Positions 1 to 64,000 of a stretch of DNA of 64,000 nucleotides are shown here, piece after piece. Made by a program: the position numbers and the translations under genes. The DNA is from Lewinella sp. W8 (GTDB lineage Bacteria > Bacteroidota > Bacteroidia > Chitinophagales > Saprospiraceae). Location of the stretch: the NCBI RefSeq assembly GCF_004375085.3, contig NZ_SNAQ03000027.1:1-64000 (forward strand), read 5' to 3'. Numbering within the stretch: position 1 is the first letter of the stretch; the number at the start of each line of letters is the position of its first letter. The notes under the pieces are model-generated. The model had not been told where the DNA came from, made no database searches, and saw nothing but the letters and a program-made list of their open reading frames with translations.

Positions 1-70
1 TGATAACTTTCCATTGGCTGTTGGTCAGCGGAGCATAACGCCTCTGCATGTTTTAATCGGTTTAGTCACC

Positions 71-334
71 TCATAAAACAGGCCAACAGCTGATTTTGTG
101 TCCCAATAAAATTCCCAAACAAGCTCTAAGATTCTCTTGAACCTGGATTACATTATTGTAATTTTCCAAGTAATATTTTATTTCTGGTTCTGATTTGACG
201 CTTCCTGAAGGTGTAAATATCCATAAAAGTATTGCAAATAGTAGTCCAAATAATGATATGGGAACTGTATTTTCTAAAATTACACCCCATTTGAACCATC
301 TAGATATTTTATCAATAGTGCTTTTATCTGACAT
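71..334 (-). CDS. small hypothetical membrane protein
   Basis: This 87-residue ORF has one clear hydrophobic segment (about residues 24-40, rich in Leu, Ile, Phe) after a charged N-terminus (MSDKSTIDKISRW), which suggests a single-pass inner-membrane protein. I recognise no family. It lies in a strongly AT-rich stretch unlike the rest of the window, so codon use differs from its neighbours and transfer is possible. The ATG at 334 is the only sensible start. It could also be a chance ORF in AT-rich DNA, because its C-terminal half has no motif. Confidence 0.45.
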   Translation of the reverse strand: MSDKSTIDKISRWFKWGVILENTVPISLFGLLFAILLWIFTPSGSVKSEPEIKYYLENYNNVIQVQENLRACLGILLGHKISCWPVL

Positions 335-672
335 GAGATCCTTTTAATTTAGATTGTGCTGGTTTATGGTGAATAGGTTGGCCTATTGTTACTTCTCTTA
401 GAACTTAATACTGGTTTAGCTTGGCAGAAAGCTTAACATCTAGGCTTGGAAGAATGCTTTAATTGACACATCACTCAATGGTCACATGAGTTGATCTAAT
501 CACTATGGTAGCTAGGGATAGGCATCAAGGGTTGGGTCTAAATGTAACATATAACTTGTCATCATATTTTATTGCATCAAAATAGCATTATTTCCAACAT
601 TCTTCTGAGGATTTTACCAACCTGTTGTCATACAGTTGCTTATGTAGACCTTCCGAGTCCCTCACTGCCCAC
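335..672. other. AT-rich intergenic stretch
   Basis: About 340 bases between the small membrane ORF and the terminator of the nuclease gene. It is markedly AT-rich. I see no ORF, tRNA or strong hairpin. The composition change at about 660 marks the edge of the AT-rich segment. Confidence 0.6.
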
Positions 673-675
673 CCC

Positions 676-713
676 AAAAGCCCGCTTCCACCCAGGTGGA
701 GGCGGGCTTTTCT
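676..713. terminator. bidirectional intrinsic terminator
   Basis: A near-perfect hairpin (agcccgc-t-tccacc, loop ca, ggtgga-g-gcgggct) is flanked by AAAA on the left and TTTT on the right. It can therefore end transcripts from either side. It lies directly downstream of the nuclease gene, which reads leftward. Confidence 0.85.
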
Positions 714-757
714 ATTATCGGTAAAACCCATAACAGCCTAAATCCTCAGCAGCAAAA

Positions 758-2002
758 TCACTCCCCAAAAACCCTAACCTCCCCCTCCCTTTCCAAATTA
801 ATCGTCGGCGTCCCGTTGAAATCCCGCACCTCACCACGCACGGCGATGACCTGCCCTTCGTAGGTGGCCTGGGGGTCGCCGGTGAAGTTGACGAGGTCCT
901 GCTTGCGGATGAAGACGGAGAAGAGCTGGTTGGGGAACTTTTTGTCCAGGTTGAGCCAGAGGTTGCCGCTGCGGGAGTAGCGGCTGCTAACGACCGTGCC
1001 GACAACCGTGACGGTGCGGCCGTTGCCCATCTGTTGTTTGGCCTGGACGGTGTTGAAGTGGCCGCGGGGCAGCGAGGGCGGGTAGATGGGGTCCACGTCA
1101 CCGGCCTTGACGGCCGGTAGCCAGTGGGCCTTGTCCAGGGTGGCTTCGATCGCGGACTGGTTGGCGATGCGGTTGAAGAAGTCCAGACCGGTGAGGGTCT
1201 CCACGGCGTCGACGGAGACGGCGTAGTGCTCGATGGGGTAGGCCAGGCGCTCGTTGGGCATGAGGAAACCGATGGCCTTGCCGGCCTCCAAATCCAACAC
1301 CACCTTGAAAAACTGCCGGGGGATGGATACTTGGTTAATTCCCCGCTCGATGACCGGGAGGTCATCCGTCAGTACGCCGCCGGTGACGACGTAGAGCTGG
1401 GTGGTGGGGTGTTCGAAGACGTAGCCCCGCAGCAGGCTTTCCAGCTCGGCCCAGCCCTCGCGGTTGAAGTCGGCTACCTGGGGCGACATATTGGAATAGA
1501 AGTAGCTTTCCGACAGGGCTTTGGCGGACCAGCGGAAGTCCGCCGAGGGCGCCAGGTGACCGCGGTCGTAGCCGAAGCCGTCGTAGTTGTAGTCGTCGGT
1601 GGTGCCGGGTTTGAGTTCCTTGAGGAAGTAGTCGGCCTCCACGGCCGTGCCCGTGGGGACTTTGGGGTCCACCCGGAAGTCGTTGCTGCGGTACTGCGTG
1701 CCGGAGATGATCTCCGGCGAGATCACGTGGGCCACCCAGCGGGCCTGCTCGTGGGACTCGCTGTACTCGAGCATCATGGCGCTGTGCTCGATCACGTTGT
1801 TGCCCGGCAGGCCGACGGCCCGCAGGTCGCGGCGGACCATCGCCAGGTGAATGTCCTCGATTTCGGCCACCACCCGGTCGCGTTGCTGCTCCAGCGCCTC
1901 CCGGCGGGCCTCGGCGTCGGCTAAACGATCATCCAGCGACTGGGCCAGGCCCAGGTTCACGGACAGCGCAAGAAAGAGGAGGAGGGTAAGGGTGCGAAGC
2001 AT
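758..2002 (-). CDS. secreted DNA/RNA non-specific endonuclease with C-terminal OB-like domain
   Basis: This is a 414-residue exported nuclease. A signal peptide (MLRTLTLLLFLALSVNLGLA) precedes a short charged coiled region (residues 25-60) and then a beta-beta-alpha-metal nuclease domain. The hallmark DRGH motif is at residues 146-149 (DRGHLAPSADF), with H149 the expected general base. SNMSPQ at 170-175 and FNREGW at 179-184 supply the expected Mg-binding Asn (N180). About 95 C-terminal residues form a beta-rich OB-like segment (VVGTVVSSRYSRSGNLWLNL), which may bind nucleic acid. A role in extracellular nucleic-acid breakdown or nutrient scavenging is inferred. The gene is monocistronic and ends at the hairpin at 676-713. 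Confidence 0.88.
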   Translation of the reverse strand: MLRTLTLLLFLALSVNLGLAQSLDDRLADAEARREALEQQRDRVVAEIEDIHLAMVRRDLRAVGLPGNNVIEHSAMMLEYSESHEQARWVAHVISPEIISGTQYRSNDFRVDPKVPTGTAVEADYFLKELKPGTTDDYNYDGFGYDRGHLAPSADFRWSAKALSESYFYSNMSPQVADFNREGWAELESLLRGYVFEHPTTQLYVVTGGVLTDDLPVIERGINQVSIPRQFFKVVLDLEAGKAIGFLMPNERLAYPIEHYAVSVDAVETLTGLDFFNRIANQSAIEATLDKAHWLPAVKAGDVDPIYPPSLPRGHFNTVQAKQQMGNGRTVTVVGTVVSSRYSRSGNLWLNLDKKFPNQLFSVFIRKQDLVNFTGDPQATYEGQVIAVRGEVRDFNGTPTINLEREGEVRVFGE

Positions 2003-2153
2003 AAGGATAACAGCGTAATCTGGAGGAAATAAGGGGAGTTGAAGTAGTAATGAACGTAAAGGAATAAAAATTTGATGGGTGGATGATTTTTTCCTTTTCC
2101 ATTAGCCCTCATCTTGAAGCTGTTCAGCTATTCGCTCCATCCCAGAGGATGCG

Positions 2154-2210
2154 GTAGCGCCGGATTTATCCGGTGAAAGGTTTTCGATCAACGGCTAAAG
2201 CCGTCGCTAC
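2154..2210. repeat. REP-like two-hairpin palindromic element
   Basis: An outer stem (GTAGCG at 2154-2159 with CGCTAC at 2205-2210) encloses two perfect hairpins, CCGGAT-tt-ATCCGG (2160-2173) and ACGGCT-aa-AGCCGT (2191-2204). The fold is a compact three-way junction typical of bacterial REP-type intergenic elements. It lies between two leftward genes. No transposase is nearby. I cannot tell whether further copies exist in the genome. Confidence 0.6.
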
Positions 2211-2246
2211 GGAAGTAATTTGTGTTGGCGTGAAGAGAAATTTCTC

Positions 2247-2307
2247 GGTTGGAGCGTGGCACCTATCCTGAAGGATTACCAATAGTATTATCAACACCGC
2301 TCCAACC
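2247..2307. repeat. inverted repeat with internal hairpins
   Basis: GGTTGGAGCG at 2247-2256 pairs with CGCTCCAACC at 2298-2307 and encloses 41 bases that contain a small ATCCT-ga-AGGAT hairpin. It sits about 40 bases from the two-hairpin element at 2154-2210, so this gap holds two adjacent palindromic units. It may form part of the same repeat family or the 3' structure of the gene at 2380-3468. Confidence 0.5.
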
Positions 2308-2379
2308 CATACCCCCGGCACCGGCGCTCCGCGCAATAAGTATGGTCTCACGCTTGCTGAACGTCCTTATCTCCTGGCC

Positions 2380-3468
2380 TCATTCCTGCTTCAGCATCCG
2401 CAGCGGGAAAGCGCCCCGCGGCCCCGCGAGCTGCACCAGGTAGATCCCTGCCGGAAGCGACTGCAAGGCCCGCAGCGGCATCCGGTGCGTGCCCGGTGGC
2501 CAGGGCTGGCGTGCACGCTCCCGGACCAGCATCCGGCCGGATACGTCCAGCACCTCGACGGAAAATTCGGTGGGCTCAAGGACCGTGAAGGTGAGCGTGG
2601 TGGTCGTCGATACCGGGTTGGGACTCACGCTGACCCCGGACAAAAAATTGGCCAGTGAGCGGTTGGCGGTAGTGCCGGACTGCACGAAATCGTCGTTGTT
2701 GCGGGGCAGCAGTTTCAGGTTGCCGCTGCCGTAGCTAATCAGGCCCGTGACGGACTGAAAGGCCGTGTCGGTGGTCACTACCCGGGCGGGCACGTTCAGG
2801 CGGCCATTGTTCGTGGCCCAGAACTCGTCGTTGATGTAGGACACGTTCAGGGAGGAAGACACCGAGGCGGTGGCTCGACCCGTCAATACCCGGCAGCCGG
2901 TCTGGGGGGTGGCGGGGTTGGTGCCGATGCGCCACTCCCCGAAGTTGTTGTTGACGTCGGCGTTGACTTCCACGACATGGATCAGTCCGCCCGGATTGCT
3001 AAACCTGACCAGCATGCCTTCGTACTGCTCGTTGGTGGCAAGGCCGTAGGTCGTGAACAGGGCGGGGTCCAGCTCCAGCGGCTCGATGGTGCCCGTGCCC
3101 GTCACGTTTACCTGGGAGATGTTTTCCAGGACGGTCATCCCGCCGACTTCATCCACCGTTCCGGTCACTTCGACTTTGTCGCCAATCGCCAGGCTGATGA
3201 GGTCGGGGCCGCCACTGACGAGGGGAATGCCGGCCCACTCCGTGGCCCCCTCCTGCTGGATGTAGATGTACCCCAGGTTGTCGGCTTCGGCCGAGGCGGT
3301 TACCACTCCCGTCACCGTCACCTCACTGCCCAGGAAGGTAGACGCGTCAGAGCCTCCTCCGATGTTGACCGTCTGAATGTCCACGATGGTGTTGGATTGA
3401 GCAAAGCCGGGCGGGGAAATGGTGCCGAGGAGGAGCAGGCAAATAAGGGTGATGGGTGGTGTTTTCAT
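2380..3468 (-). CDS. T9SS-exported OB-fold protein (DUF5689/YhcR-like)
   Basis: This is a 362-residue secreted protein. The signal peptide (MKTPPITLICLLLLGTISPPGFAQ) is followed by one or two OB-fold-like beta domains: the segment reading SEVTVTGVVTASAEADNLGYI, then GDKVEVTGTVDEVGGMTVL, resembles the nucleic-acid-binding folds found beside bacterial nucleases. The C-terminus (from VSVSPNPVS, about residue 280) is a T9SS type A sorting domain with the usual SPNP opening and an xxIYLVQL strand near the end. The preceding gene is a nuclease with a similar OB-like tail, so a shared extracellular nucleic-acid function is possible but inferred. The exact substrate is unknown. Confidence 0.75.
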   Translation of the reverse strand: MKTPPITLICLLLLGTISPPGFAQSNTIVDIQTVNIGGGSDASTFLGSEVTVTGVVTASAEADNLGYIYIQQEGATEWAGIPLVSGGPDLISLAIGDKVEVTGTVDEVGGMTVLENISQVNVTGTGTIEPLELDPALFTTYGLATNEQYEGMLVRFSNPGGLIHVVEVNADVNNNFGEWRIGTNPATPQTGCRVLTGRATASVSSSLNVSYINDEFWATNNGRLNVPARVVTTDTAFQSVTGLISYGSGNLKLLPRNNDDFVQSGTTANRSLANFLSGVSVSPNPVSTTTTLTFTVLEPTEFSVEVLDVSGRMLVRERARQPWPPGTHRMPLRALQSLPAGIYLVQLAGPRGAFPLRMLKQE

Positions 3469-3480
3469 GGTTGCTAGTGT

Positions 3481-3511
3481 TGTGCACCCCTAAAATACGG
3501 GGTTTCGCACA
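3481..3511 (-). promoter_or_regulatory. hairpin overlapping a candidate minus-7 box
   Basis: Just upstream of the OB-fold gene start, TGTGC (3481-3485) and ACCCC (3486-3490) pair with GGGGT (3499-3503) and GCACA (3507-3511), with a TTC bulge. On the minus strand the loop holds TATTTTAG, close to the Bacteroidota TAnnTTTG box. It could be an operator over a promoter or a 5'-UTR hairpin. Confidence 0.35.
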
Positions 3512-3549
3512 CTATCCTCAAGTCCGCGCGGCAAACGCCGGCGGCACCT

Positions 3550-4428
3550 TTATTTTCCAATCGACTCCCCCATCCGTACGAAGGTCTCGTAGCCCCGGCG
3601 GGTGTTCTCGAGGAGATCGGCGTCGATGGTCAGCCGCTCGCGGTCGGCGAGCACGACGATGCTGGAGCCGCCGAAGGCGAAGTAGCCCATTTCGTCGCCC
3701 TTCTGGCAGTGCTCTCCCGGAGCGTAGGTGGAGATGATGGAGCCCACCATGGCCGCGCCCACGGGCGCGAGGAGCACCCGGCCGTAGTCGGTGTCCTCCA
3801 GGAGGGTGTACTCCCGCTGGTTTTCGACGAAGACCTTCGCGAAATCGTGCACCAGGGCGTGGGGGGAAACGGACAGGTAGCCACCGTTGATGACCTGGCT
3901 CGCCGCGGGTGTGCCGGCACAGGGAAAGTGGTAGCGGTGGTAGTCGTTGGGGGCCAGCCGCAGGATGAGCATCACCGCGTCGTGGAAGCGCTCGGCCAGG
4001 GCCTTGTCCGCCAGGAAGTCCGGCAGCGTGAAGGCCCGTCCCTTGACGTAAAATTCGTTGACGCCGCTGGCGTTGTCGAAGGTCAGCAGTCGCCCGTCGC
4101 CGGGAGAGACGAAGCCCTCACCGATGGGGCGTACGCCCGGTTTCAGCTTGCGGTAGAAGAAGTCGTTGAAGGAGGTGAATTCCTCCAGGGATTTTTCGGC
4201 CTCGCTCAGATCGATGCCCAGGGACTCCACGAAGCCCGGGATGCGCTTGACCGAAGCGGGTTTGTCCATCCGCCGCCCGTATAGCTCGGTGAGGAACTTG
4301 CGCCGGGCCAGCGGCAGCACCACGCCGCGCCCCACGCTGGTGCCGTAGAGGAACTTCAAGAGTCCCTCGGCCGGCGGTGATTCCGTCAGCAGTTGGCCCG
4401 TGGCGCGGTCGACGTACTGAATTTGCAT
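3550..4428 (-). CDS. psd: phosphatidylserine decarboxylase
   Basis: This enzyme decarboxylates phosphatidylserine to phosphatidylethanolamine at the inner membrane. The 292-residue form starts at MQIQYVDRATG (4428); an upstream in-frame ATG adds 13 residues that do not resemble the family. Visible signatures are SFNDFFYRKL (87-95), SPGDGRL (108-114), DYHRYHFP (162-169) and the self-cleavage site GGSS (253-256), where the pyruvoyl group forms from the Ser after Gly254. In the common LGST version the last residue is Thr, so this is the GSS variant. The length and N-terminus fit the longer, Clostridium-like Psd type. It stands alone, divergent from the SDR gene. Confidence 0.93.
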   Translation of the reverse strand: MQIQYVDRATGQLLTESPPAEGLLKFLYGTSVGRGVVLPLARRKFLTELYGRRMDKPASVKRIPGFVESLGIDLSEAEKSLEEFTSFNDFFYRKLKPGVRPIGEGFVSPGDGRLLTFDNASGVNEFYVKGRAFTLPDFLADKALAERFHDAVMLILRLAPNDYHRYHFPCAGTPAASQVINGGYLSVSPHALVHDFAKVFVENQREYTLLEDTDYGRVLLAPVGAAMVGSIISTYAPGEHCQKGDEMGYFAFGGSSIVVLADRERLTIDADLLENTRRGYETFVRMGESIGK

Positions 4429-4553
4429 GCGTGATTGGTTAGGAGCGAAGCGCGTTGCCGGCGGCACCGGGGAAGCTACCCCTGCAGTACGCCGGTAACC
4501 CGCTCAGGGTTCAGCGGCAAAATTAAGTTTTTGTGGTGGGTTGGGATTTGCCG

Positions 4554-4627
4554 TGACCGCGAGGCCCTGGTTGTTGTACCCAACAACTGCAGACCTCGCT
4601 CGGGTAAGGAGGACCCTTCCAGGGCCC
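4554..4627 (+). repeat. structured dispersed repeat, copy 1 (variable hairpin)
   Basis: The order is: a 16-base flank (tgaccgcgaggccctg); a perfect hairpin GTTGTTG-tacc-CAACAAC; a 14-base flank (tgcagacctcgctc); and aggaggaccc-ttccagggccc. GCGAGG and CCTCGC in the flanks pair to form an outer stem. A second copy at 22547-22621 has identical flanks but an entirely different hairpin. Here it lies between divergent genes psd and the SDR gene. I recognise no known RNA family. Confidence 0.7.
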
Positions 4628-4731
4628 TTGGGGATTCCTTAGCCTTAGCCTCCGCCTTCTCCTCCCCCCAACAATTTCCTCCATCCTAAAACCCAAATCC
4701 TCCCTCCTTATGCTTACTTTGCCCTCCGCTG

Positions 4732-4748
4732 TTACTTTGCACCTGCGC
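4732..4748 (+). promoter_or_regulatory. candidate promoter/initiation motif
   Basis: TTACTTTG followed by CACCTGCGC lies about 50 bases before the SDR start. It resembles the Bacteroidota minus-7 box plus a downstream CACC initiation region. Similar strings precede several other genes in the window. Confidence 0.35.
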
Positions 4749-4797
4749 TCCGTCGCCCCAAAAGGAAGATAAACGCAGCCGGTGCCAACTTACGATC

Positions 4798-5628
4798 ATG
4801 TCCAACTACAAAAATAAAGTCGTCGTCATCACGGGCGCGGGATCCGGAATCGGCCAGGAACTAGCCATGCAATTTGCCGCCAAGGGTGCCATCCTGGCCC
4901 TCAACGACTGGAACGAGGAGGCCCTCAACCAAACCTGGGAGATTTTGCCCGAAGAAGCCCGCGGTCAGAAGGCGGCCTTCGACGTTGGCGACCGGCAGAG
5001 CGTGGAAGGCTTCGCCCAGCGGGTGCGCAAGGGACTGGGCCGGGTGGACATCGTGATCAACAACGCCGGCATGAGCGTGCAGCAAACCCCCGTGATTTAT
5101 TCGGAGGTGGAGCAGTACGAGCGCGTGATCCAGATCAATTTATGGGGCGTCATCTACGGCTCGCTGGCCTTCCTGCCCTACCTGCGGGAGCGCGAGGAGG
5201 GCGGCTGCCTGGTCAACATCAGCAGCGTCTTCGGCCTCTTCGGCTTCCCCGGCTCGGCGCCCTACAACGTGAGCAAGTTCGGGGTGCGGGGCTTCACCGA
5301 AACGCTGCGGGTGGAGATGCGCAGCACCAACCTCCAGGTCGTCTGCGTGCACCCCGGCGGCATCAAGACGAACATCGCCGAGAACATCGAATACGACAGC
5401 GAGGCGGAAAAGAAGCGCTTCGTCAACACCTTCAACAAGCAGGCCAAAACGACGGCCGCCGAGGCCGCGCGGGTCATCATCGACGGCATCAGCCGCGGCC
5501 GGAGCCGGGTGCTGATCGGCAGCGACGCCCGCTTCATCGACAAGATCACCCGCCTGATGCCCGCCAGTTACGAACGCATCCTGACGCGCTGGCTGAAGCC
5601 CGAACGCTTCCTGGCGCCACCAAAATAA
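4798..5628 (+). CDS. SDR family NAD(P)-dependent oxidoreductase
   Basis: This is a 276-residue classical short-chain dehydrogenase. The nucleotide-binding TGAGSGIG motif is at residues 12-19, NNAG follows beta-4, and the catalytic triad reads S143, Y156 and K160 (YNVSK). The C-terminal extension (residues 215-276, ending RFLAPPK) is longer than in minimal SDRs and resembles acyl/sterol-type members that contact membranes. The substrate cannot be predicted from the sequence. The gene is monocistronic, with a ~390-base gap to the amidohydrolases. Confidence 0.88.
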   Translation: MSNYKNKVVVITGAGSGIGQELAMQFAAKGAILALNDWNEEALNQTWEILPEEARGQKAAFDVGDRQSVEGFAQRVRKGLGRVDIVINNAGMSVQQTPVIYSEVEQYERVIQINLWGVIYGSLAFLPYLREREEGGCLVNISSVFGLFGFPGSAPYNVSKFGVRGFTETLRVEMRSTNLQVVCVHPGGIKTNIAENIEYDSEAEKKRFVNTFNKQAKTTAAEAARVIIDGISRGRSRVLIGSDARFIDKITRLMPASYERILTRWLKPERFLAPPK

Positions 5629-6015
5629 TGGCCGACCGTCAACATCTCGGCCAAAATTGCCTTATATCCGGGGTGGCTACTTCCAGCACGATGGAATAGT
5701 CTGCCATTTTTTTTCTTTCTTGTGCGTTGCTTCCCGCCGGACAGACTGACCGGTGAAAAATTTTGTGGGTGGGTCCCGGATAGTTTCATGACCAGGACAT
5801 TTGCCATGAGATACTTACGCGACAGCCCGTGGGCGACGGCCCCGAGTTCCGTAATGCTCGTCGGGGTCGCTGTTTTTAAGAAAATGCAGCGGCGCGCAGG
5901 TGCCTTGTTTCCGCTCAGGACGCCATGTTTTTTGCTCCACTCACCCATTAAACCATTTGCCCCAACGCTAGCCAACGGGAGGTGCTACATTCAACTCAAA
6001 ACCAAATTGCACGAA
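5629..6015. other. intergenic region with an orphan terminator
   Basis: This 387-base gap contains no convincing protein gene. An open frame continuous with the amidohydrolase begins at 5722, but its product lacks a signal peptide and looks random. A hairpin followed by T residues (5834-5876) could end the SDR transcript or a short RNA made from this gap. Confidence 0.5.
5834..5876 (+). terminator. candidate intrinsic terminator
   Basis: GCGAC-gg-CCCCGA pairs with TCGGGG-TCGC across a 15-base loop and is followed by TGTTTTT. It lies about 200 bases after the SDR stop, which is far for that gene alone. Confidence 0.5.
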
Positions 6016-7689
6016 ATGACCAAGCTTGCCTTAAGCTGGTCGTCGTTGTTGCTCTTGCTGCTCTTGCCCCTGGTGGGCTTCAGCCAGAACAGCGCCGATG
6101 ACCGTCCCCCGGTGACCGGGGCGTACTTTATCCAAAACGCCCTGGTCGTCACCCAACCCGGGGCCGAACCCACCATGAGCAATGTCCTGATCCGCGACGG
6201 CCTCCTGGCCGGCATCGGGAAGAACATTACCGCTCCCGCCGACGCCAAGGTGATGAAGGGGGACTCCCTCTACGTCTACGCCGGTTTTATCGACGGCCTC
6301 TCCCACGTGGGCGTACCCAAGCCCAAGGACGATGACCGCCCCCGCTACGAAGGCTACCCCGGCACCGCCCCCAACGACGTGGCGGGCATCCAGCCCGATC
6401 GGTCCGTAATGGAGATGATCAAAGCCAGCGATAAGTCCGTAGAAGAAATGCGGAAACTCGGCTTCACGACCGCCCACGTGGTGCCCCACGGCAACATGCT
6501 GCCCGGTCAGGGCGCCATCATCCAGCTCGGCGGCGACGTGGCCAACGACATGGTCATCCGCAAGGGAACTTCCCTCTTCGCCCAGTTCGTGGGCGGCCGC
6601 CGGGTGTACCCGGCTACCGACATGGCCATCATGTCCAAATTCCGGGAGCTCTACAAGCAGGCCGAGCAGGCCAAGACCCACGCCGCACGCTACGCCAAGA
6701 ATCCCCGCGGCATGGCGCGCCCGGAAACGGACGCCGTGCTGACGGCCTTTGACGCCAGCATCGATAAGAAGCGGCCCATCTTCTTTGCCGTAGACAACGT
6801 CAAGGAAATGCACCGCGCGATGACGCTGCAGAAAGAACTCGGCTTTCCCCTCGTGCTGGCCAACGTCAGCGACGGCTTCCGCGCCATGGACATGCTGAAA
6901 TCTTCCGGCACACCCCTGTTCCTGAGCATGGAGTTGCCCGAAGACAAGGCCGGTAAGAAGAAAAAGGACGACGAGAAGGAGGAAGATCCGGTGAAGGCCA
7001 AGATGGAAGAACGCCGGATGGCGGCCATGAAGGACTACGTCGGCCAGGCCGCCATGATGGCCAAGGCGGGTGTGCCCTTCGGGTTCTCCAGTATGGAAGT
7101 AAAGGCTAAGGACGTGCGGGGTAACCTGGAGCGCATGATCGGGGCCGGCCTGACGGCCGACCAGGCCCTGGCCGCCCTGACGACCACCCCCGCCAAAATG
7201 CTCGGCCTGTCCGACATGCTGGGCACGGTGGAAAAGGGCAAGATTGCCAACCTGGTGATTTCCGATAAGCCCTACTTCGAGAAGGGAGCCAACGTCCGCT
7301 ACGTTTTTGTGGACGGCATGCCCCACGAATATGAGGTGAAGAAAAAGAAGACCAAGAAGGCCGGAGATGCTAACGCCACGGCGAAGGCCGCCGGCAGCTG
7401 GTCGGTGGAAATCGACGCCCCCGGCCAGGACGGCGACGTGGAGATGACCATTACCGGAGAGCCCGGTGACTTCAGCGGAAGCTTGTCCTTTGGCGGAGAG
7501 TCCACCAGCCTGTCGGCCATCGAACTGGACGGCAACACGCTGACCTTCGAAGCCAAGATTGACGCCGGAGGCCAGTCGCTGCCCCTGAGTTTCGAGGTCG
7601 TCATCGACGGCGACAGCTTCGACGGTTCCGTAACCGCGGGCAGCTTCGGCACCTTCGACGTGGAGGGCAGTCGCAAAGACCCCGAGTAA
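6016..7689 (+). CDS. exported amidohydrolase-like protein with degenerate metal site
   Basis: The start at 6016 is chosen because it begins a signal peptide (MTKLALSWSSLLLLLLLPLVGFSQ); the longer upstream frame is implausible. The 557-residue product shows the amidohydrolase plan: an N-terminal beta strand region (NALVVTQPGAEPTMSNVLIRDG), a TIM-barrel core, and a closing LGLSDMLGTVEKGKIANLVISD strand. The usual DxHxH reads DGLSH, so the first metal-binding His is missing. A Lys/Glu-rich insert lies near residue 317. After a KKKKTKK linker, the last ~95 residues form a separate beta-rich domain. It is the first of three tandem homologues, 28 bases from the next. Hydrolysis of an imide or peptide-like bond is doubtful here. 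Confidence 0.8.
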   Translation: MTKLALSWSSLLLLLLLPLVGFSQNSADDRPPVTGAYFIQNALVVTQPGAEPTMSNVLIRDGLLAGIGKNITAPADAKVMKGDSLYVYAGFIDGLSHVGVPKPKDDDRPRYEGYPGTAPNDVAGIQPDRSVMEMIKASDKSVEEMRKLGFTTAHVVPHGNMLPGQGAIIQLGGDVANDMVIRKGTSLFAQFVGGRRVYPATDMAIMSKFRELYKQAEQAKTHAARYAKNPRGMARPETDAVLTAFDASIDKKRPIFFAVDNVKEMHRAMTLQKELGFPLVLANVSDGFRAMDMLKSSGTPLFLSMELPEDKAGKKKKDDEKEEDPVKAKMEERRMAAMKDYVGQAAMMAKAGVPFGFSSMEVKAKDVRGNLERMIGAGLTADQALAALTTTPAKMLGLSDMLGTVEKGKIANLVISDKPYFEKGANVRYVFVDGMPHEYEVKKKKTKKAGDANATAKAAGSWSVEIDAPGQDGDVEMTITGEPGDFSGSLSFGGESTSLSAIELDGNTLTFEAKIDAGGQSLPLSFEVVIDGDSFDGSVTAGSFGTFDVEGSRKDPE

Positions 7690-7717
7690 CCACCGCCCCA
7701 ATCCAAAAAAAAGAATC

Positions 7718-9073
7718 ATGAAAAGATTAGCATTATGCTTCGGACTGATGCTCGTTTTCGCGGGGCTTTTCGCCCAGACGGAAAAGGGTAGCGTCCACAT
7801 TAAAAACGGTACGGTCATTACCATTACCGACGGCGTCATGGAAAATACGGACGTCCTCATCGAAAATGGCATCATCACCCGGATCGGTAAGAACCTGCGC
7901 ACGCCTTCCGGTGCCCGCGCGGTAGACGCCACCGGGCAGTACGTGATGCCGGGCATCATTGACGCCCACTCCCACATCGCTCTGGACGCGGTCAACGAAG
8001 CCACCAACGTGGTGACGGCAGAGGTCTGGACCGGCGACGTGCTGGACCCCATGGACGTATCCATCTACCGGGCCCTGGCCGGTGGGGTAACGGCCTCCCA
8101 CGCCATGCACGGATCGGCCAACGCCATCGGCGGTCAGTGCGAGACCATCAAGCACCGCTACGGCACCTACAATCCGGACGACCTGAAGATGGTCGGCGCG
8201 CCCCGTACCATCAAGTTCGCCCTGGGCGAAAACCCCATGCGCGTACACGGAGAGGGCAACCGCATCATCCCCCGCACCCGGATGGGTGTTGAGCAGGTAT
8301 TCCGCCAGGCCTTCTCCGAGGGCAAGGCCTACATGGAAGCCTGGGACGCCTACGAGAAGAAGAAAGCCACCGACGCTACGGCCGTACCCCCCAAGTATGA
8401 CCGCCGCATGGAAACGATGGCCGACATCCTCAAGGGAGACATCATCATCCACTGCCACTCCTACCGCGCCGACGAAATCCTGATGCTGATGAACGTCTGC
8501 CGCGACTTTGGCGTCAAGCGCCTCGTGTACCAGCACGTGAACGAAGGCTTCAAGGTGGCGCCCGAGCTGGCCGAATTCGGTGCCGGTGCTTCGGTATTTG
8601 CCGACTGGTGGGCCTACAAGTTTGAAGTCTACTACTCCACGGCCTACAACGCCGCCATCCTGACCAAGAATGGCGTGGTGACCTCCATCAACTCGGACTC
8701 CGGCGACTACATCCGCCACCTGTTCCACCAGGCGGGCAAGACGCAGCGCTACGGTGGCCTGACGGACAACGAGGCCCTGCGCCTCATCACCCTCAACCCG
8801 GCCATTCAGCTCGGGATTGATGATCGGGTGGGATCCATTGAGAAGGGGAAGGACGGTGATATTGCCATCTTCAGCGCTCACCCGCTGTCGATTTACGCCG
8901 TGCCCCAGATGACGATCGTAGACGGTATCGTACGCTTTGACATCAAGGAAGATTCGGACGATATGCGCCTGGACGTCAACCCCGAAACCACCGACAATAT
9001 GATGCTGGAATACGACGAAGACCATCGTTGTATGGAAGGTGTCAGTGAACAAATGCACTCGCATAAACACTAA
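7718..9073 (+). CDS. exported amidohydrolase (intact metal site)
   Basis: This 451-residue member of the metal-dependent amidohydrolase superfamily has a signal peptide (MKRLALCFGLMLVFAGLFAQ). It keeps the first metal motif DAHSHI, the later His residues (IIIHCHSYRADE and LVYQHVNEG) and the catalytic Asp in INSDSGDYIRH. The C-terminal strand (LGIDDRVGSIEKGKDGDIAIF) is typical of imidazolonepropionase/dihydroorotase-type members. It lies between two homologues lacking complete ligands, so it may be the catalytic member of the set. Its last 35 bases overlap only an unlikely extension of the next gene. The substrate is unknown; a periplasmic imide, dipeptide or cyclic amide is inferred from the family. 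Confidence 0.85.
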   Translation: MKRLALCFGLMLVFAGLFAQTEKGSVHIKNGTVITITDGVMENTDVLIENGIITRIGKNLRTPSGARAVDATGQYVMPGIIDAHSHIALDAVNEATNVVTAEVWTGDVLDPMDVSIYRALAGGVTASHAMHGSANAIGGQCETIKHRYGTYNPDDLKMVGAPRTIKFALGENPMRVHGEGNRIIPRTRMGVEQVFRQAFSEGKAYMEAWDAYEKKKATDATAVPPKYDRRMETMADILKGDIIIHCHSYRADEILMLMNVCRDFGVKRLVYQHVNEGFKVAPELAEFGAGASVFADWWAYKFEVYYSTAYNAAILTKNGVVTSINSDSGDYIRHLFHQAGKTQRYGGLTDNEALRLITLNPAIQLGIDDRVGSIEKGKDGDIAIFSAHPLSIYAVPQMTIVDGIVRFDIKEDSDDMRLDVNPETTDNMMLEYDEDHRCMEGVSEQMHSHKH

Positions 9074-9083
9074 AGAAAAATCC

Positions 9084-10391
9084 ATGCGCTACACAAGCAC
9101 AGTATTTATACTATTCCTCGTAGGGCTGTTCGCCGCTCCGGCGCTGAACGCCCAGGTGGTGGGCAAGCACGAAAAGGGGGCCTTCCTCTTCAAGAACGCT
9201 ACCATCGAAACCGTTACCAAGGGCACCGTCAAGGGAGACCTGCTGGTGGAAGACGGTAAAATTACCGGTATCGGCACCAGCATCACCGCGCCCGCGGGCG
9301 CGAAGGTGGTGGACTGCACCGACCAGTTCATTTACCCCGGCTTCATCGACGGGGGTACCCAGCTGGGTCTGATTGAGGTGGGCTCCGTTTCCCTGACCCA
9401 GGACGCCAACGAAATCGGGGACGTCATCCCCTACATGGACGCCCTGACGGCCGTGAACCCCAACTCCGTGGCCATTCCCGTAACCCGGGTGGGCGGCGTG
9501 ACGACGGTAATCACCATGCCCACCGGGGGCATCTTCCCCGGGCAGGCTTCCCTGATTAACCTCGTCGGCTACACCCCCGACCAGATGTACGCGGGCTTCA
9601 AGGCCGTGCGGATGAACTTCCCCTCCAGCGGCTCCCGCGGGCGGTGGGACCGCCGCAGCGAAGAAGACCGTAAGAAGGACGAGGAGAAGAAGCTCAAGCA
9701 GATTACGGACCTGTGGGAAGAGACCCGTCTTTTCGCCAAGGTCAAGGAGGCCAAGAAGAAGGACTCCAGCGTCAAGCTGAACTACAACCCCAGCCTGGAA
9801 GCCATGATTCCGGTCGTAAACGGTGACATGGCCCTCCTGATCGAGGTCAACCGCGACGCCGATATTCTCTCCGCCCTGCGGTGGATCAAGAAGAACGACG
9901 TGAAGGCCATCCTCACGGGAGTAGCCGAGGGCTGGCGGGTAGCCGACAGCATCGCCGCCGCCAAGGTTCCCGTCATTACGGGACCGGTCATCAACATCCC
10001 CTCCCGGGGATCGGATCGCTACGACCGTGCCTACGCCAACGCCGGACTGATGCACAAGGCGGGCGTAACCGTTGCCCTGCGGACGAACAATACCGAGAAC
10101 GTGCGCGACCTGCCCTTCCACGCCGGTTTTGCCGTGGCTTACGGCATGGACCGTCAGGCCGCTCTGGAAGCCATCACCATCACCCCCGCCCGCATGATGG
10201 GCCTCGGTGACCAGATCGGTTCCCTGGAAGTGGGCAAGGTGGCTAGTCTGTTCATCTGCGACGGAGACCCCTTCGAAACCAGCACCCAGATCAGCAAGGT
10301 GGTCATCGAAGGATGGGACATCCCGATGGACAGCCGCCACATCCAGCTGTACAACGAGTTCCTCAACCGGACCCCTGGCGTGAAGGACTGA
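9084..10391 (+). CDS. exported amidohydrolase-like protein lacking the HxH motif
   Basis: The start at 9084 gives a signal peptide (MRYTSTVFILFLVGLFAAPALNAQ); the earlier frame start at 9039 lies inside the previous gene. The 435-residue product follows the amidohydrolase outline (LFKNATIETVTKGTVKGDLLVEDG ... LGDQIGSLEVGKVASLFICDGDPFE), but the DxHxH position reads DGGTQLGL, with no His. A charged insert (RSEEDRKKDEEKKLKQ) falls near residue 195. The 10-base gap to the previous gene indicates an operon. It may be a non-catalytic partner of the intact enzyme, or it may use a different metal site. Both ideas are inference. Confidence 0.8.
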   Translation: MRYTSTVFILFLVGLFAAPALNAQVVGKHEKGAFLFKNATIETVTKGTVKGDLLVEDGKITGIGTSITAPAGAKVVDCTDQFIYPGFIDGGTQLGLIEVGSVSLTQDANEIGDVIPYMDALTAVNPNSVAIPVTRVGGVTTVITMPTGGIFPGQASLINLVGYTPDQMYAGFKAVRMNFPSSGSRGRWDRRSEEDRKKDEEKKLKQITDLWEETRLFAKVKEAKKKDSSVKLNYNPSLEAMIPVVNGDMALLIEVNRDADILSALRWIKKNDVKAILTGVAEGWRVADSIAAAKVPVITGPVINIPSRGSDRYDRAYANAGLMHKAGVTVALRTNNTENVRDLPFHAGFAVAYGMDRQAALEAITITPARMMGLGDQIGSLEVGKVASLFICDGDPFETSTQISKVVIEGWDIPMDSRHIQLYNEFLNRTPGVKD

Positions 10392-10401
10392 TTAGGGACT
10401 T

Positions 10402-10490
10402 AGTCTGTTAGACTTTTGGTCTGTTAGACTTTTGGTCTGTTAGTCTTTTAGTACGTTAGACTTTTAGTCTGTTAGTCTTTTAAAACGTTA
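10402..10490. repeat. short tandem repeats (about 15-bp unit)
   Basis: About six imperfect copies of a unit like gtctgttagactttt/gttagtctttta follow the amidohydrolase stop. A 17-base part (gttagtcttttagtacg, 10439-10455) recurs exactly, inverted, at 27719-27735. There are no spacers between units, so this is not CRISPR. Confidence 0.75.
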
Positions 10491-10750
10491 GTCTTTTAGT
10501 CCGCTGGTTCGATGGTGTTTGGACGGGCGGACATGATGGGCGACGGCTTCCGATGGGTATCGGGGGCCGTCGCTTTTTGTTGGGGCTAGATGACGGAATG
10601 CTGGACTCAAAGGACAGCTAAATCAATGTTTTTTCGGGCGCCTTGAAGACGCAATCAACCATCAGTGTTGTCCTCGAAGTGTTTATCGGGCTGAACCGTT
10701 GGTTCGCCTCGATAATCCTTTGAGAGTCAACCTGTCAAACCCCAATTTCA
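10491..10750. repeat. 260-bp tandem repeat, copy 1
   Basis: This is the first of three units starting gtcttttagtccgctggttc. It contains a hairpin GCGACGGC (10540-10547)/GCCGTCGC (10566-10573) followed by TTTTT, then tgacggaatgctgg, which resembles the coding end of nadB. Copy 2 is almost identical. Confidence 0.85.
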
Positions 10751-11009
10751 GTCTTTTAGTCCGCTGGTTCCATGGTATTTGGACGGGCGGACATGATGGG
10801 CGACGGCTTCCGGTGTTATCGGGGGCCGTCGCTTTTTGTTGGGGCTAGATGACGGAATGCTGGACTCAAAGGACAGCTAAATCAATGTTTTTTCGGGCGC
10901 CTTGAAGACGCAATCAGCCATCAGGGTTGTCCTCGAAGTGTTTATCGGGCTGAACCGTTGGTTCGCCTCGATAATCCTTTGAGAGTCAACCTGTCAAACC
11001 CTAATTTCA
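10751..11009. repeat. 259-bp tandem repeat, copy 2
   Basis: This differs from copy 1 by a handful of substitutions and one base of length. The hairpin arms are 10800-10807 and 10825-10832, followed by TTTTT. The high identity implies recent duplication or ongoing conversion. Confidence 0.85.
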
Positions 11010-11122
11010 GTACTTTAGTCCGCTGGTTCGATGGTGTTTGGACGGGCGGACATGGTGGGCGACGGCTTCCGGTGTTATCGGGGGCCGTCGCTTTTTTAAG
11101 GGGTCAGATGACGGAGTACTGG
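11010..11122. repeat. partial tandem repeat, copy 3, running into the nadB 3' end
   Basis: This begins like copies 1 and 2 and continues into tcagatgacggagtactgg, which is the last few codons and stop of nadB on the other strand. The real gene end is therefore inside the repeat family, and the two upstream copies look like decayed duplicates of it. Confidence 0.75.
11059..11097 (+). terminator. intrinsic terminator hairpin
   Basis: GCGACGGC (11059-11066) pairs with GCCGTCGC (11084-11091), followed by six T residues on the plus strand. It would stop rightward transcription from the amidohydrolase operon before it enters nadB antisense. On the minus strand only the hairpin, without a T tract, follows nadB. 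Confidence 0.7.
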
Positions 11123-12705
11123 AGGAAGTCGGCCTTTTCGGGATAGTCCGTGGTGTAGTGGAGGCCGCGGCTTTCGTGCCGCAGGGCGGCGGATTTGGTC
11201 ACCAGGTGGCCGATGGTAATCAGGTTGCGGAGTTCGCACAGCTGGGGGCTGACCAGGGTGCTTTTGTAGAGCTCTTCGGTTTCTAACGAGAGGAGTTCAA
11301 TCCGCTTGCGGGCCCGTTCGAGGCGCTGGTTGCTGCGCACGATGCCCACGTAACTGGACATGACCTCCTTGAGCTCCTTGATGCTCTGGGTGATGAGGAC
11401 GAGTTCCTTGGGTTCCGTGGTGCCGGTGCGGTTCCAGCTGGGGATGTCTTCGCGGCGCGCGTAGAGGTCCACGTTGGCGGCAATGCTGTGCGCAATCCGG
11501 TGACCGAAGACCAGGGCTTCCAGCAGGCTGTTGCTGGCCAGGCGGTTGGCACCGTGCAGTCCGGTGCTGGTGCACTCCCCGCAGGCGTAGAGCTGATTGA
11601 TGGAGGTCTGGCCGTATTCATCCACCTTCACGCCCCCGCACATGTAGTGGCAGGCGGGCGTGACGGGAATGAAGTCCTTCATCGGGTCGATGCCGATGCT
11701 CATGCACTTCTCGTAGATGGTGGGGAAGTGGGCGATGAATTTGTCTTTATCGAGGTGGGTGCAGTCCAGGCACATGTATTCTACCCCGCCCAGCTTCATT
11801 TCGTTGTCGATGGCCCGGGCGACGATGTCGCGGGGAGCGAGGCTGCCCCGGGGGTCGTAATCGTGCATAAATTCCGTTCCGTCGGGGCGTTTCAGGATGC
11901 CCCCGAAACCGCGCACGGCCTCACTGACCAGGAAGGCCTGCGGATCCCGCCCGGGATTGTAGAGTGCCGTGGGGTGAAACTGCACGAACTCCATGTTCTC
12001 CAGGTGGGCCTTGGCGCGGTAAGCCATGGCAATTCCGTCGCCGGTGGCGATTACCGGATTGGTAGTCGCCCGGTAGATCTGTCCGTTACCGCCGGCACAA
12101 AGCACCGTGGTGCGGGCCAGTACGGTATCAATTTCTCCGGTTTCCTTGTCCAGCACGTAGGCTCCGTAGCACTGGATATCGGCGGTCAGCTTGGTGACGA
12201 TGTGGCCCAGGTGGTGCTGGGTCAGCAGGTCGAGGGCAAAGAAGTGTTCGTGCACCTTGACGTTGTCCAGGGTGGCGGCCTTGGCGCTCAGGGCCCGCTG
12301 AATCTCCCAGCCGGTCAGGTCCTTGTAGTGAAGGATGCGGTTTTCGGAGTGCCCACCCTCGCGGCCGAGGTCGTACTTCTTAAACTGGTCGGTGTCGAAG
12401 CGGGTGCCCCACTGGATGATTTCCTCCACCCGCGTGGGGCCTTCTTCCACCACGATGCGCACGATGTGCTCGTCGCAGAGGCCGGCACCGGCGTCCAGGG
12501 TGTCTTCGATGTGCTTTTCGAAGGTGTCGGAACCGTGGTCCCATACAGCGGCCACTCCGCCCTGGGCGTAGCTGGTATTACTCTCCCGTTCGTTGACCTT
12601 GGTGAGGACGTCGATCTGGAGGTCCGGACGAAGAATGGCGAGTTTGATTGCCGTGCTGAGGCCGGCGATGCCGGACCCGATCACGAGAACATCAGTGCGA
12701 AGCAT
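11104..12705 (-). CDS. nadB: L-aspartate oxidase
   Basis: This FAD enzyme oxidises L-aspartate to iminoaspartate, the first step of de novo NAD synthesis, in the cytosol. The 533-residue form starts at MLRTDVLVIGSGIAGLS (12705); an ATG 49 codons upstream gives unrelated sequence. The Rossmann FAD motif is GSGIAGLS, followed by the diagnostic NERESNTSYAQGGVAAV loop and the C-terminal helical domain found in the succinate dehydrogenase/NadB flavoprotein family. HPTALYNPGRDPQAFLVSEAVRG and CGGVKVDEYGQTS are conserved NadB segments. nadA and nadC are not in the window. Its 3' end is part of the tandem repeat block. Confidence 0.94.
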   Translation of the reverse strand: MLRTDVLVIGSGIAGLSTAIKLAILRPDLQIDVLTKVNERESNTSYAQGGVAAVWDHGSDTFEKHIEDTLDAGAGLCDEHIVRIVVEEGPTRVEEIIQWGTRFDTDQFKKYDLGREGGHSENRILHYKDLTGWEIQRALSAKAATLDNVKVHEHFFALDLLTQHHLGHIVTKLTADIQCYGAYVLDKETGEIDTVLARTTVLCAGGNGQIYRATTNPVIATGDGIAMAYRAKAHLENMEFVQFHPTALYNPGRDPQAFLVSEAVRGFGGILKRPDGTEFMHDYDPRGSLAPRDIVARAIDNEMKLGGVEYMCLDCTHLDKDKFIAHFPTIYEKCMSIGIDPMKDFIPVTPACHYMCGGVKVDEYGQTSINQLYACGECTSTGLHGANRLASNSLLEALVFGHRIAHSIAANVDLYARREDIPSWNRTGTTEPKELVLITQSIKELKEVMSSYVGIVRSNQRLERARKRIELLSLETEELYKSTLVSPQLCELRNLITIGHLVTKSAALRHESRGLHYTTDYPEKADFLQYSVI

Positions 12706-12829
12706 GGAAATTACTTTAAGTCTGGGGGCGGTAGTAGGACGTGGCCCGTTATGGCAGGTAACTAAAAAAGGGGGCACCTGGTTGGGAGGAGCACCCGAAA
12801 GGCGGCGTAAAATAGGAAAGCCGGCGAGC

Positions 12830-13729
12830 TTAGGCCCCGGGAAGCCGCCCAAACAATTCCCCCACGCGCTCCAGCACCGGTGCCCAGCGAAAGGCTTCCC
12901 GTCGGGCCCGGCCGTTTTCTACGAGTCCGGAGGCGAAGAAGGGGGTGTGGACGAGCTGCTGCAGCGCCTCCGCAATGCGCTCCGCCGAAACACTTGGCAC
13001 CAGCGCTCCGGCGCCCCCCAAAATATCTTGCTGGTGACTCACCACGGGCACCTCGGCGTGCCAGGCATCGAGGATGTCCAGCGGAAAAGCCGGGTGGTCG
13101 GAAAGGTTCAGTAAGGCCCGGGAGGAGCCCAGGATGCGGGCGTATTCCCGGGGGGCTTCCGGGCGGGAAAAGAAAATGTCGCCCCCGGAGGTGAGGCGCC
13201 GCAGCGTGCGCGACTGCCCGGCCCGGGAGCCCAGCAGCAAGAGGCAGACGTCTTCGTTCTGGAGCTTGCGGAAGCGTTGAAAACCCCGCACCAGCGGCAG
13301 GGTGTTTTCGTCCTGCCGCCCACCGGCGTGGGCCACGAAATAGGGGCGTCCCTTCGTGTAGACCTCGCGCGTAATTTTCCGGGTGTTGGCCGGTTGGGGA
13401 GCGATGTCCGTAACGGGACCGTGCCCCACCACGTGGATTTGCGCGTTGAGGTCGCTCAGGTGTTCCCGCAGGCGGTTGGCCAGTGCCCGGTGCGGCACGA
13501 TAATGTGGCGGGCGTTTTTGATCTGGCGCATGTCTTCCTGGGGCCGTGGCCGGAAGAACAGCCACCGTCGTTGGGGCGGCGCCAGCAGGTCGTCCAGACG
13601 GCCCAGCAGAAGGATGGTCTTTTCCGGACTGGCGGTATCCTCCAGTCCCGCCCGGATGCTTTCCGCCCGTTCGGGCCACCGGGCGGCAATCTTTTGCTTC
13701 AGCGTGGTGGCGAATACGTCCGTGGTCAT
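12830..13729 (-). CDS. glycosyltransferase, GT-B/GT4-like
   Basis: This 299-residue protein looks like the nucleotide-sugar-binding half of a GT-B glycosyltransferase. It contains ARHIIVPHRALANRLREHL (an N-domain helix), GRPYFVAHAGGRQDENTLPLVRGFQRF (the loop that opens the C-domain in group 1 transferases), LLLLGSRAG, and a late SDHPAFPLDILDAWHAEVPVVSH segment resembling the donor-binding E-x7-E region, although the usual Glu is replaced by Asp. The start ATG overlaps the stop of the methyltransferase gene by four bases (ATGA), so the two are translationally coupled. The acceptor is unknown. A competing frame at 12762-13679 is a GC-rich shadow. Confidence 0.65.
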   Translation of the reverse strand: MTTDVFATTLKQKIAARWPERAESIRAGLEDTASPEKTILLLGRLDDLLAPPQRRWLFFRPRPQEDMRQIKNARHIIVPHRALANRLREHLSDLNAQIHVVGHGPVTDIAPQPANTRKITREVYTKGRPYFVAHAGGRQDENTLPLVRGFQRFRKLQNEDVCLLLLGSRAGQSRTLRRLTSGGDIFFSRPEAPREYARILGSSRALLNLSDHPAFPLDILDAWHAEVPVVSHQQDILGGAGALVPSVSAERIAEALQQLVHTPFFASGLVENGRARREAFRWAPVLERVGELFGRLPGA

Positions 13730-14919
13730 GAGGGGGAGGTTTCGCTCAGTAGGTCCTCCAGGTGGTGGCGGGTGACCCCGAAGGTTTTCTTGAGGTGCCG
13801 GATTTCTTCCCGGGCTTTTTCCCGTCGCCGACCGCGTACGGCCGTGATCATGACGTTCTTGGCCGTGTGCTCGAGGGGGATGAACTCAAAGAGTTTGGTC
13901 TTGTAGCCCTCCGCTTCGAGGAAGAGGGCCCGCAGGCCGTCCGTCAACATCGCCGCCTGCCGTTCCAGGATGATGCCGTTGCCCAGCAGGGGTCGTAGTC
14001 CCTTGGGTACTTCCATGTCCCGCCGCACCTGTTTCTGGCAGCAGGGGGCCACGACCATGATTTCCGCGCCGGCGCGCATGCCGTGGTGCAGGGCGTCGTC
14101 GGTGGCCGTATCGCAGGCGTGCAGCGCGATGAGGGCGTCGATCCGGGTGGTGGTGAAATTATCGATGTAGCCCTCCTCGAAATGGAGTTGGGTGAATTTG
14201 CATTCCCGGGCCACCTTCCGACATTTTTCCACGAGTTTGGCCCGCAGTTCCACGCCCGTCACCTTGACGCGCAGGCCGAGGGTATTGGTGAGGTGGTCGT
14301 AGAGGGCGAAGGTGAGGTAGCCGCTCCCGGAGCCCATGTCGACGATGTGGGCACCACTGGGCAGGGGGTGTTCCCGCAGCAGGCCGTCCATGATCTCCAC
14401 GAACTTGTTGATCTGCTTGAATTTTCGCTTCCCTTCCTTTTTTACCTCGCCCTGGTCATTCGTAATACCCAGGGCCCGGAGGTAGGGGCGGCGGGCGTGT
14501 ACCAGCCGATTTTTTTCCCGGTTGTGGTCCGTGTCTGGCGTGGCCATTTTTGGGGCGCCGGGGCGCCGGTGCAGTGTTTTTCGGATCAGCCGGGTATTTC
14601 CCTTGCGGTTCATCATCAGGCTGAGTTGCTCGGTGGTGGTGTAGAGGTCCGCGTGCAGGAATTCTTCTCCCATGGCCGCCGACAGCTGGTTCAATCCGCT
14701 TTCCAGCGGATGGTTTTTCACTTCTTCCCGGTCGGGGAAACGGTGCGCGATCTGTAGCTGCATCCCTCCCCGGATTTCCACCAGGCGGGCGTAGAGATTT
14801 TTGGGGAAATCGGCGCCTTTGCTCCGGGGTTTACTGAGGGTGAGCTTGGCCAGGTCACCGGCCCGGGCGGCCGATCGCGCTACGGACCAAAATTGCTGTA
14901 ATGCCTCCTTTTCTGCCAT
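13726..14919 (-). CDS. class I SAM-dependent methyltransferase
   Basis: This is a 397-residue protein. The central Rossmann-like domain carries motif I in HIVDMGSGSGYLTFALYDHL (about residues 193-212), followed by VTGVELRAKLVEKC (motif II acidic residue) and DALIALHACDTATDDAL. The APCCQKQVRRDM stretch is shared with METTL25/RRNAD1-type and Methyltransf_32 proteins, which suggests an RNA or protein substrate. The N-terminal ~130 residues are a separate charged domain. It is the first gene of a two-gene unit with the glycosyltransferase. The substrate remains open. Confidence 0.75.
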   Translation of the reverse strand: MAEKEALQQFWSVARSAARAGDLAKLTLSKPRSKGADFPKNLYARLVEIRGGMQLQIAHRFPDREEVKNHPLESGLNQLSAAMGEEFLHADLYTTTEQLSLMMNRKGNTRLIRKTLHRRPGAPKMATPDTDHNREKNRLVHARRPYLRALGITNDQGEVKKEGKRKFKQINKFVEIMDGLLREHPLPSGAHIVDMGSGSGYLTFALYDHLTNTLGLRVKVTGVELRAKLVEKCRKVARECKFTQLHFEEGYIDNFTTTRIDALIALHACDTATDDALHHGMRAGAEIMVVAPCCQKQVRRDMEVPKGLRPLLGNGIILERQAAMLTDGLRALFLEAEGYKTKLFEFIPLEHTAKNVMITAVRGRRREKAREEIRHLKKTFGVTRHHLEDLLSETSPS

Positions 14920-15035
14920 GGGCGCAAGATACGCAGACGGGGAGGATACGCCCTATTGCGAAATTGCGGCTGGGGTAGGTCAAAAACAAGAATTGTTTTA
15001 AATTATTTTAATTCGTGAATTTATACAATATTTTG

Positions 15036-15066
15036 TTGATTTTAATTTCCCCCAACCCTATTTTTG
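15036..15066 (+). promoter_or_regulatory. Bacteroidota-type promoter
   Basis: TTG at 15036-15038 and TATTTTTG at 15059-15066 (an exact match to TAnnTTTG) are 20 bases apart inside an AT-rich block. Transcription would begin about 20 bases before the ATG at 15094. Confidence 0.5.
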
Positions 15067-15093
15067 GAACCTAAACAAAACCACCCAATAACC

Positions 15094-15459
15094 ATGACTA
15101 CCCAGCAAATTGCCGATCGCCTCGTAGAACTGTGCCGTACCGGCCAGTTTGAAGAAGCCTACACCTCCCTCTTCAGCCAGGACGCCTCCTCCCACGAAGC
15201 CCCCGGGGTGCCCGACGGCACCGTGGTCGGCCTGGACAATATGCTCGCCAAGAGTAAGGCCTGGGGCGAAGACATGGAGGCGGTGCACGAGATGACCGTC
15301 ACCGATCCCTTCGTCTACGATAATTTTATCAGCGTCGGGATGTACATCGACGTGGAAAAGAAGGACGGCACCCGCGAAAAAGGCTCCGAAATCTGCCTCT
15401 ACGAGGTAAAGGACGGTAAGATCATCAGTGAACGCTTTTTTTACCAGATGCCGGGTTAA
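15094..15459 (+). CDS. SnoaL-like (NTF2-fold) protein
   Basis: This 121-residue protein starts at MTTQQIADRLVELC; the 10 upstream residues read from a TTG overlap the promoter. It has the SnoaL/NTF2 layout: an N-terminal helix pair, GLDNMLAKSKAWGEDM, then strands ending in EICLYEVKDGKIISERFFY, where the last strands carry the D/E-G-K-I hairpin common in this fold. The family includes isomerases, limonene-epoxide hydrolases and ligand-binding proteins. The active site here cannot be assigned. The gene is monocistronic with its own promoter. Confidence 0.75.
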   Translation: MTTQQIADRLVELCRTGQFEEAYTSLFSQDASSHEAPGVPDGTVVGLDNMLAKSKAWGEDMEAVHEMTVTDPFVYDNFISVGMYIDVEKKDGTREKGSEICLYEVKDGKIISERFFYQMPG

Positions 15460-15480
15460 GCCAGTGGCCTACCCCGTGTG

Positions 15481-15510
15481 GCGCATAGTGGGGGAGCCTC
15501 CACTATGCGC
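15481..15510 (+). terminator. hairpin downstream of the SnoaL-like gene
   Basis: GCGCATAGTGG (15481-15491) pairs perfectly with CCACTATGCGC (15500-15510), followed by CCTTTCCCCTT. The T tract is poor, so it may act as a weak terminator or an mRNA 3' stabiliser. Confidence 0.55.
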
Positions 15511-15587
15511 CCTTTCCCCTTATCTTTAGGTAGCGTCAAGCGCCTACATTTTCCCCATCCTTTACCCAATAACCACCATCCCAAGCT

Positions 15588-16514
15588 ATGCCAGCCATTC
15601 ACATCAGTCGATCAATCGACGTCGACGCTACTCCCGAGAAGGTTTACGAAATCGTCAGCAATTTTCACCACTGGCGGCCCTGGTCGCCCTGGCTGATTGC
15701 CGAGCCGGAGGCGAAGGTCTCCGTTGCGGAAGACGGAAAGTATTACGAATGGGAAGGCCAGCGGACGGGTGTCGGCAACATGACGGTCACCGACAGCACG
15801 GCTCCGAGCCGGGTGGACTACGACCTGGAATTTCTCAAGCCCTGGAAATCGAGCGCGAAGGTCAGCTTCGACTGCCGGGCGAAGTCCGGGGGTGGCACTA
15901 CGGTCAGCTGGAACATGGATACGAGCCTGCCGTTTTACCTGTTCTGGATGAAAAACTCCATGATCGCCTACCTCAACTCCGACTATGACCGCGGACTGGC
16001 GATGCTCAAGGAATACGTCGAGGACGGAGCGGTAAGCTCCCAACTGGAATTTCTCGGCTACGGAGAGTATCCCGGAACGGCTTACGTGGGGATTACCACC
16101 GCCACCACCCAGGCCGACGTAGGTCCGCAAATGAACGCCGACCTCACCAAACTCGCCAAACATCAGGAGGAAGGGGTATTCAGCGCCAGTGGCGCACCCT
16201 TTTCCATTTACCATAAGTTTGACATGGTTAAGAATCAAGTCAACTACACGATTGCCCTGCCCGTAGCGGAAGCTCCCGCGAGCCTGCCCGCAGGACTCAA
16301 GGCCGGAAGCATACCCGCCACCAGAACGTACACCCTGCGGCACGTTGGCCCCTACAAACACCTGGGCAACGCCTGGTCGGCCCTGGTCATGATGCAGCGG
16401 GGAAAGGAGTTTAAGGTGCAGCGGGGCATCCACCCCTTTGAGGTCTACGGTAATGCTCCGGGGGAGGTTCCGGACGAAGAACTCATCACCGATATTCACT
16501 TCGCGGTGAAGTGA
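15588..16514 (+). CDS. SRPBCC domain fused to a GyrI-like effector-binding domain
   Basis: This is a 308-residue two-domain protein. Residues 1-150 are a START/SRPBCC hydrophobic-ligand fold (ISRSIDVDATPEKVYEIVSNFHHWRPWSPW is the characteristic first strand and helix). Residues 155-308 are a GyrI/AraC effector-binding-like module (GYTY-type strands, YTLRHVGPYKHLGNAWSAL, and the closing PFEVYGNAPGEVPDEELITDIHFAVK). The same fusion occurs widely in Bacteroidota and probably binds a small hydrophobic molecule or antagonises gyrase inhibition. There is no DNA-binding domain, so direct transcriptional control is unlikely. Confidence 0.82.
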   Translation: MPAIHISRSIDVDATPEKVYEIVSNFHHWRPWSPWLIAEPEAKVSVAEDGKYYEWEGQRTGVGNMTVTDSTAPSRVDYDLEFLKPWKSSAKVSFDCRAKSGGGTTVSWNMDTSLPFYLFWMKNSMIAYLNSDYDRGLAMLKEYVEDGAVSSQLEFLGYGEYPGTAYVGITTATTQADVGPQMNADLTKLAKHQEEGVFSASGAPFSIYHKFDMVKNQVNYTIALPVAEAPASLPAGLKAGSIPATRTYTLRHVGPYKHLGNAWSALVMMQRGKEFKVQRGIHPFEVYGNAPGEVPDEELITDIHFAVK

Positions 16515-16520
16515 GGGGAG

Positions 16521-16548
16521 GGCCGGGATACATCCCGGCCTTTTCCTT
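16521..16548 (+). terminator. intrinsic terminator
   Basis: GGCCGGGAT (16521-16529) pairs with ATCCCGGCC (16532-16540), then TTTTCCTTTT. It starts seven bases after the SRPBCC stop. Confidence 0.8.
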
Positions 16549-16566
16549 TTCAGGTTCTTCCTTTCG

Positions 16567-16989
16567 TCAATAGTGGATATCGTTATTCCTGACTTTTTCC
16601 ACCGAGGCTTCGATCAGCTGCTTCAGGACGTCCAGGTCCACGTCGCTCAGGCGCTTGATGTACAGGCAGCTTTTGCCCGTTTTGTACTTGCCCAGTTTAG
16701 CGAGTAAGTCGGTTTCCCGCTCCACGCCACTCATGAGGTACACGGATATTTTTCCTTTACGGGGGCTGAATCCCGTCAGCATCCAATCCCCCTCTCTTCC
16801 CGTGGGGTAGACGTAACGGAACTTGCCAAAGCCAATGATACTGGGCCCCCACATGACCGGTGGGGAATCGGTCACCTCACGCATGGTCTTCAGAATCCAC
16901 TGACTGTCTTCGCGTTGCTGCTCATCGGTGACGGCAGCCAGGAAGTCCTCGGGACTTTTTTCCGTGGGTTTGGTTTTATTTTCGGCCAT
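16567..16989 (-). CDS. DUF1801 domain protein
   Basis: This 140-residue protein is read from MAENKTKPTEKSPEDFLAAV (16989); the upstream in-frame ATG adds 21 residues with no family similarity. The ILKTMREVTDSPPVMWGPSIIGFGKFRYVYPTG region and the closing KSCLYIKRLSDVDLDVLKQLIEAS are typical of DUF1801/YdhG-like proteins, whose conserved W-G-x-S-I-I-G-F-G motif is intact. The biochemical function of the family is unknown. The gene is convergent with the SRPBCC gene and divergent from tRNA-Phe. Confidence 0.82.
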   Translation of the reverse strand: MAENKTKPTEKSPEDFLAAVTDEQQREDSQWILKTMREVTDSPPVMWGPSIIGFGKFRYVYPTGREGDWMLTGFSPRKGKISVYLMSGVERETDLLAKLGKYKTGKSCLYIKRLSDVDLDVLKQLIEASVEKVRNNDIHY

Positions 16990-17116
16990 GCTACTTATTA
17001 TATAGTTGGAGAAATGGAGAGGTTCCACCAAGTTAACGGCAAAGGCCGACATGGCAACTTCTCCCCCACGAAAAGCGTTCCAGAAATAAGAACAACGTAA
17101 ATTTTCTTCCGAAGGC

Positions 17117-17148
17117 TTGTCTAATTCACCGCTTCGTTATTAAATTTG
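17117..17148 (+). promoter_or_regulatory. promoter of tRNA-Phe and probably the his operon
   Basis: TTG at 17117-17119 and TAAATTTG at 17141-17148 are 21 bases apart, matching the Bacteroidota housekeeping promoter exactly. The start site would fall near 17155, about 30 bases before tRNA-Phe. Only 13 bases separate the tRNA from the his leader, so I see no room for another promoter outside the tRNA gene. Confidence 0.6.
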
Positions 17149-17183
17149 CGTCGCTTTAGCGGGAACGCCTGCTAATAAATTAA

Positions 17184-17256
17184 GGTGCGGTAGCTCAGTT
17201 GGTAGAGCAATGGACTGAAAATCCATGTGTCGGCGGTTCGATTCCGCCCCACACCA
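17184..17256 (+). tRNA. tRNA-Phe (anticodon GAA)
   Basis: This is a 73-base cloverleaf. The acceptor strands are GGTGCGG and CCACACC, the D arm is GCTC-agttggta-GAGC, the anticodon arm is ATGGA-ctGAAaa-TCCAT and the T arm is GGCGG-ttcgatt-CCGCC; the discriminator is A. CCA is not encoded exactly (ACCCA follows). One acceptor pair (position 5 C with position 68 A) is mismatched, which is unusual. The gene sits directly in front of the his leader. Confidence 0.93.
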
Positions 17257-17269
17257 CCCAAGGAAAACC

Positions 17270-17329
17270 ATGACCAACTTCCTCCATCATCACCATGCTG
17301 CTATGTCTTGCCCCGTCGGCGAGCGGTAG
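17270..17329 (+). CDS. hisL: his operon leader peptide
   Basis: This is a 19-codon ORF, MTNFLHHHHAAMSCPVGER, with four consecutive His codons (CAT CAT CAC CAT, 17285-17296). It lies 13 bases after tRNA-Phe and 112 bases before hisG. Downstream are an intrinsic terminator (17369-17401) and a segment that can compete with it, so the layout is classical translational attenuation: ribosomes stalled at His codons leave 17326-17332 free to disrupt the terminator, while ribosomes finishing at the TAG (17327-17329) cover it. It is too short for routine gene callers. Confidence 0.85.
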   Translation: MTNFLHHHHAAMSCPVGER

Positions 17330-17401
17330 TTCTGGTGGAAGAACCTGGTTTCCCAAAAGCTATCAAAAGGTCCGTCGGAGCTACTCCGTCGGGCCTTTTT
17401 T
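17326..17401 (+). promoter_or_regulatory. his attenuator (antiterminator and terminator)
   Basis: Terminator: GGTCCGTCGGAG (17369-17380), loop CTA, CTCCGTCGGGCC (17384-17395), then six T; eleven of twelve positions pair (one G-U, one T-T mismatch). Competing pairing: GTAGTTC (17326-17332) with GAGCTAC (17378-17384), which consumes the top of the terminator stem. The 5' antiterminator strand overlaps the hisL stop codon, so leader translation decides the outcome. Confidence 0.8.
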
Positions 17402-17441
17402 GTTTCTACCCCCTTCGTATCGAAAACCAAATAACCAAGAA

Positions 17442-18305
17442 ATGTCGACCCCCCGTCTTCGCATTGCCGTGCAAAAATCCGGCCGCCTGTTGCAGGATTC
17501 CATTCAGTTGCTGAAAGAGTGTGGCATCAGAATCGACAACGGCCGTGATCAGCTCAAAGCTCCGGCCCGTAATTTTCCGGCGGAAATTCTGTACCTCCGC
17601 AACAGTGACATTCCGCAGTACATCCAGGATGGCGTAGCGGATATTGGCATCATTGGAGAAAACACTCTCGTTGAGAAAGAGAAAGAAGGGGAGGTCGTAC
17701 AGCATCTTGGTTTTTCGAAGTGCCGCCTGAGCCTGGCTACGCCCCGCGGCACCGTCTACGCGGGGCCGCAGGACCTCAACGGAAAGCGGATCGCCACCAG
17801 CTACCCCAACAGCCTGCGGGCCTACCTGAAGGCGCAAGACATTGATGCGGAGATTCACGAAATTTCCGGATCGGTGGAGATCGCCCCGAACATCGGCCTG
17901 GCCGATGCCATCTGTGACCTGGTTTCCACGGGCTCCACGCTCTTCAAAAATGGTCTGGAGGAACGGGACATCATCCTGAAGTCCGAGGCCGTCATTGCGG
18001 CCAGCCCCAAGATTGACGCTACCCGCCGGGAAATCCTGGATCGGCTGCTCTTCCGGATTCGTTCCGTGCTGGCGGCCCGCAACCAGAAATATTTATTGAT
18101 GAACGTGCCAAACCAGAAGGTGGAAACGATCATTAAGATGCTGCCGGGGATGCGTTCGCCTACGGTACTGCCGCTGGCCGAAGCGGGCTGGAGCAGCGTA
18201 CACACGGTGATCGCCGAGGACAGCTTCTGGGACATCATCGATCAACTCCGCGAAGCCGGAGCCGAAGGCATCCTCATCGTTCCCATCGACAAAATGATTG
18301 TCTAA
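17442..18305 (+). CDS. hisG: ATP phosphoribosyltransferase, long form
   Basis: This enzyme catalyses the first step of histidine synthesis: ATP plus PRPP to phosphoribosyl-ATP. The start is MSTPRLRIAVQKSGRL (17442); the longer frame reads through the attenuator. The 287-residue length, with a C-terminal ACT-like regulatory domain (from about residue 215, MNVPNQKVETIIKMLPGMRSPTVLPL), marks the long HisG type that needs no HisZ and is feedback-inhibited by histidine. PRPP-binding ICDLVSTGSTL is present. hisD follows after six bases. Control is expected at both transcription (attenuator) and enzyme level. Confidence 0.95.
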   Translation: MSTPRLRIAVQKSGRLLQDSIQLLKECGIRIDNGRDQLKAPARNFPAEILYLRNSDIPQYIQDGVADIGIIGENTLVEKEKEGEVVQHLGFSKCRLSLATPRGTVYAGPQDLNGKRIATSYPNSLRAYLKAQDIDAEIHEISGSVEIAPNIGLADAICDLVSTGSTLFKNGLEERDIILKSEAVIAASPKIDATRREILDRLLFRIRSVLAARNQKYLLMNVPNQKVETIIKMLPGMRSPTVLPLAEAGWSSVHTVIAEDSFWDIIDQLREAGAEGILIVPIDKMIV

Positions 18306-18311
18306 TCCAGA

Positions 18312-19610
18312 ATGAGTAGCATGCGTATTTACGATAACCCACCGCGCGCCGACTGGCCGGAGCTGCTGAAGCGCCCCGCCAAGGATCTCTCCAACCTACA
18401 GAAACGAGTGGGGGAAATCATGGCCGCCGTAAAGCAGCGGGGTGACGCGGCCCTGCGGGAGTTCACCGCGCGCTTTGACGGGGTCGAACTCGACCAGTTG
18501 GCCGTTCCGGCCGCGGCCATCAAGGCTGCCGGCGATAAGCTGAGTCCGGAGTTGCGGCGGGCTATCCTCACCGCCCGACAAAACATCGAGACTTTTCACC
18601 GGAGTCAGGTCACTACGGCCGAGGTGGTGGAGACCATGCCCGGGGTCCGCTGCTGGCGGGAGAGCCGGGGCATCGACCGGGTGGGTCTGTACATTCCTGG
18701 GGGGACGGCCCCCCTGTTCAGTACGGTGCTGATGCTGGCCGTCCCGGCCAACATCGCCGGTTGTGAAGAAATCGTGCTGTGTTCTCCGCCCGATAAGTCG
18801 GGAGAAATTCATCCGGCCATCCTCTTTGCGGCGGACGCCTGTGGGGTGACCAAAATTTTCCGGGTCGGTGGGTCGCAGGCCATTGCGGCCCTGGCCTACG
18901 GCACGGAGAGCGTGCCGGCGGTGTACAAGATCTTCGGTCCCGGTAACGCCTACGTTACCGTAGCCAAACAACTGGCGATGCTGGACGGGCTGGCGATTGA
19001 CATGCCGGCCGGTCCGAGCGAAGTACTGGTTTGCGCGGACGCAGGTGCCGAGGCCGCCCACGTAGCCGCGGATTTGCTGAGTCAGGCCGAGCACGGCCAC
19101 GATAGCCAGGTTGTGCTGGTCGTAGATAATCAGGAGCAGGCAGAAACGATCCGGGAGGAAGTGCAGCGGCAACTGGCGGATCTTCCCCGCCGGGAGTTGG
19201 CCGAACAAAGCATTGCCAACAGCCTGACGGTGGTGTTCTCCAATCCACAGGATCGTGTGGACTACGTCAATGCCTACGCTCCGGAACACCTTATCCTGAG
19301 CATGCAGGAGGCACGGGCGTTCAGTAAGCAGATTCGTAACGCCGGTTCCATCTTTTTGGGATACCACACCCCGGAGAGTGTGGGCGACTACGCCAGCGGC
19401 ACCAACCATACCCTGCCCACCTACGGATACGCCCGCAACTACAGCGGTGTGAGCCTGGACAGCTTCGTGAAGAAAATCACCTTTCAGGAGCTTACGGCCG
19501 ACGGACTGCGTACCCTGGGGCCCACCGTGGAGGTGATGGCTGCCGCCGAAGAACTTGATGCCCACAAGAACGCCGTCAGCCTCCGACTGGCGAGCCTGAA
19601 AGCCCAATAA
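18312..19610 (+). CDS. hisD: histidinol dehydrogenase
   Basis: This 432-residue Zn- and NAD-dependent enzyme performs the last two oxidations from histidinol to histidine. Recognisable signatures are IYIPGGTAPLFSTVLML-like (GLYIPGGTAPLFSTV), FGPGNAYVTVAKQLA, IDMPAGPSEVLV, DLLSQAEHGHDSQ (catalytic His and Zn ligands) and YAPEHLIL. The C-terminus GTNHTLPTYGYARNYSGVSLDSF contains the conserved Zn-binding His. It lies six bases after hisG and 53 before hisC. An ATG nine bases downstream (MRIYDN) is an alternative start. Confidence 0.96.
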   Translation: MSSMRIYDNPPRADWPELLKRPAKDLSNLQKRVGEIMAAVKQRGDAALREFTARFDGVELDQLAVPAAAIKAAGDKLSPELRRAILTARQNIETFHRSQVTTAEVVETMPGVRCWRESRGIDRVGLYIPGGTAPLFSTVLMLAVPANIAGCEEIVLCSPPDKSGEIHPAILFAADACGVTKIFRVGGSQAIAALAYGTESVPAVYKIFGPGNAYVTVAKQLAMLDGLAIDMPAGPSEVLVCADAGAEAAHVAADLLSQAEHGHDSQVVLVVDNQEQAETIREEVQRQLADLPRRELAEQSIANSLTVVFSNPQDRVDYVNAYAPEHLILSMQEARAFSKQIRNAGSIFLGYHTPESVGDYASGTNHTLPTYGYARNYSGVSLDSFVKKITFQELTADGLRTLGPTVEVMAAAEELDAHKNAVSLRLASLKAQ

Positions 19611-19663
19611 ATCATTGCCCAACCAAACAACATTGCACCCGCGATTCGCCAAAATTTAAAAAC

Positions 19664-20734
19664 ATGACCGCCACCGAAACCATTTCCTGGACGCCGGAAA
19701 AAATCCGCGAACTCGTCCGACCGAATATCCTGACGCTGAAGCCCTACTCCAGTGCCCGGAGTGAGTTCAAGGGCGTTGCCGAGGTGCTGCTCGACGCCAA
19801 CGAAAGTCCCTTCGATAATGGCGTCAACCGCTACCCGGACCCACTGGCCACCGCCGTGCGCCAGGCCATCGGTGGTTTGCGCAACGTCGATCCGGAGCGC
19901 ATCATGCTCGGCAACGGCTCCGATGAGTTGGTCGACTACGTGACGCGTATTTTCTGTCACCCCGGACGCGACGCGGTGCTGGCGCTGCCCCCAACCTTCG
20001 GGATGTACAAGGTAGCGGCGGGCATCAATGACGTGGAGTTCCGGGCGGTCAACCTGCTCCCCGATTTCACCATTCCGGTAGACCAACTCAAAGGGGCCTT
20101 TGACGATAAGACGCGGATCCTCTGGCTCTGCAGTCCCAACAACCCCAGCGGTAACGCGATGGACCCGGCCGTGATGGAGGACCTGATCCGGACCTTCCCC
20201 GGCATTGTGGTGCTCGACGAGGCCTACATCGACTTCACCCCGGAGGCCAGCTTCTTGCCTCGCCTCGATGAATTCCCGAACCTGATCATTACCCAAACCA
20301 TGTCGAAGGGTTGGGGTATGGCCGGCGCCCGCGTGGGGATGGCCTTTGCCTCCGAGTTCATCATCACGATGATGAAGGCCATCAAGCCGCCCTACAACGT
20401 GAACGTTATCAGTCAGGAGCGCGCGCTGGCGGCGCTGCAACGCCCCGAGGTGATGCAGGCCAAAGTCAATACCCTGATCGGGGAGCGAAAGCGGCTGGCC
20501 CGGGAGCTGGACAGCTTGGCCTGTGTGGAGTACATCTTCCCGTCGGTGACCAACTTCCTGCTGGTACGCTTTCAGGACAGTGCGGCCGTGTACCAGTTTT
20601 TGCTGGACCGTGGCATTGTGGTCCGCAATCAAAGTTACCAGCCCAACGCCGAGAACTGTCTGCGGATCACGGCCGGACTTCCCGAGGAGAACGACCGTTT
20701 GCTGGCGGCGCTGCGGGAATTTGATGCTCAATAA
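19664..20734 (+). CDS. hisC: histidinol-phosphate aminotransferase
   Basis: This 356-residue PLP enzyme (fold type I) converts imidazole-acetol phosphate plus glutamate to histidinol phosphate. The PLP-contact segments are [32 protein letters not shown] and [14 protein letters not shown], in which the Lys forms the Schiff base, followed by the conserved Arg of ARVG. The N-terminal [14 protein letters not shown] is HisC-specific (LKPYxxAR). The 53-base gap before it contains ATTGCACCCGCGA, a motif found before other starts, so an internal promoter is possible. Confidence 0.95.
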
Positions 20735-20760
20735 GTATAAGAACCACAATTTCGCGTAAC

Positions 20761-21897
20761 GTGCAAAAAGTCCTTTTCCTAGACCGTGACGGTACCCTCA
20801 TCCTGGAGCCCGAAGACTACCAGGTCGATCACATCGACAAGCTGAACTTTTATCCCGGTGTTTTCCGGTGGTTGGGGCGCATCGTGCGGGAGCTGGACTA
20901 CCAGCTCGTCATGGTGACCAACCAGGATGGACTTGGCACGGACAGCTACCCCGAAGAGAATTTCTGGCCCACGCACGAAGCCATGCGGCGTGCGCTGGCG
21001 GCCGAGGGCATCACCTTCGCCGAAGAAATTATTGACCGCACCTTCGCGGCCGACAATCAGCCCACCCGCAAGCCCGGCACGGCCCTGCTCACCCATTACC
21101 TGGAGGGGGCGTACGATCTGGCGAACAGTTACGTCGTCGGTGATCGATTGACGGACATGCAACTGGCCAAAAACCTGGGTGGTAAGGGCATCTGGATTGC
21201 GAACGATCCGGAGTTGGGTAACGAGGAACTGGACGCTGACCAACTGGCGAGTCTGGACGATACCATTGCGCTGCGCACGACCGACTGGGAGGAAATCTAC
21301 CGCTTACTGCGGCTGGAAAACCGTACGGCCAGCATCCGTCGGACGACCAAGGAAACGGACATCCAGATTGAACTGGATCTGGACGGCACGGGCAAGACCC
21401 GAATGGATACCGGCCTGGGGTTCTTCGACCATATGCTGGATCAACTCGGCCGCCATTCCGGTTGTGACCTGAGCGTGAAGGTGGCCGGTGACCTCCACAT
21501 TGACGAGCATCATACCATTGAGGACACGGCCATCGCCCTGGGCGAAGCCTTCGGCGCGGCCCTGGGGAATAAGATGGGCATTGAGCGGTACGGTTTCCAC
21601 CTGGTGATGGATGAGGCCCTCGTACAGGTCGGCCTTGACTTCGGCGGACGCCCCTGGCTGGTCTGGGAAGCAGCCTACAAACGCGAAAAGATCGGGGATA
21701 TGCCCACCGAGATGTTCCACCACTTCTTCAAGTCGTTTAGCGACGGCGCGAAATGCAACCTGAACATCAAGGCCGAAGGGCAGAACGAACACCACATGAT
21801 CGAGGCGACCTTCAAGGCGCTGGCCAAGGCCATCAAGATGGCCAAGCGCCGTGACGTGGACAATATGCGACTGCCCTCCACCAAGGGAATGCTCTAA
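20761..21897 (+). CDS. hisB: bifunctional histidinol-phosphatase/imidazoleglycerol-phosphate dehydratase
   Basis: This is a 378-residue fusion. Residues 1-165 are a HAD phosphatase ([10 protein letters not shown] gives the catalytic Asp pair; [16 protein letters not shown] is motif IV), removing phosphate from histidinol phosphate. Residues 185-378 are IGP dehydratase with the Mn-binding motifs [20 protein letters not shown] and [11 protein letters not shown]. The fusion order matches E. coli and other Bacteroidota. Translation begins at a GTG (20761), since [11 protein letters not shown] is the natural N-terminus and no in-frame ATG precedes it. It lies 26 bases after hisC and 20 before hisH. 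Confidence 0.96.
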
Positions 21898-21917
21898 ACT
21901 CAAAAAAGATAGGTGCC

Positions 21918-22508
21918 ATGGTAGCCGTAATTGACTACAATGCCGGTAATATTCGATCCGTGCTCTACGCCCTGGAGCGCATCGGGGTGGAACACGTGCT
22001 GACGAGTGACCACGACGTGATCCGCGCCGCGGATAAGGTGATTTTTCCGGGGGTGGGCGCCGCGGCGTCCACGATGGCTCACCTGAACGAGACGGGCCTG
22101 AGTGACCTGATCCGTTCCCTGACGCAACCCGTCTTCGGGATTTGCGTGGGGATGCAGCTGCTCTGTAGCCACAGTGAGGAAGGGGACGTGCCCTGCATCG
22201 GGGTGTTTCCGGAGCGGGTCCGGAAGTTTGTACCGACCGATGGCGAGAAGGTACCCCACATGGGGTGGAACGACGTCAGCCTGACCGAAAAGAACGACTG
22301 GGTGAGTGATTCCGTGAACGGAACGTACTGCTACTACGTGCACAGTTACTACGTGGAAGCCGGCCCCGATACGGTAGCCACGACGGCGTACTGCGGCAAA
22401 ACCTTCGCCGCCATGATGCAGAAGGACAACTTCTACGCCGCGCAGTTTCACCCAGAGAAATCCGCTGCGGCGGGGGAGCAGATCTTGCGGGATTTTCTGG
22501 CGTTGTAG
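21918..22508 (+). CDS. hisH: imidazole glycerol phosphate synthase, glutaminase subunit
   Basis: This 196-residue class I glutamine amidotransferase supplies ammonia to HisF. The nucleophile Cys lies in FGICVGMQLLC and the His/Glu pair in AAQFHPEKS; the N-terminal VAVIDYNAGNIRSV and the PHMGWNDV strand are HisH-specific. HisH works only as a complex with HisF, yet hisF is not downstream. The operon ends here at a non-coding repeat and a convergent gene, so the remaining his genes must be elsewhere. Confidence 0.95.
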   Translation: MVAVIDYNAGNIRSVLYALERIGVEHVLTSDHDVIRAADKVIFPGVGAAASTMAHLNETGLSDLIRSLTQPVFGICVGMQLLCSHSEEGDVPCIGVFPERVRKFVPTDGEKVPHMGWNDVSLTEKNDWVSDSVNGTYCYYVHSYYVEAGPDTVATTAYCGKTFAAMMQKDNFYAAQFHPEKSAAAGEQILRDFLAL

Positions 22509-22546
22509 GGGTGAATTTTGAAATGGATTACGGTTGGTTGGCCCAA

Positions 22547-22621
22547 TGACCGCGAGGCCCTGACCGGAGCTATCGCTCCGGTTGCAGACCTCGCTCATGG
22601 AGGAGGACCCTTCCAGGGCCC
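22547..22621 (+). repeat. structured dispersed repeat, copy 2 (variable hairpin)
   Basis: The flanks are identical to copy 1 at 4554-4627 (16 + 14 + 21 bases), but the central hairpin is ACCGGAGC-tatc-GCTCCGGT instead of GTTGTTG-tacc-CAACAAC. The outer GCGAGG/CCTCGC pairing is kept. It sits 39 bases after the hisH stop, between convergent genes, in the same orientation as copy 1. Confidence 0.7.
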
Positions 22622-22672
22622 GGGTCAGGATAACCGAGACCGCGATAACCAAAGCTCGGGCCACGTAGCCCT

Positions 22673-23500
22673 TCACCTCACCGCCTCGTAGCCCACCATA
22701 ATTTCCTTGCGTTCCGGACCCCAGCGGTAGCCGCCGAGGGCGCCGTTTTGGCGCAGCACCCGATGGCAGGGAATCAAGAAGGCGATAGGGTTTTTCCCGA
22801 TGGCCGTGCCTACGGCACGGACGGCAGCGGGCTTCCCAACCTGGGTCGCAATGTCTCCGTAGGAGCGAAGGTGCCCGGAAGGGATCTGCAGCAGCGCCCG
22901 CCAGACACTCAGTTGGAAGGGCGTTCCCCTTAGGTCCAGGACCAGTGGTTTATCGGGTAGCTGCCAATCCTTAAAGAATCGGCCGACGGCGCGCAGGTGC
23001 ACACTATCTCCCCGGTGCAATCGTGCCTCGGGGAATTCCCTACGGAGCTCCTGCTCCGGGTTAGCGTTCCTTTCCAAAAAAGAAAGAAAACAGATCCCCA
23101 GTTCGGTGGCCGCCGCCAGCGCCACGCCAAACGGGGTAGTAATTTCCCGGTAGGTGATGTCGACGCCCGCGCCCCGGTCGCGCCACGCTCCGGGTGAGCA
23201 CCCCTGCAGCTGCACGAACAGATCGTGCAGCCGGCCGTTGCCGGATAGCCCCGCAGCGTGGGCGGCCTCCAGGGTGGAGACGCCGGCCCGCAGGCCGGCC
23301 TTGGCGTGCTCCAGCGTCAGGTGTTGCAAAAACCGCTTGGGACTCACCCCCGCCCATTCCCGAAACAGGCGCTGGAAGTGATACTTGCTCAGGTGCACGT
23401 GGGCCGCTACGTCCTCCAGACTGGGCTGCTCCTGCGCGTGTTCCCGCAGGTAGCGGATGGCCGCCGCCACCCGCTCGTAATGGTGTTCGGTTGGTGTCAT
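22673..23500 (-). CDS. Ada-like regulator: AraC HTH plus O6-alkylguanine-DNA methyltransferase
   Basis: This is a 275-residue protein read from MTPTEHHYERVAAAIRYL (23500). Residues 8-105 form two AraC-type helix-turn-helices (SLEDVAAHVHLSKYHFQRLF). Residues 185-275 are the alkyltransferase, with the acceptor Cys in IPCHRV (C245) and the RAVGTAIGKNP helix that flips the base. The N-terminal metal-binding methyl-phosphotriester domain of E. coli Ada (four Cys) is absent, so activation, if any, would have to come from the C245 reaction or simple DNA binding. It probably repairs O6-methylguanine and may control its own gene. Confidence 0.9.
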   Translation of the reverse strand: MTPTEHHYERVAAAIRYLREHAQEQPSLEDVAAHVHLSKYHFQRLFREWAGVSPKRFLQHLTLEHAKAGLRAGVSTLEAAHAAGLSGNGRLHDLFVQLQGCSPGAWRDRGAGVDITYREITTPFGVALAAATELGICFLSFLERNANPEQELRREFPEARLHRGDSVHLRAVGRFFKDWQLPDKPLVLDLRGTPFQLSVWRALLQIPSGHLRSYGDIATQVGKPAAVRAVGTAIGKNPIAFLIPCHRVLRQNGALGGYRWGPERKEIMVGYEAVR

Positions 23501-23504
23501 GGTC

Positions 23505-23535
23505 CAAAAGTAGGGGAGGTGCGGAGGCAGCACAA
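23505..23535 (-). promoter_or_regulatory. promoter of the Ada-like gene
   Basis: On the minus strand TACTTTTG (23512-23505) and TTG (23535-23533) are separated by 20 bases. The predicted start of transcription coincides with the ATG at 23500, so the mRNA may be leaderless. Confidence 0.5.
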
Positions 23536-23568
23536 TCCGATTCTTGCGGAGTTCGTACTTTCCTCACC

Positions 23569-25185
23569 TCACGCAATCCCAATCGCTTCCAATTCTTCCG
23601 TCGTCACGTTTTTGATCACGCGGTTTTCGCGGTCCCACTCCACCCGCTTTCCCGTGCGGTAGGCGATGGTGGACATGTGAGCAGACATGGCCTCCTCAAA
23701 GCCTTCCTCAATGCCACAACTTACGCCGTGGTCGTTGCGGATGGCACTGAGCCATTCCCGCATGTGCAGGAAGGTGGAATCCACCCGTTTACCGTCGCGG
23801 TAGGTCCACATGAGGCCCTTGTCCGCAAAGTACTTGGCAGTGGCGCCGGTTACGCCGTCCACACCCTTTGACGCCGGGTTGTATGCGTACATCGGCGTGG
23901 TGGTCGAGACCAGCTGATCCTGCAACATCTCCTCGTAGCGGGTGGATCGCGCGTCGGGGTAGACGGTGAGTTGAGCACCCAGCTCCATCGTTCCGTCGTG
24001 GCCCATCAGCAGGGTGGGCCGACTGAACTGGTTCCCCAGCGTGGCGCTGTAAATGAAGGTCATGCCCTTTTCCTTGCCGGATTCCTGGGAGCCGCCCCGG
24101 TAGTAGTCTTCGTATTCCATCACCACCTGAAGTACGTCGGGAACCGTCCGCCCGTCGCGGTGGGTGTACACCCCGCCGGAGCAAACCACGGCGTCGGGAA
24201 TCCCCATATTGAGCAGGCAATTCACCCGGTCGTAATCGTGGGTGAGGAGGTCGCCGGTCAGCCCCGTACCGTATTCCCACCACTTGCGCCACCGGAAAAA
24301 GTGTTCCTTATTGAAGGGAATTTTGGGGGCGTTTCCGAGGAAGTTTTCCCAGTCGATGGTCTGCGGACTGGCCTTCTCGTGAATGTGGTACTGCCAGGCA
24401 CCGTTGTCGTCGTTCCGGTTGGTGTTGGTCTGAATCAGAGAAATGTGGCCCAGGATGTTTTTTTCGATGATGTCTCTGGCCGTCAGGAAGCTCTGCGTTT
24501 GCCGGTGCTGGTGCCCCAGCTGGAATTTGATGGCGGAATTTTTGACCGCATCGTAAAGGGCGTAGGTTTCGGCCACTTTGTGGGTCATGCATTTCTCCAC
24601 GTAGACGTGTTTACCCGCGGCAATGGCCGCGAGGCTCATCGGTGCGTGCCAGTGGTCGGGGGTGCCGATGACGACGGCGTCCACCTCGGGCGATTCGAGC
24701 AGCTTGCGATAGTCCTGGTAGATCGTTGGCGCCTGACCATCCACCGTTCCGGCAGCCTGGGCCAGTTCCCGACGAACCTCAAAAGCATCGCAGACCGCGG
24801 TGATCTTTACGTTGAGGTTCTCCTGCTCCAGGAAGTCCTTCAGGCGGGTGTCCTTCGGGTTTTTCATGGCCCGTTCCTTCATGCCTGCTTTCCACTGTGG
24901 GGTGGCGAAGCCCAGGGCGCGGGTCAGTTGTTCGCCGCGGATGCCGAAGCCGATGATGCCCACCCGAATGGGATCACCGGCCATCGGGCCGGTAGCGGGT
25001 GGCCGGGCGGGTTCGACGTTCAGTTCGTCGAGGATTTGCCGTTTGGCCGCCTGGTCGCTCTGGTATTTGGCCAGCGCTCCGGCCGCAAAGGCTCCCAAAA
25101 CGGGAAGACCGATTAGGCCCTTGACGAAGCTGCGTCGTTTGGTATCCGCACCCTCCATTTTTTCTTCGTTCTTATTCGTTTCCAT
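23569..25185 (-). CDS. TAT-exported Gfo/Idh/MocA family oxidoreductase
   Basis: This 538-residue protein has a twin-arginine signal (KRRSFVKGLIGLPVLGAFAAGALA, RR at residues 17-18), implying export after folding with its nucleotide cofactor. The N-terminal Rossmann motif is IRVGIIGFGIRGEQL, and VDAVVIGTPDHWHAPMSLAAIAAGKHVYVEKCMTH carries the family E-K-P-like motif, with Cys-Met in place of Pro. The C-terminal domain includes HDYDRVNCLLNMGIPD. Such periplasmic members act on sugars or inositols, or as glycosidases by a redox mechanism. It lies nine bases after the DoxX gene, in one operon. Confidence 0.87.
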   Translation of the reverse strand: METNKNEEKMEGADTKRRSFVKGLIGLPVLGAFAAGALAKYQSDQAAKRQILDELNVEPARPPATGPMAGDPIRVGIIGFGIRGEQLTRALGFATPQWKAGMKERAMKNPKDTRLKDFLEQENLNVKITAVCDAFEVRRELAQAAGTVDGQAPTIYQDYRKLLESPEVDAVVIGTPDHWHAPMSLAAIAAGKHVYVEKCMTHKVAETYALYDAVKNSAIKFQLGHQHRQTQSFLTARDIIEKNILGHISLIQTNTNRNDDNGAWQYHIHEKASPQTIDWENFLGNAPKIPFNKEHFFRWRKWWEYGTGLTGDLLTHDYDRVNCLLNMGIPDAVVCSGGVYTHRDGRTVPDVLQVVMEYEDYYRGGSQESGKEKGMTFIYSATLGNQFSRPTLLMGHDGTMELGAQLTVYPDARSTRYEEMLQDQLVSTTTPMYAYNPASKGVDGVTGATAKYFADKGLMWTYRDGKRVDSTFLHMREWLSAIRNDHGVSCGIEEGFEEAMSAHMSTIAYRTGKRVEWDRENRVIKNVTTEELEAIGIA

Positions 25186-25194
25186 GATCAGTAT

Positions 25195-25674
25195 TTAAGC
25201 GGTTGCGTAGGTGCGTTTCAGTAGGCCATCCAGTCCCCAGCGTTGGCTCGACGGGAAAACCATTAAGACCCCCAGGGCAAATAGCTCAATGAGATTTTTA
25301 TTGATGAAGAGGTAGCTTCCCTCACTGGGTAATGCGTATTTCACGTCAATCAGCGGTGGATGCGAGAGGAAGTAGAAACCAAGCAAGATGATTCCCCCCA
25401 GGGCGGCCCAGCGCGTCATGAAACCGAAAAGCAGGCCTAAGCCAATGAGGATCAACCCCCAGACGTTGGCCGTGTCGACCACGGAAAGGACGGTAGGATT
25501 GCTGCCCATTTCGTAAAAAAGATCCTTGAAGGGGCCGGCGGAATCCGTCAGGTAGCCCCGGGCCGACCAGTTGGGGTTCCAGAGCTTTACGACCCCTTCG
25601 TAGAGAAAGTGCCAACCGATGGCTAGGCGTAAGACTACCAGGAAAAACTCCTGGCCCTTAGTGTAATTTGTCAT
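25195..25674 (-). CDS. DoxX family membrane protein
   Basis: This 159-residue protein has about four transmembrane helices: VVLRLAIGWHFLYEGVVKLW (with the family-typical R-x-x-x-G-x-x-F-x-x-G-x-x-K pattern), VWGLILIGLGLLFGF, WAALGGIILLGFYFL and IELFALGVLMVFP. DoxX/quinol-oxidase-like proteins sit in the inner membrane and may pass electrons to or from quinones. Pairing with an exported Gfo/Idh enzyme suggests it could serve as that enzyme's redox partner, which is inference from gene order only. Confidence 0.85.
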   Translation of the reverse strand: MTNYTKGQEFFLVVLRLAIGWHFLYEGVVKLWNPNWSARGYLTDSAGPFKDLFYEMGSNPTVLSVVDTANVWGLILIGLGLLFGFMTRWAALGGIILLGFYFLSHPPLIDVKYALPSEGSYLFINKNLIELFALGVLMVFPSSQRWGLDGLLKRTYATA

Positions 25675-25901
25675 GATCAGTGTGCTTTAAGCGGCTGATC
25701 CGTCCGGAGGTTGGAAAGGAGAACGGAGGGTTCTGCCGTCCGGTGCGGAGCAACAACCCCCGTAAAGTAAGGGCGTTCCGTTACGGACTTAGTGATTTTG
25801 GTCAGCCTTGCGGGAGACTTTTGTTGCGAACCTTTTTTCTTCTTTGGGGAACCAATTGGATGCCCGTAGATGTTATGTCCCGATAAGCAAAATACACTCC
25901 C

Positions 25902-26423
25902 ATGAGTTACGTAATGGTGGACGTCGAGACCGACGGTCCCATCCCCGGTGATTATTCCATGGTTTCCCTCGGTGCGGTCATCGTCCGGGAGGGGCTGGAG
26001 CATACTTTCTACGGAAGGTTACGGCCTATTTCTGATCGCTACGTGGAGGAGGCCCTCCGGGTTTCGGGCCACTCCCGCCAGGAGACACTGACCTTTGATG
26101 ACCCCGCCGAGGTGATGGCCGCCTTCGCCGACTGGGTGGCGGAGTACTCCACCGGTCGGCCCCTCTTCATTAGCGACAATAATGGCTTCGACTGGATGTT
26201 CGTCTGCTGGTATTTCCATCACTTCACCGGCGGTAATCCCTTCGGTCATTCCTCCCAGAACCTGGGCAGCCTGTACAAGGGACTGGTCAACGACGTCTTT
26301 AAAAATTTCAAGCACCTGCGGGAAACCTCCCACACCCACCATCCGGTGGACGACGCCAAGGGAAACGCCGAAGCCCTGCTGAAGATGAAGCGGGATCTGG
26401 GGTTGAAGATTCCTTTGAAGTGA
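25902..26423 (+). CDS. 3'-5' exonuclease, DEDDh type
   Basis: This 173-residue RNase H-fold exonuclease shows the motifs MVDVETDG (D7, E9; Exo I), NNGFDW (D97; Exo II) and HHPVDDAKGNAEAL (H147, D151; Exo III), giving a DEDDh active site for two metal ions. It is shorter than DnaQ and lacks a clamp-binding tail. It resembles stand-alone DnaQ-like/Rnase-T-like exoribonucleases of Bacteroidota. It may trim RNA or DNA 3' ends. It is monocistronic. Confidence 0.82.
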   Translation: MSYVMVDVETDGPIPGDYSMVSLGAVIVREGLEHTFYGRLRPISDRYVEEALRVSGHSRQETLTFDDPAEVMAAFADWVAEYSTGRPLFISDNNGFDWMFVCWYFHHFTGGNPFGHSSQNLGSLYKGLVNDVFKNFKHLRETSHTHHPVDDAKGNAEALLKMKRDLGLKIPLK

Positions 26424-26542
26424 TTTTTAGGGCAACGGAGTGCCGGTGCCGGGTTGTTCGGTAAGGCGCAATGGTCAGTAATAATCATTTCTCCCATACC
26501 CTGAGCAATCGGCAAGTTCTTAGCGGGTCGGTGACCATTCGG

Positions 26543-26556
26543 GGAATGATCATTCC
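26543..26556. promoter_or_regulatory. perfect 14-bp palindrome (operator-like)
   Basis: GGAATGATCATTCC is fully self-complementary and lies 38 bases before the DUF6807 gene start. A wider, imperfect pair (ataatcatt near 26480, aatgattat near 26557) surrounds it. It could bind a dimeric repressor. No regulator gene is adjacent. Confidence 0.4.
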
Positions 26557-26593
26557 AATGATTATCTCTTTGACAAGTTGATATATTGGTCAA

Positions 26594-27616
26594 ATGAAAA
26601 ACTGCCTCTACCTACTGCTCCTCTCCCTAATGCTGGGCACCTGCGCGCTTGCGCCCTCGTGCTCAGCCGGGGCGCCGTCGCATTCCTCGGGAATCGACGA
26701 TCCCGACGAGTTGCGGAACTCGGGACCGTCGCCCGCCACCGCTCCAGAGACCGATACGGCGATCATCATCGACGAAGATGCCGTCAGTTTTCGGCGCAAT
26801 GACGGAGAGGTGCTGCGCTATCACCTGACCCCTCGGCTGCCGGACGGACTGCCGGATCACTACGCCCGCAGTGGATTTGTGCACCCGCTGAGCAGTCCGG
26901 CCGGGAAGGTCGTCACGGATGATTTTCCGGTGGCCTACGCCCACCAGCACGGCCTCTTCAACGCCTGGACCAACACTACCTTCCGCGACAGTTTCGTCGA
27001 CTTTTGGAATCAGCACCACCTGCTCGGCACCGTGGCTCACCACCGGCTCACGGATACCCTGCGCGAGGACGGATTCGTGGGTTTCAGCAGCGAGCTGCAC
27101 CACCTGAGTCGGGTGTACGGCAAGGTGCTGGAGGAAAGCTGGACGGCGCGCCTGCATCCCCGGACGGACGTCCACGTCATCGATTTTCGTAGCCGGCAAA
27201 GCAACGTTACCGAAGACACGCTTCACCTGAACGAATACCACTACGGCGGTTTTGGCATCCGCGGTAGTAAGCACTGGAACCCCAGCGATAGCCTCCACTT
27301 TTCCGGTCACCCCACCTTCCTCACCAGCGAGGGCCTCGGACGGGAGGCCGCCAACCACAGCCGTCCGGCCTGGACCGCCATGTACGGCGACGTGGCGGGA
27401 AGCGTGGCGGGCGTAGCGATTTTTCCGCATCCGGATAACTACCGCTATCCACAGCCCGTACGGGTGCACCCCGGCATCCCCTACTTCGTGGTGAGCCCCG
27501 TCGTGCTGGGAGCCTTCACCCTGCCGCCGGGAGCGAGCTACCTGTCGCGGTTCCGGGTCGTCGTCTTCGACGGGGAACCGGACGTGGAGTTGTTTGAGGA
27601 GTTAGCTTGGGAGTGA
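26594..27616 (+). CDS. exported DUF6807 (PmoA-like) protein
   Basis: This 340-residue protein has a signal sequence (MKNCLYLLLLSLMLGTCALAPSC) with Cys23 as a possible lipobox residue. The mature part is beta-rich and carries the DUF6807 signature DDFPVAYAHQHGLFNAWTNTTF, in which two His precede the turn, and NEYHYGGFGIRGSKHWNPSD. It is long annotated as 'PmoA family', but no methane oxidation should be inferred. In Bacteroidota it is common beside Gfo/Idh oxidoreductases and sugar isomerases, so a role in carbohydrate conversion is plausible. It is monocistronic. Confidence 0.8.
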   Translation: MKNCLYLLLLSLMLGTCALAPSCSAGAPSHSSGIDDPDELRNSGPSPATAPETDTAIIIDEDAVSFRRNDGEVLRYHLTPRLPDGLPDHYARSGFVHPLSSPAGKVVTDDFPVAYAHQHGLFNAWTNTTFRDSFVDFWNQHHLLGTVAHHRLTDTLREDGFVGFSSELHHLSRVYGKVLEESWTARLHPRTDVHVIDFRSRQSNVTEDTLHLNEYHYGGFGIRGSKHWNPSDSLHFSGHPTFLTSEGLGREAANHSRPAWTAMYGDVAGSVAGVAIFPHPDNYRYPQPVRVHPGIPYFVVSPVVLGAFTLPPGASYLSRFRVVVFDGEPDVELFEELAWE

Positions 27617-27634
27617 TGTTTTCGGTAGTTTTTA

Positions 27635-27724
27635 AGTACGGTAGTTTTGCCGTGAAGTAGGTCGGCAATGGTGTTAGCATTGTGGCCGTCCCATGAGGAA
27701 ATCTCCTCTTATTACTACCGTACT
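27635..27724. repeat. long-range inverted repeat between convergent genes
   Basis: AGTACGGTAGT (27635-27645) and ACTACCGTACT (27714-27724) are perfectly complementary, with a smaller GAGGA/TCCTC hairpin between. The right arm belongs to a 17-base string shared with the tandem repeats at 10439-10455. It may serve as the shared 3' end of the DUF6807 and hemB transcripts. Confidence 0.5.
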
Positions 27725-27743
27725 AAAAGACTAACCTACTCCC

Positions 27744-27762
27744 GATGAACCATCGGTTCATC
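27744..27762 (-). terminator. hairpin at the hemB stop codon
   Basis: GATGAACC-atc-GGTTCATC is a perfect 8-bp stem that includes the hemB stop (27758-27760). There is no immediate T tract on the minus strand, so it may protect the 3' end rather than terminate. Confidence 0.4.
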
Positions 27763-28744
27763 TAACATTCCACTTCGCAAAATCCTTGGCGAAGTAGGTG
27801 ATGATGGCGCTGGCGCCGGCCCGGCGGATGCTCAGCAGCGCTTCGCTGGCGGCCTGCTGGTAATCCAGCCAGCCGCGCTCGGCGGCGGCCAGAAGCATGG
27901 CGCATTCCCCGGAAACGTGGTAGGCCGCGATGGGCAGGGGGTGAGCGGCGTGGAGACGGTAGATGATGTCCAGGTAATTGAGGGCGGGCTTGACCATCAG
28001 GAAATCGGCGCCTTCGGCGGCGTCCAGCGCGGCCTCCCGGAGGGCTTCGCGGGTGTTGGCCGGGTCCATCTGGTAGGTCTTTTTGTCCGTCGGTACGTTT
28101 TCCAGGGCCCGGGGAGCGCTGTCGAGCGCATCGCGGAAGGGGCCGTAGAAGGCGCTGGCGTATTTGGCGGTGTAGGCCATGATGCCGGTGTCGGTGTACC
28201 CGGCCGCGTCCAGGGCCCGGCGGATGGAGCCCACCCGGCCGTCCATCATGTCACTGGGACCGATCAGGTCAAACCCCGCCTGGGCCTGGGCCACGGACAT
28301 GGCGTCCAGCAGGGGCAGGGTTTCGTCGTTGTCGATCTTGCCGTTGATGACCACTCCGTCGTGTCCGTCGCTACTGTAGGGGTCGAGGGCGACGTCCGAG
28401 ATCAGGCAGATGTCGGGAAATTTTTCTTTGATGCGGCGGGCGGCCTCCAGGTAAAAGTTGTCCGCTGCCGTAGCGTAGGTGCCCGTTTTGTCCTTGTGCT
28501 CTTCCGGCACGGCGGGGAACATCATGAAGCTTTGCAGTCCCAAAGCCACACATTCCTCGACTTCCTTCAGGACCTGCTCGATGCCCAGCCGGAAGGTGCC
28601 CGGAAGGCTGGTTACGGGGAGGCGACCGTTGGGATCGGGAATCAGAAAGAGAGGCTGCACGAGATGGCCAACGGTGAGTTCCGTTTCTCGAACCATTGAG
28701 CGGATGGCGGACGACTGTCGGTTTCGGCGGGGACGCAGGAGCAT
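27758..28744 (-). CDS. hemB: delta-aminolevulinic acid dehydratase (porphobilinogen synthase)
   Basis: This enzyme condenses two 5-aminolevulinate molecules to porphobilinogen in haem synthesis. It is read from MLLRPRRNRQSSAIRSMVRE (28744), giving 328 residues as usual; the longer frame adds 20 unrelated residues. The active-site lysines are in TAKYASAFYGP and MVKPALNYLDIIY. The region that binds catalytic zinc in other HemB (three Cys) reads DVALDPYSSDGHDG here, with Asp and Ala in place of Cys, so this is the Mg/K-type enzyme. GPSDMMDGRVGSIR is also conserved. It is alone, convergent with the DUF6807 gene. Confidence 0.95.
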   Translation of the reverse strand: MLLRPRRNRQSSAIRSMVRETELTVGHLVQPLFLIPDPNGRLPVTSLPGTFRLGIEQVLKEVEECVALGLQSFMMFPAVPEEHKDKTGTYATAADNFYLEAARRIKEKFPDICLISDVALDPYSSDGHDGVVINGKIDNDETLPLLDAMSVAQAQAGFDLIGPSDMMDGRVGSIRRALDAAGYTDTGIMAYTAKYASAFYGPFRDALDSAPRALENVPTDKKTYQMDPANTREALREAALDAAEGADFLMVKPALNYLDIIYRLHAAHPLPIAAYHVSGECAMLLAAAERGWLDYQQAASEALLSIRRAGASAIITYFAKDFAKWNVR

Positions 28745-28976
28745 ACGGGCAAATTTTCGATGTGGAGGCACAAAGGTAGCCGGAGTGCTGCGTGGGAGGG
28801 TCACGGGCCGGTTATAATTTTTGGCCGGATTTACCAGCGAACGGAGGCCGATAGGCTGGGGGTGAAGCCGAGGCCACGACGGAAGATTAGGCGCCTGATA
28901 ACCGCCGCGTTCTTTTCACGCTTGTTTCCGCCTTCGCCTCCCACACTCTTCCGCTCCGCGCTATCTTCACGCCGGA

Positions 28977-30773
28977 ATGATTACCCCCGCCATCATCACG
29001 CTTTTGGTGGCCCTCGTGGCCGTGCTGCTCTTCGTCACCGAATGGCTGACCGTGGACCTGATCGCGATGCTGATCATCGTATCCCTGGTGGGCACGCAGG
29101 TCATCTCCCCCACCGAGGGACTGGCGGGCTTCAGCAACGGGGCTACCCTTACCGTGGCCTTCATGTTCGTACTGTCCGCCGCCCTACTGAAAACGGGAGC
29201 CCTGCAGCTGCTGGCCAGCCGGATGTCCGACCGCTTCCGTCGCCGGCCCCAGTACGCGACCTTTCTGATGATGTTGCTGGTGGCCGCCGTCTCTGCCTTC
29301 ATCAACAATACGCCGGTCGTGGCCGTCTTTATTCCCATCGTGCACCGCATCGCGGTGTCGGCCAGGATCAAGCCTTCCCGACTGCTGATTCCCCTCTCCT
29401 TTGCGAGCATTCTGGGGGGCATGTGCACCCTGATCGGTACTTCCACCAATATCCTCGTCAGCGGCATCGCGCAGGATCACGGATTGCCCGGGTTTTCGGT
29501 CTTTACGCTGGCCCCCATCGGCGTTCCCCTCCTGATCATCGGGGTGGTTTATCTTACTTATCTCGGGGCCCGGCTGCTGCCGGACCGGGAAGGAGAAGGC
29601 GATCTGGCCGACCGGTTTGCCCTGCATGATTACCTGGCCGAAATTGTAATCCTGAACAATCCCCGCGTAGCGGGGAAGCGCATTATGGAATCGCCCATCG
29701 TGCGGGAACTCGACATGGACATCATCGAGGTGCGGCGGGACCAGGACGTATTTACCCTCCCGCCGGGTGATTTCCGGTTGGTGGAGGGGGATACCCTCAA
29801 GGTGCGTTGCGACCGGGAAAAAATCAAAAGCCTCAAAGATTGGGTGCGCCTGGTCGATCAATCCGGATCCGTCAAGGTGATGGGGACGGGCCTGGAACGA
29901 AACAACTCCAGTCTGGTGGAAATGGTGGTTACGCCCAACTCAGAATTTGTGGGCAAGACCCTGCGCGAGGTCGACTTCCGGCGGAGTTACCGCGCCGTGC
30001 CCCTGGCCATCCGGCAACGCGAGGCGACGCTCCACGAGCAGCTGTACCGCTTGCCCCTAATGGCCGGAGACGTCATCCTGGCCGAAGTGAAAACCCACTA
30101 CCTGAAGGAGCTGCAGCGGATCGAGCAGCAGCAGGACAGCCCGTTCATCCTCCTTTCCAGTGCGGCCCTGAGCGACTTCCATCCGGCTCGCTTTTACTTC
30201 GTGCTGACCACCATCGTCGGCCTCGTGGCGGTGGCCACGGCGGGGCTGGTGCCCATCAGTATCGCCGCGCTGGCGGGCGTTTGTCTGCTGGTGCTGGGCC
30301 GTACCCTGACCATGGCCGAAGCCTACGAAGCCGTAGACTGGAAAATTGTGTTTCTGCTGGCCGGAGCCCTCAGCCTGGGCAAGGCCATGAGCAACAGCGG
30401 ACTGGACGGGCAGATCGCCGAGTTGATGACCGGAAATCTGCAGGGTTCGGGACCCTACGTTTTGATTGCGACCCTTTACTTCATCACCAACCTGCTCACC
30501 GAAACCATGAGCAACAACGCCACGGCGGCCCTGCTGGCTCCGGTCGCCATCGCCGCGGCTCAGCAAATCGGCGTTGATCCCATGCCCCTGCTCGTCACGG
30601 TCAGCATTGCCGCTTCCGCCAGTTTCATGACCCCCGTTGGCTACCAGACCAACGCCATGGTGTACAGCGCGGGCCGCTATCGCTTCCTGGATTTTGCCCG
30701 CATTGGAGGTCCGCTTAACCTGATCTGCTGGGGCATGACCACCCTCCTGGTTCCCTACTTTTTCGGCCTGTAG
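28977..30773 (+). CDS. SLC13/DASS family anion permease with two TrkA-C domains
   Basis: This 598-residue membrane transporter has two blocks of helices (residues 1-200 and 395-598) around a cytosolic region of about 190 residues holding two TrkA-C (RCK-C) modules (YLAEIVILNNPRVAGKRIMES and NSSLVEMVVTPNSEFVGKTLREV). Helical hairpins with FINNTPVVAVFIPIV and TETMSNNATAALLAP are the paired S-N-N/T-type substrate and sodium sites, and TSTNILVSG matches the family. The usual substrates are dicarboxylates, sulfate or other anions. Which one cannot be told. It is monocistronic. Confidence 0.9.
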   Translation: MITPAIITLLVALVAVLLFVTEWLTVDLIAMLIIVSLVGTQVISPTEGLAGFSNGATLTVAFMFVLSAALLKTGALQLLASRMSDRFRRRPQYATFLMMLLVAAVSAFINNTPVVAVFIPIVHRIAVSARIKPSRLLIPLSFASILGGMCTLIGTSTNILVSGIAQDHGLPGFSVFTLAPIGVPLLIIGVVYLTYLGARLLPDREGEGDLADRFALHDYLAEIVILNNPRVAGKRIMESPIVRELDMDIIEVRRDQDVFTLPPGDFRLVEGDTLKVRCDREKIKSLKDWVRLVDQSGSVKVMGTGLERNNSSLVEMVVTPNSEFVGKTLREVDFRRSYRAVPLAIRQREATLHEQLYRLPLMAGDVILAEVKTHYLKELQRIEQQQDSPFILLSSAALSDFHPARFYFVLTTIVGLVAVATAGLVPISIAALAGVCLLVLGRTLTMAEAYEAVDWKIVFLLAGALSLGKAMSNSGLDGQIAELMTGNLQGSGPYVLIATLYFITNLLTETMSNNATAALLAPVAIAAAQQIGVDPMPLLVTVSIAASASFMTPVGYQTNAMVYSAGRYRFLDFARIGGPLNLICWGMTTLLVPYFFGL

Positions 30774-30919
30774 TGGAATAGTTCAAGGGGCGTAATCCCG
30801 TGGCCTTAGCCGACAACTTTTCGCGGGAGCAGTACAACGAAGTACCGGAGAAGCAGGAGGGCGTCGGCGCGCGGGTGCAGACATCTGCCCGAAGAGCCGG
30901 GAAAATCCAAAAATCCTGC

Positions 30920-30927
30920 TAATTTTG
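30920..30927 (+). promoter_or_regulatory. candidate minus-7 box of tRNA-Pro
   Basis: TAATTTTG matches TAnnTTTG and ends 10 bases before the tRNA. No clear TTG minus-33 element lies at the right distance. Confidence 0.35.
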
Positions 30928-30937
30928 CCCCCCCCTG

Positions 30938-31011
30938 CGGGATGTAGCGCAGCCCGGTAGCGCGCGTCGTTCGGGACGACGAGGCCGCTGGTTCGAATCC
31001 AGTCATCCCGA
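30938..31011 (+). tRNA. tRNA-Pro (anticodon CGG)
   Basis: This is a 74-base cloverleaf: acceptor CGGGATG/CATCCCG, anticodon arm CGTCG-ttCGGga-CGACG, T arm GCTGG-ttcgaat-CCAGT (one G-T pair), discriminator A. A strong terminator follows 10 bases later. The last 16 bases of the gene plus two following bases recur at 31097-31114. Confidence 0.95.
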
Positions 31012-31021
31012 CCCTAAGCTT

Positions 31022-31054
31022 AGCCGCTCTGCATCGCAGAGCGGCTATTTTTTT
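31022..31054 (+). terminator. intrinsic terminator after tRNA-Pro
   Basis: AGCCGCTCTGC (31022-31032) and GCAGAGCGGCT (31036-31046) form a perfect 11-bp stem, loop ATC, followed by A and seven T. Confidence 0.92.
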
Positions 31055-31096
31055 GGCCCAATTGGTTCGAGCGCGAAGCACACGACCGAAGGGAGT

Positions 31097-31114
31097 AATC
31101 CAGTCATCCCGACC
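31097..31114 (+). repeat. 18-bp direct repeat of the tRNA-Pro 3' end
   Basis: aatccagtcatcccgacc repeats 30996-31013, the T-arm/acceptor end of tRNA-Pro, 101 bases downstream. A preceding ttggttcga resembles the T-loop start, separated by about 27 foreign bases. It could be an attachment-site scar or the remnant of a second tRNA-Pro gene. Confidence 0.6.
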
Positions 31115-31248
31115 AGCGTACAAAAGGCCAGACCCCGCAGGGGTGACCTTACAGTGCGTTGAGACCCACCCCCACGCTGGATCAGCGCAGCTCATCCAGC
31201 ATGCCGAAAGGGGAACCATTTTAGTTAATTGTTTATGGGTGGACAGTA

Positions 31249-31720
31249 GCGACAAGGCATGAGTGGGATGGCATAGAGTTATACCCCTTCTAGAGACTAT
31301 GGCTTGTTCTGTAATAATTAAGTCCAAATTCTCTAGGCCCTGGGCTTCTTGAAAATCATAATCAACCATCCTGGGGATAAGTGCCTGGTGTCGCCTTTCC
31401 CCGAAAGGCGACCACTCCATCAAAGAAAGAAGGATGAACAAGATCGATTGGCCACATTCTTTCGCGGAAGGTCCTTCAGTTTTCCCAGGCTGATTCGGTT
31501 TCCTTTCGGGGAAAGGAAACACCACCTGCCTTCAATCATTTGATATTTCCTTAAGTGGGAGTCATGATAAACCAGTAGTCTGTCAGACTACTGGCCACAA
31601 ACCTAAAGGTGAAAAAAGGTATTCGTGGGGCATAGATTACAAAGCATACAACGGCCATAACTCTACGCCATTGTAAGGGTTACAACTTTGCGCCATCCCA
31701 CACATGCCTTGTCGCCCAAC
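31249..31720. repeat. structured non-coding element with ~40-bp inverted ends
   Basis: Both ends carry gcgacaaggcatg-N-gtgggatggc in inverted orientation (31249 rightward; 31715 leftward), with a further imperfect match. Inside are three perfect hairpins: GTCGCCTTT-ccccg-AAAGGCGAC (31390-31412), GTTTCCTTT-cgggg-AAAGGAAAC (31498-31520) and CCAGTAGTCT-gtc-AGACTACTGG (31572-31594). The first two are reverse-complement copies with two compensated base pairs, and their loops are complementary. No convincing ORF is present. It could be a MITE-like element or a structured RNA locus. Confidence 0.6.
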
Positions 31721-32003
31721 GACCAACAAAGTACGACTGCGATTACTCCTGAAATCGCCATCAATACGCTAACCGATCATCGACGCCGCCGGTGGCAACC
31801 GGCGGGCAGTTTAAGCCCCCGTAAGGAGAGCAAACGACCCGGAAATTCACCCATCCCCGGAGCCAAGAAGCGACCAAATTTAATCGAACCATTCCAGCCG
31901 CAGGGCCGACGCATTTCGCCACCATTAAGAAACCCGTTCGGCACGCACCGGCGGGATAACCCACCGCTCCCTAGGTACCCCGTGCATACCTGGCCCCACC
32001 GGA
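31721..32003. other. non-coding region before the CHU_C gene
   Basis: About 280 bases with no supported gene. One hairpin, CCGCCGGT-ggca-ACCGGCGG (31786-31805), is perfect. An open frame across 31688-32035 has a proline/arginine-rich product typical of chance ORFs. Confidence 0.5.
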
Positions 32004-32016
32004 TATCTTTGCACCC
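32004..32016 (+). promoter_or_regulatory. candidate promoter of the CHU_C gene
   Basis: TATCTTTG (matches TAnnTTTG) is followed directly by CACCC. It lies about 100 bases before the ATG at 32118. No clear minus-33 TTG is visible. Confidence 0.4.
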
Positions 32017-32117
32017 GCCGACGGGCCATATATAATTTTTTATTTATTGTTTTAATCTTCATTTTTTGGCTTTTCGCCGCTGCTTTGCTTCCGTTGGTGT
32101 TCCATAATCCCAAACTC

Positions 32118-32543
32118 ATGTTCCAGCAACGACTGACGCGCGCTCTCCTGACCTGCCTCGTGATTAGTAGTCTCTTCTTCCTGATGAGCACTAAGAGTCA
32201 CCGGGTAGGTGCAGCGCCGGCGCTACCCACAACAACCATCGAGAACGACTCTCTGGGCGTCTACATCCCCAATGCGTTTTCCCCGAACGAAGACGGTGTC
32301 AACGATGACTTCGGTCCCTACTTCCGACCGGACCTCACCATTGAAGCCTACCAGCTCCAGGTTTTTGATCGTTGGGGCGTGCAAATGTTCATTTCTAATG
32401 ACCCCAGTGACCGCTGGAACGGTACTTACCGGGGAGAAATCGCGGAACCCGGTGCCTACGCCTACGCGCTGGCCGTCACTTTTGCCGGAGAAACCGGACC
32501 GGGGCCCAAAGTGATGCGGGGAAATATTAACCTGGTGCGGTAG
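32118..32543 (+). CDS. stand-alone CHU_C/T9SS type B sorting-domain protein
   Basis: This 141-residue protein starts at MFQQRLTRALLTCLVIS, which begins a signal or anchor segment; the upstream TTG frame adds 11 residues. After about 45 residues the whole mature protein is a gliding-motility-associated C-terminal (CHU_C) domain: VYIPNAFSPNEDGVNDDF, FDRWGVQMF, WNGTYRGE and a last strand GNINLVR. This domain normally sits at the end of large T9SS cargo, as in the next gene, whose C-terminus is closely similar. Here there is no cargo. It might be a decoy, a regulator of T9SS processing or a broken remnant. Confidence 0.85.
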   Translation: MFQQRLTRALLTCLVISSLFFLMSTKSHRVGAAPALPTTTIENDSLGVYIPNAFSPNEDGVNDDFGPYFRPDLTIEAYQLQVFDRWGVQMFISNDPSDRWNGTYRGEIAEPGAYAYALAVTFAGETGPGPKVMRGNINLVR

Positions 32544-32679
32544 CTAAGGGCAGCATGGCAGGAAGGCCACGGAGTAAAATGTTTTCGGGCCGGCTAACGA
32601 AGTATGAATTCAGGGCATTAAGCGGGGGAAGTATTACCTTCAATTCCCCTTAAGCCCGAAATACCTCAATCCCAAAGCT

Positions 32680-35600
32680 ATGCTCACCCTCCACAACTTA
32701 CCCAAAGTTTCTGTATCCCGTCGGTTCGGATTATGGCTCCTGCTCCTACTCGGGACTACTTCACTGGCGGCGGCCGATTACTTCTGGGTTGGGGGTAGTG
32801 GCGACTGGTCGGACATCTCTCACTGGGCCACCACCTCCGGAGGAACAACCTTTCACCCTCAGGCCCCCACGGCAGACGATGACGTCTTTTTTGATGCCAA
32901 CTCCTTCACCGCTGCGGGGCAGCGGGTTAATCTGAACACGGACATCATTTTCTGCCGTAACATGACCTGGGCCGGGGTTACCAATAACCCCACCCTTGCG
33001 GGGGGCGATGCGGTTAACCTGAACGTTTTTGGTTCCCTGGAGCTCAACGCGCAGATGAGCTTTGACTTCACCGGACAGGTCATCTTTTCCGCCGACCAGC
33101 CGGGCAATACCATCAGCTTCGGACCGCACAATGCCGGGACCAACGTGACCTTTTCCGGAGCGGGCGACTGGACCCTGACGGGCCCCCTTCAACTGGACAG
33201 CCTGCTCAGCTTCACGGAAGGCAACCTCAACACCAACGATCAGCCCGTAACGACGGCCTACTTCCACAGTCTGGGAACGGGGGCACGGACCCTGAACCTG
33301 GCCGGTTCCGTTATCTCCATCACCAATTCTACCTACATCCCCTTCGAATTCGCCTCGGAGGAATTGTACGTGACGCCGCTTTACCTGTCCAGTACCGGAC
33401 TGACGATTACCCCCGGCACCTCCGAAATTCAGCTTCAGGGCGCCAACGCGGATCTGTGGCTGGAGGGCTCGGGTAGCCTGGACTTCGGGCGGGTGGTCTT
33501 CACGGCGGCGATGGGCAGCTCAAGGATCATTCCCGGGATTTTCTTTCGGGGCTCTCCCGCCACCAGCTTTGCGGAGCTGGAACTGCGGCACCGAACCCTG
33601 ATCAACGGCAGTCATACCATCGGAAACCTCATCCTGACGGCCGGACAGCGCTATGAATTTGAATCCGGACAAAATTTCAATCTCGGAGACATCCAGGCTA
33701 CCGGCGACTGCATTGGCGGAATCATCATGGAGGCCACCAGTTCGGGGAATCCCGCGAACTTCATCAGCAGCAACGCCATCACCGTTGACTTCGTGACCCT
33801 AAGCTCGATCGCGGCCAGCGGCGGCGGCACCTTCACCGCCAACGACGTGATTGACCTGGGGGGCAACACCGGCTGGACGATCAACCTGAAGCCCACCGAA
33901 ACCTTCTTCTGGGTGGGCGGCACCGGAGACTGGAGCGACCCCAACAACTGGTCTTTTTCCAGTGGCGGAGCACCCAGTGGATGTGTCCCGAGCCTGGCGG
34001 ACGACGTCTTCTTTGACGGCAACTCCTTCAATGGTGGCGGGCAAACGGTCACGGTCGATATAGAAAATTCGAATTGCCGGAATATGGATTGGTCGGGGGC
34101 GACCAATAATCCATCCTTCAGTGGCCCCATTGAGCACAACGTGCGTATTGCGGGGTCCCTGGTCTTTACCGCGGCCATGACCCACGATTTTGCCGGGAAT
34201 TATTTCTTCAGCTCCAACCAGACGGGGAATACCATTCAATCCAACGGGCAACGCTTTAACTACGACGTAACCTTCACGGGGGCCAACGGGGAGTGGATCC
34301 TTTCGGACGATTTTTACGCCTTTAACCAGATCCTTTTTCTCTCCGGTACCCTGCGGACCAATGACCAGCGCATGGAGGGGAATTTCTTCTATTCGCAAAC
34401 CACGGAACCCCGGACGCTATCGCTGGGGAATTCTTACGTGCGCCTTCATCCGGACGGTCCCTTCTTTTTTTCCGAGTGGCAGGTAGACGCCACCAATATG
34501 ACCTTTGACGCGGGTAATTCCACGATCGAGTGCTCGGCCCGGTCCAGTTCCAGTTTGCGGACCTACGGCGACGGGACGATGGCCTACAACCGGGTGGTGA
34601 TGAATGCGCCCTACGATTACGTGAACAGTAACGTCTTCAGTCAGCCGGACGCCGTGTCCATTGACTCGCTGATCATGGTGCAGTACGGCAATTTTAACGG
34701 CGACCTGGTGATTAACTACCTCTCCCTTTTTGCGGGACAGACCTACGAGTTTGACGCCTACACCGAAATGACCGTAACGGAACTGGACGCCAACGGGGAT
34801 TGCACCCTTGGGCCGGTGTACCTGACGAGCGCCGAAACGGGTAATCAGGCCGAGGTGGAATTTGAGCAGGACAAAACCCTCGAGCGGCTGTTCGTTCGGG
34901 ACATCAACAACACCGGTCCGGCGCAGCTGACCGCGAATAATTCCATCAACGGAGGCAACAACTCCGGTTGGAGCATCCAGGACATTGGCTCCAGAACGCT
35001 CTACTGGATCGGCGATACGGGCGACTGGTTTGCCGAAGCCAACTGGTCGGCCAGTTCCGGCGGACCGGGAGGGGAGTGCCCCCCCACTCCGATCGATGAC
35101 GTGTTTTTTGACGATAATTCCTTCTTCACGCCCAACGCTGAAGTACGGAATTACACCTCCCGGGAAACTTACGCCCGGAACATGACCTGGGAGACCGGCA
35201 TTACGGGAACGCCGCGCATCAACGTCAATCGCGTGAACCTGTTCGGGAGTCTGTCCATTCAGGGGGACATGACCTGGGATTACAACTATACTGTGCTCCA
35301 CGGGGCCGGGAACCACTCCATTGAAACGGGAAATGCCCGGATTTCGGACCTGGTGCTCGAAGCGGAAGGAACCTACTCCCAAATCGGCGACCTGGAGGTC
35401 ATTGAAACCCTGGCCATGCAGCAGGGTGACTACATCACCAACAGCGAAGACATCCGGGCGGGCCGGTTGACCACCTACGGGGACTTTGATAAGACGCTCG
35501 ATCTGGGGGATTCTCACGTTATCCTTAATCGTCCCGGGGAGGTGTTCGTCAAAACGCTCAACGTCTATCAGTCAAACAATCGGTTTTCCATTATCCCCGG

Positions 35601-38037
35601 TAATTCCCTGATCGAGTTTACCCATCCGACGGGAGCCGCACAGATGTACGAGCCGGTTACCTTCAATAATTTCCTGTTCAGTGATCCGGCGGGAGTGGGT
35701 ACCATACAGTCGCGTAACGTTAGTTTCAACCAGATCCAGTTCAACGGAGGGGGGGAGTTAATTGAAAATCTTACCACCGATACGCTGCTGTGTGCTCCGG
35801 GTAAGACCTACTTGTTTGACGCCAACCAGACCCAGACCATCAACGAGTACTGGCAGATCATTGGCAACAACTGCACGCCGATCGAACTGGGCTCGCGGGT
35901 GCTGGGGTCGCTGGCCAACGTGAGCATGCCCGCAGCCGGAGTAATTTTGGCCGACTTCATCCAAATGCGGGACATCGCCGCCGGTGGCGGCGCGGAGTTC
36001 CTCGCCGGCCGACGGAGTACCGACATCGCCAACTCTAACGTAGGGTGGATATTCGAAAGCGCGCCGCGCTTTGAAACGACGGGCTTCCTGGGGCAGGACC
36101 GGGCTCTCTGTGCGGGGGAACCGCTCACGCTTAATGCCTACAACTTCAGTCCCGGAGAAACCTACCGCTGGCAGGACGGCACTACGGATTCAACCCTGGT
36201 GGTGGATCAATCCGGAACCTACTCGGTGCAGGTCACTTTCCAGACCAGCTGCGTGATCCGCGATACCGTAGTGGTACTGGAGCCCCAGGACATCACGGTA
36301 GATCTTCCCGATGATCCCATCATCTGCGAAGGTGACGAGGTGACGTTCAACGTCAACGTCGGACTGAACTCCGCCACCTACCTCTGGCAGGACGGGAGCA
36401 CGGATTCCACCTTCACCACCATGGCGGCGGGGGAAGTACGGGTAATCGTAGACCTCGGGGGATGCCAGGAGCGAGACTCCACCATCGTGGGTATCACGGA
36501 GCTACCGACGGTGGACCTGGGGGAGGACCGGATTGCCTGCGTGGGCGATGACTTTACCCTGATGGCGAACGTCATGGCGGAGTCCTTCCAGTGGCAAGAC
36601 GGCAGCAGCAATGCCACCTTCACGGATGACCAACCCGGCATCTACTGGGTGGAGGCCCTCAACGGGGCCTGTCCGGTGCGGGATAGCGTAGAGGTTTCCT
36701 ACCTGGATCCCGGCGTAGTGGATCTCGGGGCCGACAGTACGCTGTGTGAGGCCGATCAGCTGACCCTAACCGCCAACATCAACGGGGCCACCTACACCTG
36801 GCAGGACGGCAGTGCCGGCCAGAGCTTCACGGCCCGCGAAACGGACACGTATTCCGTGGTGGTGGACGTCATGGGCTGTACGACTACGGATACCATCAAC
36901 CTCGTTTTTCCCGACCTGCCCACGCTGGGACTGGTCCCGAACTACGTGGAATGTGAGGGTAGCACCTTTAACCTTTCCACGGCGACGGTGGCGGATACCT
37001 ACGCCTGGAGCGACGGTCAGATGGGGCCCAGTTTTTCCACCCTTACTCCCGGCCAGTATGCGCTGGAGGCCACCTTCGGGCCCTGTACGGTTACCGAAGC
37101 GTTTACCCTTGACTTTCTGGCGCCACCCAGTCTGGAGCTGGGGCCGGACGTCACCGAATGTGAGGGCATACCCGTGCTGCTGGACGCCGGGCAGGCGGGC
37201 ACCTGGCAGGACGGGACGATGGTCACCGTATACACGGTAAATGATCCGGGGACTTACCGGGTGGCGGTCAGCAATGCGGCCTGTACGGTGCGGGACAGTG
37301 TGGAAGTATCCTTCCTGCCAGCACCGGATTTCTCGTTGGGCGACGACCTGGCCGGTTGCGCGGGCGACTCCTTTACGCTACAGGTCCCCCTGGATTTGGG
37401 GACCATCACCTGGTTTGACGGAGACGACCAATCGATGCGCACTTTCTCCCAGACGGGAGCCTACTGGGTGGAGATTGAAGATGCCAATGGTTGCATCTCG
37501 CGGGATTCGGCGGTGATCAATATTGCCGAACTGCCGGTGATTGATCTCGGCCCGGATACGGTGGTGTGTGAGACGGTGCCGTTTACCCTCATGCCCGCCG
37601 TTTCGGCGGGGATCGTGCGGTGGCCGGACGGGAGTACGGGACCGGAATTCCTGGTGGAGAACCCCGGCCTGATCATCGCGGAGGCGGACGATAACGGCTG
37701 TACTTCCACGGACGAAATCCGGGTGAGCTTCCGGACTTGTAAGCGCTTTCAGGCTTACCTGCCCACGGCCTTCTCGCCCAACGGCGACGGCATCAACGAT
37801 TCCTTCGGGCCCTACTTTGACGCAGACCTGGAGGTGCTTTCCTTCCGCATGCAGGTCTTTGATCGCTGGGGTGCCCAAATCTTCGTGAGTGAAGATCCGG
37901 AGGTGCTTTGGGACGGTAGTTTCCGCGGACGGGGCGTCGAGATGGGCGTTTACGTTTACGCGATCGAGATCAATTATCGGGATGATTTCGGGGAGGATTC
38001 TACCATCCTCAAGGGGGACGTTACGATACTGCGGTAA
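32680..38037 (+). CDS. giant T9SS surface protein with repeated domains
   Basis: This is a 1785-residue exported protein. A signal peptide (about residues 14-34) is followed by three ~370-residue repeats, each opening with a FWVGGxGDWSDxxxW motif and DDVFFDxNSF (near residues 34, 407 and 772) and continuing as beta-rich sequence that probably forms solenoid domains. From about residue 1127 to 1687 there are eight or so ~70-residue Ig/PKD-like repeats with the recurring pattern DLGxD..xCxG....L....xWQDGS. The last ~95 residues are a CHU_C sorting domain (PTAFSPNGDGINDSF). It is probably an adhesin or cell-surface protein. No enzyme motif is seen. It ends seven bases from the convergent DJ-1 gene. 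Confidence 0.9.
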   Translation: MLTLHNLPKVSVSRRFGLWLLLLLGTTSLAAADYFWVGGSGDWSDISHWATTSGGTTFHPQAPTADDDVFFDANSFTAAGQRVNLNTDIIFCRNMTWAGVTNNPTLAGGDAVNLNVFGSLELNAQMSFDFTGQVIFSADQPGNTISFGPHNAGTNVTFSGAGDWTLTGPLQLDSLLSFTEGNLNTNDQPVTTAYFHSLGTGARTLNLAGSVISITNSTYIPFEFASEELYVTPLYLSSTGLTITPGTSEIQLQGANADLWLEGSGSLDFGRVVFTAAMGSSRIIPGIFFRGSPATSFAELELRHRTLINGSHTIGNLILTAGQRYEFESGQNFNLGDIQATGDCIGGIIMEATSSGNPANFISSNAITVDFVTLSSIAASGGGTFTANDVIDLGGNTGWTINLKPTETFFWVGGTGDWSDPNNWSFSSGGAPSGCVPSLADDVFFDGNSFNGGGQTVTVDIENSNCRNMDWSGATNNPSFSGPIEHNVRIAGSLVFTAAMTHDFAGNYFFSSNQTGNTIQSNGQRFNYDVTFTGANGEWILSDDFYAFNQILFLSGTLRTNDQRMEGNFFYSQTTEPRTLSLGNSYVRLHPDGPFFFSEWQVDATNMTFDAGNSTIECSARSSSSLRTYGDGTMAYNRVVMNAPYDYVNSNVFSQPDAVSIDSLIMVQYGNFNGDLVINYLSLFAGQTYEFDAYTEMTVTELDANGDCTLGPVYLTSAETGNQAEVEFEQDKTLERLFVRDINNTGPAQLTANNSINGGNNSGWSIQDIGSRTLYWIGDTGDWFAEANWSASSGGPGGECPPTPIDDVFFDDNSFFTPNAEVRNYTSRETYARNMTWETGITGTPRINVNRVNLFGSLSIQGDMTWDYNYTVLHGAGNHSIETGNARISDLVLEAEGTYSQIGDLEVIETLAMQQGDYITNSEDIRAGRLTTYGDFDKTLDLGDSHVILNRPGEVFVKTLNVYQSNNRFSIIPGNSLIEFTHPTGAAQMYEPVTFNNFLFSDPAGVGTIQSRNVSFNQIQFNGGGELIENLTTDTLLCAPGKTYLFDANQTQTINEYWQIIGNNCTPIELGSRVLGSLANVSMPAAGVILADFIQMRDIAAGGGAEFLAGRRSTDIANSNVGWIFESAPRFETTGFLGQDRALCAGEPLTLNAYNFSPGETYRWQDGTTDSTLVVDQSGTYSVQVTFQTSCVIRDTVVVLEPQDITVDLPDDPIICEGDEVTFNVNVGLNSATYLWQDGSTDSTFTTMAAGEVRVIVDLGGCQERDSTIVGITELPTVDLGEDRIACVGDDFTLMANVMAESFQWQDGSSNATFTDDQPGIYWVEALNGACPVRDSVEVSYLDPGVVDLGADSTLCEADQLTLTANINGATYTWQDGSAGQSFTARETDTYSVVVDVMGCTTTDTINLVFPDLPTLGLVPNYVECEGSTFNLSTATVADTYAWSDGQMGPSFSTLTPGQYALEATFGPCTVTEAFTLDFLAPPSLELGPDVTECEGIPVLLDAGQAGTWQDGTMVTVYTVNDPGTYRVAVSNAACTVRDSVEVSFLPAPDFSLGDDLAGCAGDSFTLQVPLDLGTITWFDGDDQSMRTFSQTGAYWVEIEDANGCISRDSAVINIAELPVIDLGPDTVVCETVPFTLMPAVSAGIVRWPDGSTGPEFLVENPGLIIAEADDNGCTSTDEIRVSFRTCKRFQAYLPTAFSPNGDGINDSFGPYFDADLEVLSFRMQVFDRWGAQIFVSEDPEVLWDGSFRGRGVEMGVYVYAIEINYRDDFGEDSTILKGDVTILR

Positions 38038-38044
38038 TCCGGAA

Positions 38045-38608
38045 TCAGTTGGGGGCGGGGTAGTGCATGCTTTGCTGGATGTCTTGCCGGGCCGATGGCC
38101 CGGCGAGTCGCTCGCAGAGGTGTAGTCCCAGATCGAGGGACGCGGCTACCGCTCCGGCGGTAACGACGGAACCTTCATCGACGATCCTTTCGCGGAGGAC
38201 CTCCCCGCAGTAGGGCGCCAGCAGTGCGTACTCGTTGAAGTGGGTCGTGGCCCGTAGGCCACGAAGAAAGCCCGCCGCCCCGAGGAGGAGACTACCCGTA
38301 CAGACGGAAGTCTTCAGGGGGACCGGTGCGGCGGTTTTGAGCCAGGCGATGAAATCATGGTCTTCCCGCAGGCTGCGGGTGCCGTAGCCGCCGGGGATGA
38401 AGATCAGGTCGAAGGCGCCCAGATCGGGCCGGACCCAGTCTACGGTAACGGGGAGGCCAAAGCCGTCGCGGACGGTGGGGGTGACGGCTGCGGTCGTCCA
38501 GGAAAAGTCGGGAAGGTGCCCCCGCGACCGGAGGCGGGTGAGGGGATCGTAGGCGCCCACGAAATCGAGGAGGGTGTAGTCATCGAAGAGAATAAAACAG
38601 GCCTGCAT
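38045..38608 (-). CDS. DJ-1/PfpI family protein
   Basis: This 187-residue protein of the GATase1-like fold has the nucleophile Cys in SVCTGSLLLGAAG (C103) after the conserved strand LIFIPGGYGTR, which supplies an oxyanion-type loop. The start MQACFILFDDYTLLDF is typical of the family, with the Asp of LLDFVGAYDPL near the active site. Related members act as glyoxalases, deglycases, isonitrile hydratases (AraC-lacking form) or chaperones. The particular reaction is not resolved. It is monocistronic and convergent with the giant surface protein. Confidence 0.85.
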   Translation of the reverse strand: MQACFILFDDYTLLDFVGAYDPLTRLRSRGHLPDFSWTTAAVTPTVRDGFGLPVTVDWVRPDLGAFDLIFIPGGYGTRSLREDHDFIAWLKTAAPVPLKTSVCTGSLLLGAAGFLRGLRATTHFNEYALLAPYCGEVLRERIVDEGSVVTAGAVAASLDLGLHLCERLAGPSARQDIQQSMHYPAPN

Positions 38609-38703
38609 GTCGGGGAATAGCTGGTGATGGGGGAGCGGCCTGCCGAAAACAAGGCCACTGGTAATTACCTTGCACCTGCGCCCCGCGCCCTCAACTGATT
38701 GAA

Positions 38704-40002
38704 ATGTCCGTCGAAAATAATACCCCGATCAGGACCCTGGTCATTTTCCTTACCCTGCTGTTCGCCCTGGGATGTAAACCCAAACCCACGGAGGCCGGGA
38801 TGGCCACGGTGCCCAATCGCGATACCTTGGTGAGCTACGAGCCCTACGAGCTGGAATTTGTGCGCCGACCAACGGACTACAATTTCCTCTCGCCCCGCAC
38901 CATTGATCCCGCCGCTTATTTTCCCGACACGACCAACGAGCGGTACCTGCCCATTCGCTATCTGCGGGTAAATTTTCACCTGATGAATACTTCCGATACG
39001 CTTTACCCGTACTGGGGCGAAGCGGGCTGGAAGTACGCGCGGGAAGTGGTGATTCACGCCAATAACCTCCTCAAGAAAACGCCGGAATTATGGCTCACGC
39101 CGGATTCCATGGAGGTGCCCGCCCTGCCCCGTCGGTTGCTGCTGTCGCTGGGCAGAAAAGCGGGGACGGACGACTACGCGGTCTACGATCACTTTGATGA
39201 TGAGCTCTACCACTACCTCCACGACGGAAAGGATCGCAACCGCTCCGACCGGGACGTGATCAACAAGTACGCCATCGATAAGGATTCGGTGCTCAACATC
39301 TTCGTAATGGGGCCGCCCCGCGATAGCCTGGACCGCCCGAGCTGGCGCTCTCCCGGCACGGTGGGCATTTTCCTGGGCGACGCCATTAAGGTGACGGGGT
39401 GGATGGAAAGCGACCGTCCGCCCTGGGAGCACCGCGGCAACCTGGTGCACGAAATTGGCCACGCTCTGGGGTTGCGGCACGCCTGGACCAGCAACGACGG
39501 CTGCACGGATACCCCCGTGCATAAAAACGACTTCTGGACCCGCCCCAAAGCGCAACGGGGGCCCGGAAAGACGAGCAACAACCTGATGGATTACAGCAAT
39601 CGGCAGGAGGCCCTGACCCCACAGCAGATCGGCATCATGCACTTCCGGATGAGCGACATCACCGGCCGGCAAAGGAAGTGGTTGGTGCCCTACTGGTGCC
39701 GCTACAACCCCCACGAGGCCGTGCGGGTAACCAAAGACCTTAACTGGGAAGGAGCCCGCGACTTTAACAGCGACATTTTCGTTCGCCGCGGTAGTTTGTT
39801 GCGGATCAATAACCGCGTGCACCTGCCGGAAGGAGCAGCCATCCACGTTGATCCCGGTGCCCGCCTCGAGCTGGGGCCGAAGGCCATCATCCACAGCGAT
39901 TGTGGGGGACAGTGGGCCGGTATTCGGGTTGGCGTCAGTTCCATGGGTACCCGCGGCGAGGTGGTCGTCAACGAGCGGGCCATCATCATGAACGAAGCCT
40001 GA
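38704..40002 (+). CDS. lipoprotein zinc metallopeptidase (M43/pappalysin-like)
   Basis: This is a 432-residue protein. The signal ends in a lipobox (LLFALGC, C24), so it is a lipoprotein rather than a T9SS substrate. The zinc-binding motif HEIGHALGLRH lies at residues 249-259, followed by HAWTSNDGCTDTP and the Met-turn NNLMDYSN, as in cytophagalysin/pappalysin metzincins. The last ~80 residues (RGSLLRINNRVHLPEGAAIHV ... IRVGVSSMG) are a beta-helix-like module. The stop TGA overlaps the start of the following SDR gene (TGATG), so the two are translationally coupled. Confidence 0.87.
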   Translation: MSVENNTPIRTLVIFLTLLFALGCKPKPTEAGMATVPNRDTLVSYEPYELEFVRRPTDYNFLSPRTIDPAAYFPDTTNERYLPIRYLRVNFHLMNTSDTLYPYWGEAGWKYAREVVIHANNLLKKTPELWLTPDSMEVPALPRRLLLSLGRKAGTDDYAVYDHFDDELYHYLHDGKDRNRSDRDVINKYAIDKDSVLNIFVMGPPRDSLDRPSWRSPGTVGIFLGDAIKVTGWMESDRPPWEHRGNLVHEIGHALGLRHAWTSNDGCTDTPVHKNDFWTRPKAQRGPGKTSNNLMDYSNRQEALTPQQIGIMHFRMSDITGRQRKWLVPYWCRYNPHEAVRVTKDLNWEGARDFNSDIFVRRGSLLRINNRVHLPEGAAIHVDPGARLELGPKAIIHSDCGGQWAGIRVGVSSMGTRGEVVVNERAIIMNEA

Positions 40003-40673
40003 TGACGTCGCCACACCTCCTCGTTACCGGTGCCACGCAGGGCATCGGCCGGGCCTGTGCCGAGCGTTTTGCCCGGGAAGGGTGGACCGTGACGGCCATT
40101 GCCCGCAACGAAGACCGCCTGCGGGAAATGGCCAGCGCCTGGGAGAAAGACTTTCCCCGAAGCAGATTGATTGTTCACCCGGCGGACCTGTCGACGGTGG
40201 AGGGCACGGACTCCGTGCCCCGGATGGAGTACGACGTCATCCTACTGAACGCGGCAACTTTCGCTCCCGGCAAATTGCTGGATGACGTGGGGGTATACGA
40301 GCAGCTGTTTCGCTTGAACGTACTGGCCAATGAGCGGCTTGCTCGATCATTACTTCCCCGGATGGTGGAACGCGGAGCGGGCTACCTGGTGGTGATTGGT
40401 TCGACGGGCACCGATCACTGGAAGGATCACATGACGGCCTACGTGGCGACCAAGTACGCGCTTCGGGGGCTGTTTCTGGGGTGGGAGAAGGACCTGGCGG
40501 GGAGTGGCGTACGTACTTGCCTGATTGCTCCCGGGGCCACCCTCACGGCCAGTTGGGCCAACGAGACCCCGCCACCGGGCATCCTGCTTCCGGAGGAGGT
40601 GGCCGAGACGGTCTGGCGGGCCGTGCGGGAAGGGTGGACCGGAAGGCACCTACTGCCGAGCAAGGAGGACTGA
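40002..40673 (+). CDS. SDR family oxidoreductase
   Basis: This 223-residue short-chain dehydrogenase has TGATQGIG at residues 9-16, LNAA in place of NNAG, and the catalytic S134, Y147 and K151 (YVATK). Its ATG overlaps the stop of the metallopeptidase gene by one base (TGATG); the longer frame from 39900 lies inside that gene. The coupling to an exported protease is odd for a cytosolic oxidoreductase and may be only an expression convenience. The substrate is unknown. Confidence 0.87.
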   Translation: MTSPHLLVTGATQGIGRACAERFAREGWTVTAIARNEDRLREMASAWEKDFPRSRLIVHPADLSTVEGTDSVPRMEYDVILLNAATFAPGKLLDDVGVYEQLFRLNVLANERLARSLLPRMVERGAGYLVVIGSTGTDHWKDHMTAYVATKYALRGLFLGWEKDLAGSGVRTCLIAPGATLTASWANETPPPGILLPEEVAETVWRAVREGWTGRHLLPSKED

Positions 40674-40691
40674 ACTTCATAAAAACAGAAA

Positions 40692-40716
40692 AGCCCCCCG
40701 GAAATTCCGGAGGGCT
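40692..40716 (-). terminator. terminator between convergent genes
   Basis: AGCCCCCCGGAA (40692-40703) pairs with TTCCGGAGGGCT (40705-40716), with one mismatch. The AAAAACAGAAAA to the left gives a U-rich tail for the leftward DUF2853 transcript. Confidence 0.75.
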
Positions 40717-40742
40717 TAGTTCGTGGGGATGCTAAGGATCTA

Positions 40743-41072
40743 CTAGGCGTAGACGCTCTCTTTGCCGAGGTCCTTCACGACCAGGTAGTAGAACACGGCG
40801 CGGTGCTTGGCCCGTTCGGTGTACTTGGCGCAGGCTGCCTGCACGGCGGCCTCGCCCTTGGCGGCACTCACTCCCAGTTTCTTCACGCAGAAGTTGTTGA
40901 CTACGCGCTCCAGCTCGGTGGGGTCGCTGCAGGCAACCTTGTTGCTGTCGTTGTTGTAGATGGAGGGTCCCAGACCTTTGGTTACGGCGCGGAGCAGAGC
41001 CATGTCTGCGCCTTTATCAAGACTTTTAAGGGCGGCTTCGTAGGTGGCGAGCTTCTCATCGAATTTACTCAT
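40743..41072 (-). CDS. DUF2853 family protein
   Basis: This 109-residue cytosolic protein is read from MSKFDEKLATYEAALKSL (41072); the 29 residues upstream in frame come from AT-rich leader DNA. The conserved pieces LLRAVTKGLGPSIYNNDSNKVACSDPTELERV and the closing KHRAVFYYLVVKDLGKE are typical of the all-helical DUF2853 family, whose function is unknown. No catalytic pattern is visible. It is monocistronic with its own terminator. Confidence 0.85.
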   Translation of the reverse strand: MSKFDEKLATYEAALKSLDKGADMALLRAVTKGLGPSIYNNDSNKVACSDPTELERVVNNFCVKKLGVSAAKGEAAVQAACAKYTERAKHRAVFYYLVVKDLGKESVYA

Positions 41073-41274
41073 GAATGACTTTTGTTTGTCGCACCACCGA
41101 AAATCGATGGTACGGGCGTTCAATGTAAGTACCTGACAATAATGCGAAAATTTTAGCATTTGTTATACCACACCAGCATAAATCCTGAAATATGGTGACG
41201 AAGGCGAATTTTCGGCGGAGAAAATTCGCGGGGCTACTTAACTTCACCCTTCCATGTGTCACGTTTCCTTTTCC

Positions 41275-41997
41275 ATGATTACCGCTCCCCGATTTCCGGG
41301 AAATCGCCTGCTTCGCGGTGGAATCATGTGGGTGCTGTTGCTGACCTGTCAGGCCTTCCTGCCCGCTCAGGAGGCGAATTCAAGCCCGGTTTTCCCGGTG
41401 GAGAGACACGAAGAATTGCGCCAGGAGCTGGTCTACGATCCGCCAGAAGAAGAGGAGGAGGTCGAAGAGACGGACGAACCCTGGGACTTCAACTGGAACT
41501 TTGATCTTTCTCCGACGACGTCCATCGTGCTGTTATTGTTGTTGCTCCTTCCGCTGGGGTACCTGATCTACCGGATGCTGGGCGACATTGAGGGGCGTAA
41601 ACGGGCAAAAGAAAAAGTAGCGGAGGCTCCGTTGAGCATCGAAAACATCGAAGAGGAGAAAATGGTGGCTACGGGGGTTGCCCCCAGTTTGCTGCGACAG
41701 GCCGAAGAGAGCGGGCGCTACGATGTGGCCATCCGTCTGCTGTACATTCAGCTGCTCAAGGAGTTGCAGGACGCGGGGCACATCAAGTACCGGCGTGACT
41801 TCAGTAACCGCGACTACCGTCAACAATTGCGGGGCAGTAAACTTCTCCCCGGCTTCCGGACCGTCACGGCCGATTACGAGCGCTACTGGTACGGAAAGTA
41901 TCCCGTAGACCGGCTGACGTACCGGACGGTCCACCAGCGGTTCGCAACCCTGAACGAGGGGATTAAGCAATCCCGGAAATTCAGTGCCCATGCTTAA
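41275..41997 (+). CDS. DUF4129-like membrane protein
   Basis: This 240-residue protein starts at MITAPRFPGNRLLRGGIMW (an ATG seven codons upstream is possible). A signal or anchor segment ends at FLPAQ, an acidic stretch (EEEEEVEETDEPW) follows, then a transmembrane helix (SIVLLLLLLLPLGYLIYRM). The C-terminal cytosolic ~90 residues match DUF4129 (AIRLLYIQLLKELQDAG, YERYWYGKYPVDRLTY). Such proteins occur with DUF4350, MoxR and DUF58 genes. It is the first of a three-gene operon, overlapping the next gene by eight bases. Confidence 0.8.
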   Translation: MITAPRFPGNRLLRGGIMWVLLLTCQAFLPAQEANSSPVFPVERHEELRQELVYDPPEEEEEVEETDEPWDFNWNFDLSPTTSIVLLLLLLLPLGYLIYRMLGDIEGRKRAKEKVAEAPLSIENIEEEKMVATGVAPSLLRQAEESGRYDVAIRLLYIQLLKELQDAGHIKYRRDFSNRDYRQQLRGSKLLPGFRTVTADYERYWYGKYPVDRLTYRTVHQRFATLNEGIKQSRKFSAHA

Positions 41998-43228
41998 ACG
42001 AATCGTTCAGTATGGGTGCATGGCCGTTGGCCTGCTGAGTTTTTACGGCTGTCCGGACAGCTGGTACGAACGCTATGACTACGAGGGAAAGGAGCCCTTT
42101 GACGTGTACGCGCTTTACGAGCTGTTTTCGGCGCGACCGGAAGGGACGATCCTCGTGGAAGACAGCCTTTCCGTACTCCAGGAGGATACCCTCCAGCGGA
42201 GCAATTACTTCTTCATCGGGCAATACGCCTACTACGGAGAGCGATCCGTCACGGAGCTGCTCGATTACGTCGAGCGGGGCAATACGGCCTTCATTGCCGC
42301 CTACGAACTGCCGGAAGATCTGGCGAGTCATCTTTTTGGCGATGAGTGCTACTACAACATCTTCTACAACGACGACCGCTTTCCCTACTTTGATCTGGAC
42401 ACCGTCACCTTTCAACTCAACGACGGGGAAGACCACTACGAGCTGGTCAACGTGCACCGGCACAAGCCCGTTCACCGGACGATGTACTACCTCAACGACG
42501 CCCTGTTCTGTGACGAGTATCTGGGCAACGAGACCCTGGGACTCATGGATACGCTCCACGTCAATTACGCCCGCCTTCCCTGGGGGGAGGGGAATTTCTA
42601 TTTTCTCTCCAGTCCCATTTTTCTGACGAATTATTACCTGGTCGACGGGCAAAAATACCAGTACGCCGAAGCCACCCTGAGCGTGCTGGGGGAGGGACCC
42701 GTGTACTGGGATGAATTCAGTCGCGTACCGCCTTCCGTCGCCCGGCAGCGGGCACCCCGAAATTACAGTGGCGGTCGCAACCTGCTACAGGGGAACGAAA
42801 CCCTGAGCTACGTACAGGAGCAACCCCCGCTGGCCCTGGCCTGGTACGGTCTGCTGCTGGGGGGCTTCCTCTTCATCCTCTTCCGCGGCAAACGACGGCA
42901 GCGGATCATTCCCATCATCAAGCCCCGGGAGAATTCCAGTAAACGCTTCATGGATACGATCAGCCGACTGTTGTTCCAGAAGGGCCACCACGCCGCCCTG
43001 GCGAAGCAGGAACTTGGCAATCTGCGGCATCACCTCCACGACCGCTTCGGTGTGCGCTGGCGGGAAGGAGAACCCCCGCCGGAAAACCTCGGCGAACTGA
43101 TCGGTGCCCCCTCCGAAGTGATGGAACGGGCGCTCAAAGAAATCCGGATGGTCCAGAACAGCAAATCCGTGGAGGAGTACGCCCTCGTCCGCTTTTATCG
43201 GGCCATCGAACCGCTGTATACGCTCTAA
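41990..43228 (+). CDS. DUF4350 domain lipoprotein/membrane protein
   Basis: This 412-residue protein is read from MLKRIVQYGCMAVGLLSFYGC (41990), overlapping the DUF4129 stop; a GTG two codons upstream is an alternative. The leader ends in a lipobox-like SFYGC. DUF4350 region: DVYALYELFSARPEGTILVEDSL and LLDYVERGNTAFIAAYELPEDL. A transmembrane helix (ALAWYGLLLGGFLFILF, about residue 285) separates it from a charged cytosolic tail. The domain topology matches the membrane partners of MoxR ATPases. Confidence 0.8.
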   Translation: MLKRIVQYGCMAVGLLSFYGCPDSWYERYDYEGKEPFDVYALYELFSARPEGTILVEDSLSVLQEDTLQRSNYFFIGQYAYYGERSVTELLDYVERGNTAFIAAYELPEDLASHLFGDECYYNIFYNDDRFPYFDLDTVTFQLNDGEDHYELVNVHRHKPVHRTMYYLNDALFCDEYLGNETLGLMDTLHVNYARLPWGEGNFYFLSSPIFLTNYYLVDGQKYQYAEATLSVLGEGPVYWDEFSRVPPSVARQRAPRNYSGGRNLLQGNETLSYVQEQPPLALAWYGLLLGGFLFILFRGKRRQRIIPIIKPRENSSKRFMDTISRLLFQKGHHAALAKQELGNLRHHLHDRFGVRWREGEPPPENLGELIGAPSEVMERALKEIRMVQNSKSVEEYALVRFYRAIEPLYTL

Positions 43229-43261
43229 ATACTTACCTTAACCCACCGATAATCACCCATT

Positions 43262-44365
43262 ATGCTAGAAGACGAAAGCCCGGAAAAAACATCTCCCGAA
43301 ATCCCGGAAGAACCCACCGGTGAAGCCAGCGGTTTGCCGGAATCTCCGGGAGAGCTGGTGCCCGAGTTGGAGGAGTTGCCCGAGGAGGCACCCAGCCTGG
43401 CTCCGGCGGACCGGATTGACCTGGAGGAATTACGGGAAGCGGCGGTAGCCGTTCGTCGCGAGATTGGTAAACTGGTGGTGGGGCAGCTGGAATTTATCGA
43501 TCTGCTCATCGCCTCTCTGCTGGCCGGTGGGCACGTGCTGGTGGAAGGCGTGCCGGGGATCGCCAAAACGCTTACGGCCAAGCTGCTGGCCAAGACCATC
43601 GCCGCGGAATACACCCGCATACAGTTCACCCCCGACCTGATGCCCAGTGACGTTACCGGCACCACGGTCTTCAACATGGCCGACTCCAAGTTCACCTTCA
43701 CCAAGGGCCCCATCTTCAGCAACATCGTGCTGATCGACGAGATCAACCGTGCCCCCGCCAAAACTCAGGCGGCCCTGTTTGAGGTCATGGAGGAACAGCA
43801 AGTGAGTGTGGACGGCACTACCTACAAGCTGGCGCCCCCCTTCTTCGTCATTGCCACCCAGAACCCGATCGAGCAGGAAGGTACCTATCGATTGCCCGAA
43901 GCACAGTTGGACCGCTTTCTGGTGCGGGTCGTCATCAATTACCCCAACCACGAAGAAGAAAAGGAAATTCTGTACCGCTTCAAAAACGACTTCCGTCAGG
44001 CGCGGCAGTCGGAGGTGGAAGCCGTGTTTACCAAGGAACTGGTGGCGAAGTACAGTGCCCTGGTAGAAAAAATCTTCATCCGCGACGAACTCCTCGATTA
44101 CATCGCCGCGCTGGTGCACCGGACCCGGACGCACCCGGATTTGTATCTGGGGGCCAGTCCGCGGGCTTCCCTGGCGCTACTCCGTCTGGCCAAAGCGGTG
44201 GCCGCACTTGGGGGGCGTGACTTTGTGACGCCGGACGACATTCAGCAGGTGGCCTTCCCCGTGCTCAACCACCGCATCATCCTCACCCCCGAACGGGAAA
44301 TGGAGGGCTACGGCACCAAGGACATCATCGAGGAAATCGTCAAGAGCATCGAGGTGCCCCGCTAA
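43262..44365 (+). CDS. MoxR family AAA+ ATPase
   Basis: This 367-residue ATPase has Walker A GVPGIAKT (96-103), Walker B VLIDE (156-160), sensor-1 FFVIATQNP and the MoxR-type EQEGTYRLPEAQLDRF arginine-finger region. The first ~50 residues are an acidic, proline-rich extension. MoxR proteins act as chaperones that insert cofactors or activate vWA-containing complexes. The vWA/DUF58 protein usually encoded next is missing: the following gene, rnhB, is on the other strand. It lies 33 bases after the DUF4350 gene. Confidence 0.92.
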   Translation: MLEDESPEKTSPEIPEEPTGEASGLPESPGELVPELEELPEEAPSLAPADRIDLEELREAAVAVRREIGKLVVGQLEFIDLLIASLLAGGHVLVEGVPGIAKTLTAKLLAKTIAAEYTRIQFTPDLMPSDVTGTTVFNMADSKFTFTKGPIFSNIVLIDEINRAPAKTQAALFEVMEEQQVSVDGTTYKLAPPFFVIATQNPIEQEGTYRLPEAQLDRFLVRVVINYPNHEEEKEILYRFKNDFRQARQSEVEAVFTKELVAKYSALVEKIFIRDELLDYIAALVHRTRTHPDLYLGASPRASLALLRLAKAVAALGGRDFVTPDDIQQVAFPVLNHRIILTPEREMEGYGTKDIIEEIVKSIEVPR

Positions 44366-44453
44366 TCTTTAGTTGTTGGGGCGACGCCGCGCAGGTGCCA
44401 GGGAATTTGGTGATGAATAGAGACACAAAATTTTGCGGCCCCACCATGGTTCA

Positions 44454-45062
44454 TCATTCCTCAAACAGCGAGAACTGCTTACCGCCCTTGAGCAGCTGGA
44501 AGCTGCGGCGGTGGTGTACCGTAGCACCGTGGGCCTCAATGGCCGCCCGGTGGGCGGCCGTTGGGTAGCCGCAATTGGTATTCCAGGCGTATTGCGGGTA
44601 GGTTTTGTGCAGGCGTTCCATGTATTCGTCCCGGTGGGTTTTGGCCAGGATACCCGCTGCGGCGATGGACTGGAATTTGCCGTCCCCCTTGATGACGCAC
44701 TCGTACGGAGTGTCTCCGTAGGGAATGAAAAACTTCCCGTCGATGAGGAGGAATTCGGGGCGAACCGTGAGGGCGTCCAGGGCCCGGTGCATGGCCCGGT
44801 AGCTGGACTGAAAGATATTGAAGCGGTCAATCTCCTCCACGCTGAAGCTGGCCACCTTCCAGGCCAGTGCTGCTTCCTCAATGTGCGCCCGCAGGGCGCG
44901 GCGCTGGCTGGTGTTGAGTTTTTTACTGTCGTTGAGTTCCGGGTTGTCGTATCCGGGGGGGAGGATGACGGCCGCCGCGAATACGGGTCCGGCCAGGCAG
45001 CCCCGTCCCGCTTCATCACAACCGGCCTCTATCCGGTCCGGCGCTAAGTAGGGGTGTAGCAT
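44454..45062 (-). CDS. rnhB: ribonuclease HII
   Basis: This 202-residue enzyme cuts the RNA strand of RNA-DNA hybrids, including single ribonucleotides in DNA. The catalytic signature GCDEAGRGCLAGPV carries D16 and E17; further acidic residues are in LLIDGKFFIP and the C-terminal region. SIAAAGILAKTHRDEYM is the conserved helix with the family K-x-x-R-D. The start at MLHPYLAPDRIEAGCDEAGRG is of normal length. It lies three bases after the PNPOx-like gene, so both are cotranscribed. Confidence 0.95.
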   Translation of the reverse strand: MLHPYLAPDRIEAGCDEAGRGCLAGPVFAAAVILPPGYDNPELNDSKKLNTSQRRALRAHIEEAALAWKVASFSVEEIDRFNIFQSSYRAMHRALDALTVRPEFLLIDGKFFIPYGDTPYECVIKGDGKFQSIAAAGILAKTHRDEYMERLHKTYPQYAWNTNCGYPTAAHRAAIEAHGATVHHRRSFQLLKGGKQFSLFEE

Positions 45063-45065
45063 GCT

Positions 45066-45611
45066 CTATTTTTTTGGCATCCCGGTGGGGAGTCCGTCAA
45101 TGCTGCGGAGGTTCTTTTCTTCCCAGTAGGCCTGCAGTTCCGCATCGGTCTTTTTTCGGGCCCAGTCCTTCAGCAGCTCCCGGTCTTCCCGGAAATCCAT
45201 AAGGGGAACGGCCATGCCGCAACTCGTCTGGACCAGGTCGATGGACAGGTCAAAAATTTGGCGGGCACCGGGCAAGCTGGGAAGCTGGGCGGCCAGGTTT
45301 TCCCATGCTTCGTCACCCTCATGAATGACCCTGGCGGTTCCGTACACCCGCAGAATGAGGGGTGCTCCCGTGAAGGCACACCACATCAGGGTCATCCGTT
45401 GATTCTCCAGAACGTGGGCGGCCGTTTCGTTTCCGCTGCCGGTCACGTTCAGCCAGAGGATACGCCCGGGGCTGATCACCCGCAGGGCGTCCATCCCCTT
45501 CGGAGAGAGGTTGACCCTTCCCTCGGCGGGGGCGGTAGCAACGAAAAAAAGGTGCTGCTGGGAGATGAACTCCGACAGCCTTTCGGTGAGCGCGGGAAAT
45601 TGTTTGGCCAT
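45066..45611 (-). CDS. pyridoxamine 5'-phosphate oxidase-like flavoprotein
   Basis: This 181-residue protein is of the PNPOx/FMN-binding split barrel family. FFVATAPAEGRVNLSPKGMDALRVI and RILWLNVTGSGNETAAHVLENQRMTLMWCAF are the core strands that bind FMN or F420/haem in this family. The C-terminal ~60 residues include a charged KKTDAELQAYWEEKNLRSIDGLPTG tail seen in general-stress-type members. It is not a true PdxH, because the PLP-binding C-terminal motif is missing. A CAAAGATA (minus-strand TATCTTTG) lies five bases before the ATG, so the mRNA may be nearly leaderless. Confidence 0.85.
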   Translation of the reverse strand: MAKQFPALTERLSEFISQQHLFFVATAPAEGRVNLSPKGMDALRVISPGRILWLNVTGSGNETAAHVLENQRMTLMWCAFTGAPLILRVYGTARVIHEGDEAWENLAAQLPSLPGARQIFDLSIDLVQTSCGMAVPLMDFREDRELLKDWARKKTDAELQAYWEEKNLRSIDGLPTGMPKK

Positions 45612-45793
45612 TGGCCAAAGATACAGTTTTGACGATTCTGACTTTACCGCGGCTTTTTCCTACGATGGCTAAACCTAGCCCCACGGAGACCGTTAATAGG
45701 GTACGGATAAAGTGAGGAGGTTTTCGTTTTGTCCCCACGCCCTATATTTAGGAGTAAACCTCGAGAAAGTAAGCGAAATTTCGCTAATTCAAT

Positions 45794-46852
45794 ATGGCAA
45801 CAGCAACTAAGAAAACGACGACGCGTAGTCGGAAAACTACGACCGCTAAGAAAAACGGTACGGCTAAAGGCCTGAAATACAGCAAGGAACAGTACCTGGA
45901 GTGGTACGAATTGATGCTGCGCATTCGCCGTTTTGAAGAACGTGCCCTGATGGCCTACGGTCAGCAGAAGGTGCGGGGTTTCTGTCACGTATACATCGGA
46001 CAGGAAGCCGTAGCGGCCGGAATCGAGAGTGCCATCACCAAAGATGACGGTATCGTGACGGCCTACCGCCAGCACGGTACGGCCATCGGCCGGGGAGTAA
46101 CTACCCGCGAGGCCATGGCCGAGCTTTACGGTAAAGCAACGGGTATCGTCAAGGGTAAGGGCGGAAGTATGCACTTCTTCAGTAAAGAGAACAAGTACTT
46201 CGGCGGAAACGGTATCGTGGGGGCCCAGATTCCCATCGGTACGGGTATCGCCTTTGCTGAAATGTACCGGGAAACCAAAAATCTCTGCGTGGTGATGTTT
46301 GGCGACGGTGCGTCCCGACAGGGAGCCCTCTGGGAAAGCTGGAACATGGCCATGAACTGGAAGGTTCCCGCCCTGTACATCTGCGAAAATAACGGTTACG
46401 CCATGGGTACCTCCGTGGAGCGGACCAGTAACGTAACGGACCTTTCTCAACTGGGTGCCAGCTTCAGCATGCCCAGCGAAAGCGTGGACGGGATGAGTCC
46501 CGAAGCGGTTCACGAAGCCGTCAGCCGTGCCGCCGAGCACATTCGTTCGGGCAAGGGCCCCTACTACCTGGAAATTAAGACCTACCGCTACAAGGGGCAC
46601 TCCGTATCCGACCCCGCGAAGTACCGTAGCAAGGACGAGGTGAAGGAATACCAGGGCAAGGATCCCATCAAGGTAACCGAGAAGACCATCCTGGAGAACG
46701 GACTGGCTACCGAAGAAGAAATCAAGGCCATCAAGGACAAGGTCAAGGCCGAAATCGCCGACGCTGCGAAGTTCGCGGAGGAAAGTCCCTGGCCCGACGC
46801 CTCGGAGCTCTACACCGATAACTACTCAGAACCCTACCCCTTCCTGACGTAG
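45794..46852 (+). CDS. pdhA: pyruvate dehydrogenase E1 component, alpha subunit
   Basis: This 352-residue ThDP enzyme subunit decarboxylates pyruvate and passes acetyl to lipoyl-E2. The ThDP motif GDGASRQGALWESWNMAMNWKVPALYICENN is complete (GDG to NN). YRQHGTAIGRGV and KGGSMHFFSKENKYFGGNGIVG are conserved around the active site, and YRYKGHSVSDPAKYRSKDEV is the phosphorylation-loop region. The first ~25 residues are an unusual Lys/Thr/Arg-rich extension (TATKKTTTRSRKTTTAKK), perhaps for docking to E2. pdhB is not next, so the complex is encoded at separate loci. A terminator follows at 46879. Confidence 0.94.
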   Translation: MATATKKTTTRSRKTTTAKKNGTAKGLKYSKEQYLEWYELMLRIRRFEERALMAYGQQKVRGFCHVYIGQEAVAAGIESAITKDDGIVTAYRQHGTAIGRGVTTREAMAELYGKATGIVKGKGGSMHFFSKENKYFGGNGIVGAQIPIGTGIAFAEMYRETKNLCVVMFGDGASRQGALWESWNMAMNWKVPALYICENNGYAMGTSVERTSNVTDLSQLGASFSMPSESVDGMSPEAVHEAVSRAAEHIRSGKGPYYLEIKTYRYKGHSVSDPAKYRSKDEVKEYQGKDPIKVTEKTILENGLATEEEIKAIKDKVKAEIADAAKFAEESPWPDASELYTDNYSEPYPFLT

Positions 46853-46878
46853 TTCCGGTAAGAAAAAACATTCATACT

Positions 46879-46915
46879 CGCCCGCCATCGAATTCTTTCG
46901 GTGGCGGGCGTTTTT
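46879..46915 (+). terminator. intrinsic terminator of pdhA
   Basis: CGCCCGCCA (46879-46887) pairs with TGGCGGGCG (46902-46910), followed by TTTTT. Confidence 0.88.
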
Positions 46916-47006
46916 ATGGTGGACTTCCGGGAATCGGGACCCGCCCCAAACGTCTTCCGGCTAACCCGCGTCAGCATCAATAATTTACCTTCCCGCTTTC
47001 GCTATC

Positions 47007-47034
47007 TTGATTCCCCAAACATTCTTTATCTTTG
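47007..47034 (+). promoter_or_regulatory. promoter of the TPR membrane protein gene
   Basis: TTG (47007-47009) and TATCTTTG (47027-47034) lie 17 bases apart, a slightly short spacing for this class. Transcription would start about 40 bases before the ATG at 47084. Confidence 0.45.
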
Positions 47035-47083
47035 CCCCGCTTTTCAAGTCCCACCCCACCGGGACTCGTAAAATTTTTGGAAA

Positions 47084-47836
47084 ATGGCAAGAAAGAATAA
47101 TATCGGCCGCCGGCCAACGGGTACGCCAAGTACTGGGCGCCGCAAAGGCAGTGAACAAGTTATCGAGGGAGATGAGACCCTCGTTGACATCGTCGAGGTT
47201 CGCGATCAGGGACTCGACTTTTTTGAGCGGAACCGCAACACCATCGTTTATGGTGCCCTGTTGCTCGGTGCACTGGTTGCTGCTTTTTTCATTTACCAGA
47301 CCTTCGTAAAGGCTCCTGCCGAGCAAACTGCCGCCGAGCAGATGCAGCAGGCTCAGGTTCAGTTCGAGCGCGACTCCTTCAGCCTGGCCCTCACGAACCC
47401 CGGTCAGGGCTACCCCGGATTTCTGGACATCGTGGAAGATTACGGTAGCACCGCAGCGGGCAACCTCGCTAACTACTACGTGGCCGTCAGTTACCTGAAC
47501 CTGGGTCAGTACGAAGCCGCGTTGGACTACGCCAAAACCTTCAACGCCGACGGTACGCTCCTGCCCGCCATGAAGTACGGGGTGATGGGGGATGCCCACA
47601 GCGAACTGGGAGATATGGAAGCTGCCATCTCTGCCTACGAGGATGCCGTGGATGCCGCCGGTGAAAACTACGTTACCGGAGGATACTACCTCAATAAGCT
47701 GGCCCTCCTGCTCCAGAATCAGGGACGTAACGACGAAGCCCTGGAGGCTTTCCGCCGCCTGAAGTCCGAGTTCGCCCGGAGCACCGAGGCCGCACAGGCC
47801 GACAAGTACATCGCCATGCTGGAAATGGCCCAGTAA
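47084..47836 (+). CDS. TPR protein with N-terminal membrane anchor (YfgM-like)
   Basis: This 250-residue protein has a basic cytosolic N-terminus (RKNNIGRRPTGTPSTGRRKG), one transmembrane helix (about 53-72, IVYGALLLGALVAAFFIYQTF) and a periplasmic tetratricopeptide domain (NYYVAVSYLNLGQYEAALDYAKTF, GDAHSELGDMEAAISAYEDAV, NKLALLLQNQGRNDEALEAFRRL). The arrangement is that of YfgM/PpiD-type translocon helpers, suggesting a role in handling exported proteins. It is monocistronic, with its own promoter and terminator. Confidence 0.83.
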   Translation: MARKNNIGRRPTGTPSTGRRKGSEQVIEGDETLVDIVEVRDQGLDFFERNRNTIVYGALLLGALVAAFFIYQTFVKAPAEQTAAEQMQQAQVQFERDSFSLALTNPGQGYPGFLDIVEDYGSTAAGNLANYYVAVSYLNLGQYEAALDYAKTFNADGTLLPAMKYGVMGDAHSELGDMEAAISAYEDAVDAAGENYVTGGYYLNKLALLLQNQGRNDEALEAFRRLKSEFARSTEAAQADKYIAMLEMAQ

Positions 47837-47861
47837 GCATAAAGAACTCACGAAAACCAGG

Positions 47862-47895
47862 CCCGCTTCACCATCGTCGGTGAAGCGGGTTTTTT
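47862..47895 (+). terminator. intrinsic terminator
   Basis: CCCGCTTCACC (47862-47872) pairs with GGTGAAGCGGG (47879-47889), then TTTTTTATTT. Confidence 0.9.
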
Positions 47896-47912
47896 ATTTG
47901 GTGTCCGGGAAT

Positions 47913-47947
47913 AAAAAACCCGCCTTCCACCGGAGGCAGAAGACGGG
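47913..47947 (-). terminator. intrinsic terminator of the secreted protein gene
   Basis: On the minus strand CCCGTCTTC and GAAGGCGGG form a nine-pair stem (one G-T), followed by TTTTTTAT. It is close to, but separate from, the opposite-facing terminator at 47862-47895. Confidence 0.82.
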
Positions 47948-47975
47948 CCAGTATTACCAGGTAAGCCTTGGGAAA

Positions 47976-48563
47976 TTACTTCACCCGCACCTTGTACTGA
48001 AAAGAATTACCTACGGATTTACCGTCGAAGTGAATGGTGACGAGGTAACCCTTCACGCCACTAATGGTATGGGAACGCGTCTCTCGCTTGTTACTTTTTT
48101 GGGAGTTGATCTCGTTGAACCAGCCCGTTTTCAACTTGGTGTACCGGCCGTTGCGGTCCACTTTGCAGATTACGTAGCTGGTCTTACCCTTGCCGTCCAG
48201 TTCGTTGATGTTGACCTGGAGGGTGTTCTTGTTGGAAGGTACACAAGACACGTACATCCGGCCGCCGGAGCTGACGATGCGACCCTGCTCCCAATTGTTG
48301 AAATTGAGTCTGCGGGGGCCAATGGTGGACCAGGCGCTGGCCCGACGATTCCAGAATTTAACCATCTGGGAGGTCAGGTGGGCGTAGGTGCCGGGGTTAC
48401 TCAAACAGCTGGGGAAGTTTCCGGGGTTGCAGCCACGGGCCTGCAAAACACGCATGACTTCCTTGTTAAGGTCGGATACTACGGAGGGGGCAGACTTACA
48501 GCTCTGAGCGTTGGCGTTCAGGCACAGTCCGAAAAGGATTAATAGGGAAAATAAAACTCTCAT
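47976..48563 (-). CDS. secreted protein of unknown family
   Basis: This is a 195-residue product from MRVLFSLLILFGLCLNANAQ, a good signal peptide; the longer frame (to 48944) adds meaningless upstream sequence. Four Cys in the mature part (SCKSAPS, RGCNPGNFPSCLSNP, SCVPSNK, VICKVDR) could form disulphides. The second half is beta-rich with many Lys/Arg (WFNEINSQKSNKRETRSHTISG). I recognise no domain. It has no T9SS sorting domain, so it is probably periplasmic. Confidence 0.72.
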   Translation of the reverse strand: MRVLFSLLILFGLCLNANAQSCKSAPSVVSDLNKEVMRVLQARGCNPGNFPSCLSNPGTYAHLTSQMVKFWNRRASAWSTIGPRRLNFNNWEQGRIVSSGGRMYVSCVPSNKNTLQVNINELDGKGKTSYVICKVDRNGRYTKLKTGWFNEINSQKSNKRETRSHTISGVKGYLVTIHFDGKSVGNSFQYKVRVK

Positions 48564-48789
48564 GATAAGGGATGGATTAATACCCGTTGCGAAGTGGAAT
48601 GGGAAATTGTTTGTTCGCCATTGACGTTCTCTTTTGGCCGTAAAACACGGGTTGATGCGCGACATCGTCGGGATTTCAGCTTTCGGAAAACGAGGGAGGC
48701 GGCACGGCAATTTCCTCCAGCCACCTCGTGCCAGGTATGGGTTGGTAAGTAGGGATGTTGGCCGGGCCGAAGCCCGGCAAGGGGAGTTG

Positions 48790-49245
48790 TTAGTAGTTAC
48801 GCTTGCGCTTCTCCAGCAGGGGAGTGGCGATATCGTCCAGGAGGATATCCAGGAAACTGCGCTTTGGGGTCGGTGAGGGGCTCCCCGAATTATTCTTGGG
48901 GAGGTTGCCGGAGGCATTTTTCCGGCTTTCCTTAATGCGGGCAATTTGCTCCGGCGTCAGCAGTGCGCTTACGGCCTGGCGCAGCGCCCGGCGGCGCTGC
49001 CGCTTTTCGTCCTTCGTTGCCGGGGGTTGATCGCCGTACTTCTCGGTAAAGGTGATCAGGACCTCCCGGATGGAGGCGCGTTGGTCGGGCAGGAGTCCCA
49101 GGCGTTGGTCAATGCGGTCGAGCTTTTGCTCGATGACATCTTCCGCGATCGCCGGTGAGGGAGCTGCCGTAATCTTCAGGGAATCCTGGGCGGACAAAAA
49201 ATGTACGCCACACAAGATTCCCAGGATGGTTATCACTATTCGCAT
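48790..49245 (-). CDS. small exported charged helical protein
   Basis: This is a 151-residue protein read from MRIVITILGILCGVHFLSAQ (signal peptide). The mature part is mainly charged helix (VIEQKLDRIDQRLGLLPDQRASIREVL, KDEKRQRRRALRQAVSALLTPEQIARIKESRK), reminiscent of CpxP/Spy-like LTPxQ proteins that sense or chaperone in the periplasm, followed by a Ser/Pro-rich linker. It lies downstream of a similar protein, with a perfect hairpin between them. The resemblance to Spy is motif-level only. Confidence 0.7.
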   Translation of the reverse strand: MRIVITILGILCGVHFLSAQDSLKITAAPSPAIAEDVIEQKLDRIDQRLGLLPDQRASIREVLITFTEKYGDQPPATKDEKRQRRRALRQAVSALLTPEQIARIKESRKNASGNLPKNNSGSPSPTPKRSFLDILLDDIATPLLEKRKRNY

Positions 49246-49259
49246 CCTGAACTGGTGGT

Positions 49260-49290
49260 GCCCCAACCGGTAGTGGATACCGGTTGGGGC
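49260..49290 (-). other. intercistronic hairpin
   Basis: GCCCCAACCGGTA (49260-49272) and TACCGGTTGGGGC (49278-49290) form a perfect 13-bp stem with a 5-base loop, between the two small exported protein genes. No T tract follows on the minus strand. It may act as a processing or stability element. Confidence 0.55.
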
Positions 49291-49298
49291 GCGTCCAA

Positions 49299-49697
49299 TT
49301 AGCTGCGTTTTTTGATGATGATTACCTCGTCACCAAACTCCTGGATAAAGGCATCCAGCAGGTTCCGACGGGCACGTTCATCGCGCTTGTCCTTGAAGTG
49401 GGTGATGACCTTCTGCCGCTGGCGTGCGTCGAGACACTCGAGGATGGCCTTGCGGAAGGCGTTTACCCGCTTGTCCTTTTGGGCGGCGGTTTGGGGTGGG
49501 TTCTGGCGGTTTTTGTCGCAGAAGGCGGTGGCTTTGTCCTTCAGGCACTTCATCTGCTTGAAGTCGAGGTCGAGGTGCTGGTCGAGGGTCGCAAGGTGGT
49601 TCTTGACGAGGTCGGCGCAGGGGTTTCCCTGGGCCATTGCGGCGGTGGAAGTGAGTCCACCAATCAGGAGTAGTGGGATGATGATACGGAAAAACAT
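49299..49697 (-). CDS. small exported charged protein
   Basis: This is a 132-residue protein with a signal peptide (MFFRIIIPLLLIGGLTSTAAMAQ). Mature sequence: four Cys (NPCADL, MKCLKDK, AFCDKN, LECLDAR) and a charged helical pattern (KDKRVNAFRKAILECLDARQRQKVITHF) comparable to its downstream neighbour, with which it probably forms an operon. It may be a periplasmic stress or chaperone protein of the CpxP/Spy type. No family is assigned with certainty. Confidence 0.7.
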   Translation of the reverse strand: MFFRIIIPLLLIGGLTSTAAMAQGNPCADLVKNHLATLDQHLDLDFKQMKCLKDKATAFCDKNRQNPPQTAAQKDKRVNAFRKAILECLDARQRQKVITHFKDKRDERARRNLLDAFIQEFGDEVIIIKKRS

Positions 49698-50098
49698 GAG
49701 TTAGTAAGTTAAAGGTGCCGTTGCCCGGGCGAGGCGGTGATGGAATTTGCCCTAGGGACGAGCACCTCCGGAAGAATCCACAAAGGCGGCAATTTTTTTT
49801 TACATTAGGGCATTGCTTTCCGGTCGGCGGCTACTATTTCGTAGCCCCGCAACTTATCCCTTTTGTGAAGTCCCCGTACGGCAATCACCTTCCCTAGCAG
49901 AATTTCCACGCGATTACCCCAAATAATGTAGTGCAAACTATTGGTTAGTGTCGTTGCGGTGAACGTTTAACGCCACTGACCGGTGTGCTTTGACCTGGCC
50001 AATGGGGGAGTCCCGCCCCCCATATCCACGGCCGGAGACGAGCGAAATCCTCATCTGGCATCCTGGCTCAGGGGCTGTATTCATAATTTGGTCTTCCT
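49698..50098. other. intergenic region before the sigma factor gene
   Basis: About 400 bases between divergent genes. I find no ORF or RNA gene. A run of nine T at 49795-49803 and a TAATTTG box nine bases before the sigma factor ATG (50084-50090) are the only notable signals. Confidence 0.5.
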
Positions 50099-50632
50099 AT
50101 GAAAACACAAAAAGACTTGGACCTGGTTAGTGCCTTCTGTGAAGACGGGCAACGCCCTGCGCTGGGAGAGCTGTACAAACGGTACGCTCACCTGGTGGTT
50201 GGTCTTTGTCTGGATTACCTGAAAGATCGTGCGGCGGCTCAGGATGCCACCATGGAAATCTTTGAGAAGGTAACCCTCAAGGTGTGCAACCAACCCCTGG
50301 AAAGCTTTCGGGCCTGGCTCTTTTACACCAGCCGGAACCACTGCATCGACCGACTGCGTAAGCAAATGCGGGAAAGAGAAAAAAAAGTAGCATATAACAA
50401 TAGCCAATCTGTGGAATCGGTAGCGGAGGAGCGTCCTCTCAGTGAAGAACGGCTGGAACAGCTGCCCATGGCCCTGGCCAGGTTGCCGGAGCAACAAGCA
50501 ATTTGCGTGAAGCTCTTTTACTTGCAGGGTAAATCCTATCAGGAGGTCAGCGACATTACCGGCTATGATGCAAAGCAAGTAAAGAGCTACCTCCAGAATG
50601 GACGTCGTAATCTCAGAAATACGCTTAAATAA
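50099..50632 (+). CDS. ECF-type RNA polymerase sigma factor
   Basis: This 177-residue sigma factor has region 2 (residues 10-90: ALGELYKRYAHLVVGLCLDYLKDRAAAQDATMEIFEKV, the minus-10 recognition helix) and region 4 (residues 120-175: ALARLPEQQAICVKLFYLQGKSYQEVSDITGYDAKQVKSYLQNGRRNLRN, a helix-turn-helix). No FecI-type TonB receptor or classical FecR anti-sigma gene follows. Instead the next gene encodes a membrane TPR protein seven bases downstream, which may take the anti-sigma position. It probably controls the following protease genes. Confidence 0.9.
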   Translation: MKTQKDLDLVSAFCEDGQRPALGELYKRYAHLVVGLCLDYLKDRAAAQDATMEIFEKVTLKVCNQPLESFRAWLFYTSRNHCIDRLRKQMREREKKVAYNNSQSVESVAEERPLSEERLEQLPMALARLPEQQAICVKLFYLQGKSYQEVSDITGYDAKQVKSYLQNGRRNLRNTLK

Positions 50633-50639
50633 TTGGCGA

Positions 50640-51410
50640 ATGGCCCAACCGGATAATCCAAAACGAGACGAATGGCTGCGGGGGGAATTCCCCGGCGATG
50701 CTGCGCGGGATCCTTTCGGGGAAAGCGCCGCCCGCGGGCGGCGGGAACTGGACTCCCCGGAAGAGGCCGCCGACCTCCTGGCCGGGATTGAGGCCCGGCT
50801 GGAAGCCGTCTACGGCAAACCGGCCGTCCGGAAGAAAGACGCTCCCGCCCGGGTGCGCTCCCTGGGGCGCTGGTACGCCGCCGCGGCCGCCATCCTGCTC
50901 CTCGTGGTTGCGGGCATCTGGTGGATTAACCAACCCGCAACCTTCGACGCCGAAACGGTCTTTGCCGAAACCTTCACCCCCTACGCTAACGACCTCAGCG
51001 GACGGACGATGGGCGGCGACGAAGCGGATAGCCTCACCAACGAGGCCCTGCAGGCGGCCCTGCTTGCCTACGACCGCCGGGATTACCCCGCCGCGGCGGC
51101 AGCCTTCGGCGTCTATCGCACGGCCCTACCCGACAACTCGGCACCTGCGTCCGCGCCCAATCCATCCGCCATCAGCCTGTACTACGGCATCAGCCTCCTC
51201 GGAACGGACGAGGCCGAAACCGCAGCTGAAGTGCTGGAGCCTCTGACGGACGATGCGACCTACGGACTGCCCGCAAAGTGGTACCTCGCCCTGGCCTATC
51301 TGCGGGCGGAACGGACCGACGACAGCAAAAATATCCTCCAGCCGCTTTCCCGGAGGAACGACACGCCCTTTGCGCGAAAGGCGGCGGACTTACTGAAAAC
51401 ACTCCCCTAA
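50640..51410 (+). CDS. single-pass membrane protein with TPR-like C-terminus
   Basis: This is a 256-residue protein read from MAQPDNPKRDEWLRGEF (50640); the longer frame begins inside the sigma gene. A cytosolic N-terminus of about 78 residues, a transmembrane helix (about 79-96, AAAAAILLLVVAGIWWI) and a periplasmic helical repeat domain (YDRRDYPAAAAAFGVYRTAL, YGLPAKWYLALAYLRAERTDDSKN) follow. The position and topology suit an anti-sigma or signal-relay factor for the ECF sigma gene before it, but there is no zinc-type anti-sigma motif. The next gene is 25 bases away. Confidence 0.75.
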   Translation: MAQPDNPKRDEWLRGEFPGDAARDPFGESAARGRRELDSPEEAADLLAGIEARLEAVYGKPAVRKKDAPARVRSLGRWYAAAAAILLLVVAGIWWINQPATFDAETVFAETFTPYANDLSGRTMGGDEADSLTNEALQAALLAYDRRDYPAAAAAFGVYRTALPDNSAPASAPNPSAISLYYGISLLGTDEAETAAEVLEPLTDDATYGLPAKWYLALAYLRAERTDDSKNILQPLSRRNDTPFARKAADLLKTLP

Positions 51411-51435
51411 TTAATCCCTTTAATATCCCTCCTCT

Positions 51436-52854
51436 ATGCGATATCTGCTCCCCTTCATCATCCTGGCCCTGGCCGCCCCCGGCCTGCTGGCCCAGGGTAG
51501 TGATGAAATTGACATCCCCACGGATTCCCGTTACCTGGAAATCTACAACAAATACGAAAGGACGCTGGAATCTTTGGGCTATCCCGTTGGCCGCGCGAGA
51601 AACGCCGCCTACGTGCCCGACCAGTACGTTTTCTTCTACGAAGGACCAACGGCCGCCCAGGACGCCGCCAATGACCGCGCCCGGCTGGAAAACCGACTGG
51701 GCGCCAACCGGGTCCACGGTGTAGCCACCTGTGGCTGCGGCGACTACCAGATTTCCGTGCTGCAACTCGATAGCCTCGGTGGCGAAGAACGGGGGAAACG
51801 CGGACGAGAATCCGTCGCCCAGGACCTGGGGAAAGAAGAAGTGGAACCCAACTACTACATCGTTCCCGAACTGAATCAGGTAGAAAAACATCCTGGCTTC
51901 AACCGACTGCCGCGCGGGTTCACCGTAAAGCCCAGCGGAAAGCGCACTACCCCCGTAGACATCGCGGTGATCGATTCGGGCATCGACGTGGCCATGCAGG
52001 ACTCCCGTTATACGGCCGGCGGCCCGCCACTGTACCTGTGGGAAAACCCCTCACCCAACAGCGCCACGGACCCCTTCTGTTTTCCCAACGATTTCGTTGG
52101 CTGGGACTTCGTCAACAACGACAATAGCCCCATGGACGATCACTCCCACGGCACCCACGTGGCCAGCCGGATTGCGATGCAGCTCGATAAGTACGCACCC
52201 GACGTCAATTATCGTTTCATGCCGCTCAAAATTCTGGACCAGAATGGTGTCGGAACGAGTTTTCATGCCGCCTGTGCGGTTTTCTACGCTGCTTACCACG
52301 GCGCAGACGTCATCAACGCCAGTTGGGGCATGTACGGCGAACGGGATCGTATTCTGACGAAGGCTTTCCGCTACGCCCAGAGCCAGGGAGTCGCTACGGT
52401 TTCTTCCGCCGGAAACGAACGGGTGGACCTGGCGGAACTGGAGCACTACCCCTCCGGTTTTCCGATCATGGACCAACTCCCCATCCACAGCATGCTGTTC
52501 ATCTCCGCTTCCCGGGGAGGCAGCTCCCTGTGGCCCGGCACCAACATCCGTTTGGAGCCTACCGTTCCGGGTAATTTTGGTGGCTTTGTGGCGGCTCCCG
52601 GAGACAATCAGTATGGCTACATTCCCCGCCACCTTTCCAGTTCCGTCAGTGCCCGCAAGAGCGGTACCTCGGTGGCCACGCCCTACGCTACGGCCATCGC
52701 CGCGGAGTATCGTCACCGCTATCCTACGCGTAACCCGATCTGGCTGCGCAATGACGTACTGGCGGCCATCAAGGACCAGGGCAATGAGTTTTTTATCAAC
52801 CAAAACGGACAGGCGTACCCCTACTACATTTTTGACTGGGTGAACGTCCCCTAG
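51436..52854 (+). CDS. exported S8 family serine peptidase (subtilase)
   Basis: This 472-residue protease has a signal peptide (MRYLLPFIILALAAPGLLAQ), a ~150-residue propeptide-like region and a subtilisin domain. The catalytic triad is complete: D180 in AVIDSGID, H238 in HSHGTHVAS and S412 in GTSVATPYA. The oxyanion Asn is in SSAGN. There is no T9SS sorting domain, so it is probably periplasmic. It belongs to a four-gene set with an ECF sigma factor, a membrane TPR protein and a CHAT-domain protein. The function is unknown. A strong terminator follows, before the CHAT gene. Confidence 0.9.
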   Translation: MRYLLPFIILALAAPGLLAQGSDEIDIPTDSRYLEIYNKYERTLESLGYPVGRARNAAYVPDQYVFFYEGPTAAQDAANDRARLENRLGANRVHGVATCGCGDYQISVLQLDSLGGEERGKRGRESVAQDLGKEEVEPNYYIVPELNQVEKHPGFNRLPRGFTVKPSGKRTTPVDIAVIDSGIDVAMQDSRYTAGGPPLYLWENPSPNSATDPFCFPNDFVGWDFVNNDNSPMDDHSHGTHVASRIAMQLDKYAPDVNYRFMPLKILDQNGVGTSFHAACAVFYAAYHGADVINASWGMYGERDRILTKAFRYAQSQGVATVSSAGNERVDLAELEHYPSGFPIMDQLPIHSMLFISASRGGSSLWPGTNIRLEPTVPGNFGGFVAAPGDNQYGYIPRHLSSSVSARKSGTSVATPYATAIAAEYRHRYPTRNPIWLRNDVLAAIKDQGNEFFINQNGQAYPYYIFDWVNVP

Positions 52855-52944
52855 CACCAATGAAGGAGCGGGTCATCCGGATCTGCTCCTCTACGGTCGT
52901 TAAGGATCGCTGCCTTCTTTGCGGAAGCGATCGTTCGAGATGGG

Positions 52945-53008
52945 CGCCGGAGCGCGGGTGCAGGGCAAAACGCAAGTAGCCATGCACCCGGGTTCCGGCG
53001 TTTTCCTT
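52945..53008 (+). terminator. terminator between subtilase and CHAT genes
   Basis: CGCCGGA...CGGGTGCA (52945-52962) pairs with TGCACCCG...TCCGGCG (52983-53000) over a 20-base loop, followed by TTTTCCTTTTT. It should end or attenuate transcription ~100 bases before the CHAT gene. Confidence 0.75.
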
Positions 53009-53107
53009 TTTCCCCTGAGGCAGAGTCACCCCAATTTGCCATTGCTCGGCAGAATACCGTTATTGAGATGCGGGCCACGGGCCCGTTTCACCCTCGGATT
53101 CAGGTTC

Positions 53108-55789
53108 ATGCTGCGTTTATCCCTCCTCGTTTTTCTACTATCGTTTGTTTACACATCACTCCCGGCTCAGGAGCAATCGGCCCGGGCCCTGCTCGATTCC
53201 CTCCAGCAGTTGCTGGACGCCACTCCCGACAGTGACCCCATGCGCCGCGGAGACCTGCAGCACGAAATGGGTAAAATCTACGATGACCTCGAAGAGTATC
53301 CCCTGGCGGTAGCCATGACCACGCGCGCCCTGCGGGCGCGCCTTGACCACGAAGACACCGAACCGGACAAGGTGCTGGTCTCGGCCTTCAACCTCGGCCT
53401 CTACTACCGTAATATGCAGGAGTATCAGGCGGCCATTGATCACTTTGATCTGGTCGTTCGTCGGGCCCCCAACCGGAAGTTGGGGCAGGCCTACTTCCAG
53501 CTGGGCTACACCTACGACGAAATCGGGGAATTTGCCGCCGCCATCCAGGCCTTTACCTCCGCCCTGGAACACGAAAGCTTCCAGAATGACCCGACGACGA
53601 TTGCGCTGATCCACCGGAACATTGCCCGGGTACACCTGAATAAGGAAACCGCAGCGGGCGCACTTCAGGCCCTGCCGCACCTTGATTCATCGTTGGCGCA
53701 TTTCATTTCTTCGGGCAACGACCTCGAGGAATTGGATACCCGGAGTTTAGTGGGCCTAGCTCACACCCATGCGGGTGATTATCCCGAAGCCATTAAGTGG
53801 CTAGAAGCAACCCTGGCGGATAATGCCGCAGGCCCTCAGGACCTGGTGATTGAAACCACTGCTGCCACCAATCTTGGCATGGCCTACCGGCGGTCGGGCC
53901 AATTATCCCTGGCCGAAAAGCACTTTCGCCGGGCACTGGAAATCGATCTGGAGTTTGCTGAAGGGTATCGCCCCGACAATTACGTAGCCCTGGATTACGA
54001 CAATCTATCCACCCTTTTCCTTTCCATGGGCATGCCCGACTCTGCTCTGATGGCCGCCCAATTGGCCCTTTATTGGGGTATCGAAAGTTTCAGCCCGGAA
54101 GCCCTGTCGCACAACCCGACCCTCGAAGACCTCTCCGGCACGAATCAGTTGGACATCCTCACCTACTTGCAGGATAAGGCCCGGGCCCATCGGGCCCTCG
54201 GAGACGCCACGGGTGACGCCGAACAGTATGCCGCAGCTCTGGCCACCTTCCGCCTCGCCGATGAGCTGCTGGACGAAATGCGGCGCAACCAACTCCTCGA
54301 AGACACCCGTACTTACTGGCGGGCGGATGCCCGGACCCTCTACAATGCGGCGATCAGTACCGCCAGTCGGGCGGAAGATCCCGAAGCGGCTTTCTATTTT
54401 ATGGAGAAGGCCCGCGCCCGGCTGTTGCTGGAAGAGCTCAACGCCGGACGGGCCGAAGAGGCCTTGCCCGAGGCGGTGCGGGCGCGCCTCGCGGCCGTGG
54501 CCCAACGGGCGCGTCGGGCGGCCGGTGACCCTTCGGCCCTGCAGGCGTTTCGCCGCTTGCAGGATAGCGTCTTCCGCGCCTACCCCGCCTACCAGCAGGC
54601 GCAAATTGGCGCCACCCCACCACGATCATCCCGCCTGAAGGAAATCATGGGCAATACGACCATGGTGGAGTATTACGTCGGGGAAGACTTTACCCTGGCC
54701 CTGAAGTGGATTCCCTTTCAGGGACTGAGTTTGGTGGAATTGCCCGCTCCCGACGTCTGGCGCCCTCAGCTGCGGGCCTACCGGGAGGCGCTGCTTGATC
54801 CGGCAAGTTCCCTGAACCCGGAGGCGGCCACCTCCCTGTACGAACAGCTTTTTCTACCCCTGGATTTGCCGCGGGGGCAGCCGGTGTACATCATCCCGGA
54901 TGCTGAGTTGTACCTACTCCCGTTTGGGGCCTTGCTGACGGCAAGGCCGGAGGATGGTCTCACTTACCAGAACTGGCCCTGGGTGGCCCGGGAGCGGCTG
55001 GTCCAGTATGCCTTTTCCGCCCAGCTTCTCGAGTTCGCCCGCCAGCGAAGGCGACGGGGTAACGGACGGGCGCTGGCGCTCGCGCCGGTTGCCCGCATCG
55101 AAAATGCGGATGAATTGCCCCAGCGGTTGGAGTTGCCCGCAACCATCCGCACGGTACGTCATCTGGCCACCCTGATGCCCACGGATACCTTGGTCAACGC
55201 GGCGGCTACCCGCGCAGCCTTCCGGGAAATGGCGGATGCCTACAGTCTGCTGCACCTCGGTACTCACGCCTATCCGCGGGAAAAGGAAACCGAGTTGTTG
55301 AGTAGGTTTTTGATCCGGGATGCGAACGACCAGTACTATTCTGCGGAGGACCTGCACGCCCACGCCCTGAAGGCGGACCTGGTGGTTATGGGAGCCTGTG
55401 AAACTGGCCTGGGGGAACAGCTTTACGGCGAGGGGGTAGCCAGCCTGGGGCGGGCCTTCGCCCGCCGGGGTGCCCCCAACCTCATCATGAGCCTCTGGAG
55501 CATTGACGATGCCACCACCGACGAGCTGCTGCGAAGCACCTACGACGGCCTGTACGTCGGTGACGCTCCGGGAGCGGCCCTCGACGGGGCCGGCCGCAGC
55601 TACCGGGAAGGGGTTACCAACCCCCGGTTTGGCCATCCGTATTACTGGGCGGGACTGGTGTACTACGGGCCCGCACTGCCGGTCCAACTCGGTACACCAC
55701 CCTGGAAACGCTGGATGCTGTATGGGGGGATGGGAATGCTGGTGCTTGGTGCTTTGTTGTGGTGGGGAAGCCGGAGGAAGGAGTCGTGA
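53108..55789 (+). CDS. TPR-CHAT domain protein, exported and membrane-anchored
   Basis: This is an 893-residue protein from MLRLSLLVFLLSFVYTSLPAQ (signal peptide); the longer frame runs back through the terminator. Residues 25-460 contain many tetratricopeptide repeats. The C-terminal CHAT (caspase-like) domain, about 560-850, keeps its catalytic dyad: H720 in LHLGTHAYP and C764 in MGACETGLG. A final transmembrane helix (MLYGGMGMLVLGALLWW) with a short basic tail suggests anchoring of an extracytoplasmic protease. CHAT domains cleave proteins in separase-like, defence and cell-death systems. The target here is unknown. Confidence 0.88.
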   Translation: MLRLSLLVFLLSFVYTSLPAQEQSARALLDSLQQLLDATPDSDPMRRGDLQHEMGKIYDDLEEYPLAVAMTTRALRARLDHEDTEPDKVLVSAFNLGLYYRNMQEYQAAIDHFDLVVRRAPNRKLGQAYFQLGYTYDEIGEFAAAIQAFTSALEHESFQNDPTTIALIHRNIARVHLNKETAAGALQALPHLDSSLAHFISSGNDLEELDTRSLVGLAHTHAGDYPEAIKWLEATLADNAAGPQDLVIETTAATNLGMAYRRSGQLSLAEKHFRRALEIDLEFAEGYRPDNYVALDYDNLSTLFLSMGMPDSALMAAQLALYWGIESFSPEALSHNPTLEDLSGTNQLDILTYLQDKARAHRALGDATGDAEQYAAALATFRLADELLDEMRRNQLLEDTRTYWRADARTLYNAAISTASRAEDPEAAFYFMEKARARLLLEELNAGRAEEALPEAVRARLAAVAQRARRAAGDPSALQAFRRLQDSVFRAYPAYQQAQIGATPPRSSRLKEIMGNTTMVEYYVGEDFTLALKWIPFQGLSLVELPAPDVWRPQLRAYREALLDPASSLNPEAATSLYEQLFLPLDLPRGQPVYIIPDAELYLLPFGALLTARPEDGLTYQNWPWVARERLVQYAFSAQLLEFARQRRRRGNGRALALAPVARIENADELPQRLELPATIRTVRHLATLMPTDTLVNAAATRAAFREMADAYSLLHLGTHAYPREKETELLSRFLIRDANDQYYSAEDLHAHALKADLVVMGACETGLGEQLYGEGVASLGRAFARRGAPNLIMSLWSIDDATTDELLRSTYDGLYVGDAPGAALDGAGRSYREGVTNPRFGHPYYWAGLVYYGPALPVQLGTPPWKRWMLYGGMGMLVLGALLWWGSRRKES

Positions 55790-56041
55790 CGTCGAACTTT
55801 TGGGGAAGCTTAAAGGGAGTTGCTGGTGGCCAGTTACTGGTGGTGGTTACTGAATCATTGCAACCATTCCTGACGGCGCAATTCACTAAAGCTTCCGGCC
55901 CGAAATACTCCCTCTCGCGGGGGTGCCGGATTTATTATCTGGCGAAGGTTGTCGTAGATATGTAGAAGTACGACACTTTCGCTGCCCTTCCGAAAACAAA
56001 ACGAGCCGGTTGATCGGGCGGCACCTGACGTAAAGACGTAT

Positions 56042-56641
56042 CTATACGTCAGACTCTACCCCCAACTCCCCTTCCGCTATTCTGGCAATCACCCGCCAGT
56101 AATTGGCGTGCTCCAGCCGCAGCACCCGCGCGGCAATGTCTTCCGGACTGTCGTCCGGGTCCAGGCGCACGGCGGCCTGGTAGACGATGTCTCCCTCGTC
56201 ATAGTGTTCGTTGACGTAGTGGATGGTCATCCCGCTTTCGGGGTCACCGGCCGCCTTGACGGCCCGGTGCACGTGGATGCCGTACATCCCCTTGCCGCCG
56301 TAGGCCGGCAGCAGAGCCGGGTGTACGTTGAGCATCCGGCGGGGGAAGGCCCGAACCAGATAGGACGGGATGAGCCAAAGGAAACCCGCCAGAACAATGA
56401 AGTTTACCCCGAAGTGCTCCAGTTGGGCCAGTAGGTCTTCCGTTTCGTAGAAGGACTTCCGCTGGAGCACCAGCGTCGGGATGCCGCGCTCGGTGGCCAT
56501 CGCCAGGGCGCCGGCACCCGGCTTATTGCTCACCACCAGGGCAACTTCCACCCCGGCTTCCGGGCGTTCCCGGAAGCGATCAATGATCATCCGGGCGTTG
56601 GATCCGGTTCCGGAGACGAAGATGGCAAGTCGAAGCGGCAT
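56042..56641 (-). CDS. purN: phosphoribosylglycinamide formyltransferase
   Basis: This enzyme transfers formyl from 10-formyl-tetrahydrofolate to GAR in purine synthesis. It is 199 residues from MPLRLAIFVSGTGSNA (56641); the upstream frame is non-coding. The GTGSNA loop binds substrate phosphate. The catalytic stretch LNVHPALLPAYGGKGMYGIHVHRAV carries the active-site His, and HYVNEHYDEGDIVYQ supplies the conserved Asp. Normal length. It is not in an operon with other pur genes, and the next gene upstream is an esterase on the same strand. Confidence 0.95.
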   Translation of the reverse strand: MPLRLAIFVSGTGSNARMIIDRFRERPEAGVEVALVVSNKPGAGALAMATERGIPTLVLQRKSFYETEDLLAQLEHFGVNFIVLAGFLWLIPSYLVRAFPRRMLNVHPALLPAYGGKGMYGIHVHRAVKAAGDPESGMTIHYVNEHYDEGDIVYQAAVRLDPDDSPEDIAARVLRLEHANYWRVIARIAEGELGVESDV

Positions 56642-56764
56642 TAGTATCAAGCTGGGTGAAGGCGTAAGGTAGTAAGTAAGTGAATTCCCGGAAAAACGGT
56701 CGGTCCCCGGCCCTACCCACTTACCCGGCACCTGCCTGCGGCCACGAAAATCTCCGGCAACGCC

Positions 56765-57790
56765 CTAGAAGCGTTCGTCCAGGTAGGCGATCATGTAGTC
56801 AAGCGCGGGCACGGCATCCCGACTGAACTCAATCCCCAGAAATTCGTTGCTCCCCGAATCCAGGAAGGCGTGCGGCCGCCCCTCGTGCACCCAGTACTGC
56901 AATTCATCGTGGCCGGCTTCTCTCAACTTGGCCATGTAGGCCTCGATGGACGCCGGAGTGGTCAGGTTGTCTTCGGAGCCCACGGTGAAGAGCATCGGCG
57001 GATAATCCCGCTCCGCAGCCGGGTCGATCAGGTAGAGCGGAGAAACCATCCGGTAGCGTTCCGGGTGGTCTTCGTGGTTGTAGTCCTCCCCGAAAATGCC
57101 CCGCGGCTGTGCCTGCCCGAGCTGCCAGAAGATATTGCTCTGGGTCTCAAAACCGCCCCGGGCCGAGCCCAGGTGATCGAAGGCTCCGTAGCTGATCATG
57201 GCCCCGGCCACGCTCACGCCGCCCGCGGGAAGTCCTTCCGGAGGCAGGTAGCTGGGCCGGAAGCGATAGCCGGGGGTTCCGAAGGCTTCGGTGGCGGACA
57301 GCCGATGTCCCTGGGTAGCCACCATGGTGGCCAGGTGGCCGCCGGCACTATCGCCCGTTACGATGATTTTGTCGGGATCACCACCATATTCCCCGATGTG
57401 CTCCCGTACCCAAAGCAGGGCACCGAAGGCGTCCCCCACGATTTCGTCCATCGTCACGGTATTGCCCAGGTCACCAAGGAGGCGGTAGTTGACGTTACAC
57501 ACCACGTATTCTCCGTGGCTGGCCAGGTAGGCCGCCCCTTCGTCCATGATGCTTTTGTTGTTGATCAACCAACCACCCCCATGGTACATAACGATGACGG
57601 GATACTGCTTCTTCCGCGTCTGCGGGGTATAAATGTCCATCGTCAGGTCAAAGCCCCGCGGCGCGGCCCAGGTCACGTCGGAAACCTTCCGGAATTCATG
57701 GACTTCCGCCGTCGCACCGGAACCCGCCGGGGGGCGCTGGCAGGCCGGGAAAAAGGTAAGTACAAGCAGGGTCAGCAGGAGCAATCGCAT
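56765..57790 (-). CDS. lipoprotein alpha/beta hydrolase (BD-FAE/HSL-like esterase)
   Basis: This 341-residue protein has a lipobox (LTFFPAC, C17). MYHGGGWLIN gives the oxyanion HGGG (70-73), and the nucleophile is S148 in VTGDSAGGH. The acid and His near the C-terminus fit SEDNLTTPASIEAYMAKL and EGRPHAFLDSG. It resembles feruloyl- or acetyl-esterases that act on plant or algal polysaccharide side chains. It is the last of a four-gene leftward set with a GH3 glycosidase, a sugar isomerase-like protein and a type-B esterase, 38 bases after the isomerase gene. Confidence 0.85.
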   Translation of the reverse strand: MRLLLLTLLVLTFFPACQRPPAGSGATAEVHEFRKVSDVTWAAPRGFDLTMDIYTPQTRKKQYPVIVMYHGGGWLINNKSIMDEGAAYLASHGEYVVCNVNYRLLGDLGNTVTMDEIVGDAFGALLWVREHIGEYGGDPDKIIVTGDSAGGHLATMVATQGHRLSATEAFGTPGYRFRPSYLPPEGLPAGGVSVAGAMISYGAFDHLGSARGGFETQSNIFWQLGQAQPRGIFGEDYNHEDHPERYRMVSPLYLIDPAAERDYPPMLFTVGSEDNLTTPASIEAYMAKLREAGHDELQYWVHEGRPHAFLDSGSNEFLGIEFSRDAVPALDYMIAYLDERF

Positions 57791-57828
57791 GGGGTGGTTT
57801 TAAAGAATGCGGATGGTGGTAGTGGGGA

Positions 57829-58740
57829 TTATTCGAAGCCGATGTTCTTCAGGCCGTCGTGGCTGATGGCGATGGCTTCCAGTGGCGTATGCTTAAAGCA
57901 CTGGTCCTGCTCTACGAGGTAGAACTTCATACCGGACTGGTCCTTCGCGTCCAGGATGCGCTTAAAGTCGATGGTGCCTTCTCCAACGGGAGCAAAGCGG
58001 CCCTCGTCGTCCATGTCCTTGACGTGCCAGGCGATGAAGCGGCCGGGAGCCTTGGCGAAGTAGTCCAGCGGATCGGCTCCGGCTTTGGTGACCCAGTACA
58101 GGTCCATCTGGAAGTTCAGGACCTCGGGGTCGGAATTTTCGATGAAGTAGTCCATCGGCACGATGCCATCTTCGTTTTCCTTGAACTCGAAATCGTGGTT
58201 GTGGTAGAGGCACTGCAGGCCCCCGGCCTTCACCCGTTGGGCGATGGCGTTGATGTTGCCCATGACCGTTTCAATGTCCTGATTCATTACCATGGTCCGG
58301 GTTTCCCGGTTAAAGCCGAAGGCTCCCATGGGGGGTACGGGAATGACAACGTACTGGAAGCCGGCCGCCTTGGCGTCCGCAACGACCTGATCGACGTTGT
58401 CCGTCGAAATGTCTCCGTGGTGCGAGCTGATGGGGTTCAGGCCGACTTCCGCCAGGTAGGCACCAAATTCGGCGGGATCCATGCCGTAGAATTTGCCGTC
58501 GCGATACCCGGCGGCCTCAACGTTCTTGTAGCCCAGGTCCGCCACTTGCTGTAGCACCCCCTTAGGATCGCCAGCCATCGTGTCGCGCAGGGTATAGAGG
58601 GCCAGGCCACCAAAGTCGGTGGCTTCGGTCACCTCGGCCTCGGTGGTTTCTTCCGTTTCAGCTTCCGTGGCTGATTGGTCGCCACAAGCGGTGAAAAAGG
58701 TAAATAGCAGTAGGAGAAAGAAAAATGGATAAAGTTTCAC
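57829..58740 (-). CDS. lipoprotein sugar phosphate isomerase/epimerase-like TIM barrel
   Basis: This 303-residue protein is of the AP-endonuclease-2/xylose-isomerase-like TIM barrel family. It is exported, with lipobox FTAC (C19), which sets it apart from cytosolic isomerases. NPISSHHGDIST, CLYHNHDFEFKENEDG and DLYWVTKAGADPLDYF carry the His/Glu/Asp typical of the metal site, and AWHVKDMDDEGRFAPVGEGTIDF is conserved. Periplasmic versions in Bacteroidota often accompany Gfo/Idh enzymes in sugar conversion. The substrate is unknown. It lies between the GH3 and esterase genes. Confidence 0.85.
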   Translation of the reverse strand: MKLYPFFFLLLLFTFFTACGDQSATEAETEETTEAEVTEATDFGGLALYTLRDTMAGDPKGVLQQVADLGYKNVEAAGYRDGKFYGMDPAEFGAYLAEVGLNPISSHHGDISTDNVDQVVADAKAAGFQYVVIPVPPMGAFGFNRETRTMVMNQDIETVMGNINAIAQRVKAGGLQCLYHNHDFEFKENEDGIVPMDYFIENSDPEVLNFQMDLYWVTKAGADPLDYFAKAPGRFIAWHVKDMDDEGRFAPVGEGTIDFKRILDAKDQSGMKFYLVEQDQCFKHTPLEAIAISHDGLKNIGFE

Positions 58741-58891
58741 GTGGGTAATTTTTGATGTGATGGTTGTTGAATGCCCTTAGCGGGCGTCAGGGGGCAGCAG
58801 AACACGTGGGCGCATAGCGCGGGTGCAATGAAATGGAACCCTCGTGCTCAGCCGGGGTGCCGGGAGCATGCGGTAGGGAGCCGTAAATTTA

Positions 58892-61225
58892 TTACCGGGA
58901 GGCGCTTGCTTTTCCGTAGCGACCAACGCGGTCGTCACGAATGACGCCCTCCCAGTTGAGTCCGAAGGCAAAATCGTAGGCGTTGCCCTCTCCGTCGCGG
59001 TGAACTTCCATGTCGAGGGGAACATCCTCGAACTGTTGCTCGACGGTCGCCATACTGGCGGGCATCTGCAGGGGAAGCAGTCCGGAGGGAGTGGTTTTTC
59101 CCGTTAGGATATCCAGCACCGCCTGCCGCTGCACGCCGAAATCGATCAGGAGTCCCTCGATTTCGCCTTCGAATTCCGCCACGACGGTCGGGTTGCTGAT
59201 TTGTAGCACCACGACCACGGGTTTATCCCCCATTTCGCGAACGGTTTTGAGCACCAGTTCCAGGTCGCTGCGGTTGCTGACGGACGCCAGTTTGTTGCGG
59301 TAAGTACGGTTCAGCACGTCACCTTCGCGGGCATCGCCCGCCAGGGAAGGGTCGCGGGCTTCGGTGGCCCGATAGTCATCGTATTGCAGGCTGATGGGCA
59401 GAAAACCGTTGTCTCCGCTTTCGGCCAGCTCGGCGTTGTAACCGGCCGTCCGGCCATTCTGGGGGTCGGTGATGAACACCAGGGCTACGTCTGCTTCCGC
59501 AGCATTACCGACGGGTTCGAAATACCGTGCGGCCAGCTCGTTGGCCACGGGAGCCTGCCAGCTGCCGGGGGTTACCGCCCCGAAGAAGTTTTCTGAAGGA
59601 GGATTGAACCGCTCCGGGATGTACACCTTGGTGCTCTTGGCCAGCGGCAATACTCCGCCACTGTTTTTCAGGAGGACGAGCGATTTTAGCTGGGCCTCAT
59701 ACCCTTCGGCCATGTAATCGGGGTTACCCACGGTGGCCGTGGTTTCCGCCACGTCCAGGTACGGGTTTTCAAAAAGCCCGACGCGGAAGATGTTTTTCAG
59801 GAGCCGTACGGCAGACTGCTCCATCCGCGCCCGCATCTGCTCTTCTCCGAATTCCGCAACGCCCATTTCGTAGGCTTCCAGTACGGGGCCCGCATCGTTG
59901 TTTCCGCCAAACTGATCACAGCCGGCCATGATGATGCGGTAGTGGCGTTCGGCTTCCGTCAGACTTTCCACGCCCCAAGGGGTGGCCCCAAAGACGGCCA
60001 TGCCTTCGTCCTGGCGGGTTACGCCCCAGTCCGTACACACCACGCCGTCGTAACCGTACTCTCCACGCAGCATGTCCTTGATGAAATATTTGCTGAAGGC
60101 ATTACCGACGTTGTCGCCACTCGGGTCCAGGTCGGTGGAGATGGTGTAGTAGGGCATCACGGCCGAAGCGGATCCCGTGCCGCCCTCCAGCTTGAAGGCA
60201 CCTTCCACGAAGGGCTTCAGGTGGTCGTCAAGGTTGTTGCCGGGGAAGACCGCAAACTTGCCGAAGCCATAGTGCGCGTCGCGGCCAGCCTCCCCGGTAC
60301 CTCCACCGGGCCAGTGCTTCACCATGGCGTTCACGCTTTCCTTGCCCCAGCCGCCGTCTCCGCTCGACTGAAACCCATCGACGTAGGCGCGGGCCATATC
60401 GGTCGTCAGGGAAGGGTCCGGACCAAAGGTCCCGCTGAAGCGATACCAGCGGGGGTCGGTAGCCAGGTCCACTTGGGGGGACAGGGCCGTAGCGATACCG
60501 AGCGCCCGGTATTCCCGGGAGGCAATGGTGCCGAATTTGCGCACCAGTTCGGGGTCAAAGGAGGCCGCCATCCCGATGGAGTTTGGCCAGCGGCTGATTT
60601 CACCACCGGCACCAATGTTGAATTCATCGTCGTTTTCCGCCTGGTGGCGGGGGTCCGAGCTGTTGTTGGCCGGGATGCCCAGTCCGATGCCCTCCACCAG
60701 TGCCTGCGCATTGTTGTTCCACCGGGCCGCTACCTCGGGGCTCTCCACGGAGGTAAATAAAACGTGGCGGAGGTTGTCTTCGGTCAGAAACGTTTCCTGT
60801 TGATCGGAGAGGTCCCAGGGAGAACTCCCACTTTCGGCGTAGGGTTTGCCGTCGTAGGTGGAGCCGCGGAATCCGCCGCCGGGAATCCGTTGGTGGCCGC
60901 TGTACAACATCAGGCCGGCAATCTGCTCCACGGACATTCGTGCCGCCAGGTCAGCGGCGCGCTCCTCGGTGCTCAGTCGCCAATCTTCGTAGGGGTCCAA
61001 TTCGCCGTTCTGATTGAGGTCCTTGAAGGCCTTCCGGTCTACGGTAAGAATGGCCACCCCGGAATTCGGGGAATACCCCAGTTCCGGCCCGTCGGTGTGG
61101 GTGATTAGGTTGAAGTCTTCCCCTTTTGTTTCGGTCCATTCCGGCCCGCAGGAAGACAGTAGTATGGTTAGCAGCCCCAGCAAAGTGAAGTGGGGTAGGT
61201 TGCGAAAATGCATTAGATTCTTCAT
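58892..61225 (-). CDS. glycoside hydrolase family 3 lipoprotein
   Basis: This 777-residue enzyme has a lipobox (ILLSSC, C26). The N-terminal TIM barrel starts near residue 70 (YEDWRLSTEERAADLAARMSVEQIAGLMLYSG); the catalytic Asp nucleophile is D399 in GVVCTDWG. KHWPGGGTGEAGRDAHYGFG is the substrate-binding KH loop. The second, alpha/beta sandwich domain begins near SLVLLKNSGGVLPLAKS. There is no obvious fibronectin domain. It resembles the larger beta-glucosidase/xylosidase GH3 type. The gap to the upstream carboxylesterase gene is nine bases, so the two are cotranscribed. Confidence 0.92.
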   Translation of the reverse strand: MKNLMHFRNLPHFTLLGLLTILLSSCGPEWTETKGEDFNLITHTDGPELGYSPNSGVAILTVDRKAFKDLNQNGELDPYEDWRLSTEERAADLAARMSVEQIAGLMLYSGHQRIPGGGFRGSTYDGKPYAESGSSPWDLSDQQETFLTEDNLRHVLFTSVESPEVAARWNNNAQALVEGIGLGIPANNSSDPRHQAENDDEFNIGAGGEISRWPNSIGMAASFDPELVRKFGTIASREYRALGIATALSPQVDLATDPRWYRFSGTFGPDPSLTTDMARAYVDGFQSSGDGGWGKESVNAMVKHWPGGGTGEAGRDAHYGFGKFAVFPGNNLDDHLKPFVEGAFKLEGGTGSASAVMPYYTISTDLDPSGDNVGNAFSKYFIKDMLRGEYGYDGVVCTDWGVTRQDEGMAVFGATPWGVESLTEAERHYRIIMAGCDQFGGNNDAGPVLEAYEMGVAEFGEEQMRARMEQSAVRLLKNIFRVGLFENPYLDVAETTATVGNPDYMAEGYEAQLKSLVLLKNSGGVLPLAKSTKVYIPERFNPPSENFFGAVTPGSWQAPVANELAARYFEPVGNAAEADVALVFITDPQNGRTAGYNAELAESGDNGFLPISLQYDDYRATEARDPSLAGDAREGDVLNRTYRNKLASVSNRSDLELVLKTVREMGDKPVVVVLQISNPTVVAEFEGEIEGLLIDFGVQRQAVLDILTGKTTPSGLLPLQMPASMATVEQQFEDVPLDMEVHRDGEGNAYDFAFGLNWEGVIRDDRVGRYGKASASR

Positions 61226-61234
61226 CCTTTAAGA

Positions 61235-62839
61235 CTAGTTACCAGCGTTGAATTCGAGTAGTTTTTGATCGGGGTGGTGACGGACTTCCCATTTATGGTC
61301 CATCATCATCGTGGCGCCGTCCTTAGCTTGGTAGGCCGGCCAGTTCGGAATACCATCATGATTCGGGTTGCCGGAACGGGCAAAATTTATCCAGGCACGA
61401 CTCATTTTTTTGGCGAGGGCCTCCGCTTTATCTCCCCCTCCGGTCATGTTCAGGCAACGCTGGATGTTGTCAAAGACGAAGGGCAATTCCATGCAGTGCA
61501 GGGACTTGTATTTACCGTCCATCACGGGAGATTGCCAGGTGAAAAGGTACATGTACACGGGGGCGCCATCCGTTACCGATGAAACGATGTTGGCCTGGTT
61601 GACGGCACCGGTGCGGAACATCATATCCACGTTGACGAGGTCCACCGCTTTGGTCGTTTCGGGGTAAGCTTCCTTAACCGCCGCGATGAATTCTTCGGCC
61701 CGATCTCCGTGCTGTTGTTTGATGAAGCCCATAATCTGTTCTTCGGGGGCCTCGGCGAGGGGGCCGAGGAAGAAGGGGGCAAATTCGTTTTTCACCGTAC
61801 CGATCATCAGCGGGACTTCTTTGGAAAGGGCCAGGGCTTCGGGGGTCATGGGCTGGTAGGGTAAGACGTTACCATCCATGCTGGGCCCCCAACTCAGGCC
61901 GAAGGGGCCCGTGCTTTCGCCGGATTCCTGTAGTTCTTTATTGAGGGTGGCGAGGGCCCGGCTGCTGGCGGCGGACAACTCCGCAAAGGGGATTTCCTGC
62001 AGCTTATCGACCTCCTCCGCGGTCACCTTTAACTCTTTGAGCGTTTCCGTCGCGATCCGTCGGGTGAGCGTCTGGTCGGGCATGTCGCCCCGAAAGGCAC
62101 CACTTTGATTGATGGCCTTGTGGAAGAGCCCCCGGGCGGAAGGCATGGCCATCAGGGTGTTAACCTTAGCGCCGCCACCGGACTGCCCGAAAATGGTCAC
62201 GTTGCCGGGGTCACCCCCGAAGTTTTCGATGTTGTCCCGCACCCATTCCAACGCTAGTTGGATGTCGAGGATGGAGTTGTTGGCCGAGGTGGCATACTGC
62301 TCCCCGTATTCCGAAAGGTCGAGGAAACCGAGAACGTTCAGCCGGTGATTGATGGATACCACGACGACGTCGCCGGAGCGCGCCAGGTTCTCGCCGTCGT
62401 AGGACGGCAATTCCTGGGAGGACCCGGAGGTGAACCCTCCGCCATGAATCCAGAACATTACGGGTCGCTTACGGTCGTCTTCGATGGAGGGCGTCCATAC
62501 GTTCAGCACCAGGCAGTCTTCACTGGTGTACCCCCAGTCATGATCAAAAACGAATTCACTTTCGTCCTGCACGGAAGTAGTTGGGGTCGGCAGGGGAGCT
62601 ACCGGCCCGTAGGTCATGGAACTTCTTATTCCTTCCCAGGGTTCGGGCTTTACCGCCCGTTCAAAGCGTTCGGCCTGGCCGTAGGGAATACCCTTGTAGG
62701 TAAAAATACCGTCGAGGATAAAGCCCCGGACTTTTCCCCGGTCCGTATCCGTCACGGCTACGTCTTTGCCGGTAACCAGTTGGGCCTGCACCTGCGTACA
62801 CGCCATGAAAAGAAGAATGAGCAAAAGAAGTCGGTTCAT
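61235..62839 (-). CDS. exported type-B carboxylesterase
   Basis: This 534-residue alpha/beta hydrolase has a signal peptide (MNRLLLLILLFMACTQVQAQ; the MAC could alternatively be a lipobox). The nucleophile is S220 in FGQSGGGAKV, where most family members have GESAGG. Conserved surroundings are RPVMFWIHGGGFTSGSSQ (oxyanion loop), EDCLVLNVWTP and ALEWVRDNIENFGGDPGNVTIFG. It is the first of the leftward set 62839-56765. It probably removes ester-linked groups from a glycan or natural product later cut by the GH3 enzyme, which is inference. Confidence 0.88.
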   Translation of the reverse strand: MNRLLLLILLFMACTQVQAQLVTGKDVAVTDTDRGKVRGFILDGIFTYKGIPYGQAERFERAVKPEPWEGIRSSMTYGPVAPLPTPTTSVQDESEFVFDHDWGYTSEDCLVLNVWTPSIEDDRKRPVMFWIHGGGFTSGSSQELPSYDGENLARSGDVVVVSINHRLNVLGFLDLSEYGEQYATSANNSILDIQLALEWVRDNIENFGGDPGNVTIFGQSGGGAKVNTLMAMPSARGLFHKAINQSGAFRGDMPDQTLTRRIATETLKELKVTAEEVDKLQEIPFAELSAASSRALATLNKELQESGESTGPFGLSWGPSMDGNVLPYQPMTPEALALSKEVPLMIGTVKNEFAPFFLGPLAEAPEEQIMGFIKQQHGDRAEEFIAAVKEAYPETTKAVDLVNVDMMFRTGAVNQANIVSSVTDGAPVYMYLFTWQSPVMDGKYKSLHCMELPFVFDNIQRCLNMTGGGDKAEALAKKMSRAWINFARSGNPNHDGIPNWPAYQAKDGATMMMDHKWEVRHHPDQKLLEFNAGN

Positions 62840-62875
62840 GCGTATTGAATTGATCCTGATGGCAACTTCACGACA

Positions 62876-62900
62876 CTATTGTTGCGAAGTGCAACAATAG
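62876..62900. promoter_or_regulatory. perfect operator-like palindrome
   Basis: CTATTGTTGC (62876-62885), spacer GAAGT, GCAACAATAG (62891-62900). The 10-bp arms are exactly complementary. It lies 36 bases before the carboxylesterase start on one side and 67 before the Nudix-like regulator start on the other, as expected for a shared operator of divergent transcripts. Confidence 0.7.
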
Positions 62901-62967
62901 TAGTCCTATTTGCCCTTACTTCCAAATACTTTGCTTAAAATCGCGGACCCAAACGTTTCCGTTTTCC

Positions 62968-63696
62968 ATGCCCCAATCCGGCCCTCCTACCTTCGTGGAC
63001 GACTATTTGCCCCACCTGGCCTACGACTGTGTGGTCTTTGGCTTCTCGGGCGAGCGACTGAAAATACTGATTCTGGAGTACCACAATACGGGGTGGTTCG
63101 CTCTGCCGGGGGGCTTCATCGGCCGTAACGAGGACCTCAACGAAGCCGTCAAGAAGGGACTCGAGAAACGCACGGGGCTCACGGATATCCACCTGGAGCA
63201 ATTCCATACTTTCGGCAGCCTGGCGCGTTACCGGCCGGATACGATGCGGGAAATTTTGCGGGCCAGCGGACACAATCCGCAGCATTTCCCCGGCCTGCAG
63301 GACCGCTTTATTTCCGTGGGCCATTACGCCCTGATCAACTACCACCACGTCACCCCCAAGCCGGACAAACTTTCCGATTCTCTGGAGTGGTATCCGGTGG
63401 ATGAATTACCCCCCTTGCTGTTTGACCACGAGGAGATGGTGCAACGCGCCCTGGTGGCGTTGCGGAAAAACGTAGACGCTATGCTGGTGGGGGTCAATAT
63501 GCTTCCGGAGCGGTTCACGATCAAGGAGCTACAGCGAGTGCACGAAGCCATCTTGGGGGAAAAGCTGAACCGCGCCAGCTTCCAGCGGAGGATGCTCAGT
63601 TCCGGAATTCTGGTGCGGCACGAGAAGCGCTACTCCGGGGGGGCGCACAAGGCGCCGTACGTGTATAGTTTTGTGGAACGGGGGGATGCCGATTAA
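62968..63696 (+). CDS. Nudix-domain transcriptional regulator (NrtR/AraR-like)
   Basis: This is a 242-residue protein. Residues 10-155 form a Nudix fold (YDCVVFGFSGERLKILILEYHNTGWFALPGGFIG), but the Nudix box is degenerate: the REUxEExG core reads KGLEKRTG, losing the metal-binding Glu residues, so hydrolysis is unlikely and the domain probably senses a sugar or nucleotide ligand. Residues 165-235 form a winged helix (RFTIKELQRVHEAILGEKLNRASFQRRMLSSGILV). It is divergent from the esterase/GH3 set, with a perfect palindrome between. It is likely a repressor of that set and of itself. Confidence 0.87.
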   Translation: MPQSGPPTFVDDYLPHLAYDCVVFGFSGERLKILILEYHNTGWFALPGGFIGRNEDLNEAVKKGLEKRTGLTDIHLEQFHTFGSLARYRPDTMREILRASGHNPQHFPGLQDRFISVGHYALINYHHVTPKPDKLSDSLEWYPVDELPPLLFDHEEMVQRALVALRKNVDAMLVGVNMLPERFTIKELQRVHEAILGEKLNRASFQRRMLSSGILVRHEKRYSGGAHKAPYVYSFVERGDAD

Positions 63697-63704
63697 ATGG
63701 ACGA

Positions 63705-64000
63705 CTAACTCACCGCCCGCAATCTACTGGCCGTAAAGATGGCCACGACACTCATCACGATGGCGAAGTAGCCGACGAGTTCGTAGTGTTCCAGACTGCC
63801 GTCGGGGGCTTCGGTCACGATGAGGCCGGCCACGAAGCTGGAGGCGGCCAGCGCCGCCTCGTTGACGCTCTGCCGCAGCGACATGAAGGAGCCCCGATTT
63901 TCGGGCCGCACGACGGAGGTGATCATGGTGGTTGCCGGCACGTTACGGCCGCTGGCCACGACGAAGAACGAGGAGGTCACGACGAGGGCCAGGGTGATGG
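63705..64000 (-). CDS. MFS transporter, C-terminal part (cut by window edge)
   Basis: This is a leftward open frame running from beyond position 64000 to its stop at 63705. The visible ~98 residues show two hydrophobic helices (AALAASSFVAGLIV and YELVGYFAIVMSVVAIFTASRL) joined by a loop, and the segment VRPENRGSFMSLRQSVNEAA, which is typical between helices 10 and 11 of major facilitator exporters such as the Bcr/arabinose-efflux type. The start is not in the window. It is convergent with the Nudix regulator gene, nine bases apart. Confidence 0.7.
   Translation of the reverse strand, partial: ITLALVVTSSFFVVASGRNVPATTMITSVVRPENRGSFMSLRQSVNEAALAASSFVAGLIVTEAPDGSLEHYELVGYFAIVMSVVAIFTASRLRAVS

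Follow-up and report, generated by a model that had tools for sequence, protein, structure and literature searches.

Among the closest described counterparts of the locus reported here is the enterobacterial hisL leader, in which a short open reading frame with tandem His codons (more of them than in our leader) is followed by alternative RNA pairings and by a terminator that precedes hisG. Our locus has such a reading frame and such a terminator, and alternative pairings are predicted for it; its leader differs in lying behind a tRNA gene and in seeming to have no promoter of its own. In 2004, Vitreschak and colleagues reportedly counted the Bacteroidetes/Chlorobi among the groups with candidate attenuators; to our knowledge, they did not describe any such transcript that begins with a tRNA gene. 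Transcripts that join tRNAs to protein-coding genes and are then parted by RNA processing are familiar from E. coli (thrT-tufB and metY-rimP-nusA), and we know of no case among them in which the mRNA part acts both as an amino-acid attenuator and as the tRNA's terminator. A further parallel is the tRNA punctuation of mitochondria, where tRNAs are excised and the mRNAs thereby released have virtually no 5' leader. Near-leaderless 5' ends are likewise predicted for seven of the loci described below, although the bacterial case involves a single locus, and the mRNA released would be the reading frame of a regulatory peptide.

For Flavobacterium psychrophilum, strong signs have been presented that amino-acid operons are preceded by leader-peptide attenuators, and the available text of that study describes no tRNA gene at the start of these transcripts (PMC9723704). 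Histidine attenuators with runs of three to five His codons and a terminator/antiterminator arrangement have been predicted in another phylum, the Firmicutes, again with no tRNA linkage in the available text (PMC9413887). The attenuator itself is thus of a known kind, and his attenuators outside Proteobacteria had, according to the same source, already been predicted. In the literature that we consulted on attenuators of this phylum, on tRNA linkage and on leaderless mRNAs made by tRNA processing, which included few subscription papers, we recognised no report of a his attenuator fused to a tRNA-Phe gene.

We analysed a stretch of 64,000 nucleotides (the window) from Lewinella sp. W8, a member of the Saprospiraceae (the family, below). 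Its histidine operon is encoded on the forward strand, as are all features given below unless otherwise stated, and consists of hisG as the first structural gene (17442 to 18305; TIGR00070, 187.6 bits), hisD (18312 to 19610; TIGR00069), hisC (19664 to 20734; TIGR01141), a bifunctional hisB (20761 to 21897; NF003937) and hisH (21918 to 22508; TIGR01855). A gene on the reverse strand (22673 to 23533) matches models of Ada-type transcriptional regulators/methylguanine-DNA methyltransferases. hisA is located apart from hisGDCBH (L337, G000:C2:26724-27416), and no His-rich leader was found in the 1.6 kb scanned upstream of it.

A first-pass annotation of this DNA had described a leader reading frame with four tandem His codons, a downstream terminator with six T residues and a GTAGTTC/GAGCTAC pairing that overlaps the leader stop codon, and all three elements are present. 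The leader, MTNFLHHHHAAMSCPVGER, occupies positions 17270 to 17329, with the four His control codons at 17285 to 17296 and the stop codon TAG at 17327 to 17329. The intrinsic terminator (17365 to 17401) has a stem formed by 17365 to 17380 and 17384 to 17399 and a T run at 17396 to 17401, with a calculated energy of -23.3 kcal/mol. A simple scan of the window for promoters (of the E. coli type) and terminators gave no match and overlooked this terminator, in our judgement because of a mismatch within its stem; the scan was replaced by a search for the Bacteroidota promoter box and by a fold-based terminator search. GTAGTTC (17326 to 17332) and GAGCTAC (17378 to 17384) turn out to belong to a longer, uninterrupted pairing of 14 bp including G-U pairs, between 17326 to 17339 and 17371 to 17384. 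We designate as region 1 positions 17279 to 17289, which include His codons; as region 2 positions 17326 to 17343, which overlap the stop codon; and as region 3 positions 17371 to 17384, which comprise the 5' arm and loop of the terminator and are the partner of region 2 in the putative antiterminator. The minimum-free-energy fold of the 151-nucleotide leader (17257 to 17407) contains a region 1:2 hairpin (17279 to 17289 with 17333 to 17343) together with the terminator, and at -53.8 kcal/mol it is far more stable than shuffled sequences (-37.6 +/- 3.3; z -4.95).

The Rfam model of hisL (His_leader, RF00514) aligns end to end in the window at 26.2 bits, far under its cut-off of 49 bits; none of 20 relatives reaches this cut-off, and no Rfam model recognises the leaders at its cut-off there. 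A T-box leader was also sought, and none is among the Rfam matches with E<=1 between positions 15000 and 24000. By itself, a run of four His codons is no rarity, since the pattern CAYCAYCAYCAY is found 135 times in the 6.2-Mb genome, as compared with 35 times for the reversed pattern. What argues for an attenuator is that its leader and terminator are strongly conserved.

We sampled 199 genomes of the family evenly from a larger group, and a HisG was identified in 122 of them. Together with 59 named loci and fetched stretches, these genomes gave 169 upstream regions, of which 165 were of usable length, 155 were unique, and 141 remained after removal of 14 known duplicates (four genomes are still represented twice, as L130/L082, L131/L083, L135/L085 and L137/L084). 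A leader was scored as a reading frame of 5 to 45 codons that starts with ATG within 600 nucleotides and has at least three His among seven codons. Conservation in relatives had been set beforehand as one test of the attenuator, and the attenuator withstood it: a His-rich leader is present in 123 of the 141 regions (119 of 137 without the four doubled genomes), and an intrinsic terminator lies between leader stop and hisG in 121 of these 123 (117 of 119). The 121 terminators, a few of which are misplaced, have a median energy of -20.8 kcal/mol, with 117 at -14 kcal/mol or better, and one was found in each of the 17 loci that make up the clade of the window. Outside the family, 47 of 60 hisG upstream regions from other families of the order and class have a His-rich leader. 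In the 18 family loci with no leader by the rule, the contig may be too short, the leader may be longer or start with another codon than ATG, or it may truly be missing; L077 and L078, for example, are missed because their frame starts with TTG or is longer than 45 codons. Ribosome-mediated attenuation of the his operon, a known kind of regulation, is thus very likely.

The first-pass annotation had proposed that His-tRNA supply controls hisGDCBH through ribosome stalling. Conservation supports that proposal, but the proposal was incomplete, because a tRNA-Phe gene directly upstream had been overlooked. This tRNA, with anticodon GAA, occupies positions 17184 to 17256, so that position 73 of the tRNA is A17256 (Rfam RF00005, 72.1 bits; ARAGORN gives 17184 to 17258). 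Its CCA end is not encoded (CCC A follows), and 13 nucleotides separate position 73 from the ATG of the leader. A tRNA-Phe (GAA) gene is situated on the same strand upstream of hisG in 55 unique loci of the family; no tRNA occurs within 900 nucleotides of hisG in the 60 loci from other families. (The missing tRNA is uninformative in L014 and L017, for which just 215 and 168 nucleotides of upstream sequence are available.) The gap that separates position 73 from the start codon of the leader measures 1 nucleotide in 7 loci, 12 to 27 nucleotides in 24 (21 of them at 12 to 18) and 45 to 226 nucleotides in 20, and the other 4 of the 55 linked loci have no leader by the rule. The 1-nucleotide loci belong to Neolewinella litorea, N. 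xylanilytica, N. aquimaris and N. marina and to Lewinella sp. IMCC34183, IMCC34191 and JB7. We refer to the 31 unique loci with gaps of 1 to 27 nucleotides as short-gap loci; they include close relatives and so do not amount to 31 independent events. CCA is encoded in 4 of the 55 linked tRNA-Phe genes, and L037 reads ...CACACCA C ATG.

The arm pattern of the window's tRNA-Phe has no second match in the genome. When up to three mismatches were allowed, a single match was likewise found in each of the 24 short-gap genomes searched, which correspond to 24 of the 31 short-gap loci and include just one of the seven 1-nucleotide loci. Across the family, 109 of 120 genomes have one match, three have two, and eight have none. 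In the genomes searched, tRNA-Phe thus seems to be encoded by the fused copy alone, with the qualification that a strongly diverged second copy would escape the pattern. ARAGORN reports a second tRNA with a GAA anticodon in the window's genome, on a Gly-like body, which is probably degenerate. On a HisG tree of 87 rows and 286 columns, in which 41 of 84 inner branches are well supported, a clade supported at 100/98 has 56 rows, 51 of them linked loci, and four further linked rows fall into a second, distant group. The 1-nucleotide state is confined to one Neolewinella/Lewinella clade of nine rows, seven with the 1-nucleotide gap and two without a leader. By the criterion of the tree program, the bootstrap had not quite converged, and the history of one gene may differ from that of the species; the linkage may reflect one old origin followed by losses or two origins.

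We propose that promoter, tRNA-Phe, His leader peptide, attenuator and hisGDCBH would form one transcription unit, a reading drawn from comparison of sequences, to which we assign a probability of roughly 0.78. The predicted promoter consists of a -7 box, TAAATTTG, at 17141 to 17148, which fits the Bacteroidota consensus TAnnTTTG, and a -33 TTG element at 17117 to 17119, 21 nucleotides before the box. The corresponding box of F. psychrophilum is described as lying at -12 to -5 relative to the mapped transcription start (PMC9723704), and this rule places the start in the window near 17153. All 31 short-gap loci have TAnnTTTG 25 to 66 nucleotides before the tRNA, as compared with 1.6 expected from shuffles and with 2 and 1 for two control motifs. 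A TTG is found 20 to 21 nucleotides before this box in 27 of the 31, and in most of the short-gap loci the box is followed by C-rich sequence that leads into CGCTT. The predicted RNA from 17153 to 17404 has a z of -3.84 and folds as a 5' hairpin, the tRNA arms, the region 1:2 hairpin and the terminator. The first of these, a short hairpin AGCGGGAACGCCUGCU at 17153 to 17183, lies in the predicted 5' extension of pre-tRNA-Phe, and near relatives have a similar GGGAACGCCC.

The strongest rival is that the his attenuator is of the usual type and has a separate promoter, concealed within the tRNA gene or close to it, such that the tRNA is a mere neighbour. We regard this as unlikely for the short-gap loci. 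Between the start of the tRNA and the leader ATG, TAnnTTTG was found in 0 of 31 short-gap loci, against 31 of 31 upstream of the tRNA, and gaps of 1 to 18 nucleotides scarcely provide space for a usual promoter. Farther downstream, the stretch from terminator to hisG lacks the box in all 121 terminator-bearing loci, and the stretch from leader ATG to terminator has it in 10 of the 121. A possible non-consensus promoter inside the tRNA gene would still fit this rival, as would the loci of other families, in which 47 of 60 have the leader and none has the tRNA. In contrast to the short-gap loci, where the box precedes the tRNA, 47 of 67 leaders with no linked tRNA have TAnnTTTG within 120 nucleotides upstream of the leader itself, and we count this difference in favour of the single transcription unit. 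In 15 of these 47, the predicted 5' UTR is 0 to 6 nucleotides long (five of the 15 at 0), and leaderless or very short 5' ends may be common for the leader-peptide mRNAs of the family.

Terminators behind the tRNA bear on the same rival. No intrinsic terminator was found between the tRNA and the leader stop codon in any of the 31 short-gap loci. Of 30 tRNA-Phe loci examined for comparison, seven are linked to hisG and four were set aside for want of sequence; in 17 of the other 19, a terminator follows within 120 nucleotides and starts about a dozen nucleotides or less past position 73. The long-gap loci (45 to 226 nucleotides) suit the rival better, since a terminator-like hairpin lies between tRNA and leader in 17 of the 20, and TAnnTTTG between them in 3 of the 20; linkage there is possibly mere neighbourhood. 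Nine loci with spacers of 45 to 64 nucleotides (L057, L059, L066, L042, L063, L080, L049, L048 and L045) have a strong hairpin behind the tRNA and then a short stretch to the ATG, with no exact TAnnTTTG box in these spacers; in several of the nine, the tRNA begins shortly past the stop of an open frame of 26 to 76 codons. Returning to the proposed transcription unit, the terminator before hisG is the first intrinsic one found downstream of tRNA-Phe in the window. Because the fused loci have no terminator between tRNA and leader, the attenuator would be the first intrinsic terminator of the tRNA, and it seems to serve as trailer and terminator of the tRNA-Phe gene.

A second rival interpretation would be that the hairpin is a plain terminator of tRNA-Phe, with constant low read-through feeding the his genes and with translation of the leader irrelevant. 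Three linked loci without a leader (L040, L041 and L050) fit this idea, in that each has, close behind the tRNA, a terminator resembling that of its relatives and has no TAnnTTTG before hisG. Separately, we note that these three and L157 share an arrangement of tRNA-Phe and then a terminator, with no His leader before hisG, which is possibly a natural loss of the control peptide. Constant read-through is nevertheless improbable, because 123 of 141 loci retain a His-rich leader although the sequences have drifted, and because the alternative pairings surpass shuffled sequences in many of 113 loci; a plain terminator would need neither the leaders nor the pairings.

We evaluated these pairings in 113 family loci, leaving out weak terminators and five named misplaced ones. 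The median energy of the region 2:3 pairing is -14.6 kcal/mol, versus -8.6 kcal/mol for shuffled sequences (mean z -2.0). At most 5 of 200 mononucleotide shuffles are as good in 46 of the 113 loci; with dinucleotide shuffles, at most 2 of 100 are as good in 49 of 113, and at most 50 of 100 in 104 of 113. The duplex reaches the leader stop codon in 68 of the 113 loci. Both strands vary between clades while pairing is kept, as in GGCAAATGGTGA/TTTACCATTTGCC versus CTCAGGCGAGGT/AACCCGTCTGAGT. When region 3 was swapped for that of other loci, a median of 12.5% of the foreign sequences paired as well (at most 5% in 28 loci, more than 50% in 8); this control is modest, weaker than the shuffles, and points in the same direction. 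The competing region 1:2 pairing, between His codons and region 2, is matched by at most 5 of 200 mononucleotide shuffles in 57 of 113 loci (mean z -2.3) and by at most 2 of 100 dinucleotide shuffles in 46 of 113.

The claim in the first-pass annotation that the region 2:3 pairing excludes the terminator is therefore backed by shuffles across the family, but not by the window or its nearest relatives. In the window, 31 of 200 mononucleotide and 83 of 500 dinucleotide shuffles pair as well as the antiterminator, and 26 of 200 and 66 of 500, respectively, pair as well as regions 1 and 2, so that neither pairing is significant alone. In the clade of the window, which comprises it and the 16 Neolewinella-type loci closest to it, region 2:3 is significant in 0 of 17 loci at 5 or fewer of 200 mononucleotide shuffles, and the best locus has 37 of 500 dinucleotide shuffles as good; region 1:2 is significant, by dinucleotide shuffles, in 2 of the 17 only (L035 and L068). 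This lack of significance fits a plain terminator, and it can also be related to the GC-rich leaders of the clade, which lead to strong chance pairing. For this clade, we infer control by leader translation from its leaders and terminators and from the family at large, and not from the clade's own pairings; the exact antiterminator given above for the window is likewise a prediction by extension from the family.

Control by a T-box or a binding protein in place of ribosome stalling, as some other bacteria are described to use for his genes (T-boxes or the repressor HisR; PMC9413887), is so improbable here, given that the Rfam matches with E<=1 between 15000 and 24000 include no T-box and that tandem His codons ahead of a terminator fit stalling, that we set it aside.

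Under the proposed single transcription unit, RNA polymerase would start about 30 nucleotides before tRNA-Phe and continue through the leader. With ample His-tRNA, a ribosome that reaches the leader stop codon would cover region 2, so that the 3:4 terminator forms and the tRNA-Phe transcript ends. With scarce His-tRNA, the ribosome would stall on the His codons, leaving region 2 free to pair with region 3, and in the absence of the terminator the his genes would be transcribed. If the leader were not translated, region 2 would pair with the His codons and the terminator would form. Co-transcription, stalling and read-through are in this sense predictions of the model, as is separation of tRNA and leader by 3' processing: cleavage by RNase Z after position 73 would part the tRNA from a leader mRNA whose 5' extension is very short. 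An RNase Z candidate in the window's genome is full length and scores 286 bits, just below the curated cut-off of 292.95. The predicted cut would leave 5'-C-AUG in seven Neolewinella/Lewinella genomes and an end 12 to 18 nucleotides before AUG in 21 other unique loci. At the 1-nucleotide loci, ribosomes seem to be sterically hindered from initiating on uncut RNA, because the acceptor stem would sit in their mRNA channel; there, cleavage after position 73 followed by leaderless initiation is expected.

These considerations raise the tentative idea, to which we give somewhat less than even odds, that maturation of the tRNA makes the his switch. The RNase Z cut would create the 5' end of the leader mRNA, which would be translated without a leader or nearly so, and the his genes could be turned on only from transcripts whose tRNA-Phe has been correctly processed. 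The attenuator would at the same time be the terminator of the tRNA, and the supply of tRNA and of his enzymes would be tied to one promoter.

Such an arrangement poses a physiological puzzle, in that the his genes would depend on a tRNA promoter, and tRNA promoters of other bacteria are often shut down in amino-acid starvation. If our reading is true, the terminator of a tRNA gene is an amino-acid-sensing attenuator, and one promoter would provide an essential stable RNA always and a biosynthetic operon on demand. The 1-nucleotide loci would then parallel, in bacteria, the tRNA punctuation of mitochondria, and they would allow a direct test of whether tRNA 3' processing can gate translation and attenuation.
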